From positions 166,086-230,085 of the forward strand of contig JASGUC010000003.1 of the NCBI GenBank assembly GCA_030057915.1: a DNA stretch of 64,000 bases. Reading direction: 5' to 3'. Below are positions 1 through 64,000 of the stretch, in pieces. The position numbers and the translations under genes are program-made. Origin of the DNA: Pseudomonadota bacterium. GTDB lineage: Bacteria; Desulfobacterota; Syntrophia; Syntrophales; UBA8958. Below the pieces are notes generated by a model. The model was given only the letters and a program-made list of their open reading frames with translations. It was not told the DNA's origin and did not search any database. The number at the start of each line of letters is the position of its first letter. Position 1 is the first letter of the stretch.

Positions 1-418
1 AGATGTCGGCGTAAGCCGCCAACTGCCGGGCGAAATCGTCGTCGTTCCTCTCCTCCTCCGGATGGAAGCGAAGGTTTTCCAGCATGATCACGTCCCCGGG
101 TTTCATGGCCGCCACCAGCGCCGTCGGTTCCGGCCCGATGCAGTCCGGGGCCAGGATCACCTCCTTCTGGAGGAGTCGGGAGAGACGCCGGGCCACGGGG
201 GCCAGACTGAGCAACGGCTTTACCTTTCCCTTGGGGCGGCCCAGGTGGGAGGCGATGATGATCCGCGCCCCTTCGTCCAGGGCGTAATTCAGCGTCGGCA
301 GGGTGGCCCGGATCCGGGTGTCGTCGGTGATGTGCTGGGAGTTATCCAGGGGGACGTTGTAGTCGAAGCGGAACAGGACCTTCTTGTCCTTGAGTGAGAA
401 CTGATCGATAAACCTCAT
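1..418 (-). CDS. pgk: phosphoglycerate kinase, N-terminal part (3' end outside window)
   Basis: Converts 1,3-bisphosphoglycerate and ADP to 3-phosphoglycerate and ATP in glycolysis, in the cytoplasm. About 139 N-terminal residues are visible, including the substrate-loop sequence [10 protein letters not shown] near residue 16 and the SHLGRPKG motif near residue 58, both diagnostic of the family. The ATG at 416-418 sits 3 bases behind a strong GGAGGA ribosome site. The gene runs off the left edge, so the nucleotide-binding C-terminal domain cannot be judged. Confidence 0.95.
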
Positions 419-681
419 TGTTCCTCCTTGCATATTTTTCGCAAACAAGCTATGATGCGACCCTAAAATGTTAAAAAGCATTTAAATTACAACATGTTAC
501 GATTTTAACGAGGCAAGGGAGGCGGGATTTTTCCGACGAGGCGTGGCCGCGTTAGTGATCCCCCTAGGGAACCTTGCGGCAAGCTTCTTTACATGAGAAG
601 CCCCCTCCGGTCAAGGTCGATTCGAATTCCATGTACATCGTGTACGATAATAAAATCAGGAGATAAGGAGAGAGTAGGTTT

Positions 682-2253
682 ATGGCGAGAGAGCAAGGAA
701 AAGGAGTGACGGAAGAAAAGATCCGTGTGTTCGAGGCCCGCAGGGAAGCCCTGAAGACCATGGGCGGCGAAAAGATGATCGCCAAGCAGCATGAGCTTGG
801 CAAGCTTACGGCCCGGGAGCGTCTGGCACTGTTTTATGACGAGGGGACCTTCCAGGAGGTGCAGTTGTTCGTGAAGCACCGCTCCCCCCTCTTCGGTCTG
901 GACAAGAAGCAGATCAACGCCGACGGCGTTATCGTCGGCTTCGGCAAGGTGAACGGCCGGACCGTCTTCGCGGCGGCCCAGGACTTCACCAGCGCCGGCG
1001 GGAGCCTTGGGGAGATGCATGCCAAGAAGATCTGGAAGGTCATGGACATGGCCATGGACGCCCGGAAGCCCTTCGTTTCCATGAACGATTCGGGCGGCGC
1101 TCGGATCCAGGAAGGCGTCCCGGCCCTGGATGGTTACGGCGGCATCTTCTACCGCAACACCATCGGTTCGGGGTATATTCCGCAGATCACGGCCATCATG
1201 GGGCCGACGGCGGGTGGCGCCGTCTATTCGCCGGCCCTGACGGACTGGGTATTCATGGTGAAGAAGAGTTCCTACATGTACATCACCGGACCGGACGTCA
1301 TCAAGGCGGTCATCGGCGAGGAGGTCACCCATGACGACCTGGGCGGCGCCGTGGCCCACGCCACGAAGAGCGGCGTCTGCCACTTCGCCACGGAAAACGA
1401 CGAGGACTGCATCAACAAGGTGAAGATGCTCCTGTCCTATCTGCCCGACAGTTGCCACAGCCCCCTGCCCATCGCGTCCTGCGCCGATTCCCCCGACCGG
1501 GAGTGTCCGGAGCTGGACAAGATCATCCCCGACCGGGCCACCCGGGGCTACGACATGAAGCAGGTCGTCATGGCGGTGGCGGACAATAACGAGATCTTCG
1601 AACCCCACGAGCTGTGGGCCAAGAACATCCTCGTGGCCTTCATCCGCATCATGGGACGACCGGTGGGCGTCATCGCCAACAACCCTAAATTCGGCGCCGG
1701 CGTCCTCGACACCACCGCCTCCGACAAGGCCTCGCGGTTCATCCGCTTCTGCGACGCCTTCAACATCCCCCTGCTCACCTTCTCCGATGTCCCCGGCTAC
1801 ATGCCCGGCACCGCCCAGGAGTGGGCCGGCATCATCAGTCACGGGGCGAAACTCCTCCATGCCTATTCCGAGGCCACGGTGCCCAAGATCACCGTCGTCA
1901 CCCGGAAGGACTACGGCGGCGCCTACATCGGCATGTGCAGCAAGAACCTCGGGGCGGATTACGTCATGGCCTGGCCGTCGGCGGAAATCGCCGTCATGGG
2001 CGCCGAGGGGGCCTGCAACATCATCTATCGCCGGGAGATCAACGAGGCCGCCGATCCCGCCGCCAGACGGGCGGAGCTGGTCGCGGCCTATGAGGAGCAG
2101 TTCAACAATCCCTACTTCGCCGCCTCCATGGGGATCATCGAAGAGATCATCGCCCCCCGGGAGACCCGGAAGCGCGTTGCCGTCCTTCTTGACGCCCTGA
2201 AGGACAAGGAACAGGTGCGGCCGCCCCGGAAGCACAACAACATCCCCTTGTAA
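682..2253 (+). CDS. acyl-CoA carboxylase / decarboxylase carboxyltransferase subunit (PccB/MmdA-like)
   Basis: A 523-residue carboxyltransferase that moves a carboxyl group between biotin and an acyl-CoA such as propionyl-, methylmalonyl- or glutaconyl-CoA. It has two crotonase-like halves: an N-terminal half with SGGARIQEG (137-145) and GPTAGGAVYSP, and a C-terminal half with GAGVLDT and DVPGYMPGT. It ends in KHNNIPL, typical of PccB/MmdA. The ATG follows an AAGGAGAGAG ribosome site, and a GATAAT -10-like box lies at 646-651. No biotin carrier, biotin carboxylase or membrane decarboxylase subunit is adjacent, so carboxylase versus Na+-pumping decarboxylase cannot be decided. Confidence 0.9.
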   Translation: MAREQGKGVTEEKIRVFEARREALKTMGGEKMIAKQHELGKLTARERLALFYDEGTFQEVQLFVKHRSPLFGLDKKQINADGVIVGFGKVNGRTVFAAAQDFTSAGGSLGEMHAKKIWKVMDMAMDARKPFVSMNDSGGARIQEGVPALDGYGGIFYRNTIGSGYIPQITAIMGPTAGGAVYSPALTDWVFMVKKSSYMYITGPDVIKAVIGEEVTHDDLGGAVAHATKSGVCHFATENDEDCINKVKMLLSYLPDSCHSPLPIASCADSPDRECPELDKIIPDRATRGYDMKQVVMAVADNNEIFEPHELWAKNILVAFIRIMGRPVGVIANNPKFGAGVLDTTASDKASRFIRFCDAFNIPLLTFSDVPGYMPGTAQEWAGIISHGAKLLHAYSEATVPKITVVTRKDYGGAYIGMCSKNLGADYVMAWPSAEIAVMGAEGACNIIYRREINEAADPAARRAELVAAYEEQFNNPYFAASMGIIEEIIAPRETRKRVAVLLDALKDKEQVRPPRKHNNIPL

Positions 2254-2261
2254 AGAGCGGG

Positions 2262-2291
2262 GGTTTTAACAGTTTGCTTGTAATCTGACTA
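2262..2291 (+). repeat. 30-bp repeat also found (inverted) at 39050-39079
   Basis: This stretch begins 8 bases after the carboxyltransferase stop codon. It matches the reverse complement of 39050-39079 at 28 of 30 positions. The second copy sits at the 3' end of thiD beside a TnpB relic, so this one is probably a solitary end of the same IS605-like element. Confidence 0.7.
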
Positions 2292-2302
2292 AAGCGGCTC
2301 CT

Positions 2303-2415
2303 GGATTCCCGCCAGGAGATCGCGGGATGGATGGAGGGAGGTTGCCGGATTCCCGCCTTCGCGGGGAAGGACGAAAGGGCGCTTTCGAAGCGATTGTTCA
2401 AAGGCCTCGGGTTTC
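2303..2415. repeat. REP-like / family A repeat fragment
   Basis: Contains inverted CCCGCC...GCGGG hairpin units of the REP type and ends in a TTCAAAGGCCTCG terminus, the end sequence of the 133-bp family A element found elsewhere in the window. No gene is seen from 2254 to 2880. Confidence 0.55.
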
Positions 2416-2632
2416 CAGGGCCTCGATTTAACAGTGCCGGAGGGCGGCCATGCCTGTGGGTGTGGCCGCCCTCTCTTTTCGCCCCTTTTCTGTTCCCCGC
2501 CCCCCGGCCTTGGGCCGCCCCTTTCCCGTCCGCATTCCCCTGACTTCGGCAGCCCTCGGCCTGCCCCCCCAGGCCTGAGAAAGGCGCCACGAAGGGTGAG
2601 GATCGCCCGGAGGCCGCAGACATTTTCAAGTG

Positions 2633-2785
2633 AAAACTTTTTAACCGTAGGCGATTGTGCCTATAAAATCAAGTACTTTACCTATGCCGGCGCGCCGGCA
2701 TCGCCTGTTGATAACTTTGTCTGCCGCCGTTGCCGTGTCCTCCAAAAACGTTAACCTACGCAGCCTTGCCGGAAGGACAAAGGAA
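2633..2785. repeat. palindrome plus solitary IS66-like right end
   Basis: The left part (2633-2705) resembles 5298-5370, including the shared palindrome core around 2675-2700. The right part (about 2739-2780) is nearly identical to the right end of the IS66-like element at 6048-6089. Here the two parts are 39 bp apart; in the other copy they are about 680 bp apart with the element between them. This looks like a scar of the same element. Confidence 0.6.
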
Positions 2786-2880
2786 CTAATTAGGAAGTAA
2801 AAAAAGAGCTGCAAGGGGGGGACCACCGAATCGATGTTTTCGGGGGATATTCAAAATGGTGATTACATATCATGCAAAGT

Positions 2881-4210
2881 CACGCCTGTCCGGTTAAGGA
2901 TTGGGCAGCACCATTTAACATGTTAACATTAAATAACAAATGACCGATTTCCGTTTTATTCGATTTCAATTTACATTATTTCCCCAAGTATGTACCTTCT
3001 CCTCAATAATCAGGGGGAGGTTTGCCAATGAATATCGGGAAAACCGTTTTTGCACAAGTATTGGAGCATCTGCCAAGATATGAATTTAACAAATGTGTCA
3101 AGAGATACAACGGTAATCGCCGAGTCAGAAGATTTTCCTGTTATGATCAGTTCCTCTGTCTTGCTTTTGCCCAGATTACATATCGGGAAAGCTTGAGAGA
3201 TATTGAGACATGTCTGAACTCTCATCACGAAAAGCTTTATCATATTGGATTTCGAGGAGGAATATCGAAATCCACCTTGGCCGATGCCAACGAGACACGC
3301 GATCATCTTATTTATCAAGACTTTGCCTATCACCTTATTTCTATTGCCAAAAAGCTATATCAGAACGAAGAGATGGCAATAGATCTGGATTACCCTCTTT
3401 ATGCCTTCGATTCCACGACTATCGATCTTTGCCTTTCCCTCTTTCCTTGGGCTCAATTCCGCAAAACCAAAGCCGCCATCAAGATGCATACCTTTCTCGA
3501 CCTGCGGGGAGCCATCCCGACATTTATCAGTCTGACAACCGGAAAAGTCCACGATGTCAACGTATTGGATATCCTTCCCTTGGAGAAAGACGCCGTAATT
3601 GCTATGGATCGTGGTTATGTAGATTATTCAAGGCTTTATGCGATGAACTTATTTCCGGCATTCTTCGTAATTCGCGCCAAGAGCAATCTTCGCTTCCGGC
3701 GCCTTTGTTCCCGAAAAGTGGACAAAACCTTGGGGCTCCGTTCCGACCAAACCATAGTCCTTACAACCAAGAAATCCCGAGAAGCCTACCCGGAAGCATT
3801 GCGTCGGGTGTCTTACGTGGACTTGGAAAAGAACAAACGCTACGTATATCTGACCAATATATTTACCGTATCCGCAAAAACCGTCGCCGATATTTACAAG
3901 CAGCGCTGGCAGGTGGAACTCTTTTTTCGATGGATCAAACAACACCTACGCATCAAAACCTTTTACGGTACATCACCCAACGCCGTCAAAACCCAGATTT
4001 GGATTGCTATCAGCACTTACCTTTTGGTCGCCATCATGAAAAAAAGGCTCGATTTGCCTGGCAGCCTCCACACAATTCTGCAAATTCTGGAGGTCAACAT
4101 TTTTGACAAAAGGTCCTTTATTCAGATAGTTAAAGATGCACATAAGCAAGAATCGGAGCCTGCTCCTTGTAACCAATTGAATTTATTCGATAGTTAACCG
4201 GACAGGCGTG
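2881..4210 (+). mobile_element. IS4-family insertion sequence, complete, 1330 bp
   Basis: Perfect 17-bp terminal inverted repeats (CACGCCTGTCCGGTTAA at 2881-2897; its complement at 4194-4210) bracket a single transposase gene. A 9-bp direct target duplication, ATGCAAAGT, flanks it at 2872-2880 and 4211-4219. The element is clearly AT-richer than its surroundings. Intact ends, TSD and reading frame argue for a recent insertion. Confidence 0.95.
3028..4197 (+). CDS. IS4-family DDE transposase
   Basis: A 389-residue transposase catalysing cut-and-paste movement of the surrounding IS. It has an N-terminal DNA-binding region, then the RNase H-like catalytic core with DDE residues in FDSTTIDL (about 128), AMDRGYVDY (about 195) and the YREK-type block YKQRWQVELFFRWIKQ (about 291). 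The ATG at 3028 is 7 bases behind GGGGGAGG and is preferred to the TTG at 3022, which lies too close to that site. The frame is intact, so it is probably active. Confidence 0.92.
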   Translation: MNIGKTVFAQVLEHLPRYEFNKCVKRYNGNRRVRRFSCYDQFLCLAFAQITYRESLRDIETCLNSHHEKLYHIGFRGGISKSTLADANETRDHLIYQDFAYHLISIAKKLYQNEEMAIDLDYPLYAFDSTTIDLCLSLFPWAQFRKTKAAIKMHTFLDLRGAIPTFISLTTGKVHDVNVLDILPLEKDAVIAMDRGYVDYSRLYAMNLFPAFFVIRAKSNLRFRRLCSRKVDKTLGLRSDQTIVLTTKKSREAYPEALRRVSYVDLEKNKRYVYLTNIFTVSAKTVADIYKQRWQVELFFRWIKQHLRIKTFYGTSPNAVKTQIWIAISTYLLVAIMKKRLDLPGSLHTILQILEVNIFDKRSFIQIVKDAHKQESEPAPCNQLNLFDS

Positions 4211-4394
4211 ATGCAAAGTATCGATTCTAAAATACAAAGTCGCACATATGGCAGTGGGAAGGGTTGTGTCGTTACCCCAGGCGATTTTGTGGACCACGGC
4301 AGAGCCGTCCGTGGACCTGGCGCTGCATCGGCTGACGAAGGAAGGGACGTTGCGGCGCCTGGCCCGCCCTTTGATTTCTAATGGCGAGTTTTAA
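4211..4394 (+). pseudogene. frameshifted DUF6088/AbiEi-like antitoxin remnant split from its promoter by the IS
   Basis: From the ATG at 4211 the frame begins MQSIDSKIQSRTYG then GCVVTPGDF, resembling the N-terminus of DUF6088 proteins, the antitoxin half of AbiEii-type toxin pairs. Near 4300 the homology jumps frame and continues as DLALHRLTKEGTLRRLARPL, again typical of the family, ending at 4394. The original frame stops at 4381. The IS target duplication contains the start codon itself. Both a frameshift and loss of upstream sequence have inactivated it; the toxin partner is absent. Family assignment is from recalled motif similarity. Confidence 0.65.
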
Positions 4395-4441
4395 CAAGGC
4401 ATGATATTATCTTTAAGGTCTTGAACAGAAAGGATATTGCC

Positions 4442-4642
4442 ATGTTGAACGCCATCAAAGTCAATTTATCACGGCAAGAGATTATTAGTGCCGTGAAGGC
4501 CATGAAGAAGAGGGATCGGGAAGCCTTCCTGGAGGAACTACTCGCTACAACCTCGCCCGAATACTTGGAGAGCATTAAGGAAGCCAGGGCGGACTATAGG
4601 GCCGGTCGTGTAAAGACACATGACGAGGTATTCGGACATTGA
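4442..4642 (+). CDS. RelB/Phd-like antitoxin of a decayed toxin-antitoxin pair
   Basis: A 66-residue acidic, helical protein ending in EARADYRAGRVKTHDEVFG, a tail typical of antitoxins paired with RelE/ParE toxins (addiction modules; the antitoxin binds toxin and represses the operon). The ATG at 4442 lies 7 bases after AGAAAGGA. Its stop overlaps the start of a truncated RelE-like frame by 4 bases, the coupling normal for such modules. With the toxin broken, it may be a relic or a free antitoxin. Confidence 0.65.
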   Translation: MLNAIKVNLSRQEIISAVKAMKKRDREAFLEELLATTSPEYLESIKEARADYRAGRVKTHDEVFGH

Positions 4643-4767
4643 GTTATCGGCTCGTATATACCCGGAAAGCCGTCAGTGACATTGGCAAACTTGAAACCGG
4701 TCTCAAAAAGCGGATCGGCGCATGCCTCCTTCGCTTTAAAGATAAAAAAACATTAAAAACGCCCTAG
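4639..4767 (+). pseudogene. truncated RelE/ParE-type toxin
   Basis: Starting at TTG 4639, the frame reads LSYRLVYTRKAVSDIGKL and KKRIGACLLRFK, matching the N-terminal strand and helices of RelE/ParE mRNA interferases. It stops after 42 codons, whereas full toxins have about 80-90 residues and carry catalytic residues in the missing C-terminal half. It should be inactive. Confidence 0.6.
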
Positions 4768-4943
4768 AATGTCACTTTGATTCAAAAGAAGATATACCGA
4801 AAATCATAAGATTGCATATCGTGCGTGATGAGATGTTTGCCTATGCCTAAAATACCAAAGGAACGTTAAATAACATTTTGAGCGATATTTCTGAATGCCT
4901 TAAAATTTCGAAACAAAAACTAATCGATGGGCTATTAAAATAA
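4746..4943 (+). pseudogene. unrecognised coding remnant with an internal stop
   Basis: A 65-codon frame overlapping the truncated toxin, interrupted by one TAA at 4848-4850. It reads in part RLHIVRDEMFAYA, then after the stop NILSDISECLKISKQKLIDG. Composition is AT-rich like the neighbouring toxin-antitoxin relic. I do not recognise the family. It may be the tail of a gene fused to the toxin region by deletion. Confidence 0.35.
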
Positions 4944-5029
4944 ACTGGGAACCGGATTCAAACGCTTGAATTAAGGACTGCCATCATGAATAAGATTTTC
5001 GAGAAAACATGTCCCTCATTGCATTCGGG

Positions 5030-5083
5030 ACATGGATTTCTCGTCGCTCACGCTCCTCGAAATGACATTTTTCAAAGGACTCG
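5030..5083. repeat. short dispersed repeat (copies near 25397-25436 and 30965-31012)
   Basis: The core TTTCTCGTCGCTCRCGCTCC followed by TCGAAATGACATTTTTCAA occurs here, at 25397-25436, and inverted at 30965-31012. It ends with the same TTTTTCAAAGG terminus as family A elements. The rest of 4944-5340 has no supportable gene; AAATCCGGAGGGC is present twice (5228, 5283). Confidence 0.6.
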
Positions 5084-5289
5084 AATTATGTTTCAGGTCA
5101 TACCCGTGAGGGGAGAAATGGACAACGCGAATTACCCACCCCCGACCCCCGAGGAAGATGAACGAACGGCGGTGTCCGACGGGGCGGAGAATGCCGCCGC
5201 GATCTGGGCGCCCGCCCCCGGCGGGCAAAATCCGGAGGGCCAAACTTGTTTCTGGTCCGCGACCGCCATGAAACTTCCCTCCAAATCCG

Positions 5290-5400
5290 GAGGGCAAAAC
5301 TTTTTGACCGTCGTCGATTCCACCTATGATTTCAGGTACTTTACCTATGCCGGCGCGCCGGCATAGGTTGTTGAAACCCTGGCCGCCGCCGTCTTTCGCC
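5290..5400. repeat. 26-bp perfect palindrome within a duplicated block
   Basis: 5341-5366 is a perfect palindrome whose half-site is ACCTATGCCGGCG. The block around it is similar to 2633-2715, where only one side of the palindrome is preserved. It lies about 100 bp left of the IS66-like element. It could be a hairpin, an operator or part of a larger element end. Confidence 0.6.
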
Positions 5401-5468
5401 CTCTTTTCCCAGTCGTCGCCGCCTTCGCCTATGGCCCCCCCGCCCCCCACTGCAGTTTCGGATTGACA

Positions 5469-6090
5469 GTGTCCTTCCGGTAAGGGTGCGTGAAAAATTT
5501 TCTGGTGGTGGGTATGGCTGGTCATCAACCGCGAAGGAGGATGACCTATGGAGAACGATTTTGGAACAAGCGTCCGCCCCAGTTTTGAGGATATTGAGGA
5601 GCGATTTAGGCAGTGGCGTGGGCATCGGAAGCGGGGCGAGTCCATACCCGAGGATTTGTGGGAAGGCGCGGTGAGCTTATGCGCCGAGTTTACTCTTTCC
5701 AAGGTGTCCAGGGCTTTGCATCTGAACCATGCCACTTTGAAGAAACGGTTTCTCGCTACCCGTTCCCCCCATATTCCGGGCTCTGTGATACCATCCGATT
5801 TCCTCGGCGATATGTTCATGAGCCTGATCCATACCTGCAACCTGGGAGGGGTAAATCCTTTCGACTATCTGGTGGCCCTGCAGAAATACGCCAAGGATGT
5901 CTTCAAAAACCCTGCCCACTGGATGCCTTGGAATTACCAGGCCGCTTTTGCCCGTGGACGACTCCTGATCAACTGCCGTCGCCCAATATCTTTTCCGCTG
6001 GCTGTCACCCAATCGGACGCCCCGGGGTAGCCATCGCCGCCGCCCGGGCCTCCAAAAACGTTCACCTACGCAGCCTTGCCGGAAGGACAC
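5469..6090 (+). mobile_element. IS66-like deletion derivative flanked by imperfect TIRs
   Basis: The outer 12 bases GTGTCCTTCCGG at 5469 reappear as reverse complement ending at 6090, and similarity continues inward (AAGG.TGCGT) for about 24 bp. The only gene inside is a chimera of an IS66 accessory-type N-terminus and an IS66 transposase C-terminal tail, so most of the element has been deleted. Flanking octamers do not match, so no clear target duplication is seen. A second right end lies at about 2739-2780. Confidence 0.6.
5548..6030 (+). pseudogene. chimeric ORF: IS66 accessory HTH protein fused to IS66 transposase C-terminus
   Basis: 160 residues, reading frame open. Residues 12-70 (FEDIEERFRQW ... 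LHLNHATLKKRF) look like the helix-turn-helix accessory protein of IS66-type elements. Residues 85-135 (FLGDMFMSLIHTC ... NPFDYLVALQKYAKDV ... WMPWNYQ) match the conserved C-terminal tail of IS66 TnpC transposases. The catalytic DDE domain is missing, so it cannot transpose. An AAGGAGGATGACCT ribosome site precedes the ATG, and a novel DNA-binding product remains possible. Confidence 0.6.
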
Positions 6091-6111
6091 CGACAAATAT
6101 ACGGAGGAGAG

Positions 6112-6582
6112 CTAACGGGGGAGAAACTTCGGCGGCAGGACGGGGTTCCCCGCCAGGCCGAACCCGGGGATGACGATGATGGTGGAGCTGCCGTGGGCCA
6201 GGACCTTCCCCTGGGAATCGGTGACGGTCGCCTCGGTGAGACCCAAGGTTTTTCCGAGCTTGATCCTCTTCCCCGCCGCCGTGATCTTCCCCTGCCCGGC
6301 CGGGGCGAGATAGTTGACCTTCAGGTCCACCGTCGTGATTCCCGTCCCCTCCGCCAGTTCGCAGAAGGGCGCCCAGAAGGCCGCCGTGTCGATGGCCGCG
6401 GCATAGACCCCTCCATGGACGCAGCCGAAGGCCTGGAGGTGTCGCGCTTCCACCTCCAGGTCCACGATGGCGAAACCCAGGCCCAGCTCCCGGAGCGTCA
6501 TCGACATGTGCCGAAAGAACGGACAGCCATTGACCGTCTCGCGGACGGCTTCCGCATACGCCGGATTAAGTTTCTTCACCAT
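6112..6582 (-). CDS. PaaI-type hotdog-fold acyl-CoA thioesterase
   Basis: 156 residues with a single hotdog domain. The catalytic/structural signature HGGVYAAAIDTAA (about 56-68) lies on the central helix, followed by the strand VDLKVNYLAPA and the distal GLTEATVTDSQGKVLAHGS. These proteins hydrolyse aromatic or medium acyl-CoA esters and dimerise in the cytoplasm. The ATG follows GAGGAGG. The substrate is unknown; proximity to acyl-CoA metabolism fits a role in recovering CoA. Confidence 0.85.
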   Translation of the reverse strand: MVKKLNPAYAEAVRETVNGCPFFRHMSMTLRELGLGFAIVDLEVEARHLQAFGCVHGGVYAAAIDTAAFWAPFCELAEGTGITTVDLKVNYLAPAGQGKITAAGKRIKLGKTLGLTEATVTDSQGKVLAHGSSTIIVIPGFGLAGNPVLPPKFLPR

Positions 6583-6717
6583 TTCCTCCTCAATGATCTC
6601 CCGCGCTCTCCCGCGTCGCCGCCCCGCCCGTCTTTAGCGCCTCCCGGGGAAAGGTCATCGCGGGAAATTCGTGCCCCGGGAAAACGGCGCGTCAGCGGCA
6701 AAGCGGCGAAAGACGGC

Positions 6718-7785
6718 TCATTTCCCGATGATCCTGATTTCATACAGCCGCGGCCAGTGCTTGCCCGTTACAAATAGGCGGTCCCCCGCCGCGTCGTAGG
6801 CGATGCCGTTGAGGACTTCGGCGCGGTGTCGAGTGGCCACCGCCGCATCCGGAAGCCCGGATAGGTCGATCCTTCCCCGGAGCAAGCCCGTCTGAGGGTC
6901 GATGATCGCGATGATGTCCGTCGGCCAGAGATTGGCGTAGATCATCCCCCGCACATATTCCAGTTCGTTGATTCCGTCCACGGCGTTGCCGTATCCGTCC
7001 CGGACCGGAAGACGCCCGGTTTCCCGCAAGGTCTCCGGATCGTAAAAGCGCAGCACCGGGCCGCCATCGCTGACGATGAGCCGCCGGCCGTCGTGGGCGA
7101 TCCCCCAGCCCTCGTGGTCATAGTGAAAAACGCCCCGGAGGCGGAACGAGTCCCGATCGTAGATGAAGCCCTGCCGGGAGCGCCAGGTGAGCTGGATGAT
7201 CCGGTCCTTCCAGACGGTGATGCCTTCTCCGAAGTGCCGCCGGTCCAGTCGCCGCTCCTGGAGGACCCGTCCGGTAGTGAGTTCCACCCGGCGCAGGGAG
7301 GATGCGCCCTCCCGTCCGGTGCCCTCGTAGAGTCGTCCCTCCGCCCAGGCCAGGCCCTGGGTGAAGGCGCCGGGATCGTGGGGATAGGCGCGGACAACCC
7401 GGTAACGGTATTCGACGGGCGGGGCGGGAGAGGAGGTCGGGGCCGCCTGGGCCGTCGGTGCCGTCGGTGCCGTCGGTGCCGCCTGGGCAGTCGGGGCCGC
7501 CCCCGACGCCGACGCCCCGCCGGCGGGGGGAGGGGCCGCCTCGTAAGACCCCGGGGAGGGGAGAGGGGCGCCCCCTCCGGGGGAGTCGGCCGCCCCAGGG
7601 GCAGGAGAAACGGCATCGGCGTCCATCGGACGGGGCATTGTCGCGGCGCCGACCATGCCGGCCAAAAGCAGGAGGAGAAGAAATCCTCTTTTCAGAACCA
7701 CTTCCAGGCGCCCCCGCAGCCAGGCGTCCCCGTCGGGCCGCCGCCGTTTAGATGAAGGTTTATGCAACCACATGGATATTTTCAT
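6718..7785 (-). CDS. secreted or membrane-anchored glutaminyl-peptide cyclotransferase
   Basis: 355 residues. A basic N-terminus with a hydrophobic stretch (GFLLLLLLAGMVGAATM, about 34-50) is followed by a Pro/Ala-rich linker (52-122) containing TAPTAPTAQAAPT repeats, then a five-bladed beta-propeller of the plant/bacterial glutaminyl cyclase family (125-355; motifs DPGAFTQGLAW, GEGITVW, ELEYVRGMIYANLW, VLNGIAYD). It converts N-terminal glutamine of exported peptides to pyroglutamate. A GTG at 7701 would give a tidier signal peptide and is an alternative start. The linker arises from a GTCGGTGCC-type DNA repeat. Confidence 0.85.
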   Translation of the reverse strand: MKISMWLHKPSSKRRRPDGDAWLRGRLEVVLKRGFLLLLLLAGMVGAATMPRPMDADAVSPAPGAADSPGGGAPLPSPGSYEAAPPPAGGASASGAAPTAQAAPTAPTAPTAQAAPTSSPAPPVEYRYRVVRAYPHDPGAFTQGLAWAEGRLYEGTGREGASSLRRVELTTGRVLQERRLDRRHFGEGITVWKDRIIQLTWRSRQGFIYDRDSFRLRGVFHYDHEGWGIAHDGRRLIVSDGGPVLRFYDPETLRETGRLPVRDGYGNAVDGINELEYVRGMIYANLWPTDIIAIIDPQTGLLRGRIDLSGLPDAAVATRHRAEVLNGIAYDAAGDRLFVTGKHWPRLYEIRIIGK

Positions 7786-7911
7786 CTTTCGTTGCGCCTG
7801 CCCCGGACGTGGGAGAAGGGCGGAAAGCGATCGCCCTTTGTTCTCTCCCCCGGGCGGCGCTGGGCGTTGGCGAGGGCCCGGGCGGGATGGAATCGTTTCC
7901 GCGCCATAAGG

Positions 7912-8045
7912 CGAGACCCCTGCAAAATCCCGTTTCCAAAGTCCCTTTCGTCATCCCGGTGGAAGCCGGGATATCGTGTTTTCAAGGCGTTCCCGAGCCC
8001 GGATTTCGCCGGGGCGAAAAGAAAGCATGGATTTTCAAGGGTCTC
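7912..8045. repeat. family A miniature element, full length (134 bp)
   Basis: Starts CGAGACC and ends GGGTCTC. It contains CGTCATCCCGGTGGAAGCC and the hairpin CGGATTTCGCCGGGGCGAAA. Near-identical architecture and length are seen at 35258-35391, 52548-52680, 57765-57898 and 63667-63799. 8055-8125 resembles part of family B. No gene is evident between 7786 and 8176. Confidence 0.75.
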
Positions 8046-8176
8046 AAGGCGAACATGGCGGGTTTCCCATGTCTTGCCGTCCCATGAAATCCGGCGACTG
8101 TCGAAAGATCCAATCAACCCCGCCGCGCCCGGGTCCTGGCTTGAGTTCTCCCCCGTTGTGTGTTAGGGAGTCTCCC

Positions 8177-8392
8177 ATGATAGTCATCAACAACGAAACA
8201 ACGCCCTGTGGCTGTTGCGGGAAGCCGCCGGCGGTGGTCTATTGCGACGGCTGCCAGAGGGCCCTCTGTGTCTCCTGCCGGACCTTCGATCTCTGGGGTT
8301 ACGGGTGCGGCCATGTGGACAGCAAGGCCTTTTGCCCAAGCTGCCTCCGCGATCCCGCCGTCAATCCCTACAGCGGCTTCCCGGACGATTAG
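8177..8392 (+). CDS. small Cys-rich zinc-binding protein of unknown function
   Basis: 71 residues with eleven cysteines arranged as CGCC, CDGC, CVSC, GCGH and CPSC, resembling a B-box or treble-clef zinc site. ATG 8177 is 6 bases after GGGAG at 8166-8170, which decides this start over upstream in-frame codons. No signal peptide or membrane segment is present, so it is probably cytoplasmic and may bind protein or nucleic acid. It stands alone between two repeat blocks. Confidence 0.7.
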   Translation: MIVINNETTPCGCCGKPPAVVYCDGCQRALCVSCRTFDLWGYGCGHVDSKAFCPSCLRDPAVNPYSGFPDD

Positions 8393-8540
8393 ACGCAGGG
8401 AGCGCCCAATGCGAGGATCGGCGCCTCCTGATCAGAGGATCGGCGCCTTCGGATCACTGGTTGTATTCCCGGCATTCGGCGCCGTCGGCGGTGGCAAGGC
8501 GCGGTGCTTCTCTCCCCGGGCGGCAAAAACGCTGATTCGA

Positions 8541-8876
8541 GACCTTTGAAAACCACCTATCCTATCATGTCCGGCCTGACCCCCCATCCGGAGGATGCCT
8601 GAAAACACGGGATTCCCGCCAGGAGACGGCAGGAATGACAGTAGTAAGGTCACTGGATGCCCGCTTTCGGGACGGACGCCCTTGCCGTCATCCTGCCGTG
8701 CCACCCTTCCCGTCATCCCTGAATACCGTCCTTTCCATCATCCCCGAATGCCGCCCTTTCCGTCATCCCCGAATGGTTCTGTCGGGGATCGACCACATCT
8801 CCTGGATTCCCGCCAGGAGACGGCGGGAATGACAAAAAGAGGTTTTCGAGGCGATTAGCCAAAGGTCTCGTTTTTA
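8541..8876. repeat. family A repeat interrupted by REP hairpins
   Basis: Begins CGAGACCTTTGAAAACC and ends CCAAAGGTCTCG, the family A termini, but is about 336 bp because the middle carries several ATTCCCGCC ... GGCGGGAAT hairpin units and CATCCCCGAATG repeats. No coding sequence is seen from 8393 to 8899. Confidence 0.65.
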
Positions 8877-8899
8877 AAGAACCGACCCCATTGCGGTTG

Positions 8900-10513
8900 T
8901 TATTCGTAGGGGAGGGATTCCCGGATCGGGGGTGGGATCCGGCCGTAACGGCTTTCGAATTCCTCCAGGAAGGCCCGCCGGCCCCGGAGGAAATCCTCCA
9001 CCCGCCGCCGCGTCAGCTCCCGATCCGTGAAGAGACGATAGGCGTTCATCTGGTCGAGATTGGCCCGGTCGCACTTGATGGGGTAGCGGTACCCCAGGCA
9101 GTCGCCTTCCCGGCTGAACCGCAGTTGCGTCCGCACCAGGTCGTTATAGGCCGCCAAGGACTGACGCAGGGTCACCTTCTGTTCCTCCGGGCCGATATGC
9201 CCCGTGTTGGCCAGATAGCACTGGATGCCGTTTCTCTTCACGATGTCGTAAAAGATCAGGGCGTGCTCCAGGCGGTCCCCGGCGAGGAAGGGATCGAGGA
9301 AGACCACGCGTTTGAACTTGCCCGCCTCATCGGGATTGCCCCCGGTGCTCTCGATGGATTCGCCGTAGATGAACTGCATCGTCGCCTGCTCCGGGGAGAG
9401 GCGGCTGATGACGTTGGCCAGGGGGTTCCGGGTGAGCATGACGATGTAATGGACCTTGTCCGCCCGCAGACCCGGCGCGGCGATCTCCAGGTTCTCCCGG
9501 GTGACCACAGCCCGGGCGTTCCCCGTTTTGGCGATGTCCTGGAAATCGGGGATGTAGGGATACTTCGTCACCGCGACGTTTTCCAGGAAGGCGTCCCGCG
9601 ATTCCGCCGCCCGGAGAATCTCCGGCTGGCTCGCGTCGAGGCCTTCGGTCTTCACGTACAGGCCGCCGATCTCGAAGGCGGCATAGCCGCCGTTGAAGTC
9701 CAGGATGCCGCCGTCGTCGCCGATCATCTCCGAGGATTCCCTCGGGAGCTTGGCGAATTTCCGACAGAGGGTCGTCGTCTTTCCCGTGGCGGTGAGTCCC
9801 GAGATGGCGGTGACGATCTCCTTCAGCTCCGGGCGCTCCGTCTCGGCATCGTAAACCCACAGCAAGTCCCGCCGGGCGCCGGTGTGAAGGAAGATGCCCG
9901 ACTTGTCGATGGCCTTCACGCGCCAGTCTTCGAACTGGAAAACCCCCTTCTTCCCCTCTCCCAGATAAATGGTGTTCCGGCAGATCTTGACCTGCTCCCC
10001 CCGGCGGCTTCCCATCCAGAGGCGGACGTCGATGTCCTTGTCCACCAGTTTTTTCTTCTTGTTGAATTCGAAGGCCTCGTCGGTGAAGTAGATGATCGTG
10101 TAGGTCGGGTCCTCCACGGTCCGGGGCGCCGGATAATCGAACAGGAGCTTCAGCCCATAGGCGAGTTGGGCGTATGGTTCGGGGATGAGGAACCGGGCCG
10201 TGACGCCGTCCCGGCCGTCGCCGATGATCGTGTCGAGGGCGATGATCCGCTCCCGGCTCAGGACCGTCGCCGCCTGGTCCGCCAGGGCCTCTTCCGCTTC
10301 CCCAAAGGGATGGTCGATGCTGTTGCGGGTGTGGGGGGCCGAACGGGACATGGGCTCCGAATCCGCCGCGACGGAGCCGAACTGGGTCTGGATCACCCCT
10401 TCCTGGCGCAGGGCGAGCTGCTTGAGTTCCTCGAGGGAACGACCGGCGATGAGACGTTGCGACTGCCGGGCCTCGTCATGAATCCGTCGGGCTACTTGCG
10501 GAAATGCCTCCAT
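8900..10513 (-). CDS. divergent ATP-type phosphoenolpyruvate carboxykinase
   Basis: 537 residues. Typical PEPCK-ATP features are recognisable but altered: P-loop SGLTATGKTT (238-247; consensus GLSGTGKTT), metal site IGDDGG (264-269) and DFNGGYAAF. The family reaction is oxaloacetate plus ATP to PEP, CO2 and ADP at the gluconeogenic branch point. A strong AAGGAGG precedes the ATG and no operon partner is adjacent. Because kinase motifs deviate, a different ATP-dependent activity in the same fold is possible. Confidence 0.75.
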   Translation of the reverse strand: MEAFPQVARRIHDEARQSQRLIAGRSLEELKQLALRQEGVIQTQFGSVAADSEPMSRSAPHTRNSIDHPFGEAEEALADQAATVLSRERIIALDTIIGDGRDGVTARFLIPEPYAQLAYGLKLLFDYPAPRTVEDPTYTIIYFTDEAFEFNKKKKLVDKDIDVRLWMGSRRGEQVKICRNTIYLGEGKKGVFQFEDWRVKAIDKSGIFLHTGARRDLLWVYDAETERPELKEIVTAISGLTATGKTTTLCRKFAKLPRESSEMIGDDGGILDFNGGYAAFEIGGLYVKTEGLDASQPEILRAAESRDAFLENVAVTKYPYIPDFQDIAKTGNARAVVTRENLEIAAPGLRADKVHYIVMLTRNPLANVISRLSPEQATMQFIYGESIESTGGNPDEAGKFKRVVFLDPFLAGDRLEHALIFYDIVKRNGIQCYLANTGHIGPEEQKVTLRQSLAAYNDLVRTQLRFSREGDCLGYRYPIKCDRANLDQMNAYRLFTDRELTRRRVEDFLRGRRAFLEEFESRYGRIPPPIRESLPYE

Positions 10514-10623
10514 AAATCCTCCTTGCGGGGGACGCTTCCCTCCTTATCCCTCCGCGCCCCTCACCTCGTTTATATAGGGCTTGCCCCACCTTCTGTCAAG
10601 ACGGAAGAAAATCGGGGGCAGGA

Positions 10624-10717
10624 TAAATTTGTTCTCACTGTAAGTAGTTGATCTTGAATGATCTACTAAAGCTGAGGCACGTCCTGTTTTCAGCCACTTA
10701 CAGATAGAACAAATTTA
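10624..10717 (+). repeat. 94-bp TA-flanked miniature inverted-repeat element, copy 1
   Basis: Ends are TAAATTTGTTCT and its exact complement. Inner similarity extends the inverted repeat to about 28 bp with 4 mismatches. The same 94 bp occurs inverted at 44129-44222 with only 3 differences. Both copies begin TA and end TA, consistent with a TA target of an IS630/Tc1-type transposase. Confidence 0.85.
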
Positions 10718-10857
10718 CCGTGAAATCGGGGGACGCCTCCCCTGTCTCAAGTAGGATGAAACTGCCGCGGCGTCTTCCCTGAGCCATCTTTCATCCTTCG
10801 CCGGTGTTGAGCCACCGGGACGGTGCCAAGGAAAAGGGCCGCCTCCTAAATTTTATG

Positions 10858-11078
10858 CCGGGAGACCTTTGAAAAACGACCTATCCCGTCCATGCCGGGT
10901 TTGATCCGGCAGCCGGAGGAGAGTTGAAAACACGGGATTCCCGCTATGAGTTTGCGGGAATGACGGGGGGTGCGGGACGCCCGCCAGGAGATCGCGGGAA
11001 TGACAGGGAGGTTGCGGGACGCCCGCTTTTGGGGATATGACGTGCGGCGGTTTTTGCGGCCATTATTCAAGGGCCTCG
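10858..11078. repeat. family A repeat with REP-type hairpins
   Basis: Opens GAGACCTTTGAAAAACG and closes TTCAAGGGCCTCG. The interior contains repeated GCGGGACGCCCGC and CGGGATTCCCGC hairpin units. It is part of the 1.15-kb non-coding stretch 10514-11668, which holds only repeats. Confidence 0.65.
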
Positions 11079-11230
11079 ATGTATCTATTTCCCCTTGAGC
11101 TTTTTCTCCCCCTCTGTTAGAAATTCCCGAAAAATCGACTGCCGATTTCGGTAATCCAGACCTTTGAAAGGCCGCGCCCCCCCCTGTCGCCCCGGCGAAG
11201 GCTGGGGCCCGGAACTTCTTGGAAACACAG

Positions 11231-11640
11231 GATTCCCGCCGGGAGATTGCGGGACGCCCGCTTTTGGGGGCATGAAGCCACTTTTTGTCATCCCTGCGGG
11301 CCGCTCTTTTTTGTCATCCCCGAATGTTTTTGTCGGGGATCGCGCACTTCTTGATAGATTCCCGCCGGGAGGTTGCGGGAATGACAGGGGAGTTTCGGGA
11401 TTCCCGCCGGGAGGTTGCGGGACGCCCGCTTTCGGGGGCATGAAGCCACTTTTTGTCATCCCCACGGGCCGCTCTTTTTTGTCATCCCCGAATGTTTCTG
11501 TCGGGGATCGCCCACTTCTTGATAGATGCCCTCCGGGAGAATGCGGTAATGACGGGGAGATTGCGGGAATGACGGGGAGGTTGCGGGATTCCCGCCGGGA
11601 GATTGCGGGACGCCCGCTTTCGGGGGCCGGCCCGGCGATG
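11231..11640. repeat. tandem direct repeat, 168-bp period, upstream of ftsH
   Basis: Two long units begin near 11231 and 11399 (for example CATGAAGCCACTTTTTGTCA at 11271 and at 11439) and a partial third lies at 11579-11625. Each contains REP hairpins and GTCATCCCCGAATGTTT. Recent duplication is implied by high similarity. It ends 28 bp before the ftsH start and may affect its leader. Confidence 0.75.
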
Positions 11641-11668
11641 GATACAGAAGATCTTTTGGAGCTGATTT

Positions 11669-13459
11669 ATGGAGAAAAAGCATAGATTTTCCCTCTGGTA
11701 CGTCCTCATCGGAATCTGGCTGGTCCTCATCGTCCAGAGTTACATCGCCGCCCTTTTTTCCGTCCAGGTCATCCCCTACAGTCAGTTTCTCACCCAACTG
11801 AAAAACGGCAGGATCACCGAAATCGCCGTCTCGGCCAACCAGATCCAGGGCAGGATGAAGGTCGATGAAAAGTCGGGGGAACTCAAGGCCTTCCGGACGA
11901 TCCGCGTCGATCAGGAGCTTTCCGCCATGTTGACCCAGTACCCGGTGGTCTTCAAGGGGGAGATCGAATCCACCTTCCTCCGGGACCTCCTCTCCTGGGT
12001 ATTGCCCATCCTGCTGTTCATCGGCATCTGGTTTTTCATCATGAAACGCTTCAGTTCCCAGCAGGCGGGCTTCCTCTCCCTGGGGAAGAACAAGGCCAAG
12101 ATCTACATGGAAGACGAGCTGAGCATCCGCTTCCAAGACGTCGCCGGCGTGGACGAGGCGGAGCAGGAACTCGTCGAGGTCATCGATTTCCTCAAGAATC
12201 CAAAGAAATTCACCGAGTTGGGCGGCAAGATCCCCAAGGGCATCCTCCTGGTCGGACCCCCGGGGACGGGAAAGACGCTTCTGGCCAAGGCGGTGGCGGG
12301 GGAGAGCGGCGTCCCCTTCTTCTCCATGAGCGGTTCGGAATTCGTGGAGATGTTCGTCGGCATGGGGGCGGCCCGGGTCCGGGATCTCTTCGAACAGGCC
12401 AAGCAGAAGGCGCCCTGCATCATCTTCATCGACGAACTCGACGCCCTGGGGAAGGCCCGGGGCTTCAACCCCACCGGCGGCCATGACGAGCGGGAGCAGA
12501 CCCTCAACCAGCTCCTCGTGGAGATGGACGGTTTCGACCCCAAGGTGGGGGTGATCCTCCTGGCCGCGACGAACCGCCCCGAGATCCTCGACCCCGCCCT
12601 CCTGCGGGCCGGGCGCTTCGACCGCCACATTCTCGTCGATCGCCCCGACAAGAAGGGCCGCGAGGATATCCTCAAGGTCCACCTAAGAAAGGTCAGGGTG
12701 GACGCCGATATCGACGTGGGGGTCCTGGCCGGGATGACGCCGGGGATGGTCGGGGCGGACCTGGCCAATCTCGTCAACGAGGCGGCCCTGCTGGCCGTAC
12801 GCCACGGCAAGGAAGCGGTGGAGATGAAGGAGTTCGAAGAGGCCGTGGAACGCATCATCGCCGGCCTGGAGAAGAAGAACCGCCTCATCAACGAGGAGGA
12901 GCGTAAGATCGTGGCCTACCACGAGATGGGCCACGCCCTGGTGGCCCTCTCCCTGCCCGGGGCCGATCCGGTCCAGAAGATCTCCATAATCCCCCGGGGG
13001 ATAGCCGCCCTGGGCTACACCATGCAGGTCCCCACGGAGGACCGGTTCCTCATGCGTAAGACGGAGCTTCTCAACAAGATCGCCTCCCTCCTTGGAGGAC
13101 GGGCGGCGGAACAGCTCGTCTTCGGCGACATCTCCACCGGGGCCCACAACGACCTCTCCCGGGCCACGGACATCGCCAAGAGCATGGTGAAGGAGTACGG
13201 GATGAGCGACAAACTCGGCCAGGTCTATCTCGCCCACGACCAGCGCCAGCGCTTCCTTGACGTTGGCCCCCGGGACGGCGGCGATTACAGTCCCGAGACC
13301 GCCCGGGACATCGACGCCGAGATCAAGGCCATCATCGACCGCCAGTACGCCGTCGCCCTGGCCATCCTCCGGGAAAAGCGCGACCGCCTCGACCGCGGGG
13401 CGGCCCTCCTTCTGGAGAAGGAAAAGATCGACGGCGCCGAGATCAAGGCCCTTTTGTGA
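11669..13459 (+). CDS. ftsH: ATP-dependent zinc metalloprotease FtsH
   Basis: 596 residues. It is a membrane-anchored AAA+ protease that degrades misfolded membrane proteins and short-lived regulators. Transmembrane segments lie at about 10-30 and 109-126, enclosing the periplasmic domain. The AAA module has Walker A GPPGTGKT (196-203), Walker [11 protein letters not shown] (251-260) and a second region of homology at 301-319. The zinc protease motif HEMGH is at 418-422. A GGAG site precedes the ATG. It is slightly shorter than many FtsH proteins, lacking a long C-terminal tail. Confidence 0.95.
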
Positions 13460-13545
13460 AGATCGGCGAAAATCCATGAAGATTGACGCCCCCTCTTGAC
13501 TTTTCCCTCGAGAGAGAGGAGAATCGGCGGCAAGGATATTGAGCT

Positions 13546-14991
13546 ATGCCGGCGCGCTTTTCCCAGAAAACCCTGAGCATCGCCCGGGCCCTCATCGAGT
13601 CGGTCCACGACGGGATGTTCATCGCCGATCACGAGGGCTACTTCATCATGGCCAACGAGGCCTTCGAGCGGATCACCGGGATCAATCGCCAAGAGATGAT
13701 GGACCGCCACACCCAGTACATGATCGACAACAACTGGGTTCCCGTGGCGGTGAACCTGGAAGTTCTCAAGGATTACCAGGCCCGGAGCCGCATCGTCCGC
13801 TATCCCAGCGGCCGGCAGCTCCTCGTCACGGCGGCGATGCTCTGGCGGGACAACGGCAACCCCGCCGCCGTCGTCAGCACCCTTCGGGACCTTACGGAAC
13901 TCAACCGGATCAACGAGGAGCTGAAGAACTCCCAGGTCATGATCGAACGCTTCAAGAAGCGGATCGAATACCTGGAAGAAACCCTCGGGGGCGGGGCCAA
14001 CCGCTTCTTCGTCGGCCAGAGCACGGAATTTCGACGCCTCCTGTCCATAGCCAAGAAGGTGGCCCGTTCCGACGCCACCGTCATGATCACCGGCCCCTCC
14101 GGCGTGGGCAAGGATGTCATCGCCCAGTTCATCCACCTACAGAGCCCCCGGCAGAACACCGGCGCCTTCGTGAAGGTGGACTGCGCCTCCCTTCCCGCCA
14201 ATCTCCTTGAATCGGAACTCTTCGGCTACGACAAGGGGGCCTTTACCGACGCTCGAATTCAGGGCAAGCAGGGGATGTTCGAACTCGCCAATGGCGGCAC
14301 CCTCTTTCTCGACGAGATCGGCGAATTCCCCTTCGAACTCCAGGCCAAGCTTCTCAACGTCCTTCAGGACCGGGAGATCAAGCACCTGGGCGGACTCCAG
14401 AAGATTCCCGTCGATGTCCGCATCGTCGCCGCCACCAACATGAACCTCGAGCAGATGGTCCGGGAGCGAAAATTCCGGGAGGACCTCTACTACCGCCTGA
14501 ACGTCATCCCCGTGTTCATCCCCCCCCTCCGGGAGCGACGGGAGGACATCCTCCCCATGATCAAGCACTTCCTCAAGATTTACAATCAGAACTACAACAC
14601 CGGCAAGAGCCTCTCCATCGACGCCCTGAACGCCATGTTGAACTACGAATGGCCGGGGAACGTCCGGGAACTCCGCAACGCCATCGAGCGCGTGGTCGTC
14701 ATGAGCGCCGACGAAATCATCACCCGGGACGACCTGCCCGGGGAGATCCGCAAGGCCTTCCATTTCGACGCCGCCGCCGGGGTGCGGCCGCCGGGGGGCG
14801 CCGCCGTCGCGGCCCTGGGTTCGGACGCCGCCGCCGTTCCCCTCCGGCGGGCCCTGGCCGCGGCGGAGAGGGACTTGATCAGCCACGCCCTGAAAACATC
14901 GACCACCCTCGCCGAGGCCGCCCGCCGCCTCCAGATCGACCTTTCCACCCTGACCAGGAAAAAGAAGAAATACGGCCTCATGGCGAATTGA
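13546..14991 (+). CDS. sigma-54-dependent transcriptional activator with N-terminal PAS domain
   Basis: 481 residues. A PAS sensor domain (about 8-118) and coiled linker (120-147) precede the AAA+ domain: Walker A GPSGVGKD (183-190), Walker B GTLFLDEIGE (251-260). A C-terminal Fis-type helix-turn-helix (LAEAARRLQIDLSTLTRKKK) closes the protein. The sigma-54 contact loop reads GAFTDA (231-236) instead of GAFTGA. It lies convergent to the 3' end of the beta-oxidation operon, whose promoter carries a sigma-54 site, so that operon is the likely target. PAS ligand is unknown. Confidence 0.9.
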   Translation: MPARFSQKTLSIARALIESVHDGMFIADHEGYFIMANEAFERITGINRQEMMDRHTQYMIDNNWVPVAVNLEVLKDYQARSRIVRYPSGRQLLVTAAMLWRDNGNPAAVVSTLRDLTELNRINEELKNSQVMIERFKKRIEYLEETLGGGANRFFVGQSTEFRRLLSIAKKVARSDATVMITGPSGVGKDVIAQFIHLQSPRQNTGAFVKVDCASLPANLLESELFGYDKGAFTDARIQGKQGMFELANGGTLFLDEIGEFPFELQAKLLNVLQDREIKHLGGLQKIPVDVRIVAATNMNLEQMVRERKFREDLYYRLNVIPVFIPPLRERREDILPMIKHFLKIYNQNYNTGKSLSIDALNAMLNYEWPGNVRELRNAIERVVVMSADEIITRDDLPGEIRKAFHFDAAAGVRPPGGAAVAALGSDAAAVPLRRALAAAERDLISHALKTSTTLAEAARRLQIDLSTLTRKKKKYGLMAN

Positions 14992-15075
14992 GACGAAGAA
15001 GGGGCGCGAGTCAAGAGAGAAAAAGGCGGAAGTTCCCCTGGCCGCGCAGGGACGCAACAGGGGAGAAAAAGGCGG

Positions 15076-15104
15076 AAGGCCCCCTCCGACTGCGAGGGGG
15101 CCTT
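15076..15104. terminator. strong hairpin between convergent genes
   Basis: Perfect 11-bp stem (AAGGCCCCCTC with GAGGGGGCCTT) and 7-base loop, between the activator (ends 14991) and the thiolase operon (ends 15129). On the minus strand a CTTTTTCTC tract follows a few bases later, so it probably terminates the beta-oxidation operon and may act bidirectionally. Confidence 0.65.
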
Positions 15105-15128
15105 CCCGGGGTTGAAAAGGAGGACTTT

Positions 15129-16379
15129 TTAGATCATCTCCAGGACCGTTGCCATGGAGACCCCGCCGCCGCCGCAGAGGGTGGCCATGCCCAGGGTCTT
15201 GCCGCGTTTCTTCATGGCATGGAGGAGGGTCACCATGATCCGACATCCCGTGGCGCCCACGGGGTGGCCCAAGCCGCAGCCGGAGCCGTTGACGTTGGTG
15301 ATTTCCCGGTTCAGTCCGATCTCTCGTTCACAGCCGATGTATTGGGCGGCGAAGGCCTCGTTGAGTTCGATGAGTTCGAAGTCGCCGATTTTGTAGTTCG
15401 TCCGCTCCAGCAGATTCGCCACCGCCGGGACGGGGGAGAGGCCCATCACCGAGGGGTGGCAGCCGCCGCCGCCGAACGCCTTGATCCGGGCGATGGGTTT
15501 CAGCCCCAGCTCCTTGGCCTTGTCCGCCGACATGATCAGCATGGCGGCCGCGCCGTCGTTGACCCCCGAGGAGTTGCCCGCCGTCACCTTGCCGATCTTG
15601 CCCAGGAACGCCGGGGGCAGTTTCGCCAGGTCGTCCATGGTGAGGCCGGGGCGGAAATGCTCGTCCTTGTCGAAGACCTTGGGCGGTTTGCCCTTCTTCT
15701 GGGGGAGTTCTATGGGGACGATCTCTTCCCGGAAGTCCCCCTCCACCGTGGCCCGCTCGGCATTGTTGTGGCTCCGGAGGGCGACGGCGTCGATCTCCTC
15801 CCGGGTGAGGCCGTGTTTGTAGGCGATGAGTTCCGCCGTGACCCCCATGATGTAAGGCTTGCCGCGGAACCGCTCCACGATTTCCCCTTCCTTGATGGGA
15901 CCCTGCTCCAAGCCGGGGAGGATATGCGACCCCGCATGGAGGGCGTGGATGATGTCATCCACGAAGACCTGATCCTGAAACCGACAGCCCCAGCGGGCAG
16001 TTGGCACGGAATAGGTTATCCCCGACATGTGCTCCATGCCTCCGCAGAGGGCGACGTCGTATAAACCGTTCTGGATGTAGGCCATCCCCGAGAGCACCGC
16101 CTCCATGCCGGAGATGCAGACCCGGTTGATCGTGGCCGCCATGGCGGTATCGGGGATCCCCGCCAGTAGGGCCGAGATGCGCGTGGTGTTCAGGGAATCC
16201 ACCGGCTCCCGACAGCAGCCGAAACGGACATCGGCGATGAGGGCCGGGTCGATCCCCGCCCGTTTGACCGCCTCCTTCATCACGACGCTGCCCAGGGTCG
16301 CCAGGTTCATGTCTCTCAAGGTCCCGCCGAAAGCGCCGATGGCGGTCCGGCAGGCCGATACGATCACAACTTCTTTCAT
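15129..16379 (-). CDS. thiolase (acetyl-CoA acetyltransferase family)
   Basis: 416 residues. It cleaves 3-ketoacyl-CoA with CoA to acetyl-CoA, the last beta-oxidation step. The nucleophile Cys88 is in NRVCISGMEA (family usually NRVCGSG), with the NEAFAAQ, GHPVGATG and C-terminal CGGGG blocks supplying the other catalytic residues. It is about 20 residues longer than typical. It is the last gene of the minus-strand operon, 92 bp after the acyl-CoA ligase gene. Chain-length preference cannot be read from sequence. Confidence 0.9.
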   Translation of the reverse strand: MKEVVIVSACRTAIGAFGGTLRDMNLATLGSVVMKEAVKRAGIDPALIADVRFGCCREPVDSLNTTRISALLAGIPDTAMAATINRVCISGMEAVLSGMAYIQNGLYDVALCGGMEHMSGITYSVPTARWGCRFQDQVFVDDIIHALHAGSHILPGLEQGPIKEGEIVERFRGKPYIMGVTAELIAYKHGLTREEIDAVALRSHNNAERATVEGDFREEIVPIELPQKKGKPPKVFDKDEHFRPGLTMDDLAKLPPAFLGKIGKVTAGNSSGVNDGAAAMLIMSADKAKELGLKPIARIKAFGGGGCHPSVMGLSPVPAVANLLERTNYKIGDFELIELNEAFAAQYIGCEREIGLNREITNVNGSGCGLGHPVGATGCRIMVTLLHAMKKRGKTLGMATLCGGGGVSMATVLEMI

Positions 16380-16471
16380 ATGCGTCTGAAACCTCCTTAT
16401 TCAAAAGGGGGCGCCTCCCACATCCTCCGTTTCGCTTCCGATCTTCCCGGAGAGGGGAAGCGCGCCCATGT

Positions 16472-18118
16472 CTATTTGTCCTTGAACGATATCCGCATCT
16501 CCCGCTTCAGGATCTTGCCGGTAGGCGTCTTGGGGAGGGCGTCCACGAAGAAGACCTTCTTGGGACACTTAAACGCTGCCAGCTCCTTCCGGCAGTGGGC
16601 GATGAGTTCCTCCGCCGTCATGGTCTCGCCGGGCTTCAGGACTACCACCGCCGTCACCAGCTCCACCCACTTGGGGTCCGGCAGGCCGATGACCGCCACC
16701 TCCTGGACCCGCTTGTCCAGATAGATCGCCTCCTCCACCTCCCGGGTCGGGACGTTTTCCCCGCCCGTCTTGATCATGTCCTTCTTCCGATCGACTACGG
16801 TGATGTAGCGGTCCTCGTCCATGATCCCGATATCCCCGGAGTGGAACCAACCGCCCTTCATGGCCTCTTCCGTCTTTTCCGGATCCTTGAAGTACATGAT
16901 CAGAGCGTGGGGGCCCTTGCCGCAGATCTCCCCGGGCGCGCCGGGCTTGGCGATGGGGGTCCCGTCGTCTTCTTCCAGGCGGGTTTCCATATTGAGGCCG
17001 CCCAACCCCGCCGAACCCAGCTTGGCCAAGGCGTCCTTGGCCTTGAGGATGGTGTGGTAGGGTGCCAGTTCCGTCTGGCCGTAGTAGTTGTAAATCTTCA
17101 CGCCCGGCAGGCGTTCCATCATCTCCTTGAGGATCTCCACCGGCATGATGGAGGCCCCGTAGTAGGCCTTCTTCAGGGAGGAGAGGTCCTGTTTGGCGAA
17201 CTCCGGATGACGGAGCATGCCGATCCAGACCGTCGGGGGGGCGAAGAACATCGTGGCCTTGTAGGCGGCGATATTCTTCAGGATCTGACCGACGTCGGGC
17301 ATCATGAGGATGTTCGTCCCGCCGACCCAGAAGATGGGGTTCAGGAAGACGTCCCGCTGGGCGCAGTGATAAATCGGCAGGGCGTTGACGTTGATGTCGT
17401 CCTCGTCGTACTGGCCGTCCACAATGGCCCCCATGTACTGGGACATCAGGGCCTGGTTGCTGATGATGACGCCCTTGGGGAGCGATTCCGTGCCGCTGGT
17501 GTAGGTCATCTGGCAGGGTTCCTCGATGCGGAGGATCACGTCCGGCTCCGTATCGTCGTATTTGCCGCGCCAGGCGTCGAAGGTCTGGAACCGGTCGCTC
17601 GCCGGGGGCTGGCCCGCCACCTGGTCGGACCAGATGAAGTCCTTGACCAAGGGCATGTCGTCCATGACGTCCTTGACAAGATCATAGAGGGCATCCTCGA
17701 CGATGAAGACCTTGCTTTCCGAATGATTGATGCAATAGGAGATGTCCTTGCCCCGGAGCAGATAATTGATGGCCAGATAGATGGCGCCGATCTTCGCGCA
17801 GCCGATCCAGGTCAGGACGTGATGGATGGTATTGTGGGCCAGGATGGCCACCCGGTCGTATTTCTTCACCCCCAGGGCCGTCAGGGCGTTGGCGGTCCTG
17901 TTGCACTCCCGCTCCAGCTCGGCGTAGGTCAGGGTCTTGTCCCCATAGATCAGCGCCGGTTTGTCCGGGTAGTGATAGGCGCTCCGGCGGATCATGTCGG
18001 CGATGACCCAGCGGTTCACCCTGTTGTAGCGGTTCATCAAGAACTCCAGGTTCTCCTTGTCGATTGACTGGTAGCGAGCCTTTTCCTCTTCTGTAAGGGG
18101 CGTCCATGTCGCTGCCAT
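16472..18118 (-). CDS. acyl-CoA ligase (AMP-forming)
   Basis: 548 residues. It activates a carboxylic acid with ATP and CoA through an acyl-adenylate. Adenylate-forming motifs are present: YTSGTESLPKGV (phosphate-binding loop), YNYYGQTE, HSGDIGIMDEDRY, DRKKDMIKTGGENV and the C-terminal catalytic lysine in TGKILKREM. The start at 18118 follows AAAGGAGAG; an upstream in-frame extension lacks such support. It gives the operon an ATP-dependent entry beside the CoA-transferase. Substrate could be short, medium or aromatic acids. Confidence 0.88.
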   Translation of the reverse strand: MAATWTPLTEEEKARYQSIDKENLEFLMNRYNRVNRWVIADMIRRSAYHYPDKPALIYGDKTLTYAELERECNRTANALTALGVKKYDRVAILAHNTIHHVLTWIGCAKIGAIYLAINYLLRGKDISYCINHSESKVFIVEDALYDLVKDVMDDMPLVKDFIWSDQVAGQPPASDRFQTFDAWRGKYDDTEPDVILRIEEPCQMTYTSGTESLPKGVIISNQALMSQYMGAIVDGQYDEDDINVNALPIYHCAQRDVFLNPIFWVGGTNILMMPDVGQILKNIAAYKATMFFAPPTVWIGMLRHPEFAKQDLSSLKKAYYGASIMPVEILKEMMERLPGVKIYNYYGQTELAPYHTILKAKDALAKLGSAGLGGLNMETRLEEDDGTPIAKPGAPGEICGKGPHALIMYFKDPEKTEEAMKGGWFHSGDIGIMDEDRYITVVDRKKDMIKTGGENVPTREVEEAIYLDKRVQEVAVIGLPDPKWVELVTAVVVLKPGETMTAEELIAHCRKELAAFKCPKKVFFVDALPKTPTGKILKREMRISFKDK

Positions 18119-18219
18119 AAATTCTCTCCTTTCTTCGGTAAGGTCTTTCGTTGGTTCGACTGTTGCTGCCTGCTTGCCGCCTCTTGAAATATTGGAGGCG
18201 CCCCCCATATTGCCAAGGT

Positions 18220-19368
18220 TTATCCGAACTTTGCCATGAGATAGCGGCCGATGGTGAGGATCTCCGCTTCCTTGGTCCCCTCGTAGAGTTCGAGGATCTT
18301 GGCGTCCCGGTACCATTTCTGGACGCTGTACTCGTCGATGTAGCCGTAGCCCCCGTGGAGTTCCACGGCGTTGTTGGCGCAGAAGACCGCCGTCTGGCCG
18401 CTGTAGAACTTCGCCATCGCCGCCAGGGTGTAGTCGGGCGTCCCATTGTCAACGAGCCAGCCGGACTTGTAAACCAGGCCCCGGAGGGACTCGATCATGA
18501 TGGCCATCTCGGTGAGCTTCTTCTGGGTGAGCTGGTAGTTCCCCAGGGCGACCCCGAAGGCGGTCCGCTCCTTGCAATACTTGACCGACGTCTCCAGGCA
18601 GGCTTCGGCGAGCCCCAGACCCTGGGCGGCCACCATGATGCGGGTGGTGTCGAAGAAGTGCATGAGCTGGTAGAAGCCCCGGCCCTCCTTGCCCACCAGG
18701 TTGGCCTGGGGGACCCGTACGTCCTCGAAGGCGATCTCCGCCGTGTCGGAGGAACGAATGCCCATCTTGCCCCGGATCTTGTTCCGTGTCACGCCCTTGG
18801 CGTCGGCGGGGACGACGATGAGGCTGAAGCTGTTGTGCTTCTTCTCCTCGGGATTGGTGATGCACTGGGCGACCATGAAGTCGCAGACCGTGCCGTTGGT
18901 GATGAACATCTTGTTACCGTTGATGACGTAATCGCTCCCGTCCTTGACGGCCCGGGTCTTGTAGCCCGCCACGTCGGTGCCGGCGTTGGGCTCCGTGAAG
19001 GCCCCGGCGCTTACCCATTCCCCCCGGCAGACCGGAGGCAGATACTTCTGCTTGAGTTCTTCCGATCCGTACTGGAAGATGGACTCACAGCCGAAACAGG
19101 CCGCCACGACGTTCAGGCCGATGCCCATATCCACCTTGGAAAGCTCCTCGGTGATGATGGCGTTGCCCAGGATCCCCGCCCCGGCGCCGCCGTACTCCTC
19201 GGGGATCCAGGCCGCCACCAGGCCGTTTTCCGCCGCCTTCCTCCGGATTTCCGGGGTGTATTTCTCGTGCTCGTCGCATTCCTTGCTGAGGGATGTAAAC
19301 TCCGTCACGGCGAACTTGTAGGCCATGTCCTTCAACATCTTGAGTTCTTCGGTCAATTCGAAATCCAT
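18220..19368 (-). CDS. acyl-CoA dehydrogenase
   Basis: 382 residues, usual length for the short/medium-chain family. An FAD enzyme forming 2-enoyl-CoA and passing electrons to ETF. Visible signatures are the FAD-binding block FTEPNAGTDVAGYKT (about 126-140), RTAFGVALGNYQLTQ, the C-terminal NNAVELHGGYGYIDEY and ILELYEGTKEAE with the region holding the catalytic glutamate. AAAGGAG precedes the ATG. No etfAB genes are nearby. Confidence 0.93.
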   Translation of the reverse strand: MDFELTEELKMLKDMAYKFAVTEFTSLSKECDEHEKYTPEIRRKAAENGLVAAWIPEEYGGAGAGILGNAIITEELSKVDMGIGLNVVAACFGCESIFQYGSEELKQKYLPPVCRGEWVSAGAFTEPNAGTDVAGYKTRAVKDGSDYVINGNKMFITNGTVCDFMVAQCITNPEEKKHNSFSLIVVPADAKGVTRNKIRGKMGIRSSDTAEIAFEDVRVPQANLVGKEGRGFYQLMHFFDTTRIMVAAQGLGLAEACLETSVKYCKERTAFGVALGNYQLTQKKLTEMAIMIESLRGLVYKSGWLVDNGTPDYTLAAMAKFYSGQTAVFCANNAVELHGGYGYIDEYSVQKWYRDAKILELYEGTKEAEILTIGRYLMAKFG

Positions 19369-19463
19369 GTTTGCGTCTCCTTTCCGGATTTATATGAAAA
19401 TGCTTGCAACTAAACAAGGTTTTGCAAAGGTCTTCGCTCCATATTGCCCGCCGCCCGATCGCC

Positions 19464-20312
19464 TCAGTAGTCGTAAACCCCCTTGCCGGTCTTGCGGCCG
19501 AAGCGGCCGGCCCGGACGAGCTTCCGAAGGAGCGGTGCGGGACGGTACTTGTCCCCCAACTCCCGGTGGAGGCCCTCGATCACCCGCAGGAGCGTCTCGT
19601 TGCCCACGAGGTCCGACAGGGCCAACGGACCGATGGGGTGGTTGCAGCCCAGGACCATGGCCTTGTCGATGTCCGCCGCCGAGGCGATCCCCTCGTCCAG
19701 GACGAAGAAGGCCTCGTTGAGCATCGTGCAGAGGATCCGGTTCACCGCGAAGGCCGGGGCTTCCTTTACCACCACGACCTCCTTGCCGATCTTCTTGCCC
19801 CAGGCCTGGGCGATAGCCACGGTCTCGTCGGAGGTTTCATGGCCCCGGATCACCTCCAGGAGCTTCATGACGGGGACGGGATTGAAGAAGTGGGTCCCGA
19901 TGAACTTGTCGGGACGATCCGTAATGGCCCCCATCTCCGTGATGCTCAGGCCGGAGGTGTTGGTGAAGAACAGACAGTCCTTGGAGACCACCGCCATCAG
20001 CTCCTTGTAAACCTGTTTCTTTACCTCCAGGACCTCGATGACCACCTCCACCACCAGGTCCGCTCCCGCCGCCGCCTCCTTCAGGTCCAGCGTCGGCTTG
20101 ATCCGTCCCAGGATGGCGTCCATGTCCTCCTTGGTTCGCTTGCCCTTTTCCACGTCCTTGGAGAGATTACGGACGATGGTCTTCATCCCCCCATCGAGGA
20201 ACCGCTGCTCGATGTCCCGGATGGCCACCTCGTAGCCCGCCTGAGCGCATACCTGGGCGATGCCGTTGCCCATGAGACCCGCTCCCAAAACGCAAATCTT
20301 CTTGATTTCCAT
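19464..20312 (-). CDS. 3-hydroxyacyl-CoA (3-hydroxybutyryl-CoA) dehydrogenase
   Basis: 282 residues, typical Hbd length. It oxidises 3-hydroxyacyl-CoA with NAD(P)+. The Rossmann nucleotide motif [11 protein letters not shown] (10-20) starts the protein. The catalytic His lies in [17 protein letters not shown] and the C-terminal domain has [12 protein letters not shown] and [11 protein letters not shown]. Strong GGAGGAG ribosome site. It is the second gene of the operon, between the CoA-transferase and acyl-CoA dehydrogenase genes. Confidence 0.93.
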
Positions 20313-20412
20313 TCTCTGTCTCCTCCTTGGTAAATTTAGGGACGCTTCCCAGATTTTTTAGCCATCCTCATGTCGCGGGCGGGAAACATGGGAGGCGGCC
20401 CCACAAAAATTG

Positions 20413-21780
20413 TCAAATTGCCCCCAGGCGCCACTGCTTGTTTAGCCAGTGCATCTTATGCGCCTCTTCCAGCAGGCCGTCCCGGAATTCCGGATGCGCC
20501 AGCTTGACGATCGCCAGGACCCGTTCGGGGATGGAGAGGCCCTTCAGATAGGCGACGCCGTATTCCGTGACCAGATAGGACACGTCCACCCGGGGCACCG
20601 TGACGATTTCTCCCGGCGGCAGAGTCGGGTTGATCTTCGATCTCAGCTTTCCCTCCTTGTCCGTGTAGGTGGATTGGAAGGCCAGGATGGACTTGTTCTC
20701 CGGATAGCCCAGCGGCTGCTGCCCCTTGGTGGTCCGGTAGTAAGCCCCCCGGACGAAGGCCAACTGTCCCCCCGTCCCGGAATATTGGGCGAAGCCGATG
20801 GATTCGGAACTTACCTGTCCCTGAAGATCCACGCCCAGACAGGCGTTGATGGAGATCATGTCCTTGTTCATGGCGATGATGTTGGGATCGTTGGTGAATT
20901 CCACGGGATACATGGCCAGCGCCGGGTTGTGGTCGAGCCAGTCGTAGAGCCGCCGACTGCCGATGGCGAAGGCCCAGACGATCTTGCCCGGGAGGAAGGT
21001 CTTCTTCTTCCCCGTGATGAGCCCCGCGTCGTGAAGGTCCGCGATCCCCTCCGTAACCATCTCGGTATGGATGCCGATGTCCCGGGCGCCGCTGTCCGCC
21101 AGCAGGCGCAGCACCGTGTCCGGCAGGCCGCCGATCCCGATCTGGAGCGTGGGACCGTCCTTGGGTATCAACTCGGCGATGTAACCGGCGATCTCCTTGT
21201 CCGTCTCCGTGGGAGCCGGGGTGGGGATGGTGATCAGTTTGTCGGTCTTGTTCTCGATGATGTAATCGACTTCGGAAATATGAATGCATTCGTCGTAGCC
21301 GCCGTAACACCAGGGCATGTCCTCCACGACCTCGACGACGATGATCTTGGCGCGTTCGAAAACGGCCTTCTTGAAGTTGCACAGGGGGCCGAAGTTGAAG
21401 TACCCGTGCTTGTCCATGGGGGTGACGGTCTGGACGGCGATGTCCACGTCAAGGCCGTCCCGGTAATAGCGCGCCGCCTCGCCGAAATTGTAGGGGATGT
21501 GGGTTCCCCGGTTCTCGGCGATATACTTCCGCGTCCAGCCCAGGATATGCCAGTTGCCGAGCCAGAAGCTCTTCGCCTCCGGGTCCTTCTCCATGACCTC
21601 CAGGGGCGTCAGGTGGCCCAGGGCGCGGATCTTGACGTTCTTCACCTCGCCGACCCGCTGGGCCAGGGCGCGGTCAAAGGCCCGGGGCGCCTGCACCGTG
21701 CCGTAATCCACCCACATGCCGTCCCGAACGAGCGAAGCCGCCTGCTCGGGCGTGACCAACTTGTTTCCGTACTTTGACAT
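20413..21780 (-). CDS. family I CoA-transferase (acetyl-CoA hydrolase/transferase, 4HB/butyryl-CoA type)
   Basis: 455 residues. Transfers CoA between acetyl- or acyl-CoA and a free acid, saving ATP. Family blocks visible: GTVQAPRAFDRAL, QTVTPMDKHGYFNFG, LQIGIGGLPDTV, IGIHTEMVTEG, AQYSGTGGQLAFVRGAY and the C-terminal YLVTEYGVAYLKG. First gene of the beta-oxidation operon, with AAGGAGG before the ATG and a leader of about 200 nt from the predicted sigma-54 start point. Confidence 0.9.
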   Translation of the reverse strand: MSKYGNKLVTPEQAASLVRDGMWVDYGTVQAPRAFDRALAQRVGEVKNVKIRALGHLTPLEVMEKDPEAKSFWLGNWHILGWTRKYIAENRGTHIPYNFGEAARYYRDGLDVDIAVQTVTPMDKHGYFNFGPLCNFKKAVFERAKIIVVEVVEDMPWCYGGYDECIHISEVDYIIENKTDKLITIPTPAPTETDKEIAGYIAELIPKDGPTLQIGIGGLPDTVLRLLADSGARDIGIHTEMVTEGIADLHDAGLITGKKKTFLPGKIVWAFAIGSRRLYDWLDHNPALAMYPVEFTNDPNIIAMNKDMISINACLGVDLQGQVSSESIGFAQYSGTGGQLAFVRGAYYRTTKGQQPLGYPENKSILAFQSTYTDKEGKLRSKINPTLPPGEIVTVPRVDVSYLVTEYGVAYLKGLSIPERVLAIVKLAHPEFRDGLLEEAHKMHWLNKQWRLGAI

Positions 21781-22000
21781 GAAACTACCTCCTTGTATTC
21801 AGGGCGCCGGGTCTTGTCGTCACGTTTTACGGAAATAGTCCATGCCGCCGGAACCGGGACGAGCGGGAACCCAACGGGGCCGTCGGTCCCGGGAGCGTCG
21901 CCGCTCACCACCATGCCACAGAACAATCGACTTGGAAAACGTTTTATTAAAAACCGGCCCCGGATTATCACGCCTGCCATGAGGGGCGGCAATGGTCAGC

Positions 22001-22015
22001 GCAATATCCGTGCCA
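22001..22015 (-). promoter_or_regulatory. sigma-54 (-24/-12) promoter of the beta-oxidation operon
   Basis: On the minus strand the sequence is TGGCACGGATATTGC, an exact match to TGGCACG-N4-TTGC with the required spacing between GG and GC. Transcription would begin near 21989, about 209 nt before the CoA-transferase start. Sigma-54 promoters need an AAA+ activator such as the one encoded at 13546. Confidence 0.8.
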
Positions 22016-22086
22016 CGGACATGCCTGTTGCGAACATCTGTAAATACGAACGGTTATAAATTCGCTGGCGAAGGGGGTATGCAAAG

Positions 22087-22132
22087 CCGCCATATGCAAT
22101 CCTGCGCATGTATGCAGCCATGCATATGGCGG
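22087..22132. promoter_or_regulatory. inverted repeat, candidate activator binding site (UAS)
   Basis: Arms CCGCCATATGCA and TGCATATGGCGG are perfect 12-bp complements separated by 22 bp. Centre is about 95 bp upstream of the -24 element, a usual distance for sigma-54 activator sites. Alternatively it forms a hairpin after the bS22-type gene, but no T-tract follows. Confidence 0.55.
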
Positions 22133-22172
22133 TTCGGTATGGCTTCGGAAGGGTTTTGTCTCTTGCCGTCCT

Positions 22173-22262
22173 TTACTTCTTCTTGTGACGGTTGGCCTTG
22201 AGTCTCTTTTTGTATTTATGCTTGCTGATCTTCTTTTTTCTCTTCTTTACGACACTGCCCAC
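22173..22262 (-). CDS. bS22-type (AURKAIP1/COX24 domain) small ribosomal protein, 29 aa
   Basis: Only 29 residues: MGSVVKKRKKKISKHKYKKR followed by LKANRHKKK, extremely basic. It matches the MGSVxKKRRKKMxKHKxKK pattern of the AURKAIP1/COX24 family, related to mitochondrial mS38 and mycobacterial bS22, which bind the small-subunit rRNA. Start is GTG 22260-22262 with AAAGGA 8 bases upstream. It ends before the longer C-terminal tail known in some relatives. Assignment is from recalled family motif. Confidence 0.8.
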   Translation of the reverse strand: MGSVVKKRKKKISKHKYKKRLKANRHKKK

Positions 22263-22811
22263 GGCAAATTCCTTTCATGTTCTCTTAATTTATGGTTTAA
22301 CCCTTGCTGAAGGATTCGCCTTCTACCAAATTAATTCCAATTTTACCATTTCTTTTTTGTCTTATCCCGTGGGGAAGTCATCTTGGCGGCGGGAATGGCC
22401 CGCTGCAAACGGTGGCGCGCCGCCGTCTCTTCCTCGCCTGCCTCTTCCCGGGGAGGAGGGCCCAGGGAAGGATCGCCGGTGCCTATATGCGGTTGTCGAG
22501 CCCCTTCCCGGGCAGGAGGGCCCCGGGGGGCCATACGGATCGCCGCCCGGGCGCTCAGGGTCGCCTTTCCCCGTGGGAACATCCGGCGACGACGCCTCCT
22601 TTCCCCCGATTATGCGCCCGCGGCCGCTCAAGGACTATCCATAGGCGCCGTTTTCTGATAAACGCATGTCGGGCAGGCGTCTTCCGCTGGTTGAGAGGCG
22701 CTTTCCCGGGCCCGCGCCACGGCGAGGACGGCATCCGGAGCTGGAGCTGGAGCTGGAGCGGGAACGAGACGACTTTACCCTCATGATCGAGGATTGAAGA
22801 AGGGAGAAAAG
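22263..22811. other. intergenic stretch without a recognised gene
   Basis: Leader and promoter region of the small ribosomal protein gene (minus) and of the SLOG gene (plus). AT-rich near 22263-22380 with a short GAAGGATTCGCCTTC hairpin, GC-rich after that. No ORF with coding character or ribosome site was accepted. Confidence 0.4.
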
Positions 22812-23327
22812 ATGCCCCCACTGGACAGACCCTCGCGACGACCGATTATCGGCGTCATGGGTCCCGGAGCGGCGACGCCGGAGCTGCTCGGCCTGGCGGA
22901 GGAACTGGGCCGCCTCATTGCCCGGGCGGGCTGGATTACCCTGAGCGGCGGCCGCGACGCCGGCGTCATGGCGGCGGTTAACCGCGGGGCCAAAAGCGCC
23001 GGGGGTCTCACCGTGGGGATACTCCCGAACGGGGACTGCCGGGGGGTCTCCGCCCATGTGGATATCCCCATCATCACCGCCATGGGCAGCGCCCGGAACA
23101 ACATCAACGTCCTGTCCAGCGATGTGGTCATCGCCTGTGGGATGGGCCGCGGCGTCGCCGCCGAGGTCGCCCTGGCCCTGAAGGCCGAAAAGAAGGTCAT
23201 TCTCCTGGCCTGCCCCGCCGCCGCCCAAACCTTTTTTCGCGAGCTTGGCGGAGACCTCGTCTCCGTCGCCGACGCCCCGGCGGAGGCCGTGGCGCTTTGC
23301 GCAGCCGCGGTTAAGAACTTTAAATGA
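22812..23327 (+). CDS. SLOG/LOG-family protein (TIGR00725-like)
   Basis: 171 residues with a Rossmann-like nucleotide-binding fold. Signatures: IGVMGPGAATPE at the N-terminus, TLSGGRDAGVMAAVNRGAK (about 50-68), GILPNGDC, and DVVIACGMGRGVAAEVALAL for the second loop. Related to lysine decarboxylase-like LOG and MoCo-carrier proteins, but lacks the LOG PGGxGT motif, so activity is unknown. ATG 22812 is 6 bases behind AGGGAG. Confidence 0.75.
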   Translation: MPPLDRPSRRPIIGVMGPGAATPELLGLAEELGRLIARAGWITLSGGRDAGVMAAVNRGAKSAGGLTVGILPNGDCRGVSAHVDIPIITAMGSARNNINVLSSDVVIACGMGRGVAAEVALALKAEKKVILLACPAAAQTFFRELGGDLVSVADAPAEAVALCAAAVKNFK

Positions 23328-23373
23328 CTGAAATGCAATGGGAAAGAAAACAGTCCTCGTCACTTTCCCTGCC

Positions 23374-23463
23374 CCATCGTCCTCATGCGCGGGGGGACCT
23401 TGTCTTTGGGTTGAGGTGGGGATGTCCTGTTAAGCCATCGTCCTCATGTGCGGGGGGACCTTG
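23374..23463 (-). repeat. 29-bp repeat, one 32-bp spacer, second repeat (61-bp period), overlapping ridA 3' end
   Basis: Copies at 23374-23402 and 23435-23463 differ at one base; flanks diverge immediately, so the unit is exactly 29 bp with a 32-bp spacer. Read on the minus strand it contains GTCCCCCCGCGCATGAGG, reminiscent of type I-E CRISPR repeats. The right copy supplies the last codons of ridA. Confidence 0.75.
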
Positions 23464-23834
23464 AAGGCCACGGCATCGATCTCGATCCGCGCCCCCCGGG
23501 GCAGGGCGGCGGCCTGCACGGTGACCCGGGCCGGATAATCCCCGGCAAAGTAACCGCCGTAAACCTCGTTCACCGTTGCAAAGTCGGTCAGGTCGGCCAG
23601 GTAGATGGTCGTCTTGACCACATCGGCCCAGGAATAATCCGCGGCGGCCAGAATCGTGGCGATGTTCTCCATCACCTGGGTCGTCTCCGCCCGGATATCG
23701 CCCTCCACCAGTTCCCCCGTGGCGGCCCGGAGGGGGATCTGGCCGGAGATGAACAGAAACGGGCCCGCCGCCACGGCCGGGGAATAGGGACCGATAACCG
23801 GGGCATCGGGAGGGGTAATGACTCGTTTTTTCAT
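23430..23834 (-). CDS. ridA: RidA family deaminase (YjgF/YER057c/UK114)
   Basis: 134 residues. Hydrolyses reactive enamine/imine intermediates released by PLP enzymes; cytoplasmic trimer. Motifs: GPYSPAV, FISGQIPL (about 28-35), NIATIL, VVKTTIYLADLTDFATVNEVY, the Arg of PARVTVQAAALPRGARIEIDAVA. The usual protein ends at about AVAF; here a 10-residue tail KVPPHMRTMA is encoded by a repeat. AAGGAGG precedes the ATG. Confidence 0.92.
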   Translation of the reverse strand: MKKRVITPPDAPVIGPYSPAVAAGPFLFISGQIPLRAATGELVEGDIRAETTQVMENIATILAAADYSWADVVKTTIYLADLTDFATVNEVYGGYFAGDYPARVTVQAAALPRGARIEIDAVAFKVPPHMRTMA

Positions 23835-23953
23835 GGCATCCTCCTTATGGACATAGTGTCGAAACCCCGTCCGCGCCGCCCGGAGGCGGGGCGGGGAAGA
23901 GGTGGCGTGGTCCGGGCGGGCCTACCTTCTTGATCCCTCCCCACCCCCGGCTG

Positions 23954-23986
23954 GAGGGGGAGGGGGAGGGGGAGGGGGAGGGGAGG
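23954..23986 (+). repeat. GAGGGGG microsatellite
   Basis: Five consecutive G-tracts in a GGAGGGGGAGGGGG pattern lie between ridA and the binding-protein gene. Such tracts can form G-quadruplexes and vary by slippage. Confidence 0.7.
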
Positions 23987-24024
23987 ACATGGAGTTACTT
24001 GTTCCGCCGGATGTTCGCATCCGG

Positions 24025-24113
24025 CCGTTTCCCGAGGGCGCCGGGATGACGCTCATCATGCGCCGCCGCATCCTCCATTTTTGACCCGTTTCCCGAGGGC
24101 GTCGGGATGACGC
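24025..24113 (+). repeat. 28-bp repeat pair with 61-bp period, downstream of the binding-protein gene
   Basis: Copies at 24025-24052 and 24086-24113 share 27 of 28 bases (CCGTTTCCCGAGGGCG then CGGGATGACGC). Inner layout GTTTCCCG...GGGATGA resembles type I-E CRISPR repeats. Spacer is 33 bp (32 if one mismatched base is counted in the repeat). Confidence 0.7.
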
Positions 24114-24172
24114 CCCCCATTGGGAAGCCGGTTTTCCCGAAATGTTGTCGTCGGCCGCGCCGGGGCGCCCCG

Positions 24173-24973
24173 CTACGGCAGATCGGCAATCCAGGTCGGG
24201 TCCTGGATCCAGCGCCGGGTGAGCATATCGACGATGCCATCGTTTTTAATCAAGGCCAGGAAGTTTTCGACCCAGTTGAGAAACAGCGGATCGTCCGCCC
24301 GGATCCCGACGCCGATGGGCTCCACGCTGAAGGGCTGGTTGCTTACGAACCCCTTGTCCTTGTAACGGACGGCCTCGACAACCACATAGGGGTAATCGGA
24401 CATGAGGGCCTTGACGGATTTGGCCTTCAGCAGATCCAGGGCCTCATCGGTGGACTTGACGGTCACGAGCTTCGCCTTGGGAAGGAGCTTCCGGGCGATC
24501 TTTTCCGTCGTCGTCCCCCGCGGGACGGCAATGCTGAAATCGGGATTGTTCACATCCGCCGGGCTGTTGATGTTGAGGGCGATTTCCTTCGTGGTGAGAA
24601 GGGACTGGCCGGAGATGAAGTAGGGCCCCACATAGGCGATGCGGAGATTGCGCTCCGGGGTGATGGTCATGCAGGAGAGGATCGCGTCGATGCGCTTTTT
24701 CTCCAGGGCGGGGATCAACTCGTCGAAGGGGAGGACCTCGACCCGCAGTTTTGCGCCCATGGCCGCGGCCATCATCTCGGCGAGGTCCATCTCCAGACCC
24801 TGTATCTTGCCGTCTTTGGTCTTGAACGACAGGGGGGGATAACTGGCCGAAGTGCCGACCACGAGTTCCTTTTTCTTCAGGATCCCGTCGATCGTCGGAC
24901 CGGCGGTGGCCACGGCGGCAAAACAAAAGACGAGGGCAAGGATGACGGACAGACGGATTGACGTTCTTTTCAT
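24173..24973 (-). CDS. periplasmic amino-acid ABC transporter binding protein (SBP family 3)
   Basis: 266 residues. Cleavable signal peptide (residues 1 to about 24, ending ATA), then the bilobed SBP_bac_3 fold: LVVGTSASYPPLSFK, GLEMDLAEMMAAAMG, DAILSCMTITPERN with the substrate-contacting Arg, ISGQSLLTT, AVPRGTTTEK and DYPYVVVEA. Captures polar amino acids for an importer, but no permease or ATPase gene is adjacent, so it may be an orphan. AAGGAG precedes the ATG. Confidence 0.88.
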   Translation of the reverse strand: MKRTSIRLSVILALVFCFAAVATAGPTIDGILKKKELVVGTSASYPPLSFKTKDGKIQGLEMDLAEMMAAAMGAKLRVEVLPFDELIPALEKKRIDAILSCMTITPERNLRIAYVGPYFISGQSLLTTKEIALNINSPADVNNPDFSIAVPRGTTTEKIARKLLPKAKLVTVKSTDEALDLLKAKSVKALMSDYPYVVVEAVRYKDKGFVSNQPFSVEPIGVGIRADDPLFLNWVENFLALIKNDGIVDMLTRRWIQDPTWIADLP

Positions 24974-25069
24974 TAATTTTCTCCTTCGTTGGCGTTGGAT
25001 TGGCGGTGCGGCGCGATCTTAAACGAGGCGGCGGCGGGTGTCAATGTCAAATTGTCGGGATTCGAGGCC

Positions 25070-25170
25070 GGGGCAGGTCGGTTCTGCTCGAAACAAGCCG
25101 AAAATAGCGGATTATCAATGCTTTGCCGGCGCAGGGAATCGAGGGCTTGCCGGGAGAAGGAATTTGCCCT
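25070..25170. repeat. family B miniature repeat (about 101 bp)
   Basis: Starts GGGGCAGGTCGGTTCTGCTC and ends GGAATTTGCCC, with GCCGAAAATAGCGG inside. Similar blocks occur at 29224-29325, 31121-31222, 32840-32938, and partially at 44055-44112 (inverted) and 50870-50923. Confidence 0.6.
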
Positions 25171-25270
25171 GGTCTGGAGGCTTGTCAGCGCGGCGCAATC
25201 ATTATAAGAGGGCAATGCATGACCGCGCAAGGAATGGTTCCCCGACGGCGCGGCCGTTTTCAGGGGTCGC

Positions 25271-25436
25271 CATGGAGAGACCTCTGAAAAACCACATTTT
25301 CCTTGTTTTCCGTTCGCCCCGGCGGAATCCGGGGTCGGAAACGCCTTGAAAACACGGCATTCCGGCTTCCACCGGGATGACGATGGGGACTGATTAGGAT
25401 TTCTCGTCGCTCGCGCTCCTCGAAATGACATTTTTC
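25271..25436. repeat. family A fragment joined to the 5030-type repeat
   Basis: Starts GAGACCTCTGAAAAACC and includes CGGCATTCCGGCTTCCACCG, the family A interior in reverse orientation, then the TTTCTCGTCGCTCGCGCTCC repeat seen at 5030-5083, ending ATGACATTTTTCAA. It fills most of the 555-bp gap before the ABC-F gene; no gene is seen there. Confidence 0.6.
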
Positions 25437-25528
25437 AATGGGAGCGCGGGAAGGGACCTTGCCGCGGCATCAAGCGGCCGGGAGGGGGAAGGTCTTGCGG
25501 ACCCCCCCGGTTTAGGAGCGAGAAGGAA

Positions 25529-27619
25529 TTGATTTATTTGAAAAACATTGCCTTGGCCTTCGGCGATAAAACGATCTTCGCGGACGTCTCCTGGCACATA
25601 ACGGAACGGAGCCGCATCGGGCTGGTGGGCGACAACGGCGCGGGGAAAACCACCCTGCTCCGGGCCATCCTCGGCCAGGTGGAACTGGACGGCGGGACCA
25701 TCGAGATCACAGACCGCCGGAACAGATCCCTGGCCTATCTCCCCCAGGATCTCGTGGAGCTGCCCAAAGTCCCCCTGCTGGACCATCTCCGGGAGCGGTG
25801 CGGCATCGCCGCCCTGGAAAAGGCCCTTCGGGATTACGAAGGGCGGATAGCCGTGGCGGCCTGCTGTCTCCCCGACGCCGCGACGACGCCGGCAGAGGAA
25901 GCGGCGGACCCGGCGGAAGACGAGGCCCTCGCCTCCTGCCGACGGCTGTTGAGGGATTACGAGACGACCCTGGCCCTCTTCAACGCCCGGGACGGCTACG
26001 GCTTCGAGGCCCGGGCCGGTCAGGTCCTCAAGGGGTTCGGGTTCCAGGAAACGGACTATCGCCGGAACTGCGGGGAATTCTCCGGGGGCTGGAAGATGCG
26101 CATCCACCTGGCGGCGATCCTCCTCTCCCGGCCGGACATCATGCTTCTTGACGAACCGACCAATCATCTCGATACGGAGAGCATGGAGTGGCTGGAAAGC
26201 TATCTCAAGGATTATCCGGGGACCCTGATCGCCGTCGCCCACGACCGCTTCTTCCTGGACAAGATGACGACTACGATCGCCGAAATCGCCCTGGGCCGCC
26301 TGACCGTCTATAAGGGAAACTATTCCTGGCATCTTCAGGAGAAGGAACGACGCCGGAAGACCCTGGAAAAGGCAATTCGCCTCCAGCGGGGCGAAATGGA
26401 AAGGACCGAGGCGTTCATCGAGCGCTTTCGTTATCAGGCCACCAAGGCCAAACAGGTCCAGAACCGGCTGCGGCGCCTGGAGAAATCCGCCCCCCTGGCG
26501 GCGCAGGAATCGGAGCGGACCGTCCGGATCGGATTTCCGGCGGGGACGAAAAGCGGCAAAGAGGTGCTCACCGTCCGTGACTTGAGAAAGGAATACGGGG
26601 GGCGCCCGGTCTTCAGCGGCGTGGGCTTCACCCTGCGTCGGGGTGAGCGGGCGGCCCTGGTGGGCGTAAACGGCGCCGGAAAATCGACCCTGTCGCGCCT
26701 CCTGGGCGGGGTGGAAGCCCCTTCCGCGGGGGAGATCCGCTATGGCCTCAATGTGCGGATGGCCTTCTTCTCCCAGGAAAGCGCCGAGAACCTCCGCTAT
26801 GACCGAACGGTCTGGGAAGAGGTCCTGGACGTCCCCTCCCACTGCCACGATCGGGAGCGACGCAGTCTCCTGGGGGCCTTCCTCTTTTCGGGAGACGCCA
26901 TCCACAAACCCGTCGTCGTCCTCTCCGGCGGGGAGAAGTCACGGCTGGCGCTCCTGAAGATCCTCCTGCGGAAGACCAATCTCCTCATCCTCGACGAGCC
27001 GACCAACCACCTGGATCTCAAGACCAAGGACATCTTCCAGGAGGCCCTGTTGACCTACCCGGGAGCTGTGGTTTTGGTCTCCCATGACCGTTATTTCCTC
27101 GACCGCCTGGTGAATCGCGTCTTCGAACTCCGGGACGGCGCGTGTCGCGAATATCTGGGCAACTATTCGGATTTCATCGAGAAGAGACAATCTTTGCCGG
27201 CGCTGCCATCGGGCGCGGAGGAGAGGGGTCGGGAGGGGGCCGCGATGCCGGGGCGCAGTCCGGAAGGGAGCGACGCGCCGGCCGGCCGGCCGGAGACGGC
27301 GGCGGCGGGGACGCCGGCGGCGGACGTTGCCGGGAAGGCGTTCCGGAGACGGGAGGAGCGACGCCGGGAGGCGGAGGAGCGGAACCGTCTGGCCAGACAG
27401 CGCCGGACGCTGTGGAAGGATATCCAGGCCCTGGAAGCGGATATCGCCGACCGGGAGCGACGCAAAGCCGCCGGCGAGGAGTTTCTCTGCCATCCCCTGA
27501 GCCACCGGGAACCGGAGCGGATCAAGCGGACGGTCCGGGACCTGAGGGCGTTGGAAAAGGAAATCGAGGCGCTCTACGAACGGTGGCATGAGCTGACCGC
27601 TTCCCTGGAAGGCGCCTGA
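25529..27619 (+). CDS. ABC-F family ATPase (soluble, translation-associated type)
   Basis: 696 residues, two ABC domains and no membrane segments. Domain 1: Walker A GDNGAGKTT (about 35), signature SGGWKMR, Walker B IMLLDEPTNHLD. Linker (about 250-345) is basic and helical (KERRRKTLEKAIRLQRG). Domain 2: GVNGAGKST, LSGGEKSRLAL, LLILDEPTNHLD. A C-terminal extension of about 130 residues has a variable A/G/P-rich stretch then a coiled coil (EERRREAEERNRLARQRR). ABC-F proteins act on the ribosome or in antibiotic protection. The start codon is TTG with AGAAGGA just upstream. Confidence 0.9.
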   Translation: MIYLKNIALAFGDKTIFADVSWHITERSRIGLVGDNGAGKTTLLRAILGQVELDGGTIEITDRRNRSLAYLPQDLVELPKVPLLDHLRERCGIAALEKALRDYEGRIAVAACCLPDAATTPAEEAADPAEDEALASCRRLLRDYETTLALFNARDGYGFEARAGQVLKGFGFQETDYRRNCGEFSGGWKMRIHLAAILLSRPDIMLLDEPTNHLDTESMEWLESYLKDYPGTLIAVAHDRFFLDKMTTTIAEIALGRLTVYKGNYSWHLQEKERRRKTLEKAIRLQRGEMERTEAFIERFRYQATKAKQVQNRLRRLEKSAPLAAQESERTVRIGFPAGTKSGKEVLTVRDLRKEYGGRPVFSGVGFTLRRGERAALVGVNGAGKSTLSRLLGGVEAPSAGEIRYGLNVRMAFFSQESAENLRYDRTVWEEVLDVPSHCHDRERRSLLGAFLFSGDAIHKPVVVLSGGEKSRLALLKILLRKTNLLILDEPTNHLDLKTKDIFQEALLTYPGAVVLVSHDRYFLDRLVNRVFELRDGACREYLGNYSDFIEKRQSLPALPSGAEERGREGAAMPGRSPEGSDAPAGRPETAAAGTPAADVAGKAFRRREERRREAEERNRLARQRRTLWKDIQALEADIADRERRKAAGEEFLCHPLSHREPERIKRTVRDLRALEKEIEALYERWHELTASLEGA

Positions 27620-27761
27620 CCGTCTTCCTTGACGGAAATAGACGCCTGATAATGAACAAGGATCGCGCTTTGCCCATGATGGCGAGGGGTGAAGGATTTC
27701 CGAGCCGCGGCGAGACCATCTTGCCCAGGTCTCTCCTGGCGAGACATAAGGAGGCACCACT

Positions 27762-28595
27762 ATGAATGATCGGCATGTCCCCACCGTTGAAATGAAGATC
27801 GCCCTGCCGGCGGGTCTGGCCGGGGAATTGGAGCGGACGGCCGCGGCAGCGGGCCTCACCGCCGCGGAGATAACCCGGACGGCCCTGGCGTATTATCTGG
27901 AGGCGCGGCGGCGGCCGGACGGGGAAGCGGAGAGCGCCGTCTATCTTTCCGCGCCGGTAACCGCCATGCTCAAGGGCTTCTACGAGGAAAAGACCCTGCT
28001 GGGGGACTTGAGGCGCCACGGCGATTTCGGTCTGGGGACCTTCAACAACCTCGACGGCGAGATGGTCATGCTGGACGGGATCATCTACCAGCTCCGGGCC
28101 GACGGCCAGGCCTGCCCCGTGGCGGACGACGCACGGACCCCATTTGCCTGCGTCACCTTCTACCGGCCCACGGTCAGCGAGGCCTTCGAGGAAGAGTTGG
28201 ACTACGCGGCCTTCCAGGCGCTCCTGGGGCGTCTTCTCCCCTCGGACAACATGCTCTACGCCATCCGCGTGGACGGTTTTTTCCGGGAGGTCCAGGCATG
28301 GTCCGTCTCCCGCCAGGAGAACTACCGGCCCTTGAACGAGGAAGAGCACAACCGGCCCGCCCTGAGCTTCGAAAACATCTCCGGCGTCCTGGCGGGCTTC
28401 TATACGCCCAAGTTCATCCGATCCCTGAACTTCCCGGGCTTTCACCTCCATTTTCTCACGGCGGACCGCCGCTATGGAGGTCATCTCCACGCCTGCCGGA
28501 CGGAAAGGGTCAAGATCGGCATCCAGTTCATTCAGCAGCTCAAACTGGATCTGCCCATGACCATCGATTATCTCACCGCTCGCCTGCCGCGGTGA
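27762..28595 (+). CDS. ribbon-helix-helix domain fused to alpha-acetolactate decarboxylase
   Basis: 277 residues. Residues 8-50 (VEMKIALPAGLAGELERTAA ... AAEITRTALAYYLEA) have the strand-helix-helix pattern of CopG/Arc DNA-binding domains. From about 60 the protein matches acetolactate decarboxylase: LRRHGDFGLGTFNNLDGEM, YQLRADG, TPFACVTFYRP, and the metal-binding histidines in GFHLHFL (228, 230) and GGHLHAC (241). The enzyme makes acetoin from acetolactate and needs Zn. Typical enzymes have a signal peptide or none, not an RHH domain. AAGGAGG precedes the ATG; it stands alone after the ABC-F gene. Confidence 0.85.
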   Translation: MNDRHVPTVEMKIALPAGLAGELERTAAAAGLTAAEITRTALAYYLEARRRPDGEAESAVYLSAPVTAMLKGFYEEKTLLGDLRRHGDFGLGTFNNLDGEMVMLDGIIYQLRADGQACPVADDARTPFACVTFYRPTVSEAFEEELDYAAFQALLGRLLPSDNMLYAIRVDGFFREVQAWSVSRQENYRPLNEEEHNRPALSFENISGVLAGFYTPKFIRSLNFPGFHLHFLTADRRYGGHLHACRTERVKIGIQFIQQLKLDLPMTIDYLTARLPR

Positions 28596-28603
28596 AGACG
28601 GCC

Positions 28604-29122
28604 TTACGCGCCGTCGAGGCCCCCGCGCTCCTGCTTGCGGAACCAGGCCGCCGGATCCAGCAGGTATTCCTCCGTATCCTTCAGGGATACGTAATGCTCG
28701 TGCTCGATGTTGGCCAACAGCTCGAAGAATGCCTTTTCACGGGGATCCGTAACGCCATCCCGCAAGCGGGCGTAATAGGTCGCCCCCTGGCCCTCGAAAT
28801 CGATGGCCGTCTCCAGGGCCTTGCGGTCATCGGCGTCTCCGGGCGTCGCCTCCCCCGCCTCTTTTACAGCCTTCTTCAGGATGTCCCGGACCTTGGTCTC
28901 CTTGACCTTCAGCGGGACCGTCTCGGGCCACTTGCCCTCCTTGGTCCACTTCTCATGGAGTTCCTGGAGACGTTCGTAGTGCTCCAGCTCCTCCGCGGCG
29001 ATTTGCAGGAACATCGCCTTGCCGACGGGATTCTTGGTCCGCTCGGCGTTTTTCAGATAGAACTCGCGTTCCCGCAGCTCGTTGTTCAGGGCTGCTTCCA
29101 GGGCGTTCATGCGATCCTTCAT
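28604..29122 (-). CDS. rubrerythrin-like diiron protein without rubredoxin domain
   Basis: 172 residues, four-helix ferritin-like bundle. Diiron ligand motifs: ELREREFYLKNAE, AAEELEHYERL, DFEGQGATYYARL and NIEHEHYVSL, two Glu and two ExxH sites. The C-terminal rubredoxin-type FeS(Cys4) domain of classical rubrerythrin is missing. It probably detoxifies peroxide or oxygen in an anaerobe. Start chosen at 29122 because AAAGGAG lies 7 bases upstream; an upstream in-frame ATG at 29149 lacks a site. Confidence 0.85.
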   Translation of the reverse strand: MKDRMNALEAALNNELREREFYLKNAERTKNPVGKAMFLQIAAEELEHYERLQELHEKWTKEGKWPETVPLKVKETKVRDILKKAVKEAGEATPGDADDRKALETAIDFEGQGATYYARLRDGVTDPREKAFFELLANIEHEHYVSLKDTEEYLLDPAAWFRKQERGGLDGA

Positions 29123-29223
29123 TACGATCTCCTTTCCTTGCGCGTCCATGGTTTGTGACGAATAGACTTCCCATTTCGATGGTCCGGGAAGGTATCATTT
29201 TCCTCCTCCCCCCGTCAAGACGC

Positions 29224-29325
29224 CGGGGTAACTTTGTTCCGCTCGAAATAGGACGAGCAGGGCGGGTTTCCCATCTTTTGCAGTCCCACGAAATCGAGCG
29301 CCTGCCGGAAGAGCCAATTTGCCCC
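29224..29325. repeat. family B miniature repeat (about 102 bp)
   Basis: GGGGTAACTTTGTTCCGCTC at one end, GAGCCAATTTGCCCC at the other, and the shared interior GGGTTTCCCAT...AAATCGAGCGCCTGCCGG. It ends 2 bp from the stop codon of the phosphate symporter gene, so it may also form that gene's 3' hairpin. Confidence 0.65.
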
Positions 29326-29327
29326 CG

Positions 29328-30938
29328 TCAAGACGCCTCCGCTCCTCCCAACTCGGCGGCATGATCGGCGATATTCTCGCAATGGTCGGAGATGCGCTCC
29401 AGGTGGATCAGCATCTCGATGAACACCGGCCCGGCCTCGGCCTGACAGAGCCGTTTGTGAAAACGGGCCAGATGGCGTTCCCGGGCCGCTTTTACGGCGA
29501 CGTCGATCTCTTCTTCCCGCCGGACGACGGCGGCGCTCCGGTCGCCGTCCCCCTGGCGGATCATCCGCACCGCGTCGGCGATGTTCATCGCCACCAGCCC
29601 CTCGATTTCATCCAGCTCCTCCTCGGCAAAACGGGTGAATTCGATCCGTCGTCGCTGCTTTTCCCGGGACAGGGAAAGGAGGTTGATCATGTGGTTGGCC
29701 ATGCGTTCGATGTCGTCGGCCATGGCCGTATAGGCGAAAAGCCGCCCCGACAGGGCCGGGGAGAGGTCGCGGTAGGAGATCCTCCTGAGGTAGGAAACGA
29801 TCTCGGCCCGCAGGTGATTGATCACCATCTCCACATACAGGATGTCCCGCCCCCGCCCCTCCCGATAGACGGTCCGCAACGGTGTCGTCCGGCGATACAT
29901 TTCCTCCACGATGACGATCTGGCGCTCCAGCTCCCGGGAGACGATTTCCAGGGCCGAGACGGGATCCGCCAGGGCGTCTTCCTTGAGAAACTCCGGCCAC
30001 AGGGGGAGGGCCTTTTCCTCCCCGGGTAAGATGCGGACCAGGAGACGGGCCACCAGGCGGAGGATGGGGAAGAAGAGGACGACGATGGTCAGGTTGAAGA
30101 GGAGGTGTCCCAGGGCGATCTGCTGGGCGACGCCGGGGGACAGGCTCCGCAGCAAAGCGAGAAACGCCGGCAGGGCGGCCATGCAGACCGCCGCCCCCGC
30201 CGCCTTGAAGAAGAAGTGGGAGAAGGCGGCCCGCTTGCCGCCGACGCCGGAAACCATACCGGCCAATAGGGCGGCCGCGGTGGTGCCCACATTGGCCCCG
30301 ATGACCATGGGCAGGGCATTCTCCAGGCTGACCAGGTCCTGATGGGCGAGGATGGCGAGGATGCTGATGGGGATTGCCGAGGCTTGGATGAGCCCCGTGA
30401 ACAGCGCCGAAAGGGCGAATCCCAGCAGGGGGGGCATGGGCGTCTGGAAAAAGTCAACGATCTCCGGGTTCTGTTGCAGGGGGGCCGTCGCCGTCCCCAC
30501 GATGCTCAGGCCGAAAAACAGGAGGCCGAAGTAGAAGATCGCCTCGCCGAGACTCTTGCGGTTCTCCTGGGCGGCAAACCAGATGATGCCGCCGATGATG
30601 ACAAACGCCGGGGAGGCATCGGTGATCCGCCAGACCACAAGCTGGACGATTACCGTCGCCCCGAGATCGGCGCCGAGGACAATGCCAAGGGAGTGATAGA
30701 ACGAGATCAGACCGGCGCTGACCATTCTCACGGCGATGACGGTGGTGGCCGCGCTGCTCTGAAAGAGGACCGTCGCCGCTACGCCGGTTAATAGGCCGAA
30801 GAATGGGCGCCGGACGGCATACTTGATGTGGTCCCGGATCCGGGCGGTGAAGAGTTGCTGGATTCCCGCCCCCAGCTTCATCATGCCGAAGAGAAACAGG
30901 GTAATCCCAGCGCCGAGGAGAAGAAGCATTTTTATCAT
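29328..30938 (-). CDS. Na+/phosphate cotransporter family protein with C-terminal PhoU domain
   Basis: 536 residues. About nine membrane helices in two inverted NaPi repeats: the first carries the QSSA signature (TVLFQSSAATT, about 57-67), the second has LIQASAIP in place of QSS. Residues about 340-536 form a PhoU-like helical domain (MADDIERMANHMI, LERISDHCENIADH). It imports phosphate using Na+, or regulates uptake, in the inner membrane. The start is the ATG at 30938; its ribosome site is weak and the ATG at 30929 is an alternative. Confidence 0.88.
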   Translation of the reverse strand: MIKMLLLLGAGITLFLFGMMKLGAGIQQLFTARIRDHIKYAVRRPFFGLLTGVAATVLFQSSAATTVIAVRMVSAGLISFYHSLGIVLGADLGATVIVQLVVWRITDASPAFVIIGGIIWFAAQENRKSLGEAIFYFGLLFFGLSIVGTATAPLQQNPEIVDFFQTPMPPLLGFALSALFTGLIQASAIPISILAILAHQDLVSLENALPMVIGANVGTTAAALLAGMVSGVGGKRAAFSHFFFKAAGAAVCMAALPAFLALLRSLSPGVAQQIALGHLLFNLTIVVLFFPILRLVARLLVRILPGEEKALPLWPEFLKEDALADPVSALEIVSRELERQIVIVEEMYRRTTPLRTVYREGRGRDILYVEMVINHLRAEIVSYLRRISYRDLSPALSGRLFAYTAMADDIERMANHMINLLSLSREKQRRRIEFTRFAEEELDEIEGLVAMNIADAVRMIRQGDGDRSAAVVRREEEIDVAVKAARERHLARFHKRLCQAEAGPVFIEMLIHLERISDHCENIADHAAELGGAEAS

Positions 30939-30954
30939 GATCCATGTCCTAAAT

Positions 30955-31222
30955 CGAGACCTTTGAAAAATGTCATTTCGAGGAGCGCGAGCGACGAGAA
31001 ATCCTAATCATCGCAGTTTGTTAAAGATTTCTCCCTTTGGTCGAAATGACAAAAACGGCGGTTGTTCAAAGTTCTTATATCATGGAGATCGTCAATGCAA
31101 GACGACCGGCGCATGGCCCAGGGCAAATTCGTTTTGCTCGCCGCAAGGCGGAAATGACGGGTTTCCCCATGATTTGTCGTTCCATGAAATCAGGCGCCGG
31201 CGGGAAGGACAAATCCGCCCCG
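30955..31222. repeat. family A end, 5030-type repeat (inverted) and a family B copy
   Basis: 30955-31012 opens CGAGACCTTTGAAAAATG and contains the AGGAGCGCGAGCGACGAG repeat. 31121-31222 is a family B copy (GGGCAAATTCGTTTTGCTCG ... AAATCCGCCCC). Nothing coding is recognised between 30939 and 31477. Confidence 0.6.
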
Positions 31223-31373
31223 GAGCGCGGCCGTCGCGGGTGGCGGACGGTGGATGTGAATCATGCTGGCGGCAACCATCTCCTTTACTTTTCCCGCCCC
31301 GGCAAGTAAGATGCCCCCGACGGGGACGCGGGTGGGGGTCGATTGCCTCCATCGCCGCCGGAGGCCGGCCGCT

Positions 31374-31462
31374 CCCTTCCCCCCGGTCGCGGGAACGGTT
31401 TGCGACTAAGGGCATTAGGTAATGCTATTGTCCCCCCTTCCCCCCGGTCGCGGGAACGGTTT
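31374..31462 (-). repeat. 28/29-bp repeat pair with 61-bp period, just upstream of the ZIP-CNBD gene
   Basis: Copies 31374-31401 and 31435-31462 are identical over 28 bp (CCCTTCCCCCCGGTCGCGGG then AACGGTTT). Read on the minus strand the unit is AAACCGTTCCCGCG...CGGGGGGAAGGG. A weaker resemblance (core GGACGCGGG) occurs exactly 61 bp earlier, at 31313. The right copy ends 15 bp before the start codon. Confidence 0.75.
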
Positions 31463-31477
31463 CGCAGGATTGAGCGC

Positions 31478-32809
31478 ATGCTTGATAGTCTGGAAACATC
31501 GAGGATCCTCCTTGCGACGGCCATGGCCCTGGCCGCCATGTCCTCCCTCCTGATCGGCGCCCTTGTCGGCGTTTATGCCAAGCCCTCGCAAAAGATCGGC
31601 GCCATGGTCATGGCCTTCGGAACCGGGGCGCTCATTCAGGCCCTCGCCCTCCAACTCGCCTTCGCCGGGGCGGAAAGGCTCATGCGCCAGGCCCAACTCA
31701 GCGGCCTGCAAAGCTGGCTCTGGGTGGCCGGCGGCTTCATCGCCGGCGGCATCGTCTATTATATCGGCAACCGCATCGTTGACAATTACGGCGGGGCGCT
31801 CCGTCACCCCGCCATGGCGAAGCTGTACCTGCTCAAAAAGAAACGGGAGGAATCCGCCGCCGTCCTGGAAAAGCTGTCCCAGATCGAGCTGGTCCGCCGC
31901 CTGCCGCCGGAAGAAATGGAGGATGTCCTGCTCTGCGTGCAGCCCTGTCGCTTTGCCGCCGGCGAAATCGTCTTCCAACAGGGGGATGCGGGGGACGCCC
32001 TGTATTTCATCGATGCGGGACAGGTGGACATCGAGGTGCGGGGCGTTGGGGAAAGGTCGAGAAGGATCGCCGCCTTGACCGCCGGCCATTCCTTCGGGGA
32101 AATGGCGCTTTTGACCGGCGATCCCCGCTCCGCCACGGCGGTGGCCGCCACGAATGTGTCGCTGCTGAAAATCGACAAGATCCACTTCGACGAACTCATC
32201 GACAAATCTCCCAATCTCCGGAGCGCCGTGGAGCTTCTCAACTCCCAACGGGTGGTGCGGAATGTCCAGGCGGCGGAATCCCCCATGGACGCTGCCCACT
32301 GGCAGCAGGTGGCGATCGCCAACATCCAGAGGTTGAGCAGGAACGAAGAGGTCTCCATGATGAGGAAGCAGGCCTCGGCCGGGGCGCCCCTGGCCATCTT
32401 CCTGGGGGCCATGCTGGACGGCATCCCGGAATCCCTGGTCATCGGTTCGAGCTGCTCGTCCCCGGCCGATTATCAATACACCTTTCTGGTCGCGGTTTTT
32501 CTCTCCAATTTCCCCGAGGCGATGGCATCGTCCCTGGGGATGAGGGAGGCGGGTTTCAGCAAAGGACGAATTTTCCGCCTGTGGGGGGGGCTGATCGTAG
32601 CCGGCGCCGTTGCCGCGGCCTGCGGCAATGTATTCTTCTCCGCGGCACCGCCCACCGTGCTCACCTTCATGGAGGCCATTGCCGGGGGTGGCATCCTGGC
32701 CATGGTCGCCTCCGTCATGATGCCCGAGGCTTACGAACACGGGGGCGCCGAGGTGGGGCTCTCCACCATCGCCGGCTTCCTGGCGGCCTTCCTCTTTTCC
32801 TTTCTTTAG
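31478..32809 (+). CDS. ZIP-like metal permease with an internal cyclic-nucleotide-binding domain
   Basis: 443 residues. Three N-terminal membrane helices (about 10-100), then a soluble insert (about 125-255) with a CNBD: CRFAAGEIVFQQGDAGDALYF and the phosphate-binding cassette FGEMALLTGDPRSAT (Glu208, Arg217). Five more helices follow from about 303 with ZIP-type motifs DGIPESLVIG, FLSNFPEAMASS and MMPEAYEHGG. ZIP proteins move divalent metals into the cytoplasm. The canonical HNxPEG histidine is Asp here, so the cargo is uncertain. Start at 31478 follows CAGGATTGAGC. The insert implies gating by cAMP, c-di-nucleotide or another ligand. Confidence 0.75.
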   Translation: MLDSLETSRILLATAMALAAMSSLLIGALVGVYAKPSQKIGAMVMAFGTGALIQALALQLAFAGAERLMRQAQLSGLQSWLWVAGGFIAGGIVYYIGNRIVDNYGGALRHPAMAKLYLLKKKREESAAVLEKLSQIELVRRLPPEEMEDVLLCVQPCRFAAGEIVFQQGDAGDALYFIDAGQVDIEVRGVGERSRRIAALTAGHSFGEMALLTGDPRSATAVAATNVSLLKIDKIHFDELIDKSPNLRSAVELLNSQRVVRNVQAAESPMDAAHWQQVAIANIQRLSRNEEVSMMRKQASAGAPLAIFLGAMLDGIPESLVIGSSCSSPADYQYTFLVAVFLSNFPEAMASSLGMREAGFSKGRIFRLWGGLIVAGAVAAACGNVFFSAAPPTVLTFMEAIAGGGILAMVASVMMPEAYEHGGAEVGLSTIAGFLAAFLFSFL

Positions 32810-32839
32810 CGGCGGGACAAGGCGGGGCCGCCAATTGCC

Positions 32840-32938
32840 AGGGTGAGGCCGCGCCGCTTGCGATAAGCGGAAAATAGCGGGTTGCCCATTTTTGTGATCG
32901 CAGGCCATTGAGCGCCAGCAGGAAGAGCCAATTTGCCC
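32840..32938. repeat. family B miniature repeat
   Basis: Contains AAGCGGAAAATAGCGGGTTG, GCCATTGAGCGCCAGCAGG and the terminal GAGCCAATTTGCCC. It occupies most of the gap between the ZIP-CNBD and TraB-family genes. Confidence 0.6.
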
Positions 32939-33024
32939 GGCGCCAAGCGCTTCTTTCCTTTACAACCCCTGGTTTTACTGCTAATGACCCGCTTGCGAAA
33001 CCCTATCCATGGAGCGATAGAACC

Positions 33025-34194
33025 TTGAATCATCCCAACATCCGCCGCCTGGCATGGGAAGGCAAAGAGCTGGTGCTCGTGGGCACGGCCCATGTCTCCC
33101 GGGAAAGCGCCGAGTTGGCCGAGGCGGTCATCGCCAGCGAGCGCCCCGACGTGGTATGCGTGGAACTCTGCAAGGCCCGTTACGAGGCCATCAAGCAGCG
33201 GGAAAAGTGGCAGGAGATGGATATCGTCAAGGTCATCCGGGAGCAGAGGACCTCGGTCCTCCTCTTTCAGTTGCTATTGGCCTCCTTCCAGAAAAAGATC
33301 GCCGAGAAGCTCCGCATAGCCCCCGGCGAGGAGATGATCCGTGCCGTCGCCCAGGCGGAAGCGCTGGGGATCGCCGTGGTCCTCGCCGACCGGGAGATTC
33401 GCGTCACCCTCCTGCGGGCCTGGCGGAAGATGGGCTTCTGGACCAAAGTCCGGGTCCTCCCCGAGATGATCGTCTCGCTGTTCTATGCCGAGGACGTCAC
33501 CGCGGAGGAAGTGGAGAGGCTCAAGGAGCAGGACGTCCTCGAAGCGGCCCTCCAGACCTTCGGGGACAAGCTGCCGGCCCTCAAGGCCACCCTGATCGAC
33601 GAACGGGATGCATACCTTTCCCATGCCGTCAGCCACGCGGACGGTCGGAAGATCGTCGCCGTCGTCGGCGCGGGACACATCCCGGGGATCGTGGAAAACC
33701 TGGGCCGCCGCGTCGATATGGACGCCCTGGGCGCCGTACCGCCGCCGGGGATCTGGGGCAGATATGCCGGCTGGGGTTTTTCCGCGGCGATCGTGATCCT
33801 GTTCGTTGCCGGGTTTTTCTATTCCGGCGGCCGGACCAGCATGCACATGGTCCTCTCCTGGTCCGCCATCACCGCGGCCTGCGCCGGTCTGGGGGCCCTC
33901 GTCATGCTCTCCCATCCCTTGACGATCCTCGCCGCCGCCCTCTCCGCGCCCATCGCCACCATCCATCCCCTGGTGGCCACCGGTTGGGTTGCCGGGCTGA
34001 CCGAGGCGACGCTGCGGAAACCCCAGGTGAGGGACTTCCTGGAGTTGAGGGACGACATCGGCTCGGTGCGGGGGTTTTTCCGCAACAAGATCACCAGGCT
34101 GCTCCTCCTGGTGGCGTTCGTGAACCTGACCACGACGGCGGGGGTCCTCGTGGCGATCCCCGTGGTCATGAAACACTTCCTCGCCGGAGGTTGA
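33025..34194 (+). CDS. TraB/PrgY (TIKI/GumN-like) family membrane protein
   Basis: 389 residues. N-terminal cytoplasmic domain with LVLVGTAHVSRESAE (about 16-30), PDVVCVELCKARYEA and VVGAGHIPGI (about 212-221), the family's paired GxxH sites thought to bind metal. C-terminal region has about four membrane helices (250-385). Relatives inhibit pheromone signalling in enterococci, and TIKI homologues are metalloproteases. Start is probably TTG 33025 with GGAG 10 bases upstream; no in-frame ATG is near. The next gene starts 1 base after the stop. Confidence 0.8.
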   Translation: MNHPNIRRLAWEGKELVLVGTAHVSRESAELAEAVIASERPDVVCVELCKARYEAIKQREKWQEMDIVKVIREQRTSVLLFQLLLASFQKKIAEKLRIAPGEEMIRAVAQAEALGIAVVLADREIRVTLLRAWRKMGFWTKVRVLPEMIVSLFYAEDVTAEEVERLKEQDVLEAALQTFGDKLPALKATLIDERDAYLSHAVSHADGRKIVAVVGAGHIPGIVENLGRRVDMDALGAVPPPGIWGRYAGWGFSAAIVILFVAGFFYSGGRTSMHMVLSWSAITAACAGLGALVMLSHPLTILAAALSAPIATIHPLVATGWVAGLTEATLRKPQVRDFLELRDDIGSVRGFFRNKITRLLLLVAFVNLTTTAGVLVAIPVVMKHFLAGG

Positions 34195-34195
34195 G

Positions 34196-35053
34196 ATGAC
34201 GGCGGAACGGACATCCGGTCTCTGCCCCAACTGTCGCAAGCTCATCAGCCTCGACGAGACGAAATGTCCCTATTGCGGCCTCGCCGATCCCGGGTCGCGG
34301 CGGAGGCGTCTTTTTTCGTCCCGCGGGTGGGGAGGCGTCGGAGATATCGTCCGGATAATCTTTTACGCCAACGTCGTCTTCTATATACTCTCCCTGCTCA
34401 TGAATCCCCGGGGGATGGGGATGACGATGAACCCCCTGACGCTCCTCTCTCCCTCGGAAGAGAGCCTCTTCCTCCTCGGGGCCACGGGAACCGTGCCCAT
34501 CGGCCATTTTCACCGCTGGTGGACCCTGATCACCGCCTCTTTCCTCCACGGCGGGCTGCTCCATATCTTCTTCAACATGATGGCCCTGAATCAACTGGGG
34601 CCTTTCGTGGCGTCGGAATTCGGTGCGCACCGCTTCGCCGTCATCTATGTCGTGACGGGAGTAGCCGGTTTCGCCCTGTCCTTTTTCGCCGGCGTCCCCT
34701 TCACCATCGGCGCCTCGGCGAGCATCTGCGGTCTCATCGGGGCCATTCTCTACTTCGCCCGGAGTCGGGGCGGCTACTTCGGGATGGCCATGTACCGTCA
34801 GGCGATGGGCTGGGTGGTGGGTCTGGTCCTCTTCGGGCTTCTCGTGCCGGGGATCAACAACTGGGCCCATGGGGGCGGCTTGGCGGCGGGCATCGTCGCC
34901 GCCTCCCTCCTGGGCTACGAGGAGAGACAGCGGGAGACGGCCAGGCATCGCATCCTGGGCAATATGTGCATCTACGGCGTCGCGGCGCTCCTGGCCTGGA
35001 CGGTTTTCCAGGCGTTCTCCCAGCTTCTGCACCGCGCCGCCTATTTGCCCTGA
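34196..35053 (+). CDS. rhomboid family intramembrane serine protease with N-terminal zinc ribbon
   Basis: 285 residues. N-terminal CPNC...CPYCG zinc ribbon (10-27), then six to seven membrane helices. Rhomboid motifs: WWTLITASFLHGGLLHIFFN, catalytic Ser174 in GASASICG (family usually GASG), catalytic His225 in NNWAHGGGLAAG. Cleaves membrane proteins inside the bilayer. GGAGGT precedes the ATG, within the end of the TraB-family gene, so the two are translationally coupled. Confidence 0.9.
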   Translation: MTAERTSGLCPNCRKLISLDETKCPYCGLADPGSRRRRLFSSRGWGGVGDIVRIIFYANVVFYILSLLMNPRGMGMTMNPLTLLSPSEESLFLLGATGTVPIGHFHRWWTLITASFLHGGLLHIFFNMMALNQLGPFVASEFGAHRFAVIYVVTGVAGFALSFFAGVPFTIGASASICGLIGAILYFARSRGGYFGMAMYRQAMGWVVGLVLFGLLVPGINNWAHGGGLAAGIVAASLLGYEERQRETARHRILGNMCIYGVAALLAWTVFQAFSQLLHRAAYLP

Positions 35054-35175
35054 TCCCCGCGCCCGGTGGCAACGCCGAGGGCCGAATGACGTCCGGCCCG
35101 GGGAAATCGGCCCTTGCGGATGGCCTGGAGGAAAATGTGGTCAACTATCCGGATATTTACACCTTTCGTTGCGGG

Positions 35176-35265
35176 AGATCGGCCTCGTGGGCATTGGGAG
35201 ACCGTCGTATCTAGGATAAACTCTCTGCCCTCCCTAAGGCCGGCCTCGTGGACGTTGGGAGGGCT
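35176..35265 (-). repeat. degenerate repeat pair with 61-bp period
   Basis: CGGCCTCGTGGGCATTGGGAG (35180-35200 in shortened view: GGCCTCGTGGGCATTGGGAG) recurs at 35241-35261 with 2 mismatches. On the minus strand it reads GGTCTCCCAATGCCCACGAG then GCCGAT, sharing GGTC.CCC...GAGG.CGAT with the pair at 23374. Weaker than the other pairs. Confidence 0.5.
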
Positions 35266-35391
35266 TTGAAAAGCCCCGTTTCAGACGCCTGATCCTCATG
35301 CCGGAGGAGGAAGGACTACAGTGTTTTCAAGATGTTCTGCCCCTCGAATTTTGCCGGGGCAACAGGAAGGGTTGGATTTTCAAAGGCCTCG
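35258..35391. repeat. family A miniature element, full length (134 bp)
   Basis: From GAGGGCTTTGAAAAGCC to TTTTCAAAGGCCTCG; the interior has CAGTGTTTTCAAGATGTTCT and AATTTTGCCGGGGC. It occupies the leader region of the lipoprotein gene. Remaining bases between 35054 and 35419 show no gene. Confidence 0.7.
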
Positions 35392-35419
35392 TTAGAAGAA
35401 ACTTGCAGGAGGAAAATCG

Positions 35420-35827
35420 ATGAGAAGCGTCTTTTTCGCCACGCTGGCGATGCTTGTCCTGACCGCTCTGGCCGGCTGCGAGGGCGGGCTGGTCCTCGGG
35501 GGCAAGTCCGTGGCCGTCCAGGACGGACAGATGATCCGGTCCAGCGGTTACGTCGTCTCCACCTATCCCTGGCCCTTCGAGGCGGTTTGTCGGGCCGTGG
35601 ACGACACCCTCGCGGAGATGCGGGCGACGGTCAGCGAGAAGACCGTCAAGATCGGCAAGGCCCGGGTGTTGGCGGTCATCCAGGAGGAAAAGGTGACCGT
35701 GGAGGTGGAGTTCAAGGACAAGGACAAGACCGACGTGTCGATCCTCGTCGGCCTGGGGGGAAGCAATATCGCTTCCCGCCTCATCCACGACCGCCTGCGC
35801 CGGCAGTTGGAGAAAACTTCCCCCTGA
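35420..35827 (+). CDS. small lipoprotein, DUF3568-like
   Basis: 135 residues. Lipoprotein signal peptide ending in the lipobox LAGC (Cys at about 19), then a single alpha/beta domain with TYPWPFEAVCRAVDDTL and VSEKTVKIGKARVLAVI. Resembles DUF3568 outer-membrane lipoproteins of unknown function. AGGAGG precedes the ATG. Its last 47 bases overlap the end of the convergent nucleotidyltransferase gene. Confidence 0.75.
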   Translation: MRSVFFATLAMLVLTALAGCEGGLVLGGKSVAVQDGQMIRSSGYVVSTYPWPFEAVCRAVDDTLAEMRATVSEKTVKIGKARVLAVIQEEKVTVEVEFKDKDKTDVSILVGLGGSNIASRLIHDRLRRQLEKTSP

Positions 35828-37160
35828 CGAGGGCGCGGGCCTCCGCCGGGGTGGCGATCTCGCCCCGGAGTTGGGCGTCCTCGATCATGGCGAGGATCTC
35901 CCGAAACACCGGGCCGGGGGCGAATCCCAGGGCCAGCAAATCGTCACCCGTAAGGAGCCGGGGGGGGTGAAGCTCCTCCCCGGTCATCTCTCCAAGCCGT
36001 TGTCGGCAGAAGGCTTCGTTGTCCAGAAGCCCGTGGCTCCCCAGGCAGTCGAGGCGATGGAGGGCCAGGTGCAGGTGGAAGTGGGGCAGGCGCAGGAACT
36101 TCTTCAGGGTGTGGACCCGCATCTGGCGGACGTGCATGAACCGCATATGGTTCGCCACAAGGGCCAGGATGACCTCCCCGTCCTCCCGGGAGAACCGGAG
36201 CCGCTTCAGGGCCGCCGCGGTGATTTCCATCCCCTTGGGCACATGGCCATAGAAGTGAATCCCCGTTTCGTCTTCCTTCCGGGTGGCGGGTTTCCCCACG
36301 TCGTGAAAGAGGATCGCCCAGGCCAGGCGCTCCGCTTCCTCTCGGGGCAGATTTTCCAAAGGCAGCAGGGCCAGCATGCGCAGGGTATGCTCCCACACAT
36401 CGCCCTCGGGATGGAAGCGGGGTGGCTGCTCCACGCCCCGAAGGGCGACGAGTTCCGGCAGGAGCCGGGACATGAGCCCTGACGAGTCAAGCAGCTCCAT
36501 CCCCCGGCGGGGTCCGGGTCCGGTCAGGATCCGGTTCAACTCCTCCCGGATCCGTTCGGCGCTGACCCGGAGGATCCTGTCCGCCTGGCGGGCGATCGCC
36601 GCCAGCGCCGCCTCCTCCACCCGGAAGCCGAGATTGGCGGCGAAGCGGACCGCCCGCAGCATGCGGAGATGATCCTCGGCAAACCTCTCCTCCGGGGCGC
36701 CGATGGTCCTGATGAGGCCCCTCTCCAGATCCGCCCGGCCGCCCACGTAATCCGCGATTGCTCCGGTCTCGGGATCCATGAGGAGGCCGTTGACGGTGAA
36801 GTCCCGGCGACGGACATCCTCCCGGGCGCCGGCGAAGGACACCCGGGAAGGGTGGCGTCCATCCTCGTAACCCCCTTCCTGTCGGTAGGCGGCCACCTCG
36901 AAGGCATGTTCGCCCTCCCGGACCAGGACCACCCCGAAGGCGGCCCCGACGGGATAAGTGCGGGGGAACAAGGCCATAACCTGTTCCGGCCGGGCGGACG
37001 TGACGATGTCGTAATCCTCCGGGATTTCCCCCCGGAGGAGGTCGCGGACGCACCCGCCGACGAAAAAGGCCTCGTGGCCGGCCGCACGCAGGGCGCGAAC
37101 CACGCGCCCCGCCCCGTCCTGTTTCGCCGCCCCTCCCCCCGTCTTCAGGGCCGAGACCAT
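35781..37160 (-). CDS. cca: tRNA nucleotidyltransferase / poly(A) polymerase with HD domain
   Basis: 459 residues. Class II nucleotidyltransferase head with FVGGCVRDLLRGEIPEDYDI (about 32-51; catalytic DxD), RRRDFTVNGLL, then an RNA-binding region with ERFAEDHLRMLRAVRFAANL, and an HD phosphohydrolase domain (HDVGKP, about 274). Adds or repairs the CCA end of tRNA, or polyadenylates RNA. Start at 37160 fits the family N-terminus; it lies 10 bp after the upstream gene stop, implying cotranscription with the thi genes. Confidence 0.88.
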   Translation of the reverse strand: MVSALKTGGGAAKQDGAGRVVRALRAAGHEAFFVGGCVRDLLRGEIPEDYDIVTSARPEQVMALFPRTYPVGAAFGVVLVREGEHAFEVAAYRQEGGYEDGRHPSRVSFAGAREDVRRRDFTVNGLLMDPETGAIADYVGGRADLERGLIRTIGAPEERFAEDHLRMLRAVRFAANLGFRVEEAALAAIARQADRILRVSAERIREELNRILTGPGPRRGMELLDSSGLMSRLLPELVALRGVEQPPRFHPEGDVWEHTLRMLALLPLENLPREEAERLAWAILFHDVGKPATRKEDETGIHFYGHVPKGMEITAAALKRLRFSREDGEVILALVANHMRFMHVRQMRVHTLKKFLRLPHFHLHLALHRLDCLGSHGLLDNEAFCRQRLGEMTGEELHPPRLLTGDDLLALGFAPGPVFREILAMIEDAQLRGEIATPAEARALVRGKFSPTAGAGGRG

Positions 37161-37170
37161 CCGGCGGCCT

Positions 37171-37368
37171 TTATCCTTCCGCTTCGTCTTCCGGCGGCGC
37201 GGCGTCCTGCTCCCTTTTCGCCTGCCAGAAGCGGCAGGCGAAGATCGCCAGCAGCGCCAGGGGGACGCCGCCGATGACCACATTCTCCAGGCTCCAGGGC
37301 GGGCGGAGGAAGAAAAAAGCGAACAAAATCACCGAAGCAATTATGAATGACCAGAGTGCCTGAACCAT
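37171..37368 (-). CDS. small membrane protein of unknown function
   Basis: 65 residues. Two hydrophobic helices (about 4-22 and 30-46), with a charged C-terminal tail (QAKREQDAAPPEDEAEG). Strong GAGGAGG ribosome site before the ATG. It lies between thiC (85 bp upstream) and cca (10 bp downstream). No family recognised. Confidence 0.7.
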   Translation of the reverse strand: MVQALWSFIIASVILFAFFFLRPPWSLENVVIGGVPLALLAIFACRFWQAKREQDAAPPEDEAEG

Positions 37369-37453
37369 CGTGTCCTCCTCGGGGGCGGACGTTTCAACGT
37401 CCCATCCCCGTCATTGGCCGCGGCGAGCACCGCGGACCACGCCCGAATTGCCG

Positions 37454-38755
37454 TCAGCGTTTCACCGCGGCCGTTCTGTCCTTGGCCTTCCGGCCCAGCT
37501 TGATGGCGCAGAATTCGCCGCACATGGTGCAGCCCTCTTCCCGGGCGCTGGTGCTCTTCTCCAGGAGGGCCCCGGCCCGCGCCGGATCCAGGGAGGCATC
37601 GACCTGCCCCTGCCAGTCGAATGCCTTTCGGCATACCGCCATGCACCGGTCCCGTTCCGCCGCCCCGGGCAATCCCTTGGCGATGTCGGCGATATGGGCG
37701 GCGATCCTGGAGGCAATGACCCCCTCTCGAACATCGTCCCGGGTCGGGAGACGGAGATGCTCCGCCGGGGTGACATAGCACAGATAATCGGCCCCCGCCG
37801 CTCCGGCGATGGCGCCGCCGATGGCGGAGACCAGGTGGTCGTATCCCGGGGCGATGTCCGTGGGCAGCGGGCCGAGGACATAGAAGGGGGCCCCGGCGCA
37901 GATCCGTTTCTGGAGGAGGATGTTGCTTTCGATGTCCCGGAGAGGAACGTGTCCGGGCCCTTCGATCATCACTTGGACGCCCCGGTCCTGGGCCCTTTTG
38001 GCCAGTTCCCCAAGGAGGATCAATTCCTGGAGCTGTCCCCGATCGGTGGCATCGGCAAGGCACCCCGGCCGCAGTCCGTCGCCGAGACTCAGGACGATTT
38101 CATATCTCCGGGCAATATCCAGGAGCCGGTCGTACTGGGAGTAGAGGGGGTTTTCCTCGCCGTTGCATTCCATCCAGTGGGCCGTTATGGATCCTCCCCG
38201 GCTGACGATGCCCAGGATGCGTCCCTGGGCCTCGAGCGCCGCCACGCTCCGCCGGGTCACCCCGCAATGGACGGTGATGAAATCCACCCCGTCCGCGCCG
38301 TTTTCCTCGATGACCTCGAACAGGTCGTCGTCGGTCATCTCCACGATGGCCTTTCTCCGGGACAGCATCCGGGCGGCCGCCTGATAGATGGGAACGGTGC
38401 CGACGACCAGGGGGGAAGCGGCCACGATGGCCCGGCGGATCGCCCGGATATCGCCCCCCGTGGAGAGGTCCATGATGGTGTCCGCGCCGGCCTCGACGCA
38501 GATCTGCACCTTTTCCAGTTCGCTCTCCAGATCGGCCCGATCCTTGGAGGTACCGATATTGGCGTTGATCTTGGTTCGCAGGCCCTTGCCGATGGCCAGG
38601 GGCGCGATGGCGCCGTGACGCCTGTTTCTGATGACGACGATGGTTCCCGCCGCCACGCCGGCGCGGATGTGCTCGGGAGAGCAGCCCTCCCGCTCCGCGC
38701 TGATCTCCATCTCTTCCGTAACCACGCCCTGTCGGGCCCGTTCTATCTGAGTCAT
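37454..38755 (-). CDS. thiC: phosphomethylpyrimidine synthase ThiC (short anaerobe/archaeal form)
   Basis: 433 residues. Radical SAM enzyme turning aminoimidazole ribotide into HMP-phosphate, the thiamine pyrimidine. TIM-barrel blocks include ADTIMDLSTGGDI, VDFITVHCGVT, EGPGHVPL and DIAPGYDHL. The C-terminal cluster motif is CTMCGEFC (C-x2-C-x3-C). Start 38755 has GAGAGGGG upstream. The paralogue BzaF makes 5-hydroxybenzimidazole, but the TPP riboswitch and thiD/thiN neighbours favour ThiC. Confidence 0.92.
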   Translation of the reverse strand: MTQIERARQGVVTEEMEISAEREGCSPEHIRAGVAAGTIVVIRNRRHGAIAPLAIGKGLRTKINANIGTSKDRADLESELEKVQICVEAGADTIMDLSTGGDIRAIRRAIVAASPLVVGTVPIYQAAARMLSRRKAIVEMTDDDLFEVIEENGADGVDFITVHCGVTRRSVAALEAQGRILGIVSRGGSITAHWMECNGEENPLYSQYDRLLDIARRYEIVLSLGDGLRPGCLADATDRGQLQELILLGELAKRAQDRGVQVMIEGPGHVPLRDIESNILLQKRICAGAPFYVLGPLPTDIAPGYDHLVSAIGGAIAGAAGADYLCYVTPAEHLRLPTRDDVREGVIASRIAAHIADIAKGLPGAAERDRCMAVCRKAFDWQGQVDASLDPARAGALLEKSTSAREEGCTMCGEFCAIKLGRKAKDRTAAVKR

Positions 38756-38829
38756 GTCCCCTCTCCCGGCGGCCGGGCAGGCCTTTTCGCTTCCCTCCCG
38801 GACGCCTGTTGTCGCTGAAGATTCAATCG

Positions 38830-39079
38830 CGCCCGTTCCGTCATACCTACTCAAATCTGCTTATACAGACTCAAAGCTGACTTCCCGCTTCACCGAAGGC
38901 CGGTTTCACGGCGGGCTTGCTGCGCCCACCGCCAGAGCCTTGCCTCTCCACAGGCTGACACCGTGGAACTCACGGCCATATTTTTCAGGTTTATCGCTGC
39001 TTCACCTATGCTTACCATTCTCTCCATATTGCATAGAATAGCACAGAATTAGTCAGATTGTAAGCAAACTGTTAAAACC
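38830..39079 (-). mobile_element. IS605-type deletion relic: left end plus tnpB 3' tail
   Basis: On the minus strand, after a 30-bp end also found at 2262-2291, a frame reads GEAAINLKNMAVSSTVSACGE, the conserved C-terminus of TnpB of IS605/IS1341 elements. A +1 shift then continues GSGGGRSKPAVKPAFGEAGS and QL to the stop at 38871-38873, again like TnpB tails. Everything else of the element is deleted. The relic separates thiD from thiC, and thiD's stop codon lies inside its end. Confidence 0.7.
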
Positions 39080-39914
39080 TTCTTCCTTTCCGCCGCCGGC
39101 GATCAGCCTTCCCCCCACGGCACGACGCCGGATACGCCCCATGGTTCACCGGTCCGTGGCCGGACCCGAGGCGCAGGGCGTTTCCGATGACGGCGGCCAT
39201 ATAATCCTCGGCGGCGGCCATGGCCTCCCGGACGGACCGGCCCTGGGCCAGGGCCGTCGCCAGGGCCGCGGAAAAGGTGCAGCCTGTCCCGTGGGTGTCC
39301 TTGGTCGCGATCCGCACAAAGGGAAACTCGTAAAAATCGCGGCCGTCGTACAGGACATCCGTCGCGGCCCCGAGGAGATGGCCGCCCTTGACGATGACGT
39401 TTTTTACCCCCAGCTCGTGGATGATCCGGGCGGCGGCCTTCATGTCGGAGACAGAGGCGATGATGACGTCGGTGAGGATCTCCGCCTCGGGGATGTTCGG
39501 CGTCGTCACCAGGGCCAGGGGCAGCAGCTTCGCAATCAATGCCTTCCTGGCGTCGGGGTCCATGAGCCTCGCCCCTCCCTTGGCGGTCATGACGGGATCG
39601 ACGACGAGCTTTTCTATGCCGTATTGACTGATCTTTTCCGCTACCGCCTCCACGACGGCCGCCGAGGGAAGCATCCCGGTCTTGGCGGCGTCCACGCCGA
39701 TATCCGCGGCCACGGCATCGAACTGGGCGGCGATGAATTCCACCGGCGTCTCGTGGACGGCATGGACCCCCAGGGTGTTCTGGGCCGTCAGGGCCGTAAT
39801 GACGCTCATCCCGAAACCCCCCAAAACCGTGATGGTCTTCAGATCCGCCTGGATGCCGGCGCCGCCGCCGGAATCGGAACCGGCAATGGTCAATATCCTC
39901 TTTATCCCTTTCAA
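39072..39914 (-). CDS. thiD: hydroxymethylpyrimidine/phosphomethylpyrimidine kinase
   Basis: 280 residues. Phosphorylates HMP and HMP-P to HMP-PP. PfkB-like fold: [19 protein letters not shown] (8-26), [29 protein letters not shown], the anion hole [17 protein letters not shown] (about 208-224, catalytic Asp/Cys region). The last 20 or so residues are basic and atypical; the final codons come from an inserted repeat end. Second gene after the TPP riboswitch. Confidence 0.93.
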
Positions 39915-39962
39915 GACGATCTCCTCATGTTTTCTCCGGCCCGGCGACGGCCTTGCGGGCCT

Positions 39963-40631
39963 CTAAGCCACGGCGCGCCGGTAGTGGATAACCAGCAGGC
40001 GTCCCTTCCCGACCCTGATAAGTCCCGTCGTCGCGGCCAGGCGGTTGCTGATGCCGTAAGGGCGGGACATGGTCATGGCGGCGCCCTCCAGGGGGTAATC
40101 GAAGCCGGCGAGGTCGATCCCCGCCGCATCCCCGCCCAGGGGGAAGATGGAAACGGTCTGCCCCGCCTCACCCCGGATCACGGCCTCTCCGGTTACCGCG
40201 AAGACATCGCAGGACTCGTCCCGGAGGATAACCGCCGCCCCCCTGATCCCCCCCAGGAGCAGCAGGCCGATATTGGCCAGGGTGTGGTCCAGGCGGCCAC
40301 CCAGGGCGCCGAAAACGAGAATCTCCCCGGCCCCCATCGCCAGGGCCCGCTCCAAGGCCAACTGTGTGTCCGTCTCGTCCTTCCGGGCGGGATAGCCGGC
40401 CATGGCGATGCCTTCCGCCCGAAAAGAGCGTTGCAGCTCCTCCGGCAGGGAATCCAGATCGCCGACGATCAGATCGGGAACCACCCCGACGAGCCGGGCG
40501 TAACGGGCGCCGCCGTCGGCGCACAGGATGGCCTCCGGAGCGGTGGCGGCCAGTTCCTGCCGGAGCCATTCCATGTCCTCGATCCGGGCGCCCGCCAGGA
40601 TGGCAATCCTCTTTTTACCCTCGCGGGGCAT
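39963..40631 (-). CDS. thiN: thiamine pyrophosphokinase
   Basis: 222 residues. Makes TPP from thiamine and ATP. N-terminal catalytic domain with [11 protein letters not shown] (about 33-43), [28 protein letters not shown] and [17 protein letters not shown], all family hallmarks; small beta-sandwich C-terminal domain with TGEAVI and SNRL. Start at 40631 is chosen by family length and the upstream AGAGGAAGAGG; longer in-frame extensions run into the leader terminator. First gene of the thi operon. Confidence 0.9.
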
Positions 40632-40736
40632 CGCGCCTCTTCCTCTCCAGGCCCTTTTCCGGCCGCCCGGGCCGGGGGCGCCTCCCTTTGCCTTCCCTCG
40701 CGGGGCAGCGGAAGGCGGCCGCGCCCGCCGCCGGTG

Positions 40737-40776
40737 GAAAAACAACGAGGCCGCCCCCGGCATGGGTGACGGCCCC
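40737..40776 (-). terminator. candidate expression-platform terminator of the TPP riboswitch
   Basis: On the minus strand GGGCCG pairs with CGGCCTC (7-bp stem with one wobble), followed by GTTGTTTTT. It lies just after the aptamer and about 105 bp before the thiN start, as expected for transcription attenuation. Confidence 0.55.
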
Positions 40777-40797
40777 ACAAGAATCGATTCGCTCTGC

Positions 40798-40872
40798 TGC
40801 CACTCCCTACGCTGGCATTACCCAGGTCAGGTTCAAAGGGTAGCTTCTCAGCCGTACCGGCGCCCCTGTCGT
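40798..40872 (-). ncRNA. TPP (thi-box) riboswitch
   Basis: Minus strand carries the thi-box signatures in order: GGGGCGCC, GGCTGAGA, ACCCTTTGAACCTGA, CTGGGTAATGCCAGCGTAGG. TPP binding should reduce expression of thiN-thiD-thiC. Confidence 0.95.
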
Positions 40873-40943
40873 ATCTTCATCCCCTTTGTCCCGAAAGGAG
40901 GCGAACGGCGCGCCCGCCGCCGTTTCAAGGGGATTTGAGGGGG

Positions 40944-40972
40944 AGTTTACAGATTCTCGCCGGGAAATGCAA
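40944..40972 (-). promoter_or_regulatory. sigma-70-type promoter of the thi operon
   Basis: Minus strand TTGCAT (-35), exactly 17 bp, TAAACT (-10). Predicted start near 40937 is about 65 nt before the riboswitch aptamer. Confidence 0.6.
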
Positions 40973-40979
40973 GGGTTAT

Positions 40980-41870
40980 TTAGGCGATGACGCTCCGCCA
41001 ATCGCCCGAGTCGATGCGGGGCATCCCCTCGACGCTCATGTCCACGAAATACGTCCAGGCGGGGCATTTCGTTCCATCCTGCCGGGTCGCCGCGACGATC
41101 GCCCGGCGGAAGAAGGCGCCGGTGGCGGCATAGCGCTTGGCCGTTTCCACAATGTCGAGGATTTCGAAGGCCTTTTTAGGATCCGTCAGGGTGTAGAGTT
41201 CGCCCATCACCTGGGACCGTTCCGTCACATCGGGGATCATGCAGGGGAATCCCTTCCAACTGTTGTAAAGGAGTCCGTTAACCCGGGCGGGCCGGCGGGA
41301 TTCGATGTCGGCCCATGCCGCCAGGAGGTAGTGCCTCGGGCCTTCGCTCATCAGGGTACCATAAACGAAGATATGACGGATCGGATAGTCCGGATCCCGT
41401 CCTTCCGCCACGGCGTTGAAGACGCCCGCGTCGATCCCGTGGGCCTCCATGCCTTCCCGGACGATGCGGCGATAATCGGGATTAAGGGGCACGAAGGTCC
41501 GGGAAGTCTTCGCGGCATCGACCTGATAGGCCACGGCGACGTGCTCCCGGCCGTCGTCGGTGAGGGCGACGATGTTGAGGTGCTTGTACATATTCTTCCT
41601 GTCGCCCTTGATGTCCAGGACGTTCCAGCCTCCGGGAAGGACCCGGAAAAGCGCCCCCGGCGTCGCCTGCCCGAGCTGGTATTTGATGTTCAGGATGCCC
41701 CCCTGGCGAAAGGAGGAATAGTAATTGGCGATCAAACGGGTGTCGGGAAGATAGGCGTTGGCCACCTTCTCCCCCAGGGGATAGTCGAGACGGCGCTCCT
41801 GGCACCATTTGGCCAGATCGTCCCGATTTAAATTGGCGCCGTAGGCAAAATAGAGAAGTTCGCCGGTCAT
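40980..41870 (-). CDS. protein with two gamma-glutamylcyclotransferase-like (GGCT) domains
   Basis: 296 residues. Residues 5-150 open with LLYFAYGANLN and resemble the GGCT fold. Residues about 168-296 open with IFVYGTLMSEGPRHYLL and include VNGLLYN and MGELYTL of the GGACT/AIG2 type. These domains release pyroglutamate from gamma-glutamyl peptides or amines. Its ATG overlaps the tatD stop (ATGA), so the two are coupled. Substrate unknown; tandem fusion is uncommon. Confidence 0.7.
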   Translation of the reverse strand: MTGELLYFAYGANLNRDDLAKWCQERRLDYPLGEKVANAYLPDTRLIANYYSSFRQGGILNIKYQLGQATPGALFRVLPGGWNVLDIKGDRKNMYKHLNIVALTDDGREHVAVAYQVDAAKTSRTFVPLNPDYRRIVREGMEAHGIDAGVFNAVAEGRDPDYPIRHIFVYGTLMSEGPRHYLLAAWADIESRRPARVNGLLYNSWKGFPCMIPDVTERSQVMGELYTLTDPKKAFEILDIVETAKRYAATGAFFRRAIVAATRQDGTKCPAWTYFVDMSVEGMPRIDSGDWRSVIA

Positions 41871-42649
41871 GATGTACGAGCCTTCCTGGGAATGCCAAAG
41901 AGATTCCTCGCGTTGCGCGATGTCTCTCGGGCCGCCTCCTCCCGAGACACGCCTTTGAGTTCCGCCACCTTTTGGGCCGTCAGTGCCACGTAGGCCGGCT
42001 CGTTACGTCTGCCGCGCCGCGGATGGGGGGTAAGGTAGGGGGCGTCCGTTTCGATCAATAGTCGTTCCAGCGGCGCCTGCCGCACCACCTCCCACAACCG
42101 CTCCGACCCGGCATAGGTCACGGGACCGGCGATGGAGATATAAAAGCCCAGCTCTATGCAGGTCATGGCCATGGCCGCATCCCCGGAGAAACAGTGGATC
42201 ACGCCCCCCGTCTTTCCCCGCCACGCCTTCAGGGTCGCGACGGTCTCCTCGTGGGCCTCCCGGTCGTGGACGATTACGGGCAGGCCCAGGTCCGTCGCCA
42301 CCTCCAATTGCTCCGCGAAGCGTCGTCGCTGGATGTCCGGCGGGGTCAGATTGCGGAAAAAATCCAGGCCGATCTCTCCATATGCCACGACCGCGTCATC
42401 CCCCGCCAAGGTTTTCAATGCGTCATAGGTATTGGGGCCGATCTCCTTGGCGTCATGGGGATGGATGCCCACCGCCGCATAGACGGCGGGGTGTCTCCGG
42501 GCGATCTCCACCGCCTTGCGGCAGTCGCGCAGCGTCGTTCCCACCGTGACGATGTAATCGACCCCCGCCGCCGCGGCCCGCAGGATAACCTCCTCCCGAT
42601 CCCGGTCGAACTCTCTCATTTCCAGATGGGCGTGGGAGTCGATGAACAT
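41867..42649 (-). CDS. TatD family metal-dependent hydrolase (DNase-like)
   Basis: 260 residues, normal length. TIM-barrel metal ligands visible: DSHAHLE (His6, His8), GEIGLDF (Glu), VIVHDRE (His), GVIHCFSG (His), IETDAPYL (Asp). Family members act as 3'-5' exonucleases or D-aminoacyl hydrolases. In an operon with the 59-aa protein upstream and GGCT protein downstream. Confidence 0.9.
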   Translation of the reverse strand: MFIDSHAHLEMREFDRDREEVILRAAAAGVDYIVTVGTTLRDCRKAVEIARRHPAVYAAVGIHPHDAKEIGPNTYDALKTLAGDDAVVAYGEIGLDFFRNLTPPDIQRRRFAEQLEVATDLGLPVIVHDREAHEETVATLKAWRGKTGGVIHCFSGDAAMAMTCIELGFYISIAGPVTYAGSERLWEVVRQAPLERLLIETDAPYLTPHPRRGRRNEPAYVALTAQKVAELKGVSREEAARETSRNARNLFGIPRKARTS

Positions 42650-42657
42650 GATCTCGA

Positions 42658-42837
42658 TCAGGAGGCGTCGCCGTCGTCCTGACTCTCCATCACCGTGGTC
42701 AACAACTCTGCGTTGGCGGCGGCATCGGGGAGCTTCTTCAGATATTCCCGCAGGTCCTCCTCCCTCAGCTCCCCGGCCCGAATCTTCATCTGCAGGATCC
42801 GCTTGTCCATATTGCCTTCGTAAACCTGTTTCGCCAT
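42658..42837 (-). CDS. 59-residue charged protein of unknown function
   Basis: 59 residues beginning MAKQVYEGNMDKRIL, predicted all-helical (KIRAGELREEDLREYLKKLP) with an acidic tail. Lies 7 bp after the nitronate monooxygenase stop and 8 bp before tatD, on the same strand, so is almost certainly translated as part of the operon. No family recognised. Confidence 0.65.
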   Translation of the reverse strand: MAKQVYEGNMDKRILQMKIRAGELREEDLREYLKKLPDAAANAELLTTVMESQDDGDAS

Positions 42838-42844
42838 TTTTTTC

Positions 42845-43843
42845 TCAACTCTCCTGGAGCGATTCCCTCGCCCGGTCCAGAGATGCCGCCGCCTCGCGCC
42901 CCATGCGCTCGAGAAGTTCCCGGCAGGTGGGGATATCCTTGATGAGGCCGATGGACTGACCAACCATGAGCGGCGCATAGTCCACATCTCCGGTTTCCCA
43001 GGCCTCCTTGACCCTCTGGCCGGAAAGTAGCGGAATCAGTTCGTCAAAACCTCCGCCCCGCTTTTCGATGGCACACACCTCTTCCAGGACCTTGGTTTTC
43101 AGCCCCCGGCCCTGGAGGCCCAGAGACTTTCCGAAGATGACCGTCTCGTTTTCCTGGCGGCGGATCAGCTCCTGTTTGATATTCTCGTGAACCTCGCATT
43201 CCCGGGTGGCCACGAACCGGCTGGCCATCATGACCCCCTGGGCCCCTAGTGTCAGGGCGGCCGCCAGGGCTCGGCCGTCGGCGACGCCCCCCGCGGTGAC
43301 CACCGGGATTCGGACCGAATCGACGATCCGGGGCGTGAGGACCATGGTGGTCACGTCATCGTCCAGGGGATGGCCGCCCTCTTCGATTCCCGCGGCGTAA
43401 ACCCCGTCATAGCCCACCTTCTCGGCATGGCGTGCGTGGCGGACCGAACCGACCTTGTGAAAGAGCTTCACCCCCGCCCGCTTGAGGTCCTCGATGGCGG
43501 CCATGCCGATGGCCCTGTCCACCGGCGTCCCGGAAAACTCGATGCCGCTTACCCGCTCCTCGGCGCAGACCCGGATGTACATCCGGTGATGCTCCGGGGT
43601 GATCCGCAGGGACGGCAGCAGGGTGACGTTGACCATGAAGGGCTTGTCGGTGAGGCGCCGCGTCTCGGCGATGGCGGCGCGGAATTCTTCCTCGGTTTCG
43701 AAATTGCCCGCCGTCAGGTTGCCCATGCCGCCGGCGTTAGAGACGGCGGCGCAGAATCGGGGCTTGCAGAGCCACATCATGGCCCCGCAGACGATGGGAT
43801 ATTCGACGCCGAACATCTTGGTAAGGGCGGTTTTAAAAAGCAT
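42845..43843 (-). CDS. nitronate monooxygenase / enoyl-reductase-like flavoprotein
   Basis: 332 residues, FMN-binding TIM barrel. Motifs: YPIVCGAMMWL, AAVSNAGGMGNLTAGNF, GVYAAGIEEGGH, VVTAGGVADGRALAAALTLG, GVMMASRFVATREC. Known members oxidise nitronates; close relatives are FabK-type enoyl-ACP reductases, an alternative here. AAGGAG precedes the ATG. First gene of a minus-strand operon with the 59-aa protein, tatD and GGCT genes. Confidence 0.87.
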   Translation of the reverse strand: MLFKTALTKMFGVEYPIVCGAMMWLCKPRFCAAVSNAGGMGNLTAGNFETEEEFRAAIAETRRLTDKPFMVNVTLLPSLRITPEHHRMYIRVCAEERVSGIEFSGTPVDRAIGMAAIEDLKRAGVKLFHKVGSVRHARHAEKVGYDGVYAAGIEEGGHPLDDDVTTMVLTPRIVDSVRIPVVTAGGVADGRALAAALTLGAQGVMMASRFVATRECEVHENIKQELIRRQENETVIFGKSLGLQGRGLKTKVLEEVCAIEKRGGGFDELIPLLSGQRVKEAWETGDVDYAPLMVGQSIGLIKDIPTCRELLERMGREAAASLDRARESLQES

Positions 43844-44054
43844 TGATTTCTCCTTGGATTGCCGGTCCTCTCCCGGTTGACGGATCCCCTCGTCCCCCCG
43901 GTGGGCGTCGCGCCCCGTGGCCGTGATTTCGCCCCCTCAAGACCGCACGGGAAGTTGGTTTTAATGAAAACGCGCCGCCATGTCAATACATTTCCTCCCT
44001 TGCCGCCCTTGGGTGAAATTCGTTCATCCCGGGAGCGCCTGATTTCCTGAGACC

Positions 44055-44112
44055 GCGAGACCTGGGAAACCCGCTATTTTCGGCTTGTTGCAAGCGGAAC
44101 GGATTTACCCCG
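44055..44112. repeat. partial family B repeat, inverted
   Basis: GGGAAACCCGCTATTTTCGG and AAGCGGAACGGATTTACCCC are the reverse of family B. Directly beside the 94-bp TA-flanked element. Confidence 0.55.
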
Positions 44113-44128
44113 GCGCCCATCCCCACGG

Positions 44129-44222
44129 TAAATTTGTTCTATCTCTAAGTGGCTGAAAACAGGACGTGCCTCAGTTTTAGTAGATCATTCAAGATCAACT
44201 ACTTACATTGAGAACAAATTTA
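44129..44222 (-). repeat. 94-bp TA-flanked miniature inverted-repeat element, copy 2
   Basis: Same length and 91 of 94 bases as 10624-10717 in reverse orientation, with perfect TAAATTTGTTCT ends. No gene is seen between 43844 and 44412. Confidence 0.85.
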
Positions 44223-44412
44223 CCCGGCGGCCATCCCCTCCGCCCTTGACACCCGGCGGACAATCGGCTAATTTTCCCACGGCGCTGCGCTGATGGGAAT
44301 TCATGCCCGTCCTGAACCTATCCCCTTTCCCGGTCCTTGCCGGAAGGCGATTCGCCGCGGTCCGACTGTCCCTTGCCGCTGTGGAAACCCTTTCCGCCCG
44401 AAAGGAGACAAC

Positions 44413-45222
44413 ATGCTGGAAATAAACGAATACGGTGACGTAATCCAGATCAGGATGAGTCGCGAATGGGAAGGCAAGCCCCTGTATTGGGTCGCCGCCT
44501 ACCTTGTGGACGGGCTCCTCATAGATACGGGATGCGCTTACACCGCCGCGGAGCTGGTGGAATTTCTCGTGGGCAAAAGGCTGGACATGGTGGTCAACAC
44601 CCACTTCCATGAGGATCATGTCGGCGGCGACAGCATGATTCAAGAGCGTTTTTCCGTGCCGATCTATGCCGCGCCCGCTGCGATTCCCAGCATCGCGGGC
44701 CAGCCGTTTCTGTTCCCTTATCAGGAATTTGTCTGGGGGCGTCCGGCGCCCGCGTCGGCGCTGCCCGTGCCGCCGGTCATCACCACGCCCCTCTACGCCT
44801 TCGACGTCATCGCCACGCCCGGACATGCCGACGGCCATGTAGTGCTTCTTGAGAAGAACCGGGGCTGGTGCTTTTCCGGCGATATCTTTGCCCGGGAGGC
44901 GCCCAAGTTCATTCGGCCGGAAGAGGACATGGGTGAAACGATCCGCTCCCTGGAGAGGATACTGGCGGCGGCGCCGCCGCACCGGTTGACCCTCTTCACC
45001 TCCCTGGGGCGCATCGTTGCGGATGGTCGCACCGCGCTGGAGGCGAACATTCGTTACCTCCGAGAGCTGGCCCGCAAGGCCCGGGCCTTGCAGCGGCAGG
45101 GTTGCGGCGAAGAGGAAATCGTGACGGAACTCTTCGGCGGAGAGCACCTGTTTGCGCGGATGACCGACGGCCAATACACCACGGCCAACCTGATCCGCTC
45201 GGTCCTGCGGATGACTGACTGA
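44413..45222 (+). CDS. MBL-fold metallo-hydrolase
   Basis: 269 residues. Zinc motif NTHFHEDHVGG (about 61-71), later ligands in TPGHADGHVVL and FSGDIFARE. The alpha-beta/beta-alpha fold hydrolyses thioesters, lactones or phosphoesters; no family-specific substrate signal is seen. ATG 44413 follows AAAGGAG. The next gene starts 33 bp downstream. Confidence 0.85.
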   Translation: MLEINEYGDVIQIRMSREWEGKPLYWVAAYLVDGLLIDTGCAYTAAELVEFLVGKRLDMVVNTHFHEDHVGGDSMIQERFSVPIYAAPAAIPSIAGQPFLFPYQEFVWGRPAPASALPVPPVITTPLYAFDVIATPGHADGHVVLLEKNRGWCFSGDIFAREAPKFIRPEEDMGETIRSLERILAAAPPHRLTLFTSLGRIVADGRTALEANIRYLRELARKARALQRQGCGEEEIVTELFGGEHLFARMTDGQYTTANLIRSVLRMTD

Positions 45223-45255
45223 TAGCCCACGGATGGAAAGGAAGGTCGATCGTTC

Positions 45256-45942
45256 ATGGCGGCATACGTTCTTGTTCACGGGGCAACCGCCGGAGGCTGG
45301 ATCTGGCCGCCGGTGCCGGAGCTGCTGCGCCGGCAGGGGCACACGGTCCATGCCCCCACCCTGACGGGGCTGGGGGAGAGATCCCATCTGCTGCGGCCGG
45401 ACATCGACCTGAATACCCACATAACCGATATCGTCAATGTATTCAGATTCGAAGACCTCCGCGACGCCCTCCTGGTGGGCCACAGTTACGGCGGCGCCGT
45501 AATCGCCGGTGTGGCGGAAAGGATCCCCGAGCGGATCCGGCGGCTGATCTATCTCGACGCCCTGATCCCGGAGGACGGCCAAGCGGTCAAGGACCTATAT
45601 CCTCCGGATATTGCGGAACTATTAGGAGCCTATATCGAGGCCGGAGGGGACGGATGGCGCTATCCTCCCCCGGAACCTCGGGGCGATGCCCGTTTTGTCG
45701 ATCATCCCGCCGCCGCCATGTTCCAGCCCCTGAGGTTGAACAATCCCCGGGCCCGGGAGATCCCCCGGGCGTACATCTACTGCACGGATAAAAGCGGCGC
45801 CGGGCCTCAGCACCAGGGAATCGTCGGCGTCGCCGCCCGGGTGCGGGCGGCCGGCTGGCCCTTCTTCGAGCTTGCCACCGGACACCATCCCATGCATACG
45901 GCCCCGGAGGAGCTTGTGCGGCTCCTGTTGTCCTTGCAGTGA
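45256..45942 (+). CDS. alpha/beta-hydrolase (esterase / hydroxynitrile-lyase-like)
   Basis: 228 residues. N-terminal VLVHGATAGGWIWPP supplies the oxyanion hole, nucleophile Ser in LLVGHSYGG (about 79), Asp in DKSGAG region and catalytic His near GHHPMHT (about 210). Resembles methylesterase/hydroxynitrile-lyase-like hydrolases. No signal peptide. Probably cotranscribed with the MBL-fold gene. Confidence 0.83.
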   Translation: MAAYVLVHGATAGGWIWPPVPELLRRQGHTVHAPTLTGLGERSHLLRPDIDLNTHITDIVNVFRFEDLRDALLVGHSYGGAVIAGVAERIPERIRRLIYLDALIPEDGQAVKDLYPPDIAELLGAYIEAGGDGWRYPPPEPRGDARFVDHPAAAMFQPLRLNNPRAREIPRAYIYCTDKSGAGPQHQGIVGVAARVRAAGWPFFELATGHHPMHTAPEELVRLLLSLQ

Positions 45943-46142
45943 TGGGGGAACGGATGCGAGGGGGTTTGTCGCGACTCCGGGGTGCTTGATAGATGGCCTC
46001 GCCGTTTACGAACCTTTTTCCCGCGGTTATGCAAAGCTCTCGCCACGGACATGACGACGAAAGACGACAGGGGCTCTCGCCGCCCCGGGGCGGCCCCGAC
46101 GACCCCATCCCGTCCCGGCTGTGCAAATCCCGGCGAAGGTCG

Positions 46143-46877
46143 ATGCGCCGAGACGACGCGGACCGGCAACAAGGCCCACTGCGGGAGTTCGCCATCTTCG
46201 CCCACCGCGGGGCCAGCGGCTACGAGCCGGAAAACACCCTCCGTTCCTTCCGGAGGGCCATGGCCATGGGGGCCCGGTGGCTGGAGCTGGACGTCCATGC
46301 CGTATCCGGCGCGCTGGTGGTTATCCACGATGCAACCCTGGAGCGGACCACCAACGGTCGGGGATATGTCATGGACCAGAGCCTGGCCTATCTCCGCTCC
46401 CTCGATGCGGGAAAGGGGGAGCGGATCCCCTTCCTCGAGGAGGTGCTGGCCCTGCTCGGTCCCGACGACGGCCTCAACATCGAACTGAAGGGTCCGGCCA
46501 CCGCCGTCCCCCTGGCCGCCCTCCTCGCCGCCTCCCCCCAGGGCGTCCGGACGACCCCGGGGCAACTCCTCGTATCGTCCTTCGACTACGGGGAATTGAC
46601 CGCCTTGCGGCGGTTGCGGCCGGATATCCGCATCGCCCCCCTGGTGACCGCCGTCCCCCGGGGTTATGCCCGGTTTGCCGAAGAGATGGGGGCCTATGCC
46701 GTCCACGGCGCTCTGGGCGCCGCCACGGAGCAATTCATCGCCGACGCCCATGAGCGGGGTTTGAAATTCCATGCCTTTACCGCCAACACCCGCAAGGACA
46801 TGGATATGCTGTTCGCCCGGGGCGCCGACGGCGCCTTTACGGATTACCCCGATCTCCGGCCGGGACTTTGTCCTTGA
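46143..46877 (+). CDS. glycerophosphodiester phosphodiesterase
   Basis: 244 residues. Hydrolyses glycerophosphodiesters to glycerol-3-phosphate and alcohol. Motifs: IFAHRGASGYEPENTL (catalytic His-Arg), WLELDVHAVSGALVVIHDATLERTT (read as ELDVH and IHDATL), LNIELKG. No signal peptide with this start, so cytoplasmic. ATG 46143 is chosen by family length and GAAGG upstream; an ATG at 45993 would add 50 atypical residues. Confidence 0.87.
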   Translation: MRRDDADRQQGPLREFAIFAHRGASGYEPENTLRSFRRAMAMGARWLELDVHAVSGALVVIHDATLERTTNGRGYVMDQSLAYLRSLDAGKGERIPFLEEVLALLGPDDGLNIELKGPATAVPLAALLAASPQGVRTTPGQLLVSSFDYGELTALRRLRPDIRIAPLVTAVPRGYARFAEEMGAYAVHGALGAATEQFIADAHERGLKFHAFTANTRKDMDMLFARGADGAFTDYPDLRPGLCP

Positions 46878-46981
46878 CGGCGGGCGGCAGGTTAAATAAG
46901 AAAGCCTTGCGCCAAAACGATCTCCGTGCCCTGGCCGGTCGTCCCGAGCCGTCATGGGGAAGAAAGGCCGAAAGCCGTGGC

Positions 46982-47662
46982 ATGAACAAGAACACCCTAC
47001 TGAAGATCCTTCTATTGGCGTTGCTCTTCGGCGGCGGAACCTGGCTTTTCGTTCATGGCGATCTCATCCAGTTCTTCACGAACCGAAACAAGGCCATCGA
47101 TTTCGTCAATTCCTTCGGTTCCCTGTCGGTGCTGGCGTTCATCGGCCTCCAGATCCTTCAGGTCCTGTTGGCCCCGGTTCCCGGGGAAGCGACCGGCTTC
47201 GTCGGCGGCTACATCTTCGGCGCCGTCCTGGGCACGATATATTCCACCATCGCCCTTGCCATCGGCTCCTGGCTCGCCTTTTCCCTGGCGCGCTGGCTGG
47301 GACTGCCCTTCGTGGAGAAGGCAGTCAGCCCCGCGATCCTTCAGAAATACGACTACTTCATGAAACACAAGGGGAGCTGGGTGGTCTTCATCCTGTTTCT
47401 CATCCCCGGCTTCCCCAAGGACGCCCTGTGCTATATGATAGGCCTCAGCCATATGCCGGTGCGGGTGTTTCTCGTCGTCTCCACCCTGGGCCGGCTCCTG
47501 GGAACCGCCATGCTGTCCATCAGCGGCGACATGTTGAGAAACGAACAACACGGCCCCCTGTGGATCCTGGCCGCCGTCAGTCTCCTGGCCATAGTCGTCG
47601 CCTATATTTACCGGGACAGGCTGCTGGATTCGCTCAAGCACAAAGCGCCGCCCCCGCCGTGA
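46982..47662 (+). CDS. TVP38/TMEM64 (DedA-like VTT domain) membrane protein
   Basis: 226 residues with about six membrane helices. VTT-domain signatures: QVLLAPVPGEATGFVGGYIFG (split: VLLAPVPGEATGF), AIGSWLAFSLARWLG, FLIPGFPKDALCYMIGLS. DedA/VTT proteins are lipid scramblases or flippases in the inner membrane. The ribosome site is weak. Follows the GDPD gene by about 100 bp, a possible lipid-related pair. Confidence 0.82.
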   Translation: MNKNTLLKILLLALLFGGGTWLFVHGDLIQFFTNRNKAIDFVNSFGSLSVLAFIGLQILQVLLAPVPGEATGFVGGYIFGAVLGTIYSTIALAIGSWLAFSLARWLGLPFVEKAVSPAILQKYDYFMKHKGSWVVFILFLIPGFPKDALCYMIGLSHMPVRVFLVVSTLGRLLGTAMLSISGDMLRNEQHGPLWILAAVSLLAIVVAYIYRDRLLDSLKHKAPPPP

Positions 47663-47690
47663 CGTCCCGCCCGACGCCGGGAGGCGCGGC

Positions 47691-47725
47691 GGGAATAATT
47701 CCTCAGGAAAGGGGGAATTATTCCC
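47691..47725. other. 12-bp inverted repeat (hairpin) downstream of the VTT gene
   Basis: GGGAATAATTCC and GGAATTATTCCC are perfect complements separated by 11 bp. No T-tract follows, so it may be a mRNA 3' stabiliser or a protein site rather than a classical terminator. Confidence 0.55.
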
Positions 47726-47768
47726 CATCAATCAGCCTCCCTGAACTGGAAACGCCCGGGGGCCATAT

Positions 47769-47790
47769 TTGCAATATCTTGATATTGCAA
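47769..47790. promoter_or_regulatory. palindromic candidate operator/activator site
   Basis: TTGCAATATC-TT-GATATTGCAA, perfect 10-bp arms, centred about 46 bp upstream of the -12 box of the sigma-54-like promoter of the small secreted protein. A related half TATATTTGCAAA follows. Confidence 0.5.
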
Positions 47791-47812
47791 TATATTTGCA
47801 AATCACCGCCGC

Positions 47813-47828
47813 TGGCACGCTTCTTGTT
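47813..47828 (+). promoter_or_regulatory. sigma-54-like promoter of the Lys/Ala-rich protein gene
   Basis: TGGCACGCTTCTTGTT matches TGGCACG-N4-TTGC at correct spacing with one deviation (TTGT for TTGC). Predicted start near 47838, 28 nt before the ATG. Confidence 0.55.
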
Positions 47829-47865
47829 AAGATAGGATAAAAAATGAAAGGAGGTGACACCATAA

Positions 47866-48120
47866 ATGAAGAAACTGCTCTCGATCGTCGTTTCGATCCT
47901 TTTCGCCCTTTCCATGTCCGGTCTGGCGTTCGCGCAGGCGGCCCCGGCTGCAAAGCCCGCTGCCGAGCCCGCTAAGGCGGAAGAGAAGGCCCCCGCGAAG
48001 GAGAAGAAGGCCAAGAAGACCAAGAAGGCCAAGAAGGCCAAGAAGGCTGAAAAGGCCGAGGAGAAGGCCCCTGCCGCCGAGAAGGCCCCGGCCGCCGAGA
48101 AGGCCCCGGCAAAGAAGTAA
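47866..48120 (+). CDS. small secreted Lys/Ala-rich low-complexity protein
   Basis: 84 residues. Signal peptide MKKLLSIVVSILFALSMSG with cleavage near AFA-QA (about 24). The mature part is nearly all Ala, Lys, Glu and Pro, with KKAKKTKKAKKAKKA and three EKAPAAEKAPA units, like histone H1 tails but exported. No enzyme domain. Very strong AAAGGAGGTGA ribosome site, a sigma-54-like promoter and its own terminator suggest high, regulated expression. A role in binding anionic surfaces, polymers or DNA outside the cell is conjecture. Confidence 0.75.
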   Translation: MKKLLSIVVSILFALSMSGLAFAQAAPAAKPAAEPAKAEEKAPAKEKKAKKTKKAKKAKKAEKAEEKAPAAEKAPAAEKAPAKK

Positions 48121-48150
48121 CGAACTTGGTTTTTTAGCTTCGATAAAAAG

Positions 48151-48180
48151 AGGTTCCTGTCGATCAGGGACCTTTTTTTT
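48151..48180 (+). terminator. rho-independent terminator after the Lys/Ala-rich gene
   Basis: AGGTTCCTG-TCGAT-CAGGGACCT (9-bp stem, one GU) followed by nine T residues. It abuts the stop of the convergent dppC-like gene. Confidence 0.9.
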
Positions 48181-49019
48181 TACCGTCCGTCGCGGAGCCG
48201 GGGATCCAGGGCATCACGGATCCCCTCTCCGAGCAGGTTGTATCCCAGGACCGTGATCAGGATCGCCAGGCCGGGGTAGAGGGAAAGCCACCAGGCGATG
48301 TCGATGTTATCCTTCCCCGCCGTAAGGATATTGCCCCAGCTTGGCGTCGGCGGCTGGACGCCGATGCCGAGAAAGCTAAGAGCCGACTCCGTGAGGATCG
48401 CTCCCGCCACCCCCAGGGTAGCCGCCACCACAATGGAGGTCATGGCATTGGGGAGGATGTGACGGAAGATGATCCGGGCGTCGCCGGCCCCGAGGACCCG
48501 GGCCGCGGTGACGAAATCCCGTTCCCGAAGGGACATGAAATCGGCCCGGACCAGGCGGGCGATGCCCATCCAGCCCGTTGCCCCGATGATGATCATGATG
48601 TTCCATATCGACGGCTCCAGAAAGGCGATGACGGCCAGGATGAGGAAGAAGGTGGGGAAGCAGAGCATGATGTCCACCAGGCGCATGATGACCGCATCCC
48701 ACCAGCCGCCGTAGTATCCCGCCAGGGCGCCCAGGAGGGCGCCGATCGCCACGGCGATGCCGGTTGCCACGAAACCCACCTTGAGCGAGATGCCCGCCCC
48801 CCAAATCATCCGGCTCAGGACATCCCGGCCCAGTTGATCCGTGCCGCACCAGTGCCGCCATGAGGGCGGGTCCAGAATCCGCGTCAGGTCCATGGCCAGG
48901 GGATCATAGGGGGCGAGCCATGGCGCGGCCAAGGAGACGACAAACAGGAGGACGACGATGACCCCCCCGGCCAGGGCCATCCTGTTGTCCGTCAATCGAC
49001 GCCGGAATTCGTGATCCAC
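48180..49019 (-). CDS. peptide/nickel ABC transporter permease (DppC/OppC type)
   Basis: 279 residues, N-terminal helix then about five membrane helices. Family blocks: APYDPLAMDL, GTDQLGRDVLSRMIWGAG, the ATPase-coupling EAA loop around TAARVLGAGDARIIFRHILP, ALSFLGIGVQPPTPSWG. Inner-membrane channel half for oligopeptides. GTG start with TAGGAG 6 bases upstream. Follows dppB-like gene by 9 bp. No ATPase or binding protein gene is adjacent in the window. Confidence 0.9.
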   Translation of the reverse strand: MDHEFRRRLTDNRMALAGGVIVVLLFVVSLAAPWLAPYDPLAMDLTRILDPPSWRHWCGTDQLGRDVLSRMIWGAGISLKVGFVATGIAVAIGALLGALAGYYGGWWDAVIMRLVDIMLCFPTFFLILAVIAFLEPSIWNIMIIIGATGWMGIARLVRADFMSLRERDFVTAARVLGAGDARIIFRHILPNAMTSIVVAATLGVAGAILTESALSFLGIGVQPPTPSWGNILTAGKDNIDIAWWLSLYPGLAILITVLGYNLLGEGIRDALDPRLRDGR

Positions 49020-49028
49020 GCCCCGCTC

Positions 49029-50003
49029 CTAACCCACCCGGATCCGGGGATCGGCCACGGCATAGGCGACATCGGCCAGGAGATTGCCCACCAGGGTGAG
49101 GACGGCGCCGATGAAGAGAATCCCCATTATGGTCGGATAATCCCTTGCCATTACCGACATGTAGAACAATTGCCCCATGCCCGGGACGGCAAAGATCGTC
49201 TCGAAGATCACGCTCCCGCCGATGAGGCCCGGGATGGAAAGGCCCAGGATGGTGATCGCCGGCAGCAGGGCGTTTCGGAGGGCATGCTTGTAAATCACCT
49301 GAAATTCGCTCAGTCCCTTGGCGCGAGCCGTCATGATGTAATCCTGGCGGATCACCTCCAGCATGTTGGCCCGCATGTAGCGGGAAAGCCCCGCCAGGCC
49401 CCCGAAGGCGGAGATCCCCACGGGGAGGATGAGGTGTCGGACGAGGTCCCAGAAGGCGGCGGCCGGCGGAAGATACTCGTAGTTCAGGGACCGGAGCCCC
49501 GAGATGGGCAGCCAGCCCAGATCCACCCCGAAAAGGATCATGAGGAGCAGGGCCAGCCAGAAGGTCGGCACGGCAAAACCGACAAATACGAAGACGCTCA
49601 CCGCCATATCGAACCACGAATCCTTATGGACCGCCGAGACAACCCCCAAGGGGACGGCGGCGGCAAGGATCAGGAGGAGGGACAGGACGTTGAGGGTTAT
49701 GGTCACGGGCAGGCGCTCGCCGATCTTCTCCGTCACGGGGCGGCGGTCCGGGGCGAAGGATTTCCCCATATCCAGAACCAGCAGGCGCTTCACCCATAGC
49801 CCATATTGGATGTACAGGGGCTTGTCCAGATCGTACATGGCCCGGAGACGTTCCTTTAACTCCGCCGAGGCCCGGGGATTCATCTGGGTCTGGAGGTCCG
49901 TGGGCGAGCCGGGGGCGAGATGCATGACCCCAAAACAGATGACGGTAATGCCCAGGAGCATGGGGATCATGAATAGCAGGCGCTTGAGGATATACTTCAG
50001 CAA
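49029..50003 (-). CDS. peptide/nickel ABC transporter permease (DppB/OppB type)
   Basis: 324 residues, six membrane helices. Motifs: [18 protein letters not shown], the EAA loop in [40 protein letters not shown]. Pairs with the DppC-like permease. Start is TTG 50001-50003, overlapping the 3' end of the TIM-barrel gene by 7 bases. The order TIM-barrel, dppB, dppC suggests one transcript. Confidence 0.9.
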
Positions 50004-50806
50004 GGGGCGTCCCCCCCGAGAAAGGCCATGCGCTCCAAATTCTCCAAGGATCTGAGGAGGTTCCGCTCATTGTGGGCCTCGATGGCAAAGATGGGACGGC
50101 AGCCCTTTTTCTCGAGAAATTCAAACAGGTCGGCGAAGGGGAATTTTCCTTCTCCCATGGGCAGATGCGCATCCACATCGCCGTTATTGTCATGGAGATG
50201 GACATGGCGGAGATAGGGATGGAGGGTCTCCAGCCAATCCGCCAGGGGCGCCTGGGAAAAGACCTGGAAGTGGCCGGTATCGAAGCAGAATCCGCACTGG
50301 GGCGTATCCAGGGCCGCCAGCAGACGACGCAGTTGTCGCGGCCCCCGCTCGTAAACGTTTTCCAGGACCAGCCGGACCGGCGCCGCCGCCAGGAGCTGAC
50401 GCCAGGTCTGAACGCTGTTTTCCAGCCACTGGTCCTCCGACGAGACGTAGTAGCGGTCATCGAAGGAGGGATGGCAGACGATGGCGGCGGGCTGAAAGTA
50501 CGTCGCCACCTGGATCGCCTGTTCTATCCGCCGGCGGGAGGCGTCGCGGATCCAGGGGTCTAACGCCCCGGGGCGCAGGTCCATGAAGGGGGCGTGAAAG
50601 GTCACCCGCAGGCCCGCCTCCCGGAGCGGGGCGGCCATCCGGAGATAGTCCTTTTCCCGGAATATGTCCAGGGTGTGGAAGTTGAAACTAAGCTCGGGAT
50701 TGAGGCGGTATTCCAGGACCTTGGGCAGATACCGCCCGTAGAGGAAATGAAAGGGCAGATGGACCTGCACCCTTCCGGTCACGGACAATTCGGCGATTCT
50801 TTCCAT
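49997..50806 (-). CDS. sugar phosphate isomerase/epimerase-like TIM-barrel protein
   Basis: 269 residues. Xylose-isomerase-like TIM barrel (AP endonuclease 2 superfamily). Metal-site stretches: [61 protein letters not shown]. Substrate unknown; genes of this family next to peptide permeases occur but do not fix a function. ATG 50806 has GGAGA 5 bases upstream, chosen over upstream in-frame codons. Confidence 0.8.
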
Positions 50807-51255
50807 AGTGTCTCCTGTCGGCATGAAGCCCCGGGCGCTAAATGGCGCCGCCCCGCAAGCAAGCCCCGCCATTGTTTTGCCATCGCATTATCGGGCGCTT
50901 GCGGGAAGAAGTAATTTGCCCCGATTGAGCGCCTCTACGGACGACGGCGAGGCGGAAAGCTCCGGCGGCGGGGCGCGCCCATCCCCGCAACCGCGACCCA
51001 GGAACTCCGGCGCCGCGGGGATATACGGCGGCCCTTGAAAAACTATGCCTGCCCACGATCTTCCCGGACCCTTGCCTTCAATGCGTGCGAATGCCCAGAA
51101 GGCGGCAGGCGCCAAGGTCGTAAATGGGGAAGCGCGAAGCCGCGCCGGGATTGTTGACGATGGCCGTGGTTTTACCACAGGAGAGGCGCTCGAGACAATC
51201 AGGAATTGGCGGCCGCCTCCGGAGGCGGGCCGAGGGGGCGCCTTCGCATTTCATG
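50807..51255. repeat. intergenic region with family B fragment
   Basis: 50870-50923 matches the terminal part of family B (GGGCGCTTGCGGGAAGAAGT then AATTTGCCCC). Around 51030 a CCTTGAAAAAC end resembles family A. The remainder up to 51255 shows no gene. Confidence 0.45.
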
Positions 51256-51284
51256 TTGACATGCATGACTTAATCTGCTATTGA
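51256..51284 (+). promoter_or_regulatory. sigma-70 promoter of rsfS
   Basis: TTGACA, exactly 17 bp, TATTGA. Predicted start near 51291, about 33 nt before the rsfS start. Confidence 0.75.
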
Positions 51285-51323
51285 AAACAACAGGTTATTA
51301 CAATTTATCCGGAAGGGGGCCCT

Positions 51324-51764
51324 TTGCGCAGCTCTGAACAACCAACCCCGCCGGCGGCAAACGACGCCGGCGCCCCGCCCGTTTCGGACTCCCGGGAGCG
51401 GGTGTTGCTCTGCATCAACGTCGCCTTGTCCCGCAAAGCCCGACGACTGGTCGTCATGAATGTCCGGGAAATATCCTCTTTTGCCGACTATTTCGTCATC
51501 TGCAGCGGCGCCTCGGACCGCCAGGTGAAGGCGTTGTGTTCCCATCTCCAGGAGACTCTAAAGAAGCTGGGGATGCGGCCCCTCGGGGTGGAGGGGGAGA
51601 GGCACGGACGCTGGATACTTATGGATTACGGCGATGTGGTCTTCCACATCTTTCTGGAACCCCTGCGGGAATTTTACGACCTGGAGCGCCTCTGGATGGA
51701 CGCCCCCCGGATGGCCGTGCCGGATGAAGCCGAACGGATCGAGGAACTTGCCGAGGGGCTTTGA
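51324..51764 (+). CDS. rsfS: ribosomal silencing factor RsfS
   Basis: 146 residues. Binds uL14 and blocks subunit joining during starvation. Family motifs: VLDV-like LVVMNVREISSFADYFVICSG (split), SDRQVKALCSHLQETLK, GRWILMDYGDVVFHIF, REFYDLERLW. The first 25 residues are a Pro/Ala-rich extension, and the start is TTG behind GGAAGGGGG. Followed at once, with overlap, by comF. Confidence 0.92.
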   Translation: MRSSEQPTPPAANDAGAPPVSDSRERVLLCINVALSRKARRLVVMNVREISSFADYFVICSGASDRQVKALCSHLQETLKKLGMRPLGVEGERHGRWILMDYGDVVFHIFLEPLREFYDLERLWMDAPRMAVPDEAERIEELAEGL

Positions 51765-52512
51765 GACGGCGGAGCGTCTCCTGGGGGCGTTGGCCGATGT
51801 CCTCTTTCCTCCTCGCTGTCAATCCTGCGGACGGACGTCGGGGGCCTTGGTCGCCGGGCTCTTCTGTCCGGTCTGCGGCGGGGACATCCGCTATATCGCC
51901 CCGCCGGTCTGTCCGGTCTGCGGCGCCCCCGGACCGGCGGGACAAACGGCGGATCGACTCTGCGAGGACTGCCGCCGGGCGCCCAAACCCTTCGCCGTGG
52001 CCCGCTCCCTGGCCGTTTATGCCGGGCCCCTGCTCCGGTCGATCCATGACTTCAAATACCGTCGGCAACCGGGACTGGGGCGGAGACTGGGGCGGCTGAT
52101 AATCGACAACAACTACGCGGGGATGGAGCTGGAAGGATTCGATGTCGTCGTCCCGGTCCCCCTCCATGTCCGCCGGCTCCGGGAGCGAGGCTTCAACCAA
52201 TCCCTGCTCTTGGCCCGGACGGTGGCCGCGGGTCGGGGCATCCCGGTGGATTTCGTCAGCCTTCGGCGCGAGCGGGACACGCCGCCCCAGACCGCGATGG
52301 GTCGAAACGAACGGCGGGTCAATATCCGCGGGGCCTTTGCCGTCGTCCGCCGGGACCGGCTTCGGGATCGGGGTGTGCTGCTCGTGGACGACGTCTACAC
52401 CACAGGGAGCACTTTGGGGGAGTGCGCCCGGACGCTTCTGGAGGGCGGCGCCGCCCGGGTCGGCGTCCTGACCCTGGCCCGAGCGCTCCCGGAGACCCCG
52501 GAAGCGCCCTGA
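51748..52512 (+). CDS. comF: ComF family phosphoribosyltransferase
   Basis: 254 residues. Zinc-ribbon N-terminus (FPPRCQSCG, FCPVCGG, CPVCGAPG, CEDCRR) and a PRTase fold with RGFNQSLLLAR and the PRPP loop VLLVDDVYTTGSTL (about 209-222). ComF proteins are linked to DNA uptake and possibly purine salvage. Likely start is TTG 51748, overlapping rsfS by 17 bases; TTG 51790 is an alternative. Confidence 0.85.
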   Translation: MPRGFETAERLLGALADVLFPPRCQSCGRTSGALVAGLFCPVCGGDIRYIAPPVCPVCGAPGPAGQTADRLCEDCRRAPKPFAVARSLAVYAGPLLRSIHDFKYRRQPGLGRRLGRLIIDNNYAGMELEGFDVVVPVPLHVRRLRERGFNQSLLLARTVAAGRGIPVDFVSLRRERDTPPQTAMGRNERRVNIRGAFAVVRRDRLRDRGVLLVDDVYTTGSTLGECARTLLEGGAARVGVLTLARALPETPEAP

Positions 52513-52547
52513 ACGAAGCGGGCGCGGAGCGCCCCGGGATCGCCTCC

Positions 52548-52680
52548 CGAGACCTTCGCAAGGCCGGGCCTTCCTGTCTTCCCGACAAAGGTCGGAGGCA
52601 GGAACATCTTGAAAGCGCTGTATTTTGTCTTTCGGCGGCATGACGATGGGGGGGCGGAAACGACGTTTTTCAAAGGTCTC
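52548..52680. repeat. family A miniature element, full length (133 bp)
   Basis: CGAGACCTTCGCAAGG at one end, TTTTTCAAAGGTCTC at the other, with GACAAAGGTCGGAGGCAGG and CATCTTGAAAGCGCTG inside. Lies between comF and rfaE2. Confidence 0.7.
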
Positions 52681-52785
52681 TTCCCATGCGCGGCGGGCCG
52701 ACGGGGCCACGGGCCGACCGGCGAAAAGGATCGGGGCCGGGGCGATCGGTTGCCCGGACGCCCCGGCCGCTTATGAGGGCAAGCC

Positions 52786-53262
52786 ATGCAAAAGATCGTC
52801 TCCAAAGAAGACCTGAAAACACGACTCCAGAAGCTGCGACAGGAGGGGAAAACCATCGTCTTAACGAACGGCTGCTTCGATATCCTCCATGTGGGGCACG
52901 TCCGCTATCTCCAGAAGGCAAAGGCGCTCGGGGACGTGCTGGTCCTGGCCCTGAACAGCGACGCCTCCGTCCGGGCAATCAAGGGGGAAAAACGCCCCCT
53001 GGTCCCGGAGGACGAGCGGGCCGACATCATGGCGGCCCTGGAATGCATCGACTTCGTCGTGATCTTCCCGGAGCCGACCCCGCGGGAATTGATCGAATAT
53101 CTGGCGCCCCACGTTCTCGTCAAGGGCGGCGACTGGCGGGAAGAGGCCATCGCCGGGGCGGACTTCGTCAAGAGGACCGGCGGCCGGGTGGCGATCATCC
53201 CCCTTACGGAGGGCAGATCGACCACCAACATCGTGGAAAAGATCCGGCGAGTTTACGGTTGA
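52786..53262 (+). CDS. rfaE2: D-glycero-beta-D-manno-heptose 1-phosphate adenylyltransferase
   Basis: 158 residues. Adenylates heptose-1-phosphate for LPS inner-core synthesis. Nucleotidyltransferase motifs [16 protein letters not shown] (HxGH at about 35-38), [26 protein letters not shown] (the ISTTxxI-like signature). The kinase domain found in bifunctional HldE is absent, so a separate RfaE1 is needed. Four bases separate it from the FGGY kinase gene. Confidence 0.93.
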
Positions 53263-53266
53263 CGCC

Positions 53267-54820
53267 ATGGGTGAGACGATCCTGGCCATCGACAACGGCA
53301 CCCAGAGCATCCGGGCGCTGATCTTCGATCCCCAGGGGAACCTCCTGGCCAAGAGCCGGGTGATGATCGAACCCTATTTTTCCCCCCGGCCGGGCTGGGC
53401 GGAACAGGACCCGGACTACTTCTGGCAGGCCCTCTGCCGGGCCTGCCGGCGGCTCTGGGAGGAGACGGACATCCGACCCGAAGCCCTTGCCGGGATTGCC
53501 CTGACGACCCAGCGGGCCACGGTGGTCAATCTCGACCGGGAGGGCCGACCCCTACGCCCCGCCATCGTCTGGCTCGACCAGCGGCGCGCCGAGGGACTGA
53601 AGCCCCTGGGCGGACTCTGGGGCATGGCCTTCCGATTCGCGGGCATGCGGGAGACCGTCGCCTACCTGCAGGCCGAGGCGGAGGCCGTGTGGCTGGCCCA
53701 AAACCAGCGGGAAGTATGGGAAAAGACCCATAAGTATCTCTTCCTCTCCGGCTACCTGACCTACCGTCTTACCGGGGAATACCGCGATTCCACCAGCAGC
53801 CAGGTGGGGTACATCCCGTTCGACTACAAGCGTCTCCGCTGGGCCGCCCCCTGGGATTGGAAATGGGAACTCCTGCCGGTTCGGAGGGAGATGCTCCCCG
53901 AGCTTGTTCCGCCGGCGACGGAAATCGGCCGCATCACCCCCCGGGCCGCCGAGGAGACGGGATTGCCCGCCGGACTTCCCGTCATCGCCGCCGCGGCGGA
54001 CAAGGCCTGCGAGGTCATTGGCGCCGGCTGCCTGGACCCTCATATCGGCTGCCTCAGTTTCGGAACCACGGCCACGATCAACGCCACCCACCGGCGCTAC
54101 ATCGAGGCCATCCCCCTGATTCCCCCGTATCCTGCCGCCGTCCCCGGGGCCTACAGTCTGGAGATCATGATCTACCGGGGCTACTGGATGGTAAGCTGGT
54201 TCAAGCGGGAGTTCGCCCAGAACGAAGAGAAGATCGCCCGGGAGCGGGGACTGGATCCCGAAGCGCTCTTCGACGACCTGGTCCGGCAGGTTCCGCCGGG
54301 ATCCGGGGGGCTGATCCTCCAGCCCTACTGGTCGCCGGGGGTGAAGATCCCCGGACCGGAGGCCAAGGGGGCCGTCATCGGCTTCGCCGACATCCACAAC
54401 CGGGCCCACCTCTACCGGGCCATTCTGGAGGGTCTGGCCTACGCCCTCAGAGAGGGAAAGGAACGTCTGGAGAAACGGAGCGGCGTCCCCATCACGGAGC
54501 TTCGGGTGGCCGGAGGCGGTTCCCAGAGCGACGCCGCCCTCCAGATCACGGCGGATATCTTCGGCATCCCCGCCGCCCGCCCCCACCTGTACGAAACCTC
54601 CGGACTGGGGGCCGCGATAGACGCCGCCGTGGGCCTCAAGCTCCATCCCGACTTCGCCGCCGCCATCGCCGCCATGACCCGCCTGGGGCGGGTCTTCGAG
54701 CCCCATCCCGAACGTCGCGACATCTACGAACAGCTCTACAAGCGGGTTTACCTCCAGATGTACCGCCGCCTCAAACCCCTCTACGAGGCAATCCGGGAGA
54801 TCACCGGGGGCCGCCGCTGA
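53267..54820 (+). CDS. FGGY family carbohydrate kinase
   Basis: 517 residues. Two ASKHA domains: N-terminal [15 protein letters not shown] (phosphate loop), [25 protein letters not shown]-terminal [28 protein letters not shown], and the family signature region [21 protein letters not shown]. Phosphorylates a pentose, polyol or similar sugar; glycerol- versus xylulokinase-like specificity cannot be decided. Coupled to rfaE2. Confidence 0.87.
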
Positions 54821-55049
54821 AGCTCCCGGTGATGAAACGGCGGCGTCGGGACAGGGAGAAGGGCCGGGCCGGGGAGCGGAATCCGCCCCCGGACGGAAGC
54901 CTCATTGTCTTCCCTTCCGAGGGGAAGGCCGGGTCGGCATGGCCGACGACCCCCGTCCGCGGGTTTTTTCCCTTTACAAACACCCCGTGATCGTGTATGA
55001 AGACTCCCCTATAATCATCGGGTCGATAATAAAAGATTTAGGTGCCGTT

Positions 55050-55418
55050 ATGCCTTTAAAGCCTGAAAAACTTCAATTTTTCCGGTACATGCTGAATCAG
55101 AAGATCAACGAGCTGCTTTCGGATGCGGAAAAGACCGTTTCGGAAATGACGATCGGCAAGGAGAACTATCCCGATCCCAACGACCGGGCCTCCCTGGAGT
55201 CGGACCGCAACTTCGAGCTGCGCATCCGGGATCGGGAGCGAAAACTGATCGCCAAGATGCGGGAAGCCATTCAGAGGATAGACGACGGCGTGTACGGAAT
55301 CTGCACGTCCTGCGGTTGCGACATCTCCGAAAAGAGACTGATCGCCCGGCCCGTGACCACCCAGTGCATCGACTGCAAGACCAAACAGGAAAAACTCGAA
55401 AAGATGAAGGGTGAATAA
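55050..55418 (+). CDS. dksA: DksA/TraR family C4 zinc-finger protein
   Basis: 122 residues. Acidic coiled-coil (about 10-75) and a C4 zinc finger CTSCGCDI...CIDC (C-x2-C-x17-C-x2-C, about 90-115). DksA enters the RNA polymerase secondary channel to mediate the ppGpp response. A perfect TATAAT at 55010-55015 with no clear -35 precedes the ATG. The 54821-54970 segment holds GTCGGC-ATG-GCCGAC and CCCG-TCCG-CGGG hairpins before TTTTTT, a plausible terminator of the kinase operon. Confidence 0.88.
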   Translation: MPLKPEKLQFFRYMLNQKINELLSDAEKTVSEMTIGKENYPDPNDRASLESDRNFELRIRDRERKLIAKMREAIQRIDDGVYGICTSCGCDISEKRLIARPVTTQCIDCKTKQEKLEKMKGE

Positions 55419-55478
55419 GATCCCTTCTTCCCTCGTTTCCGCGCCGGCGTTGGCCGCGATCCGGGTGAGGGCGCGTCC

Positions 55479-57689
55479 ATGTTCGTCAAGGTAGCCTTTC
55501 CCATCCCCACCGAGCAGGTCTTCGACTATGCCGTGCCCGCCCCCCTGGCCGCCGCCGTCGCCGTGGGAAAACGGGTCCGGGCCCCCTTCGGCGGCAAAAC
55601 GCAAACCGGCTGCATCGTTGCCGTCGCCGCCACGGCGGATGTGGAAAACCCCAAGGAAATAATGGAGATCGTCGAGGCGCGGCCCCTCTTCGGCCCTCGG
55701 GAATTGGCTTTTTACCGCTGGATAGCCGCTTACTATCTCTATCCCCTGGGGAAGGCCCTCCACGAGATCCTCCCGGGAGGCAAGAATATCCGGTCGAAAA
55801 CGGAAAAAACGGCCCGCCGGATGCCAACCTCCGCCGTTCCGACCCTGACCCCGAGGCAGCGCCTTGTCCTGGAGGCGCTGCCGGAGGCGGGGGAGAGCGA
55901 CGGGATTTCGCTCGCGGCTCTCCGCCGCGATCTGGGGGATGTTCGTACCGTCGTCGCCGCCCTGGCGAAAAAGGGCCTGGTGGAGATCGGCGAACGAGAG
56001 ACGTTCCGTCCCCTGCCGCGCCGCCGGGAGGTGGGGCCCAAGGCGGACCGGCCCGTGCTCAACGCCGGGCAGGAGGCGGCCCTCCGGGAGATCGTGACCA
56101 GCCTCCGCCGCGGACATTTTCAAACCTTCCTCCTCCATGGCGTGACGGGCAGCGGCAAGACGGAGGTTTACCTCCGGGCCATGGAGGAAACCCGCCAGGG
56201 CGGCGGGGGCGCGATCTACCTGGTACCGGAGATCTCCCTCACCCCCCGGTTGCTTGCCCGTCTGGAGGAAAGATTTGGCGGGGACAACATCGCCGTCCTC
56301 CACAGCGGGGTCTCCCGCGCCGTTCGCTACGATCAATGGCGGCTTCTGGAGTCCGGCAGGCTGTCCATCGCCGTGGGGGCCCGCTCCGCCCTCTTCGCCC
56401 CGGTCCGCAACCTCAAGTTGATCGTTGTGGACGAGGAACACGACGCCTCCTACAAGCAGGACGAACGACTGCCCTATCATGCCCGGGACATGGCGATCGT
56501 CCGGGGACGGCTGGAGGGGGCGACGGTGCTTCTGGGTTCCGCCACCCCGGCCCTCCAGACCTATTTCAACGCCACCCGCGGCAAGGTCTCCTTGCTGGTC
56601 ATGCCGAAGCGCATTGCCGACCGGCCGCTGCCCGCCGTGGAGATCGTCGATATGGCCATGGAAAAGGCCCTCCGGGAGGGAGAGGCCGGCGCCGTTCTCT
56701 CCCGGCGTCTCCTCGCCGCCATCGCCGCCACGCTCCAGCGACGACAACAGGCGCTGCTCCTCCTCAACCGGCGGGGCTATCATACCTTCCTGGTCTGCCG
56801 CGATTGCGGCCGTCCCCTGCGTTGCCGGAACTGCGAGGTCTCGCTGATTCATCACGCCGACGACAACCGGTGGAAATGCCACTACTGCGATTATTCCGTT
56901 ACGGGACAGTCCGTCTGTTCCCACTGCAAAAGCCCCCGGATCGTGGCTTACGGCATGGGCACGGAACGTCTGGAGGACGAAATCCGGGCCCGTTTCCCCG
57001 CGGCGCGGGTCCGGCGCATGGACAGCGACACCATGGATAGGCAGGGAGCGCACGAGGAACTGCTCCAGGCCCTCGGCGCCGAAGAGATCGATATCCTCGT
57101 GGGCACCCAGATGATCGCCAAGGGGCACGACTTTCCCAACGTCACCCTCGTGGGCGTCGTCATGGCCGACAGCGCCCTGAATCTTCCGGACTTTCGCGCC
57201 GCCGAGCGGACCTTTCAACTCCTGACCCAGGTCTCCGGCCGGGGCGGTCGGGGCGACCACCCGGGACAGGTGATCATCCAGACCTTCAACCCCGGCCACT
57301 ATGCCCTCCAGAGGGCAAAAGATCACGATTACGAGGGCTTTTACCGGGAGGAGACGAGGCTGCGCCGCGGCCTGTCCTATCCCCCCTACGCCCGGTTGAT
57401 CCAGCTTACCCTGTCCTGCCCCCGCCAAGCCGAGGGGGAAAAGGCGGCGGCGGCCCTCGCCGCCCTTGCCCGGGAACTCCTGGGGGGGAGCGGAGAGCGG
57501 GGCGGGACGACGGTGGCGGGGCCGGTGGAGGCCCCCCTCGCCCGGCTCCGGGGGCGCTATCGCTGGCAGATCCTCCTCAAGGGCGACGGCAGCCGTGCGG
57601 TGCGGGGGCTGGCCCGAGAACTCATGGCCCGGTTTCGCGTCCCCGGGGTGCGGGTCAAGGTGGATGTGGATCCGGTGTATTTCATGTGA
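55479..57689 (+). CDS. priA: primosomal protein N' (replication restart helicase PriA)
   Basis: 736 residues. Reloads the replicative helicase at stalled forks. N-terminal 3' DNA-binding domain (AFPIPTEQVFDYAVP), helicase lobe 1 with Walker A HGVTGSGKTEVYL, DEEH box VVDEEHDASYKQD, the zinc-cluster insert CRDCGRPLRCRNCEVSL / CHYCDY / CSHCKS between helicase motifs, lobe 2 with GTQMIAKGHDFPNVTLV and QVSGRGGRG, and a small C-terminal domain ending VDVDPVYF. Confidence 0.96.
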   Translation: MFVKVAFPIPTEQVFDYAVPAPLAAAVAVGKRVRAPFGGKTQTGCIVAVAATADVENPKEIMEIVEARPLFGPRELAFYRWIAAYYLYPLGKALHEILPGGKNIRSKTEKTARRMPTSAVPTLTPRQRLVLEALPEAGESDGISLAALRRDLGDVRTVVAALAKKGLVEIGERETFRPLPRRREVGPKADRPVLNAGQEAALREIVTSLRRGHFQTFLLHGVTGSGKTEVYLRAMEETRQGGGGAIYLVPEISLTPRLLARLEERFGGDNIAVLHSGVSRAVRYDQWRLLESGRLSIAVGARSALFAPVRNLKLIVVDEEHDASYKQDERLPYHARDMAIVRGRLEGATVLLGSATPALQTYFNATRGKVSLLVMPKRIADRPLPAVEIVDMAMEKALREGEAGAVLSRRLLAAIAATLQRRQQALLLLNRRGYHTFLVCRDCGRPLRCRNCEVSLIHHADDNRWKCHYCDYSVTGQSVCSHCKSPRIVAYGMGTERLEDEIRARFPAARVRRMDSDTMDRQGAHEELLQALGAEEIDILVGTQMIAKGHDFPNVTLVGVVMADSALNLPDFRAAERTFQLLTQVSGRGGRGDHPGQVIIQTFNPGHYALQRAKDHDYEGFYREETRLRRGLSYPPYARLIQLTLSCPRQAEGEKAAAALAALARELLGGSGERGGTTVAGPVEAPLARLRGRYRWQILLKGDGSRAVRGLARELMARFRVPGVRVKVDVDPVYFM

Positions 57690-57764
57690 GCGCCCCGGAA
57701 GATTTTGCTTTTCCTTTGCGGAGATTTTCTATAAATACCGCCGGAGAAGCCGTCTGCGCAAAAA

Positions 57765-57898
57765 CGAGACCTTGGAAAACGCCGCTGCCGACCACTTGCC
57801 GTCGTTTCGGTGGACGACTAAAACACAGCGTTTTCAAGATGTTTTGGAAGCTGGTTTTTGTCGGGGCCACGGGAAGGCGGGGATGGTCCAAGGTCTCG
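57765..57898. repeat. family A miniature element, full length (134 bp)
   Basis: CGAGACCTTGGAAAACG to GGTCCAAGGTCTCG with CAGCGTTTTCAAGATG inside; the outer 13-14 bases are near-perfect inverted repeats. Between priA and fmt; it would place a hairpin in the fmt leader. Confidence 0.75.
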
Positions 57899-57920
57899 AA
57901 ACAGGAAAGGTCCGCTCGTC

Positions 57921-58859
57921 ATGTCCAAACCGCGCTTGTTGTTCATGGGAACACCGGAATTCGCCGTGCCGTCCCTGCGGCGTCTCATCGAGGCCGCCTA
58001 TCCCATCGTGGGGGTCGTAACCCAGCCGGATAAACCCCGGGGGAGGGGCCGGCGCCTCCAGCCGCCGCCGACGAAGGAACTGGCCGCGGCCCACGAACTG
58101 CTGATCCTCCAGCCGGAGCGAGTCCGGGACGAATCCTTTCTCCAGTTGTTCCGAGGACTGAATCCCGACCTGGTGACGGTCGCCGCCTTCGGCCAGATCC
58201 TCCCCCCGGAGATCCTGGAACGTCCGCCTCTGGGTTGCATCAACGTCCATCCATCCCTGCTTCCCAGGTTCCGGGGCGCTGCCCCCCTCAACTGGACCCT
58301 GATCCGGGGGGAGACGACCACGGGGGTGACGATCATGATGATGGACGCCGGCGTCGATACGGGCGACATCCTCATGCAGAGGGAAACGCCGGTGGCGCCC
58401 GGAGAGACCCACGACCTCCTTCACGACCGCCTGGCCTCTCTGGGGGCGGAGCTGCTCCTGGAGACCGTGGACCTCCTGGCGGCGGGACGGGCTATCCGGA
58501 CGCCCCAGCGACATGAGGAGGCCACCTGGGCGCCCCGTCTCAAGAAGGAAGACGGCCGCATCGACTGGCGTCAGGATGTGGGGTCCATCGTGAATCTGAT
58601 CCGGGGTCTTTCTTCCACGCCGGGCGCCTATACCTTCCTGGGGGACAAGATGCTGAAGATCTATCGCGCCGCCGGGATGAGAGGAGACGTCGGGGCGGCG
58701 CCGGGCGCCGTCGGGGCGGCGATCGAGGAAGGGCTCCCCGTGGCCGCGGGCGACGGTTGGGTCTGTCTTCAGGAGGTGCAACTGGAAGGCAGAAACCGCA
58801 TGGCGATCCGGGACTTTTTGCGTGGCTGCCGCCTTCCCGCCGGGTCCCGCTGCGGGTAA
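57921..58859 (+). CDS. fmt: methionyl-tRNA formyltransferase
   Basis: 312 residues. Formylates initiator Met-tRNA. Motifs: LLFMGTPEFAVPSLRRL at the start, VVTQPDKPRGRGRRL, VTVAAFGQILPPEIL, NVHPSLLPRFRGAAPLNW (catalytic Asn/His), MDAGVDTGDIL (catalytic Asp), then the OB-fold C-terminal domain. ATG 57921 follows AGGAAAGG. Followed by rsmB, the usual arrangement. Confidence 0.96.
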   Translation: MSKPRLLFMGTPEFAVPSLRRLIEAAYPIVGVVTQPDKPRGRGRRLQPPPTKELAAAHELLILQPERVRDESFLQLFRGLNPDLVTVAAFGQILPPEILERPPLGCINVHPSLLPRFRGAAPLNWTLIRGETTTGVTIMMMDAGVDTGDILMQRETPVAPGETHDLLHDRLASLGAELLLETVDLLAAGRAIRTPQRHEEATWAPRLKKEDGRIDWRQDVGSIVNLIRGLSSTPGAYTFLGDKMLKIYRAAGMRGDVGAAPGAVGAAIEEGLPVAAGDGWVCLQEVQLEGRNRMAIRDFLRGCRLPAGSRCG

Positions 58860-58901
58860 GCGTCGGCGCGGGTGGAAAGAACAAGGGCAGGCCGGATCGC
58901 C

Positions 58902-60257
58902 ATGATGCGCCAGCAACCCCGCCGACTCGCCGTCATGATTCTGGACCGCATCGACGCATCCGGGGCCTTTGCCGAGCCCCTGCTCGACCGCGCCCTCTCC
59001 CGGTGGCGGGATGGCGACCCCCGGGATCGGGCCCTGGTCACGGAGTTGGTTTACGGAACCCTGCGGATGCGGGGCTTCCTGGACTGGGTTCTGGGGCAGT
59101 TTCTCCGCCAGGACCTCGCCCCGGCGGAAACCTCCCTGCGCAACATCCTCCGCGCCGCCCTCTATCAGATCTTTTATACGGAACGGATTCCCCCCTACGC
59201 CGTGGTCAATGAAGCGGTCGCCCTGGCCCGAGCCCTCCGTCCCGGCAGGGAGGCCCTCGTCAACGCGGTCCTGAGGGGTGTCCTGCGGCGCCGGGACCGT
59301 CTGCCCTACCCGGAGCGTCACGAGGACTTGCCGGGATATATTGCCGTCCTCCATTCCCATCCCCTCTGGCTGGTGGAAAGATGGCTCCGGCAATGGGGCC
59401 CGGAGGAAACCCTGGCCCTCTGCCGGGCCAACAACACGGTCCCGGAGGCCGTCCTGAGGGTGAACCGATTGCAAACCTCCGGGGAAAAGGTTATAGAGGC
59501 GCTGGCCAGGGAAGGGGTCGTCGCGGAAAAAGCCCGTTACGCCCCCGAGGGGTTGGTGGTCCGGTCCGCGGGAAAGCTCCTCCGGGACACCCTCCCCTAC
59601 CGGCGGGGAGACTTCCAGGTCCAGGACGAGGCGTCTCAGCTCATCGCCCGGCTGCTCCATCCCGCTGGCGGGGAGACGGTTTTGGATCTCTGCGCCGGGA
59701 TCGGCGGGAAGGCGACCCATCTGGCGGAGCTGACGGGGAACCGGGGCCGGATCGTCGCGGTGGATCGGCTTGCAAGTAAAATCAAGCAGCTCCACGGCCT
59801 TGCGGCCCGTCTTGGCATAAGCGCGATCTCCGCCATCGTCGCCGATGCGACCCGCCCCCTCCGGGATATCCCGCCAGGTTCCTGCGACCGGGTCCTCCTG
59901 GATGCCCCCTGCTCGGGGTTGGGGACCCTGCGGCGCTGTCCCGAGATCAAGTGGCGCCTGACCACCGCCGGGCTGGCGCGTCACGCCGCCTTGCAGAAAA
60001 TACTGCTGGCCCGGGCCAGCGAATGCGTGAAACCGGGCGGACGGCTCGTTTACAGCACCTGTAGCGTCATGGCCGAGGAAAACGAGGACGTGGTCCGGGC
60101 TTTTCTCGAGGAGCGCCGGGATTTCCGCGGTATCCCCGCGGAAGCCCCGGCGGCGGAACTGGTGGATAACGACGGATGCCTCCGCACCTTCCCCCACCGT
60201 CATGGCGTCGATGGCTTTTTTGGGGCGGTGCTGGAAAAGAAAACCGGGACGGAATGA
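58902..60257 (+). CDS. rsmB: 16S rRNA (cytosine-967-C5)-methyltransferase RsmB
   Basis: 451 residues. N-terminal NusB-like RNA-binding domain (RDRALVTELVYGTLRMRGFLD, in part), C-terminal SAM methyltransferase with VLDLCAGIGGKATHLAEL, the catalytic Cys motifs DAPCSGLGTLRRCPE and YSTCSVMAEENE. Methylates C967 of 16S rRNA. ATG 58902 is preferred; ATG 58905 or GTG 58872 are possible. Next to fmt as in many bacteria. Confidence 0.93.
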   Translation: MMRQQPRRLAVMILDRIDASGAFAEPLLDRALSRWRDGDPRDRALVTELVYGTLRMRGFLDWVLGQFLRQDLAPAETSLRNILRAALYQIFYTERIPPYAVVNEAVALARALRPGREALVNAVLRGVLRRRDRLPYPERHEDLPGYIAVLHSHPLWLVERWLRQWGPEETLALCRANNTVPEAVLRVNRLQTSGEKVIEALAREGVVAEKARYAPEGLVVRSAGKLLRDTLPYRRGDFQVQDEASQLIARLLHPAGGETVLDLCAGIGGKATHLAELTGNRGRIVAVDRLASKIKQLHGLAARLGISAISAIVADATRPLRDIPPGSCDRVLLDAPCSGLGTLRRCPEIKWRLTTAGLARHAALQKILLARASECVKPGGRLVYSTCSVMAEENEDVVRAFLEERRDFRGIPAEAPAAELVDNDGCLRTFPHRHGVDGFFGAVLEKKTGTE

Positions 60258-60290
60258 AGACCGGCGTCCGGCAACGGAGGATTATCGCAA

Positions 60291-60773
60291 ATGAATCGTC
60301 ATGGTTGTCCAAGAACCCCAAGCGATGGGACTGGTTCAAAGGGGGGCGCCCGGCGGCGTCTTCATGTTGAAGCCCTTTTCCGCCCCTTGTTGGGCCTGGT
60401 TTTGCTCCTTGGCGGCTGCGCCTGGAATCCGGTCCTATACCCCAACGCCCACCTGAACGAGGTCGGCCAGGAGCGGGCGAAACGGGATATTGACGACTGC
60501 CGGCAGCGGGCGGATGCCTATGTGAAATCCGACGCCGCCAAAACGATCGCCAAGGATACGGTCATCGGCGGGGTCGGCGGGGCGGTGGTCGGCGGGGCCG
60601 TCGGGGCGGTGCGGGGCAGCTTCGGATCGGGTCTGGGCACGGGGGCCGCGGGGGGCGCCGCCGCCGGTCTGGTTACCGGGGCTATCAAGGCCTCGGGGCC
60701 GAGCGACGTTTATAAGGGTTTCGTCAACCGCTGCCTGCGGGATAAGGGCTACGAAGTCATCGGCTGGGAGTGA
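60291..60773 (+). CDS. glycine-zipper lipoprotein
   Basis: 160 residues. A long basic n-region, hydrophobic segment and lipobox LLLGGC (Cys at about 43), then DDCRQRADAYVKSDAAK and a glycine zipper (IGGVGGAVVGGAVGAVRGSF, GTGAAGGAAAGLVTGAI), then a conserved C-terminal CLRDKGYEVIGWE. Probably an outer-membrane lipoprotein. GGAGG lies 10 bases before the ATG; the n-region is unusually long, so a non-standard later start is possible. Confidence 0.75.
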   Translation: MNRHGCPRTPSDGTGSKGGARRRLHVEALFRPLLGLVLLLGGCAWNPVLYPNAHLNEVGQERAKRDIDDCRQRADAYVKSDAAKTIAKDTVIGGVGGAVVGGAVGAVRGSFGSGLGTGAAGGAAAGLVTGAIKASGPSDVYKGFVNRCLRDKGYEVIGWE

Positions 60774-60905
60774 CGGCCGGAAAGCGGCGATTTTCAAAGG
60801 CCTCGCCTTGTCAGTAGCCGGCCGGGGCGGCGGGCTTTCGATCCGGCCTCCCTTCCCGTGGCGGCAAGAGAAAAACGTCGGTGGTTGAAAGAGGAAGGGG
60901 GAGGG

Positions 60906-63473
60906 ATGGCGAAGCTGACCCTGGCGGAATGGCTGGCGCGGCTGGAGAAGGATAAACGGTTTCTGGGCAATGTCCGGGCGCTCCGGGAGATCCCGCCCCG
61001 GGAGGGCCGTTTTGTGGATTTTCCCCCCTGGCTCCATCCCCGCCTCCGGGAGGTCCTCGCCGCCCGGGGGATCGGGCGGCTCTACAGCCATCAGGGCGAG
61101 GCCGTGGAGCTGGCGCGATCCGGCCAGGATACAATCCTCGCGACGCCTACGGCAAGCGGCAAGACCCTCTGCTACAACCTTCCGGTGTTGCAGAGGATTC
61201 TCGAAGAGCCGGAGACCCGGGCGCTGTACATCTTTCCCACCAAGGCCCTGGCTCAGGATCAGATGCACGAGGTCCACGGCCTAATCGGCGCTCTCCAGGC
61301 GGACATCAAGACCTACACCTACGACGGTGACACCCCCGACGACGCCCGGCAGGCCATCCGCCGTCAGGGTCACGTGGTGGTCACCAATCCCGACATGCTC
61401 CACGCCGGCATCCTGCCTCATCATGCCAAATGGCTGAAATTGTTCGCTAATATCAAGTATGTCGTTCTCGATGAACTCCATGTCTATCGGGGGGTCTTCG
61501 GCGCCCACCTGGCCAACGTCATCCGGCGGCTGGTCCGGATCTGCCGGTTCCACGGGCAGGACCCCGTTTTCATCTGCTGCTCTGCCACCGTGGCCAATCC
61601 CCGCCAGCATGCCGAGGCGATCCTGGAGCGGCCGGTGACCCTGATCGACGAAAGCGGCGCCCCGGCGGCGGCCAAGACCTTCATCCTCTACAATCCGCCT
61701 ATCGTCAACCGGGAACTGGGCATCCGCCAGTCCGCCCTGACGCCGGCCCGGGTATTGGCGGCGGAGCTGATTGAAAACGAGATCCAGACCATCGTCTTTG
61801 CCACGAGCCGCCTCAACGTCGAGGTCCTGACGAAATATCTCAAGGATCTCTTCGCCCGGGGGAAACCCGTGGATCCCCGGTCCGTCGCCGGCTACCGGGG
61901 CGGCTATCTCCCCAGCCTCCGCCGGGAGATCGAGGCGGGGCTCCGGAGGGGGGACATCCTGGGGGTCGTGACCACCAACGCCCTGGAGCTGGGCGTAGAT
62001 ATCGGGGACCTGGAGGCCTGCATCATGTGCGGCTATCCCGGTGCCATCGCCAGCGCCTGGCAGCAGGCCGGACGAGCGGGGCGGCGGGCCGGCCGGAGCC
62101 TAGCGTTGCTCATCGCCCGGAGCAGCCCCATGGACCAGTTCCTCGTCGAGCATCCCGAATACTTCTTTTCCCGCTCCCCGGAACATTGTCGGATCAATCC
62201 GGACAACCTCCTCATCCTCCTCCAACATCTGAAGAGCGCCGCCTTCGAGCTGCCCTTCGAGCGCGGGGAACGTTTCGGCAATGAAAATCTGGAGGAGATG
62301 CTGGGCTACCTCGAGGAAAAGGGCGTCCTCCACCAGGTGGCGGGGCGGTGGCACTGGACGGCGGAGAGTTACCCCGCCAGCGAGGTGAGCCTACGGCGCA
62401 TCGACCCGGAAAACGTCGTGGTGGTGGACGCCACCGAGACGGGCAAACCCCGGGTCATCGCCGAGGTGGACTGGGACAGCGCCTTCACCACCGTCCACGA
62501 CGAGGCGATCTACATGGTGGAATCCCGACAATACCTTGTGGACAAGTTTGATCTGGAGCGGAAGACCGCCTATGTCCGCAAGGTCGATGCGGACTACTAC
62601 ACCGACGCCATGACCTACGCTAATGTGCGGGTCATCGACGCCTTTGCCCGTCGCCGGTCCGGACCGGCGATCCTGGAGCACGGAGAGGTCCAGGTGGTCC
62701 GTAAGGTCGTGGGCTTCAAGAAGATCAAGTTCTACACGGCGGAGAATCTCGGCTACGGCGAAGTCAACCTGCCGGAGAAGGACATGCACACCACGAGCTA
62801 CTGGTTCACCATCCCCAGGGACGTCCTCCTGGCCCTGCCTTTCAACCAGGCGGAGATCGTTGACGGCCTGGGAGGCCTGGCCCACGGCCTCCACCACCTG
62901 GCGGCCATGCGCCTCATGGCGGATCTCCACGACCTCGACCGGGCCATCGGCGATAAGAGCGGGGAGTGGTTCGTGAAAAAAGGCAAGGAGTTGCGGGCAT
63001 ATGCGTATTTTTCGACGGCCGCCGGAAACGGCGCCTCGGCGAGGGGAGAGGGAGGCGGGGCTTACAACCCCTCCGCGCCTACGGGAACCGCGGGCCCCGC
63101 GGTGGTCGGGATGGATGGCGCGGGCCCCGGGGGCGCGGCGCGAACCGGGACCCGTGACCGCCGGAGGGCCTCCGGAGGCGGGTTCGGCGGGACCGCCGGG
63201 AACGCCGGGGCGGCAAGAAGCGAGGGGATCGACGCGGGCGAAGCGGCCCGCCTCGACGCCTACGACCCAACGATCTTCATCTTCGACGCCTATCCCGGGG
63301 GGATAGGCTTTTCCGAGCTGCTCTATGACCAGCACGAGGAGCTGCTCGACGCCGTCCGCCGCCTCCTTGGAAGTTGCCCCTGCGCCCACGGCTGCCCCTC
63401 CTGCGTCGGCCCAACCCTGGAGGTGGGACCCACGGCCAAGGAGGTGGCCCTGGCCATTCTGGGGCGGTTGTAG
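60906..63473 (+). CDS. DEAD/DEAH-box helicase with DUF1998 domain (MrfA/YprA-like)
   Basis: 855 residues. Superfamily 2 helicase: Walker A ATPTASGKTLCYN (about 76-88), DEAH-like VVLDELHVYRG, CCSATVANP, lobe 2 with VVTTNALELGVDIGDLEA (in part) and motif VI QQAGRAGRRAG. Winged-helix and DUF1998 regions follow, ending with the four-Cys site CPCAHGCPSC (about 818-827). MrfA repairs mitomycin-type DNA crosslinks. A low-complexity Gly/Ala insert (about 704-775) interrupts the DUF1998 part. ATG 60906 follows GGGGGAGGG. Confidence 0.9.
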   Translation: MAKLTLAEWLARLEKDKRFLGNVRALREIPPREGRFVDFPPWLHPRLREVLAARGIGRLYSHQGEAVELARSGQDTILATPTASGKTLCYNLPVLQRILEEPETRALYIFPTKALAQDQMHEVHGLIGALQADIKTYTYDGDTPDDARQAIRRQGHVVVTNPDMLHAGILPHHAKWLKLFANIKYVVLDELHVYRGVFGAHLANVIRRLVRICRFHGQDPVFICCSATVANPRQHAEAILERPVTLIDESGAPAAAKTFILYNPPIVNRELGIRQSALTPARVLAAELIENEIQTIVFATSRLNVEVLTKYLKDLFARGKPVDPRSVAGYRGGYLPSLRREIEAGLRRGDILGVVTTNALELGVDIGDLEACIMCGYPGAIASAWQQAGRAGRRAGRSLALLIARSSPMDQFLVEHPEYFFSRSPEHCRINPDNLLILLQHLKSAAFELPFERGERFGNENLEEMLGYLEEKGVLHQVAGRWHWTAESYPASEVSLRRIDPENVVVVDATETGKPRVIAEVDWDSAFTTVHDEAIYMVESRQYLVDKFDLERKTAYVRKVDADYYTDAMTYANVRVIDAFARRRSGPAILEHGEVQVVRKVVGFKKIKFYTAENLGYGEVNLPEKDMHTTSYWFTIPRDVLLALPFNQAEIVDGLGGLAHGLHHLAAMRLMADLHDLDRAIGDKSGEWFVKKGKELRAYAYFSTAAGNGASARGEGGGAYNPSAPTGTAGPAVVGMDGAGPGGAARTGTRDRRRASGGGFGGTAGNAGAARSEGIDAGEAARLDAYDPTIFIFDAYPGGIGFSELLYDQHEELLDAVRRLLGSCPCAHGCPSCVGPTLEVGPTAKEVALAILGRL

Positions 63474-63666
63474 CTCCTCCTTCCGCTTCCCCCGCCGGCC
63501 GGGGCCCTCGCCGCCGCTGAGGACCGCCGGTTACCGCCTCCGGGGAGGAGCGGGGCCGTGGAGAGACCTTTGCAAAACCCCGTTGCGCCCTCTCCATGCT
63601 CCTTCCCGGGAAAGTGGGAATCCAGGGTCTTCAACTTTTTTCTGGATGTCGGGTCAAGAGCGACGG

Positions 63667-63799
63667 GAGACCTTTGAAAAAAGCCGTTTCCGAGCCCCTG
63701 TCGTCATCCCGGGGGAAGCCGGAATGCCGTGTTTTCAAGGCGCTCCCGATCCCGGATTTCGGCGGGGCGAAAGGAAAACGGTGATCTTCAAGGGTTTCG
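63667..63799. repeat. family A miniature element, full length (133 bp)
   Basis: GAGACCTTTGAAAAAAGCC at one end, TTCAAGGGTTTCG at the other, with CGTCATCCCGGGGGAAGCC and CGGATTTCGGCGGGGCGAAA inside, very close to 7912-8045. A further GAGACCTTTGCAAAACCCC end lies at 63561. No gene between 63474 and 63839. Confidence 0.75.
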
Positions 63800-63839
63800 T
63801 GGGGACAACGGCGGCAGGAGCCGCCGGTCCGTCCCCTGT

Positions 63840-64000
63840 CTAACGCCTCTCCCCTGCTGGGCAGCCGGCGAGACAATTGAAACAGTTGTACTGAAAGCCG
63901 ATGAACGAGGCCTGGTAAAGCTGGAGGAACCGGGGATCCGCGAGGAGCTTTTTCTGCTCCTCCGGGGTCGCCTTCGTAAACCGCACGATGAAGGCGATGG
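63840..64000 (-). CDS. C-terminal end of an Fe-S protein (QueG-like / 4Fe-4S), 5' end outside window
   Basis: 53 codons plus stop: VRFTKATPEEQKKLL, LYQASFIGFQYNCFN and CLAGCPAGERR. The closely spaced cysteines (C-x2-C-x3-C) resemble ends of epoxyqueuosine-reductase-like or related 4Fe-4S proteins. Too little is visible for a firm family call. Confidence 0.55.
   Translation of the reverse strand, partial: IAFIVRFTKATPEEQKKLLADPRFLQLYQASFIGFQYNCFNCLAGCPAGERR

Follow-up and report, generated by a model that had tools for sequence, protein, structure and literature searches.

How a Syntrophus-like anaerobe switches on an operon for beta-oxidation of short-chain fatty acids is the question raised by this locus. 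Syntrophic fatty-acid degraders operate close to thermodynamic equilibrium. The window (the whole stretch of 64,000 nucleotides analysed here) carries the operon on its minus strand and a gene for a sigma-54 activator of 481 aa, convergent to the 3' end of the operon:

Positions 20413-21780, minus strand: acetyl-CoA hydrolase/transferase family protein, first gene of the operon, butyryl-CoA:acetate CoA-transferase-like (PF02550/PF13336).
Positions 19464-20312, minus strand: 3-hydroxybutyryl-CoA dehydrogenase (PF02737/PF00725).
Positions 18220-19368, minus strand: acyl-CoA dehydrogenase (PF00441/PF02770/PF02771).
Positions 16472-18316, minus strand: AMP-forming acyl-CoA synthetase (PF00501; NF006182 above cut-off).
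Positions 15129-16379, minus strand: acetyl-CoA C-acyltransferase (thiolase; PF00108/PF02803).
Positions 13546-14991, plus strand: sigma-54 activator with PAS, AAA+ (GAFTDA) and Fis-type HTH (DLSTLTRK) domains (PF00158, PAS families, PF02954).

The CoA-transferase scored 428.9 bits against TIGR03948, below the cut-off of 674.8, and the listed start of the acyl-CoA synthetase gene overlaps the dehydrogenase gene, the true start probably being internal. Our answer is that the operon (21780-15129, minus strand) is very probably transcribed by sigma-54 from a promoter at 22015-22001 and switched on by the activator encoded at 13546-14991 through three dyads. In another part of the window (10924-11627), we observed diverged intergenic direct repeats, with a 168-nt pair of 90% identity and families of 73 nt and 36 nt (GGGATTCCCGCCGGGAG type).

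The region upstream of the CoA-transferase gene contains the following features:

Positions 22001-22015, minus strand: predicted sigma-54 promoter, -24/-12 TGGCACG-GATA-TTGC (exact consensus; 7 orthologous operons have a -24/-12 that aligns with it).
Positions 21987-21991, minus strand: predicted transcription start (standard sigma-54 geometry places it some 12 nt past the -12 GC).
Positions 22173-22262, minus strand: bS22-like 29-codon ORF with a GTG start, MGSVVKKRKKKISKHKYKKRLKANRHKKK (30.9 bits against a cut-off of 34; kept in all same-genus relatives compared).

The preliminary description had reported an exact TGGCACG-N4-TTGC before the CoA-transferase gene, and we found it as TGGCACGGATATTGC at 22015-22001 (minus strand), the sole exact match in the window, starting 235 bp before the CoA-transferase ATG (21780) and leaving a predicted leader of about 209 nt from the predicted start. 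The -24 GG and -12 GC are present at the correct spacing and are kept in orthologs. RpoN, whose absence had been named as grounds for rejecting the promoter, is encoded by one gene in the genome (PF04552, E=1e-66). Because the 2.85-Mb genome holds 5 exact matches to the consensus, and 39 sites with at most one mismatch compared with 31 for a reversed control pattern, the motif taken alone is weak evidence; what rises above chance is the conservation of the motif together with the array upstream of it, not the motif alone.

To follow this conservation, we gathered CoA-transferase orthologs from the same genus, family and order. The -24/-12 elements were found at the equivalent place in the congeners G001, G002, G005, G006 and G007 and in the other-family genomes G013 and G032, and this conserved position supports the sigma-54 promoter that had been claimed upstream of the beta-oxidation operon. 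The window and the same seven genomes have in common a gapless 56-bp element (mean column identity 78%), whose start and the -24 box are separated by 109-111 bp in 8/8 cases, with a promoter-to-ATG distance of 87-235 bp. The best ungapped 56-bp identity between the window and G013 was 35, compared with a mean of 27.6 (sd 1.3, maximum 35) in 2000 Markov shuffles. Comparison of the relatives defined three 16-bp dyads, TATGCA-N4-TGCATA, that begin 111, 93 and 78 bp before the -24 box and form a candidate upstream activating sequence (UAS):

Positions 22111-22126, minus strand: UAS dyad 1, TATGCA-TGGC-TGCATA (12/12 matches; start 111 bp before the -24 box).
Positions 22093-22108, minus strand: UAS dyad 2, TGCGCA-GGAT-TGCATA (10/12; 93 bp upstream).
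Positions 22078-22093, minus strand: UAS dyad 3, ATGGCG-GCTT-TGCATA (8/12; 78 bp upstream).

Dyad 1 is the only perfect dyad in the genome and lies 33 bp, about three helical turns, from dyad 3. Three dyads precede the sigma-54 promoter in the window, as in a NorR-like mechanism, with dyad 3 weak: its right half-site alone is strong, this half being conserved, and its offset matches that in the G051 and G064 arrays. Reading dyad 2 with an N6 spacer was discarded, offset scoring having placed N4 dyads at 93 bp. No consistent match to an IHF site was found in the spacer between array and promoter. At three relatives' loci (L042, L043 and L044), we also observed upstream of the CoA-transferase gene, beside the enhancer, GGGGACACCATACT...AGTATGGTGTCCCC inverted repeats, with a second copy in the leader at L044; these look like mobile REP-type elements and are absent from the window.

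It is unlikely that sigma-70 does most of the transcription of this operon, from a weak promoter of its own or by read-through from the bS22-like gene, with the sigma-54 promoter playing a minor part. A sigma-70-like match (9/12) does lie at 21992-21964 (minus strand), and the bS22-like ORF, just upstream of the sigma-54 promoter, is co-directional and separated from the operon by no terminator. However, the count of such matches is near the shuffle rate (mean 0.4), the sigma-54 architecture is what selection preserved, and basal read-through would be compatible with sigma-54 induction.

We then considered which protein would act at the array. The preliminary description had proposed the PAS-containing protein at 13546, whose AAA+ domain (PF00158, with Walker A and Walker B) and Fis-type HTH are those of an enhancer-binding protein, and which is the only one of about 19 sigma-54 activators of this genome to be encoded in the window. 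Operon and activator gene are syntenic and side by side in G002 and G013, and the activator gene still adjoins the thiolase gene in G004 and G006. No array was found upstream of the CoA-transferase orthologs in G008, G051, G067, G118, G119, G152 and G153, seven genomes with no adjacent close (at least 65%) activator ortholog. In G152, a 54% activator homolog is located directly upstream of the CoA-transferase gene, at the contig end, and an array lies about 1.4 kb downstream of that gene. Throughout the activator family the recognition helix reads D[LI]STLTRK; the other activators examined had different recognition helices and no such arrays. The sigma-54 contact loop of the window activator reads GAFTDA, not GAFTGA, and the second Gly of this motif is D, N or S in every family member compared with Gly in 37/40 others, one of the three exceptions being a truncated family member. 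GAFTDA is among the variants of D. vulgaris regarded as functional (PMC4641369). The best NCBIfam profile for the activator was PrdR (407.7 bits, below the cut-off of 795), and the AtoC equivalog gave 312.4 bits (below the cut-off of 714); instead of the receiver domain and cognate kinase of AtoC, the protein has a PAS domain and no receiver. Comparing this PAS domain with solved structures yielded weak matches such as DcuS (E 5e-4), too little to name a ligand. As a separate observation, many distant CoA-transferase loci of Clostridia and Syntrophomonadaceae (L110, L121, L124, L127, L129, L131, L133, L136, L143, L146, L147, L149, L151, L152 and L157) turned out to have, within 10 kb, a sigma-54 activator with another recognition helix (e.g. 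NQSTVVRK); these loci suggest that sigma-54 control of this enzyme class is widespread.

To link array and regulator, we took the dyad TATGCA-N4-TGCATA as defined on the window operon and searched for it near divergent homologs of the activator in G051 (57%), G026 (53%), G064 (52%) and G152 (54%). These relatives, at 50-57% identity, adjoin different targets carrying the same array at the same distances: AtoDA-type CoA-transferase subunits in G051 and G026, and in G064 a CMD-family protein, a TRAP transporter and an FAD-linked (FAD/FeS) oxidase locus. Each of these arrays is followed by -24/-12 elements, with dyad starts 108-111, 90-93 and/or 76-78 bp upstream. Perfect dyads in the nine genomes searched were accompanied by such a sigma-54 promoter in 6/6 cases, compared with an expected rate per 240 nt of about 0.01 (at most 2 mismatches) or 0.04 (at most 3 mismatches), and 1.02 Mb of background contained zero perfect dyads. 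One array of G152 (C204; L214:3340-3475), with a sigma-54 promoter, has no ORF of at least 120 codons downstream on that strand, and could drive a small RNA or a small gene.

The mean dyad score over 11 sites peaked at offsets 110, 92 and 77, and we used dyad matches at these offsets (±2) as a score for 609 distinct sigma-54-like sites. An array score of 23-33 was reached by 15 sites, all in genomes of the regulator family or upstream of the target operon, and the 594 others had a mean of 14.6 (sd 1.8, maximum 21). Because the offsets were picked after seeing the data, this result describes how well the two groups separate and cannot be read as an unbiased p-value. The window site scores 30, and no other site taken from the same genome exceeds 16. 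What is independent of that choice is that the dyad, taken from the CoA-transferase operon, carried over to other targets. Beyond the order, a search of 395 genomes of the phylum retrieved a single homolog (44%), whose recognition helix differs. Comparison across genomes thus reveals, as features of sequence, the promoter, the array, their fixed geometry and the linkage of the array to the regulator family.

That another sigma-54 activator binds a genuine promoter and array, leaving the PAS protein at 13546 to control something else, is very unlikely. About 19 candidates are available in the genome, and in G032 the array and promoter are kept in an assembly in which no activator ortholog was found, the contig ending inside the operon. 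Against this, the genome has only one such array, which lies within 9 kb of the 13546 gene; the array also adjoins homologs of this activator at unrelated genes in other genera, and recognition helix and site are conserved together. The assignment of the 13546 protein as the activator is supported by synteny, by co-occurrence and by the same sites beside distant relatives.

The same segment includes the inverted repeat that the preliminary description had placed about 95 bp further upstream:

Positions 22087-22132, no strand: inverted repeat noted earlier (12-bp perfect arms; outer part not conserved in relatives).

Its perfect 12-bp arms, CCGCCATATGCA and TGCATATGGCGG, were found at 22087-22098 and 22121-22132, centred some 95 bp from the -24 box, and the repeat extends to 19-nt arms of 84% complementarity. 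The upstream activator site that had been suggested is supported; the predicted operator, though, is the set of three 16-bp dyads and not the 12-bp inverted repeat, the outer CCGCC/GGCGG extension of which is not conserved in relatives. The preliminary description also proposed looking for the repeat before other sigma-54 promoters, and no second occurrence of the arm pair was found in the genome: a search of the genome with profile R1 recovered this site alone, and a regulon-wide repeated element was discarded, the exact arm copies elsewhere (C4, C53) not being palindromic.

The repeat might instead belong to the bS22-like gene (22262-22173, minus strand), as its intrinsic terminator or as an RNA hairpin: it lies directly downstream of that gene, and its arms could fold into a long stem. 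This is highly improbable: there is no T-run and a terminator scan finds none, RNA covariation is negligible with pairs that break in relatives, and the element keeps a fixed distance to the downstream -24 box and is conserved in G013 and G032, two genomes that have an acyl-CoA dehydrogenase gene at the upstream position and yielded no bS22 ORF. We rejected this reading on the basis of the scan, the covariation and the conservation without bS22. Chance occurrence of the promoter match and the repeat, for which five exact consensus matches in the genome and one-mismatch counts little above the reversed control would speak, is refuted by the comparative data, namely a position, 56-bp array and spacing constant in eight genomes and a clear separation from the 594 other sites.

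For sigma-54 transcription of the operon under the 13546 activator, we infer the following sequence of binding, hexamer assembly and induction. Activator dimers would bind the three 16-bp dyads, located near -137, -119 and -104 relative to the start site, and three dimers would assemble an AAA+ hexamer on the array. Reaching over a short DNA spacer of fixed length, as NorR does, the hexamer would then contact the sigma-54 closed complex and open it. The distance of about 110 bp is fixed across diverged activators, which suggests that the DNA loop may be constrained. The PAS domain presumably gates assembly in response to a small molecule, and the inducer would most plausibly be a carboxylate or acyl-CoA of the pathway; the targets of the family (CoA-transferases, a carboxylate transporter and an FAD/FeS oxidase) suggest that the ligand is a carboxylate or the CoA ester of one.

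Among known systems, NorR/norVW of E. coli is the closest in mechanism: its three enhancer sites are essential and scaffold one hexamer (PMC2941729). Like the window activator, NorR is a one-component protein of sensor, AAA+ and Fis domains, but it has a GAF/nitric-oxide sensor, another site and target, and a wild-type GAFTGA loop. Its G266D variant activates transcription, escaping sensor repression yet still needing the three-site enhancer DNA (PMC2941729), and G266D/N (GAFTDA/GAFTNA) corresponds to the natural loop of the window family. If the behaviour of NorR G266 carries over by analogy, the family may be naturally released from loop-targeted repression and controlled by PAS-driven enhancer assembly, with an AtoC-like half-site that arose with a different helix, an idea we put forward tentatively and with considerable doubt. 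These PAS activators of Syntrophales would then have a loop fixed as the GAFT[D/N/S]A type and a rigid enhancer of three dyads, and functionally equivalent CoA-transferase operons would have acquired the TATGCA half-site with a different recognition helix.

In Clostridia, the closest system is CrbR, predicted to control crt-hbd-thl-bcd-etf with several UAS copies (PMC6615313); its gene set is near-equivalent to the window operon, but its UAS consists of TGT/ACA separated by 10-12 bp and it belongs to another phylum. PrdR, the proline reductase activator, has a TGT-ACA UAS (PMC6615313), and its target, proline reduction, is unlike the window operon. Our literature search, outside of which most subscription journals lay, found no paper on sigma-54 control in Syntrophus or of the beta-oxidation genes of syntrophs. 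The switch proposed here is of an ordinary kind and now well defined, its promoter, operator and activator being supported by comparative sequence data. It gives an exact predicted operator, a named activator and a three-site code that predicts targets in other genera, and the signal switching syntrophic short-chain acid metabolism becomes open to experiment.

AtoC/atoDAEB of E. coli, which serves the use of short-chain fatty acids, is the closest known system in target and half-site, with, as in the window, a CoA-transferase/thiolase operon under a sigma-54 promoter. The verified AtoC site is a 40-bp palindrome with half-site GCTATGCAGAAATTTGCACA (PMC3118216), which shares TATGCA/TGCATA with the window dyads; on inspection of the MG1655 sequence, the palindrome begins 121 bp before the -24 box. 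The two differ in number and spacing of dyads (two with a spacer of 6 for AtoC, three with a spacer of 4 in the window), in recognition helix (SRRALMYK versus DLSTLTRK) and in loop (GAFTGA versus GAFTDA), and AtoC is a two-component regulator with a receiver domain and the kinase AtoS, whereas the window activator has a PAS domain and no kinase.
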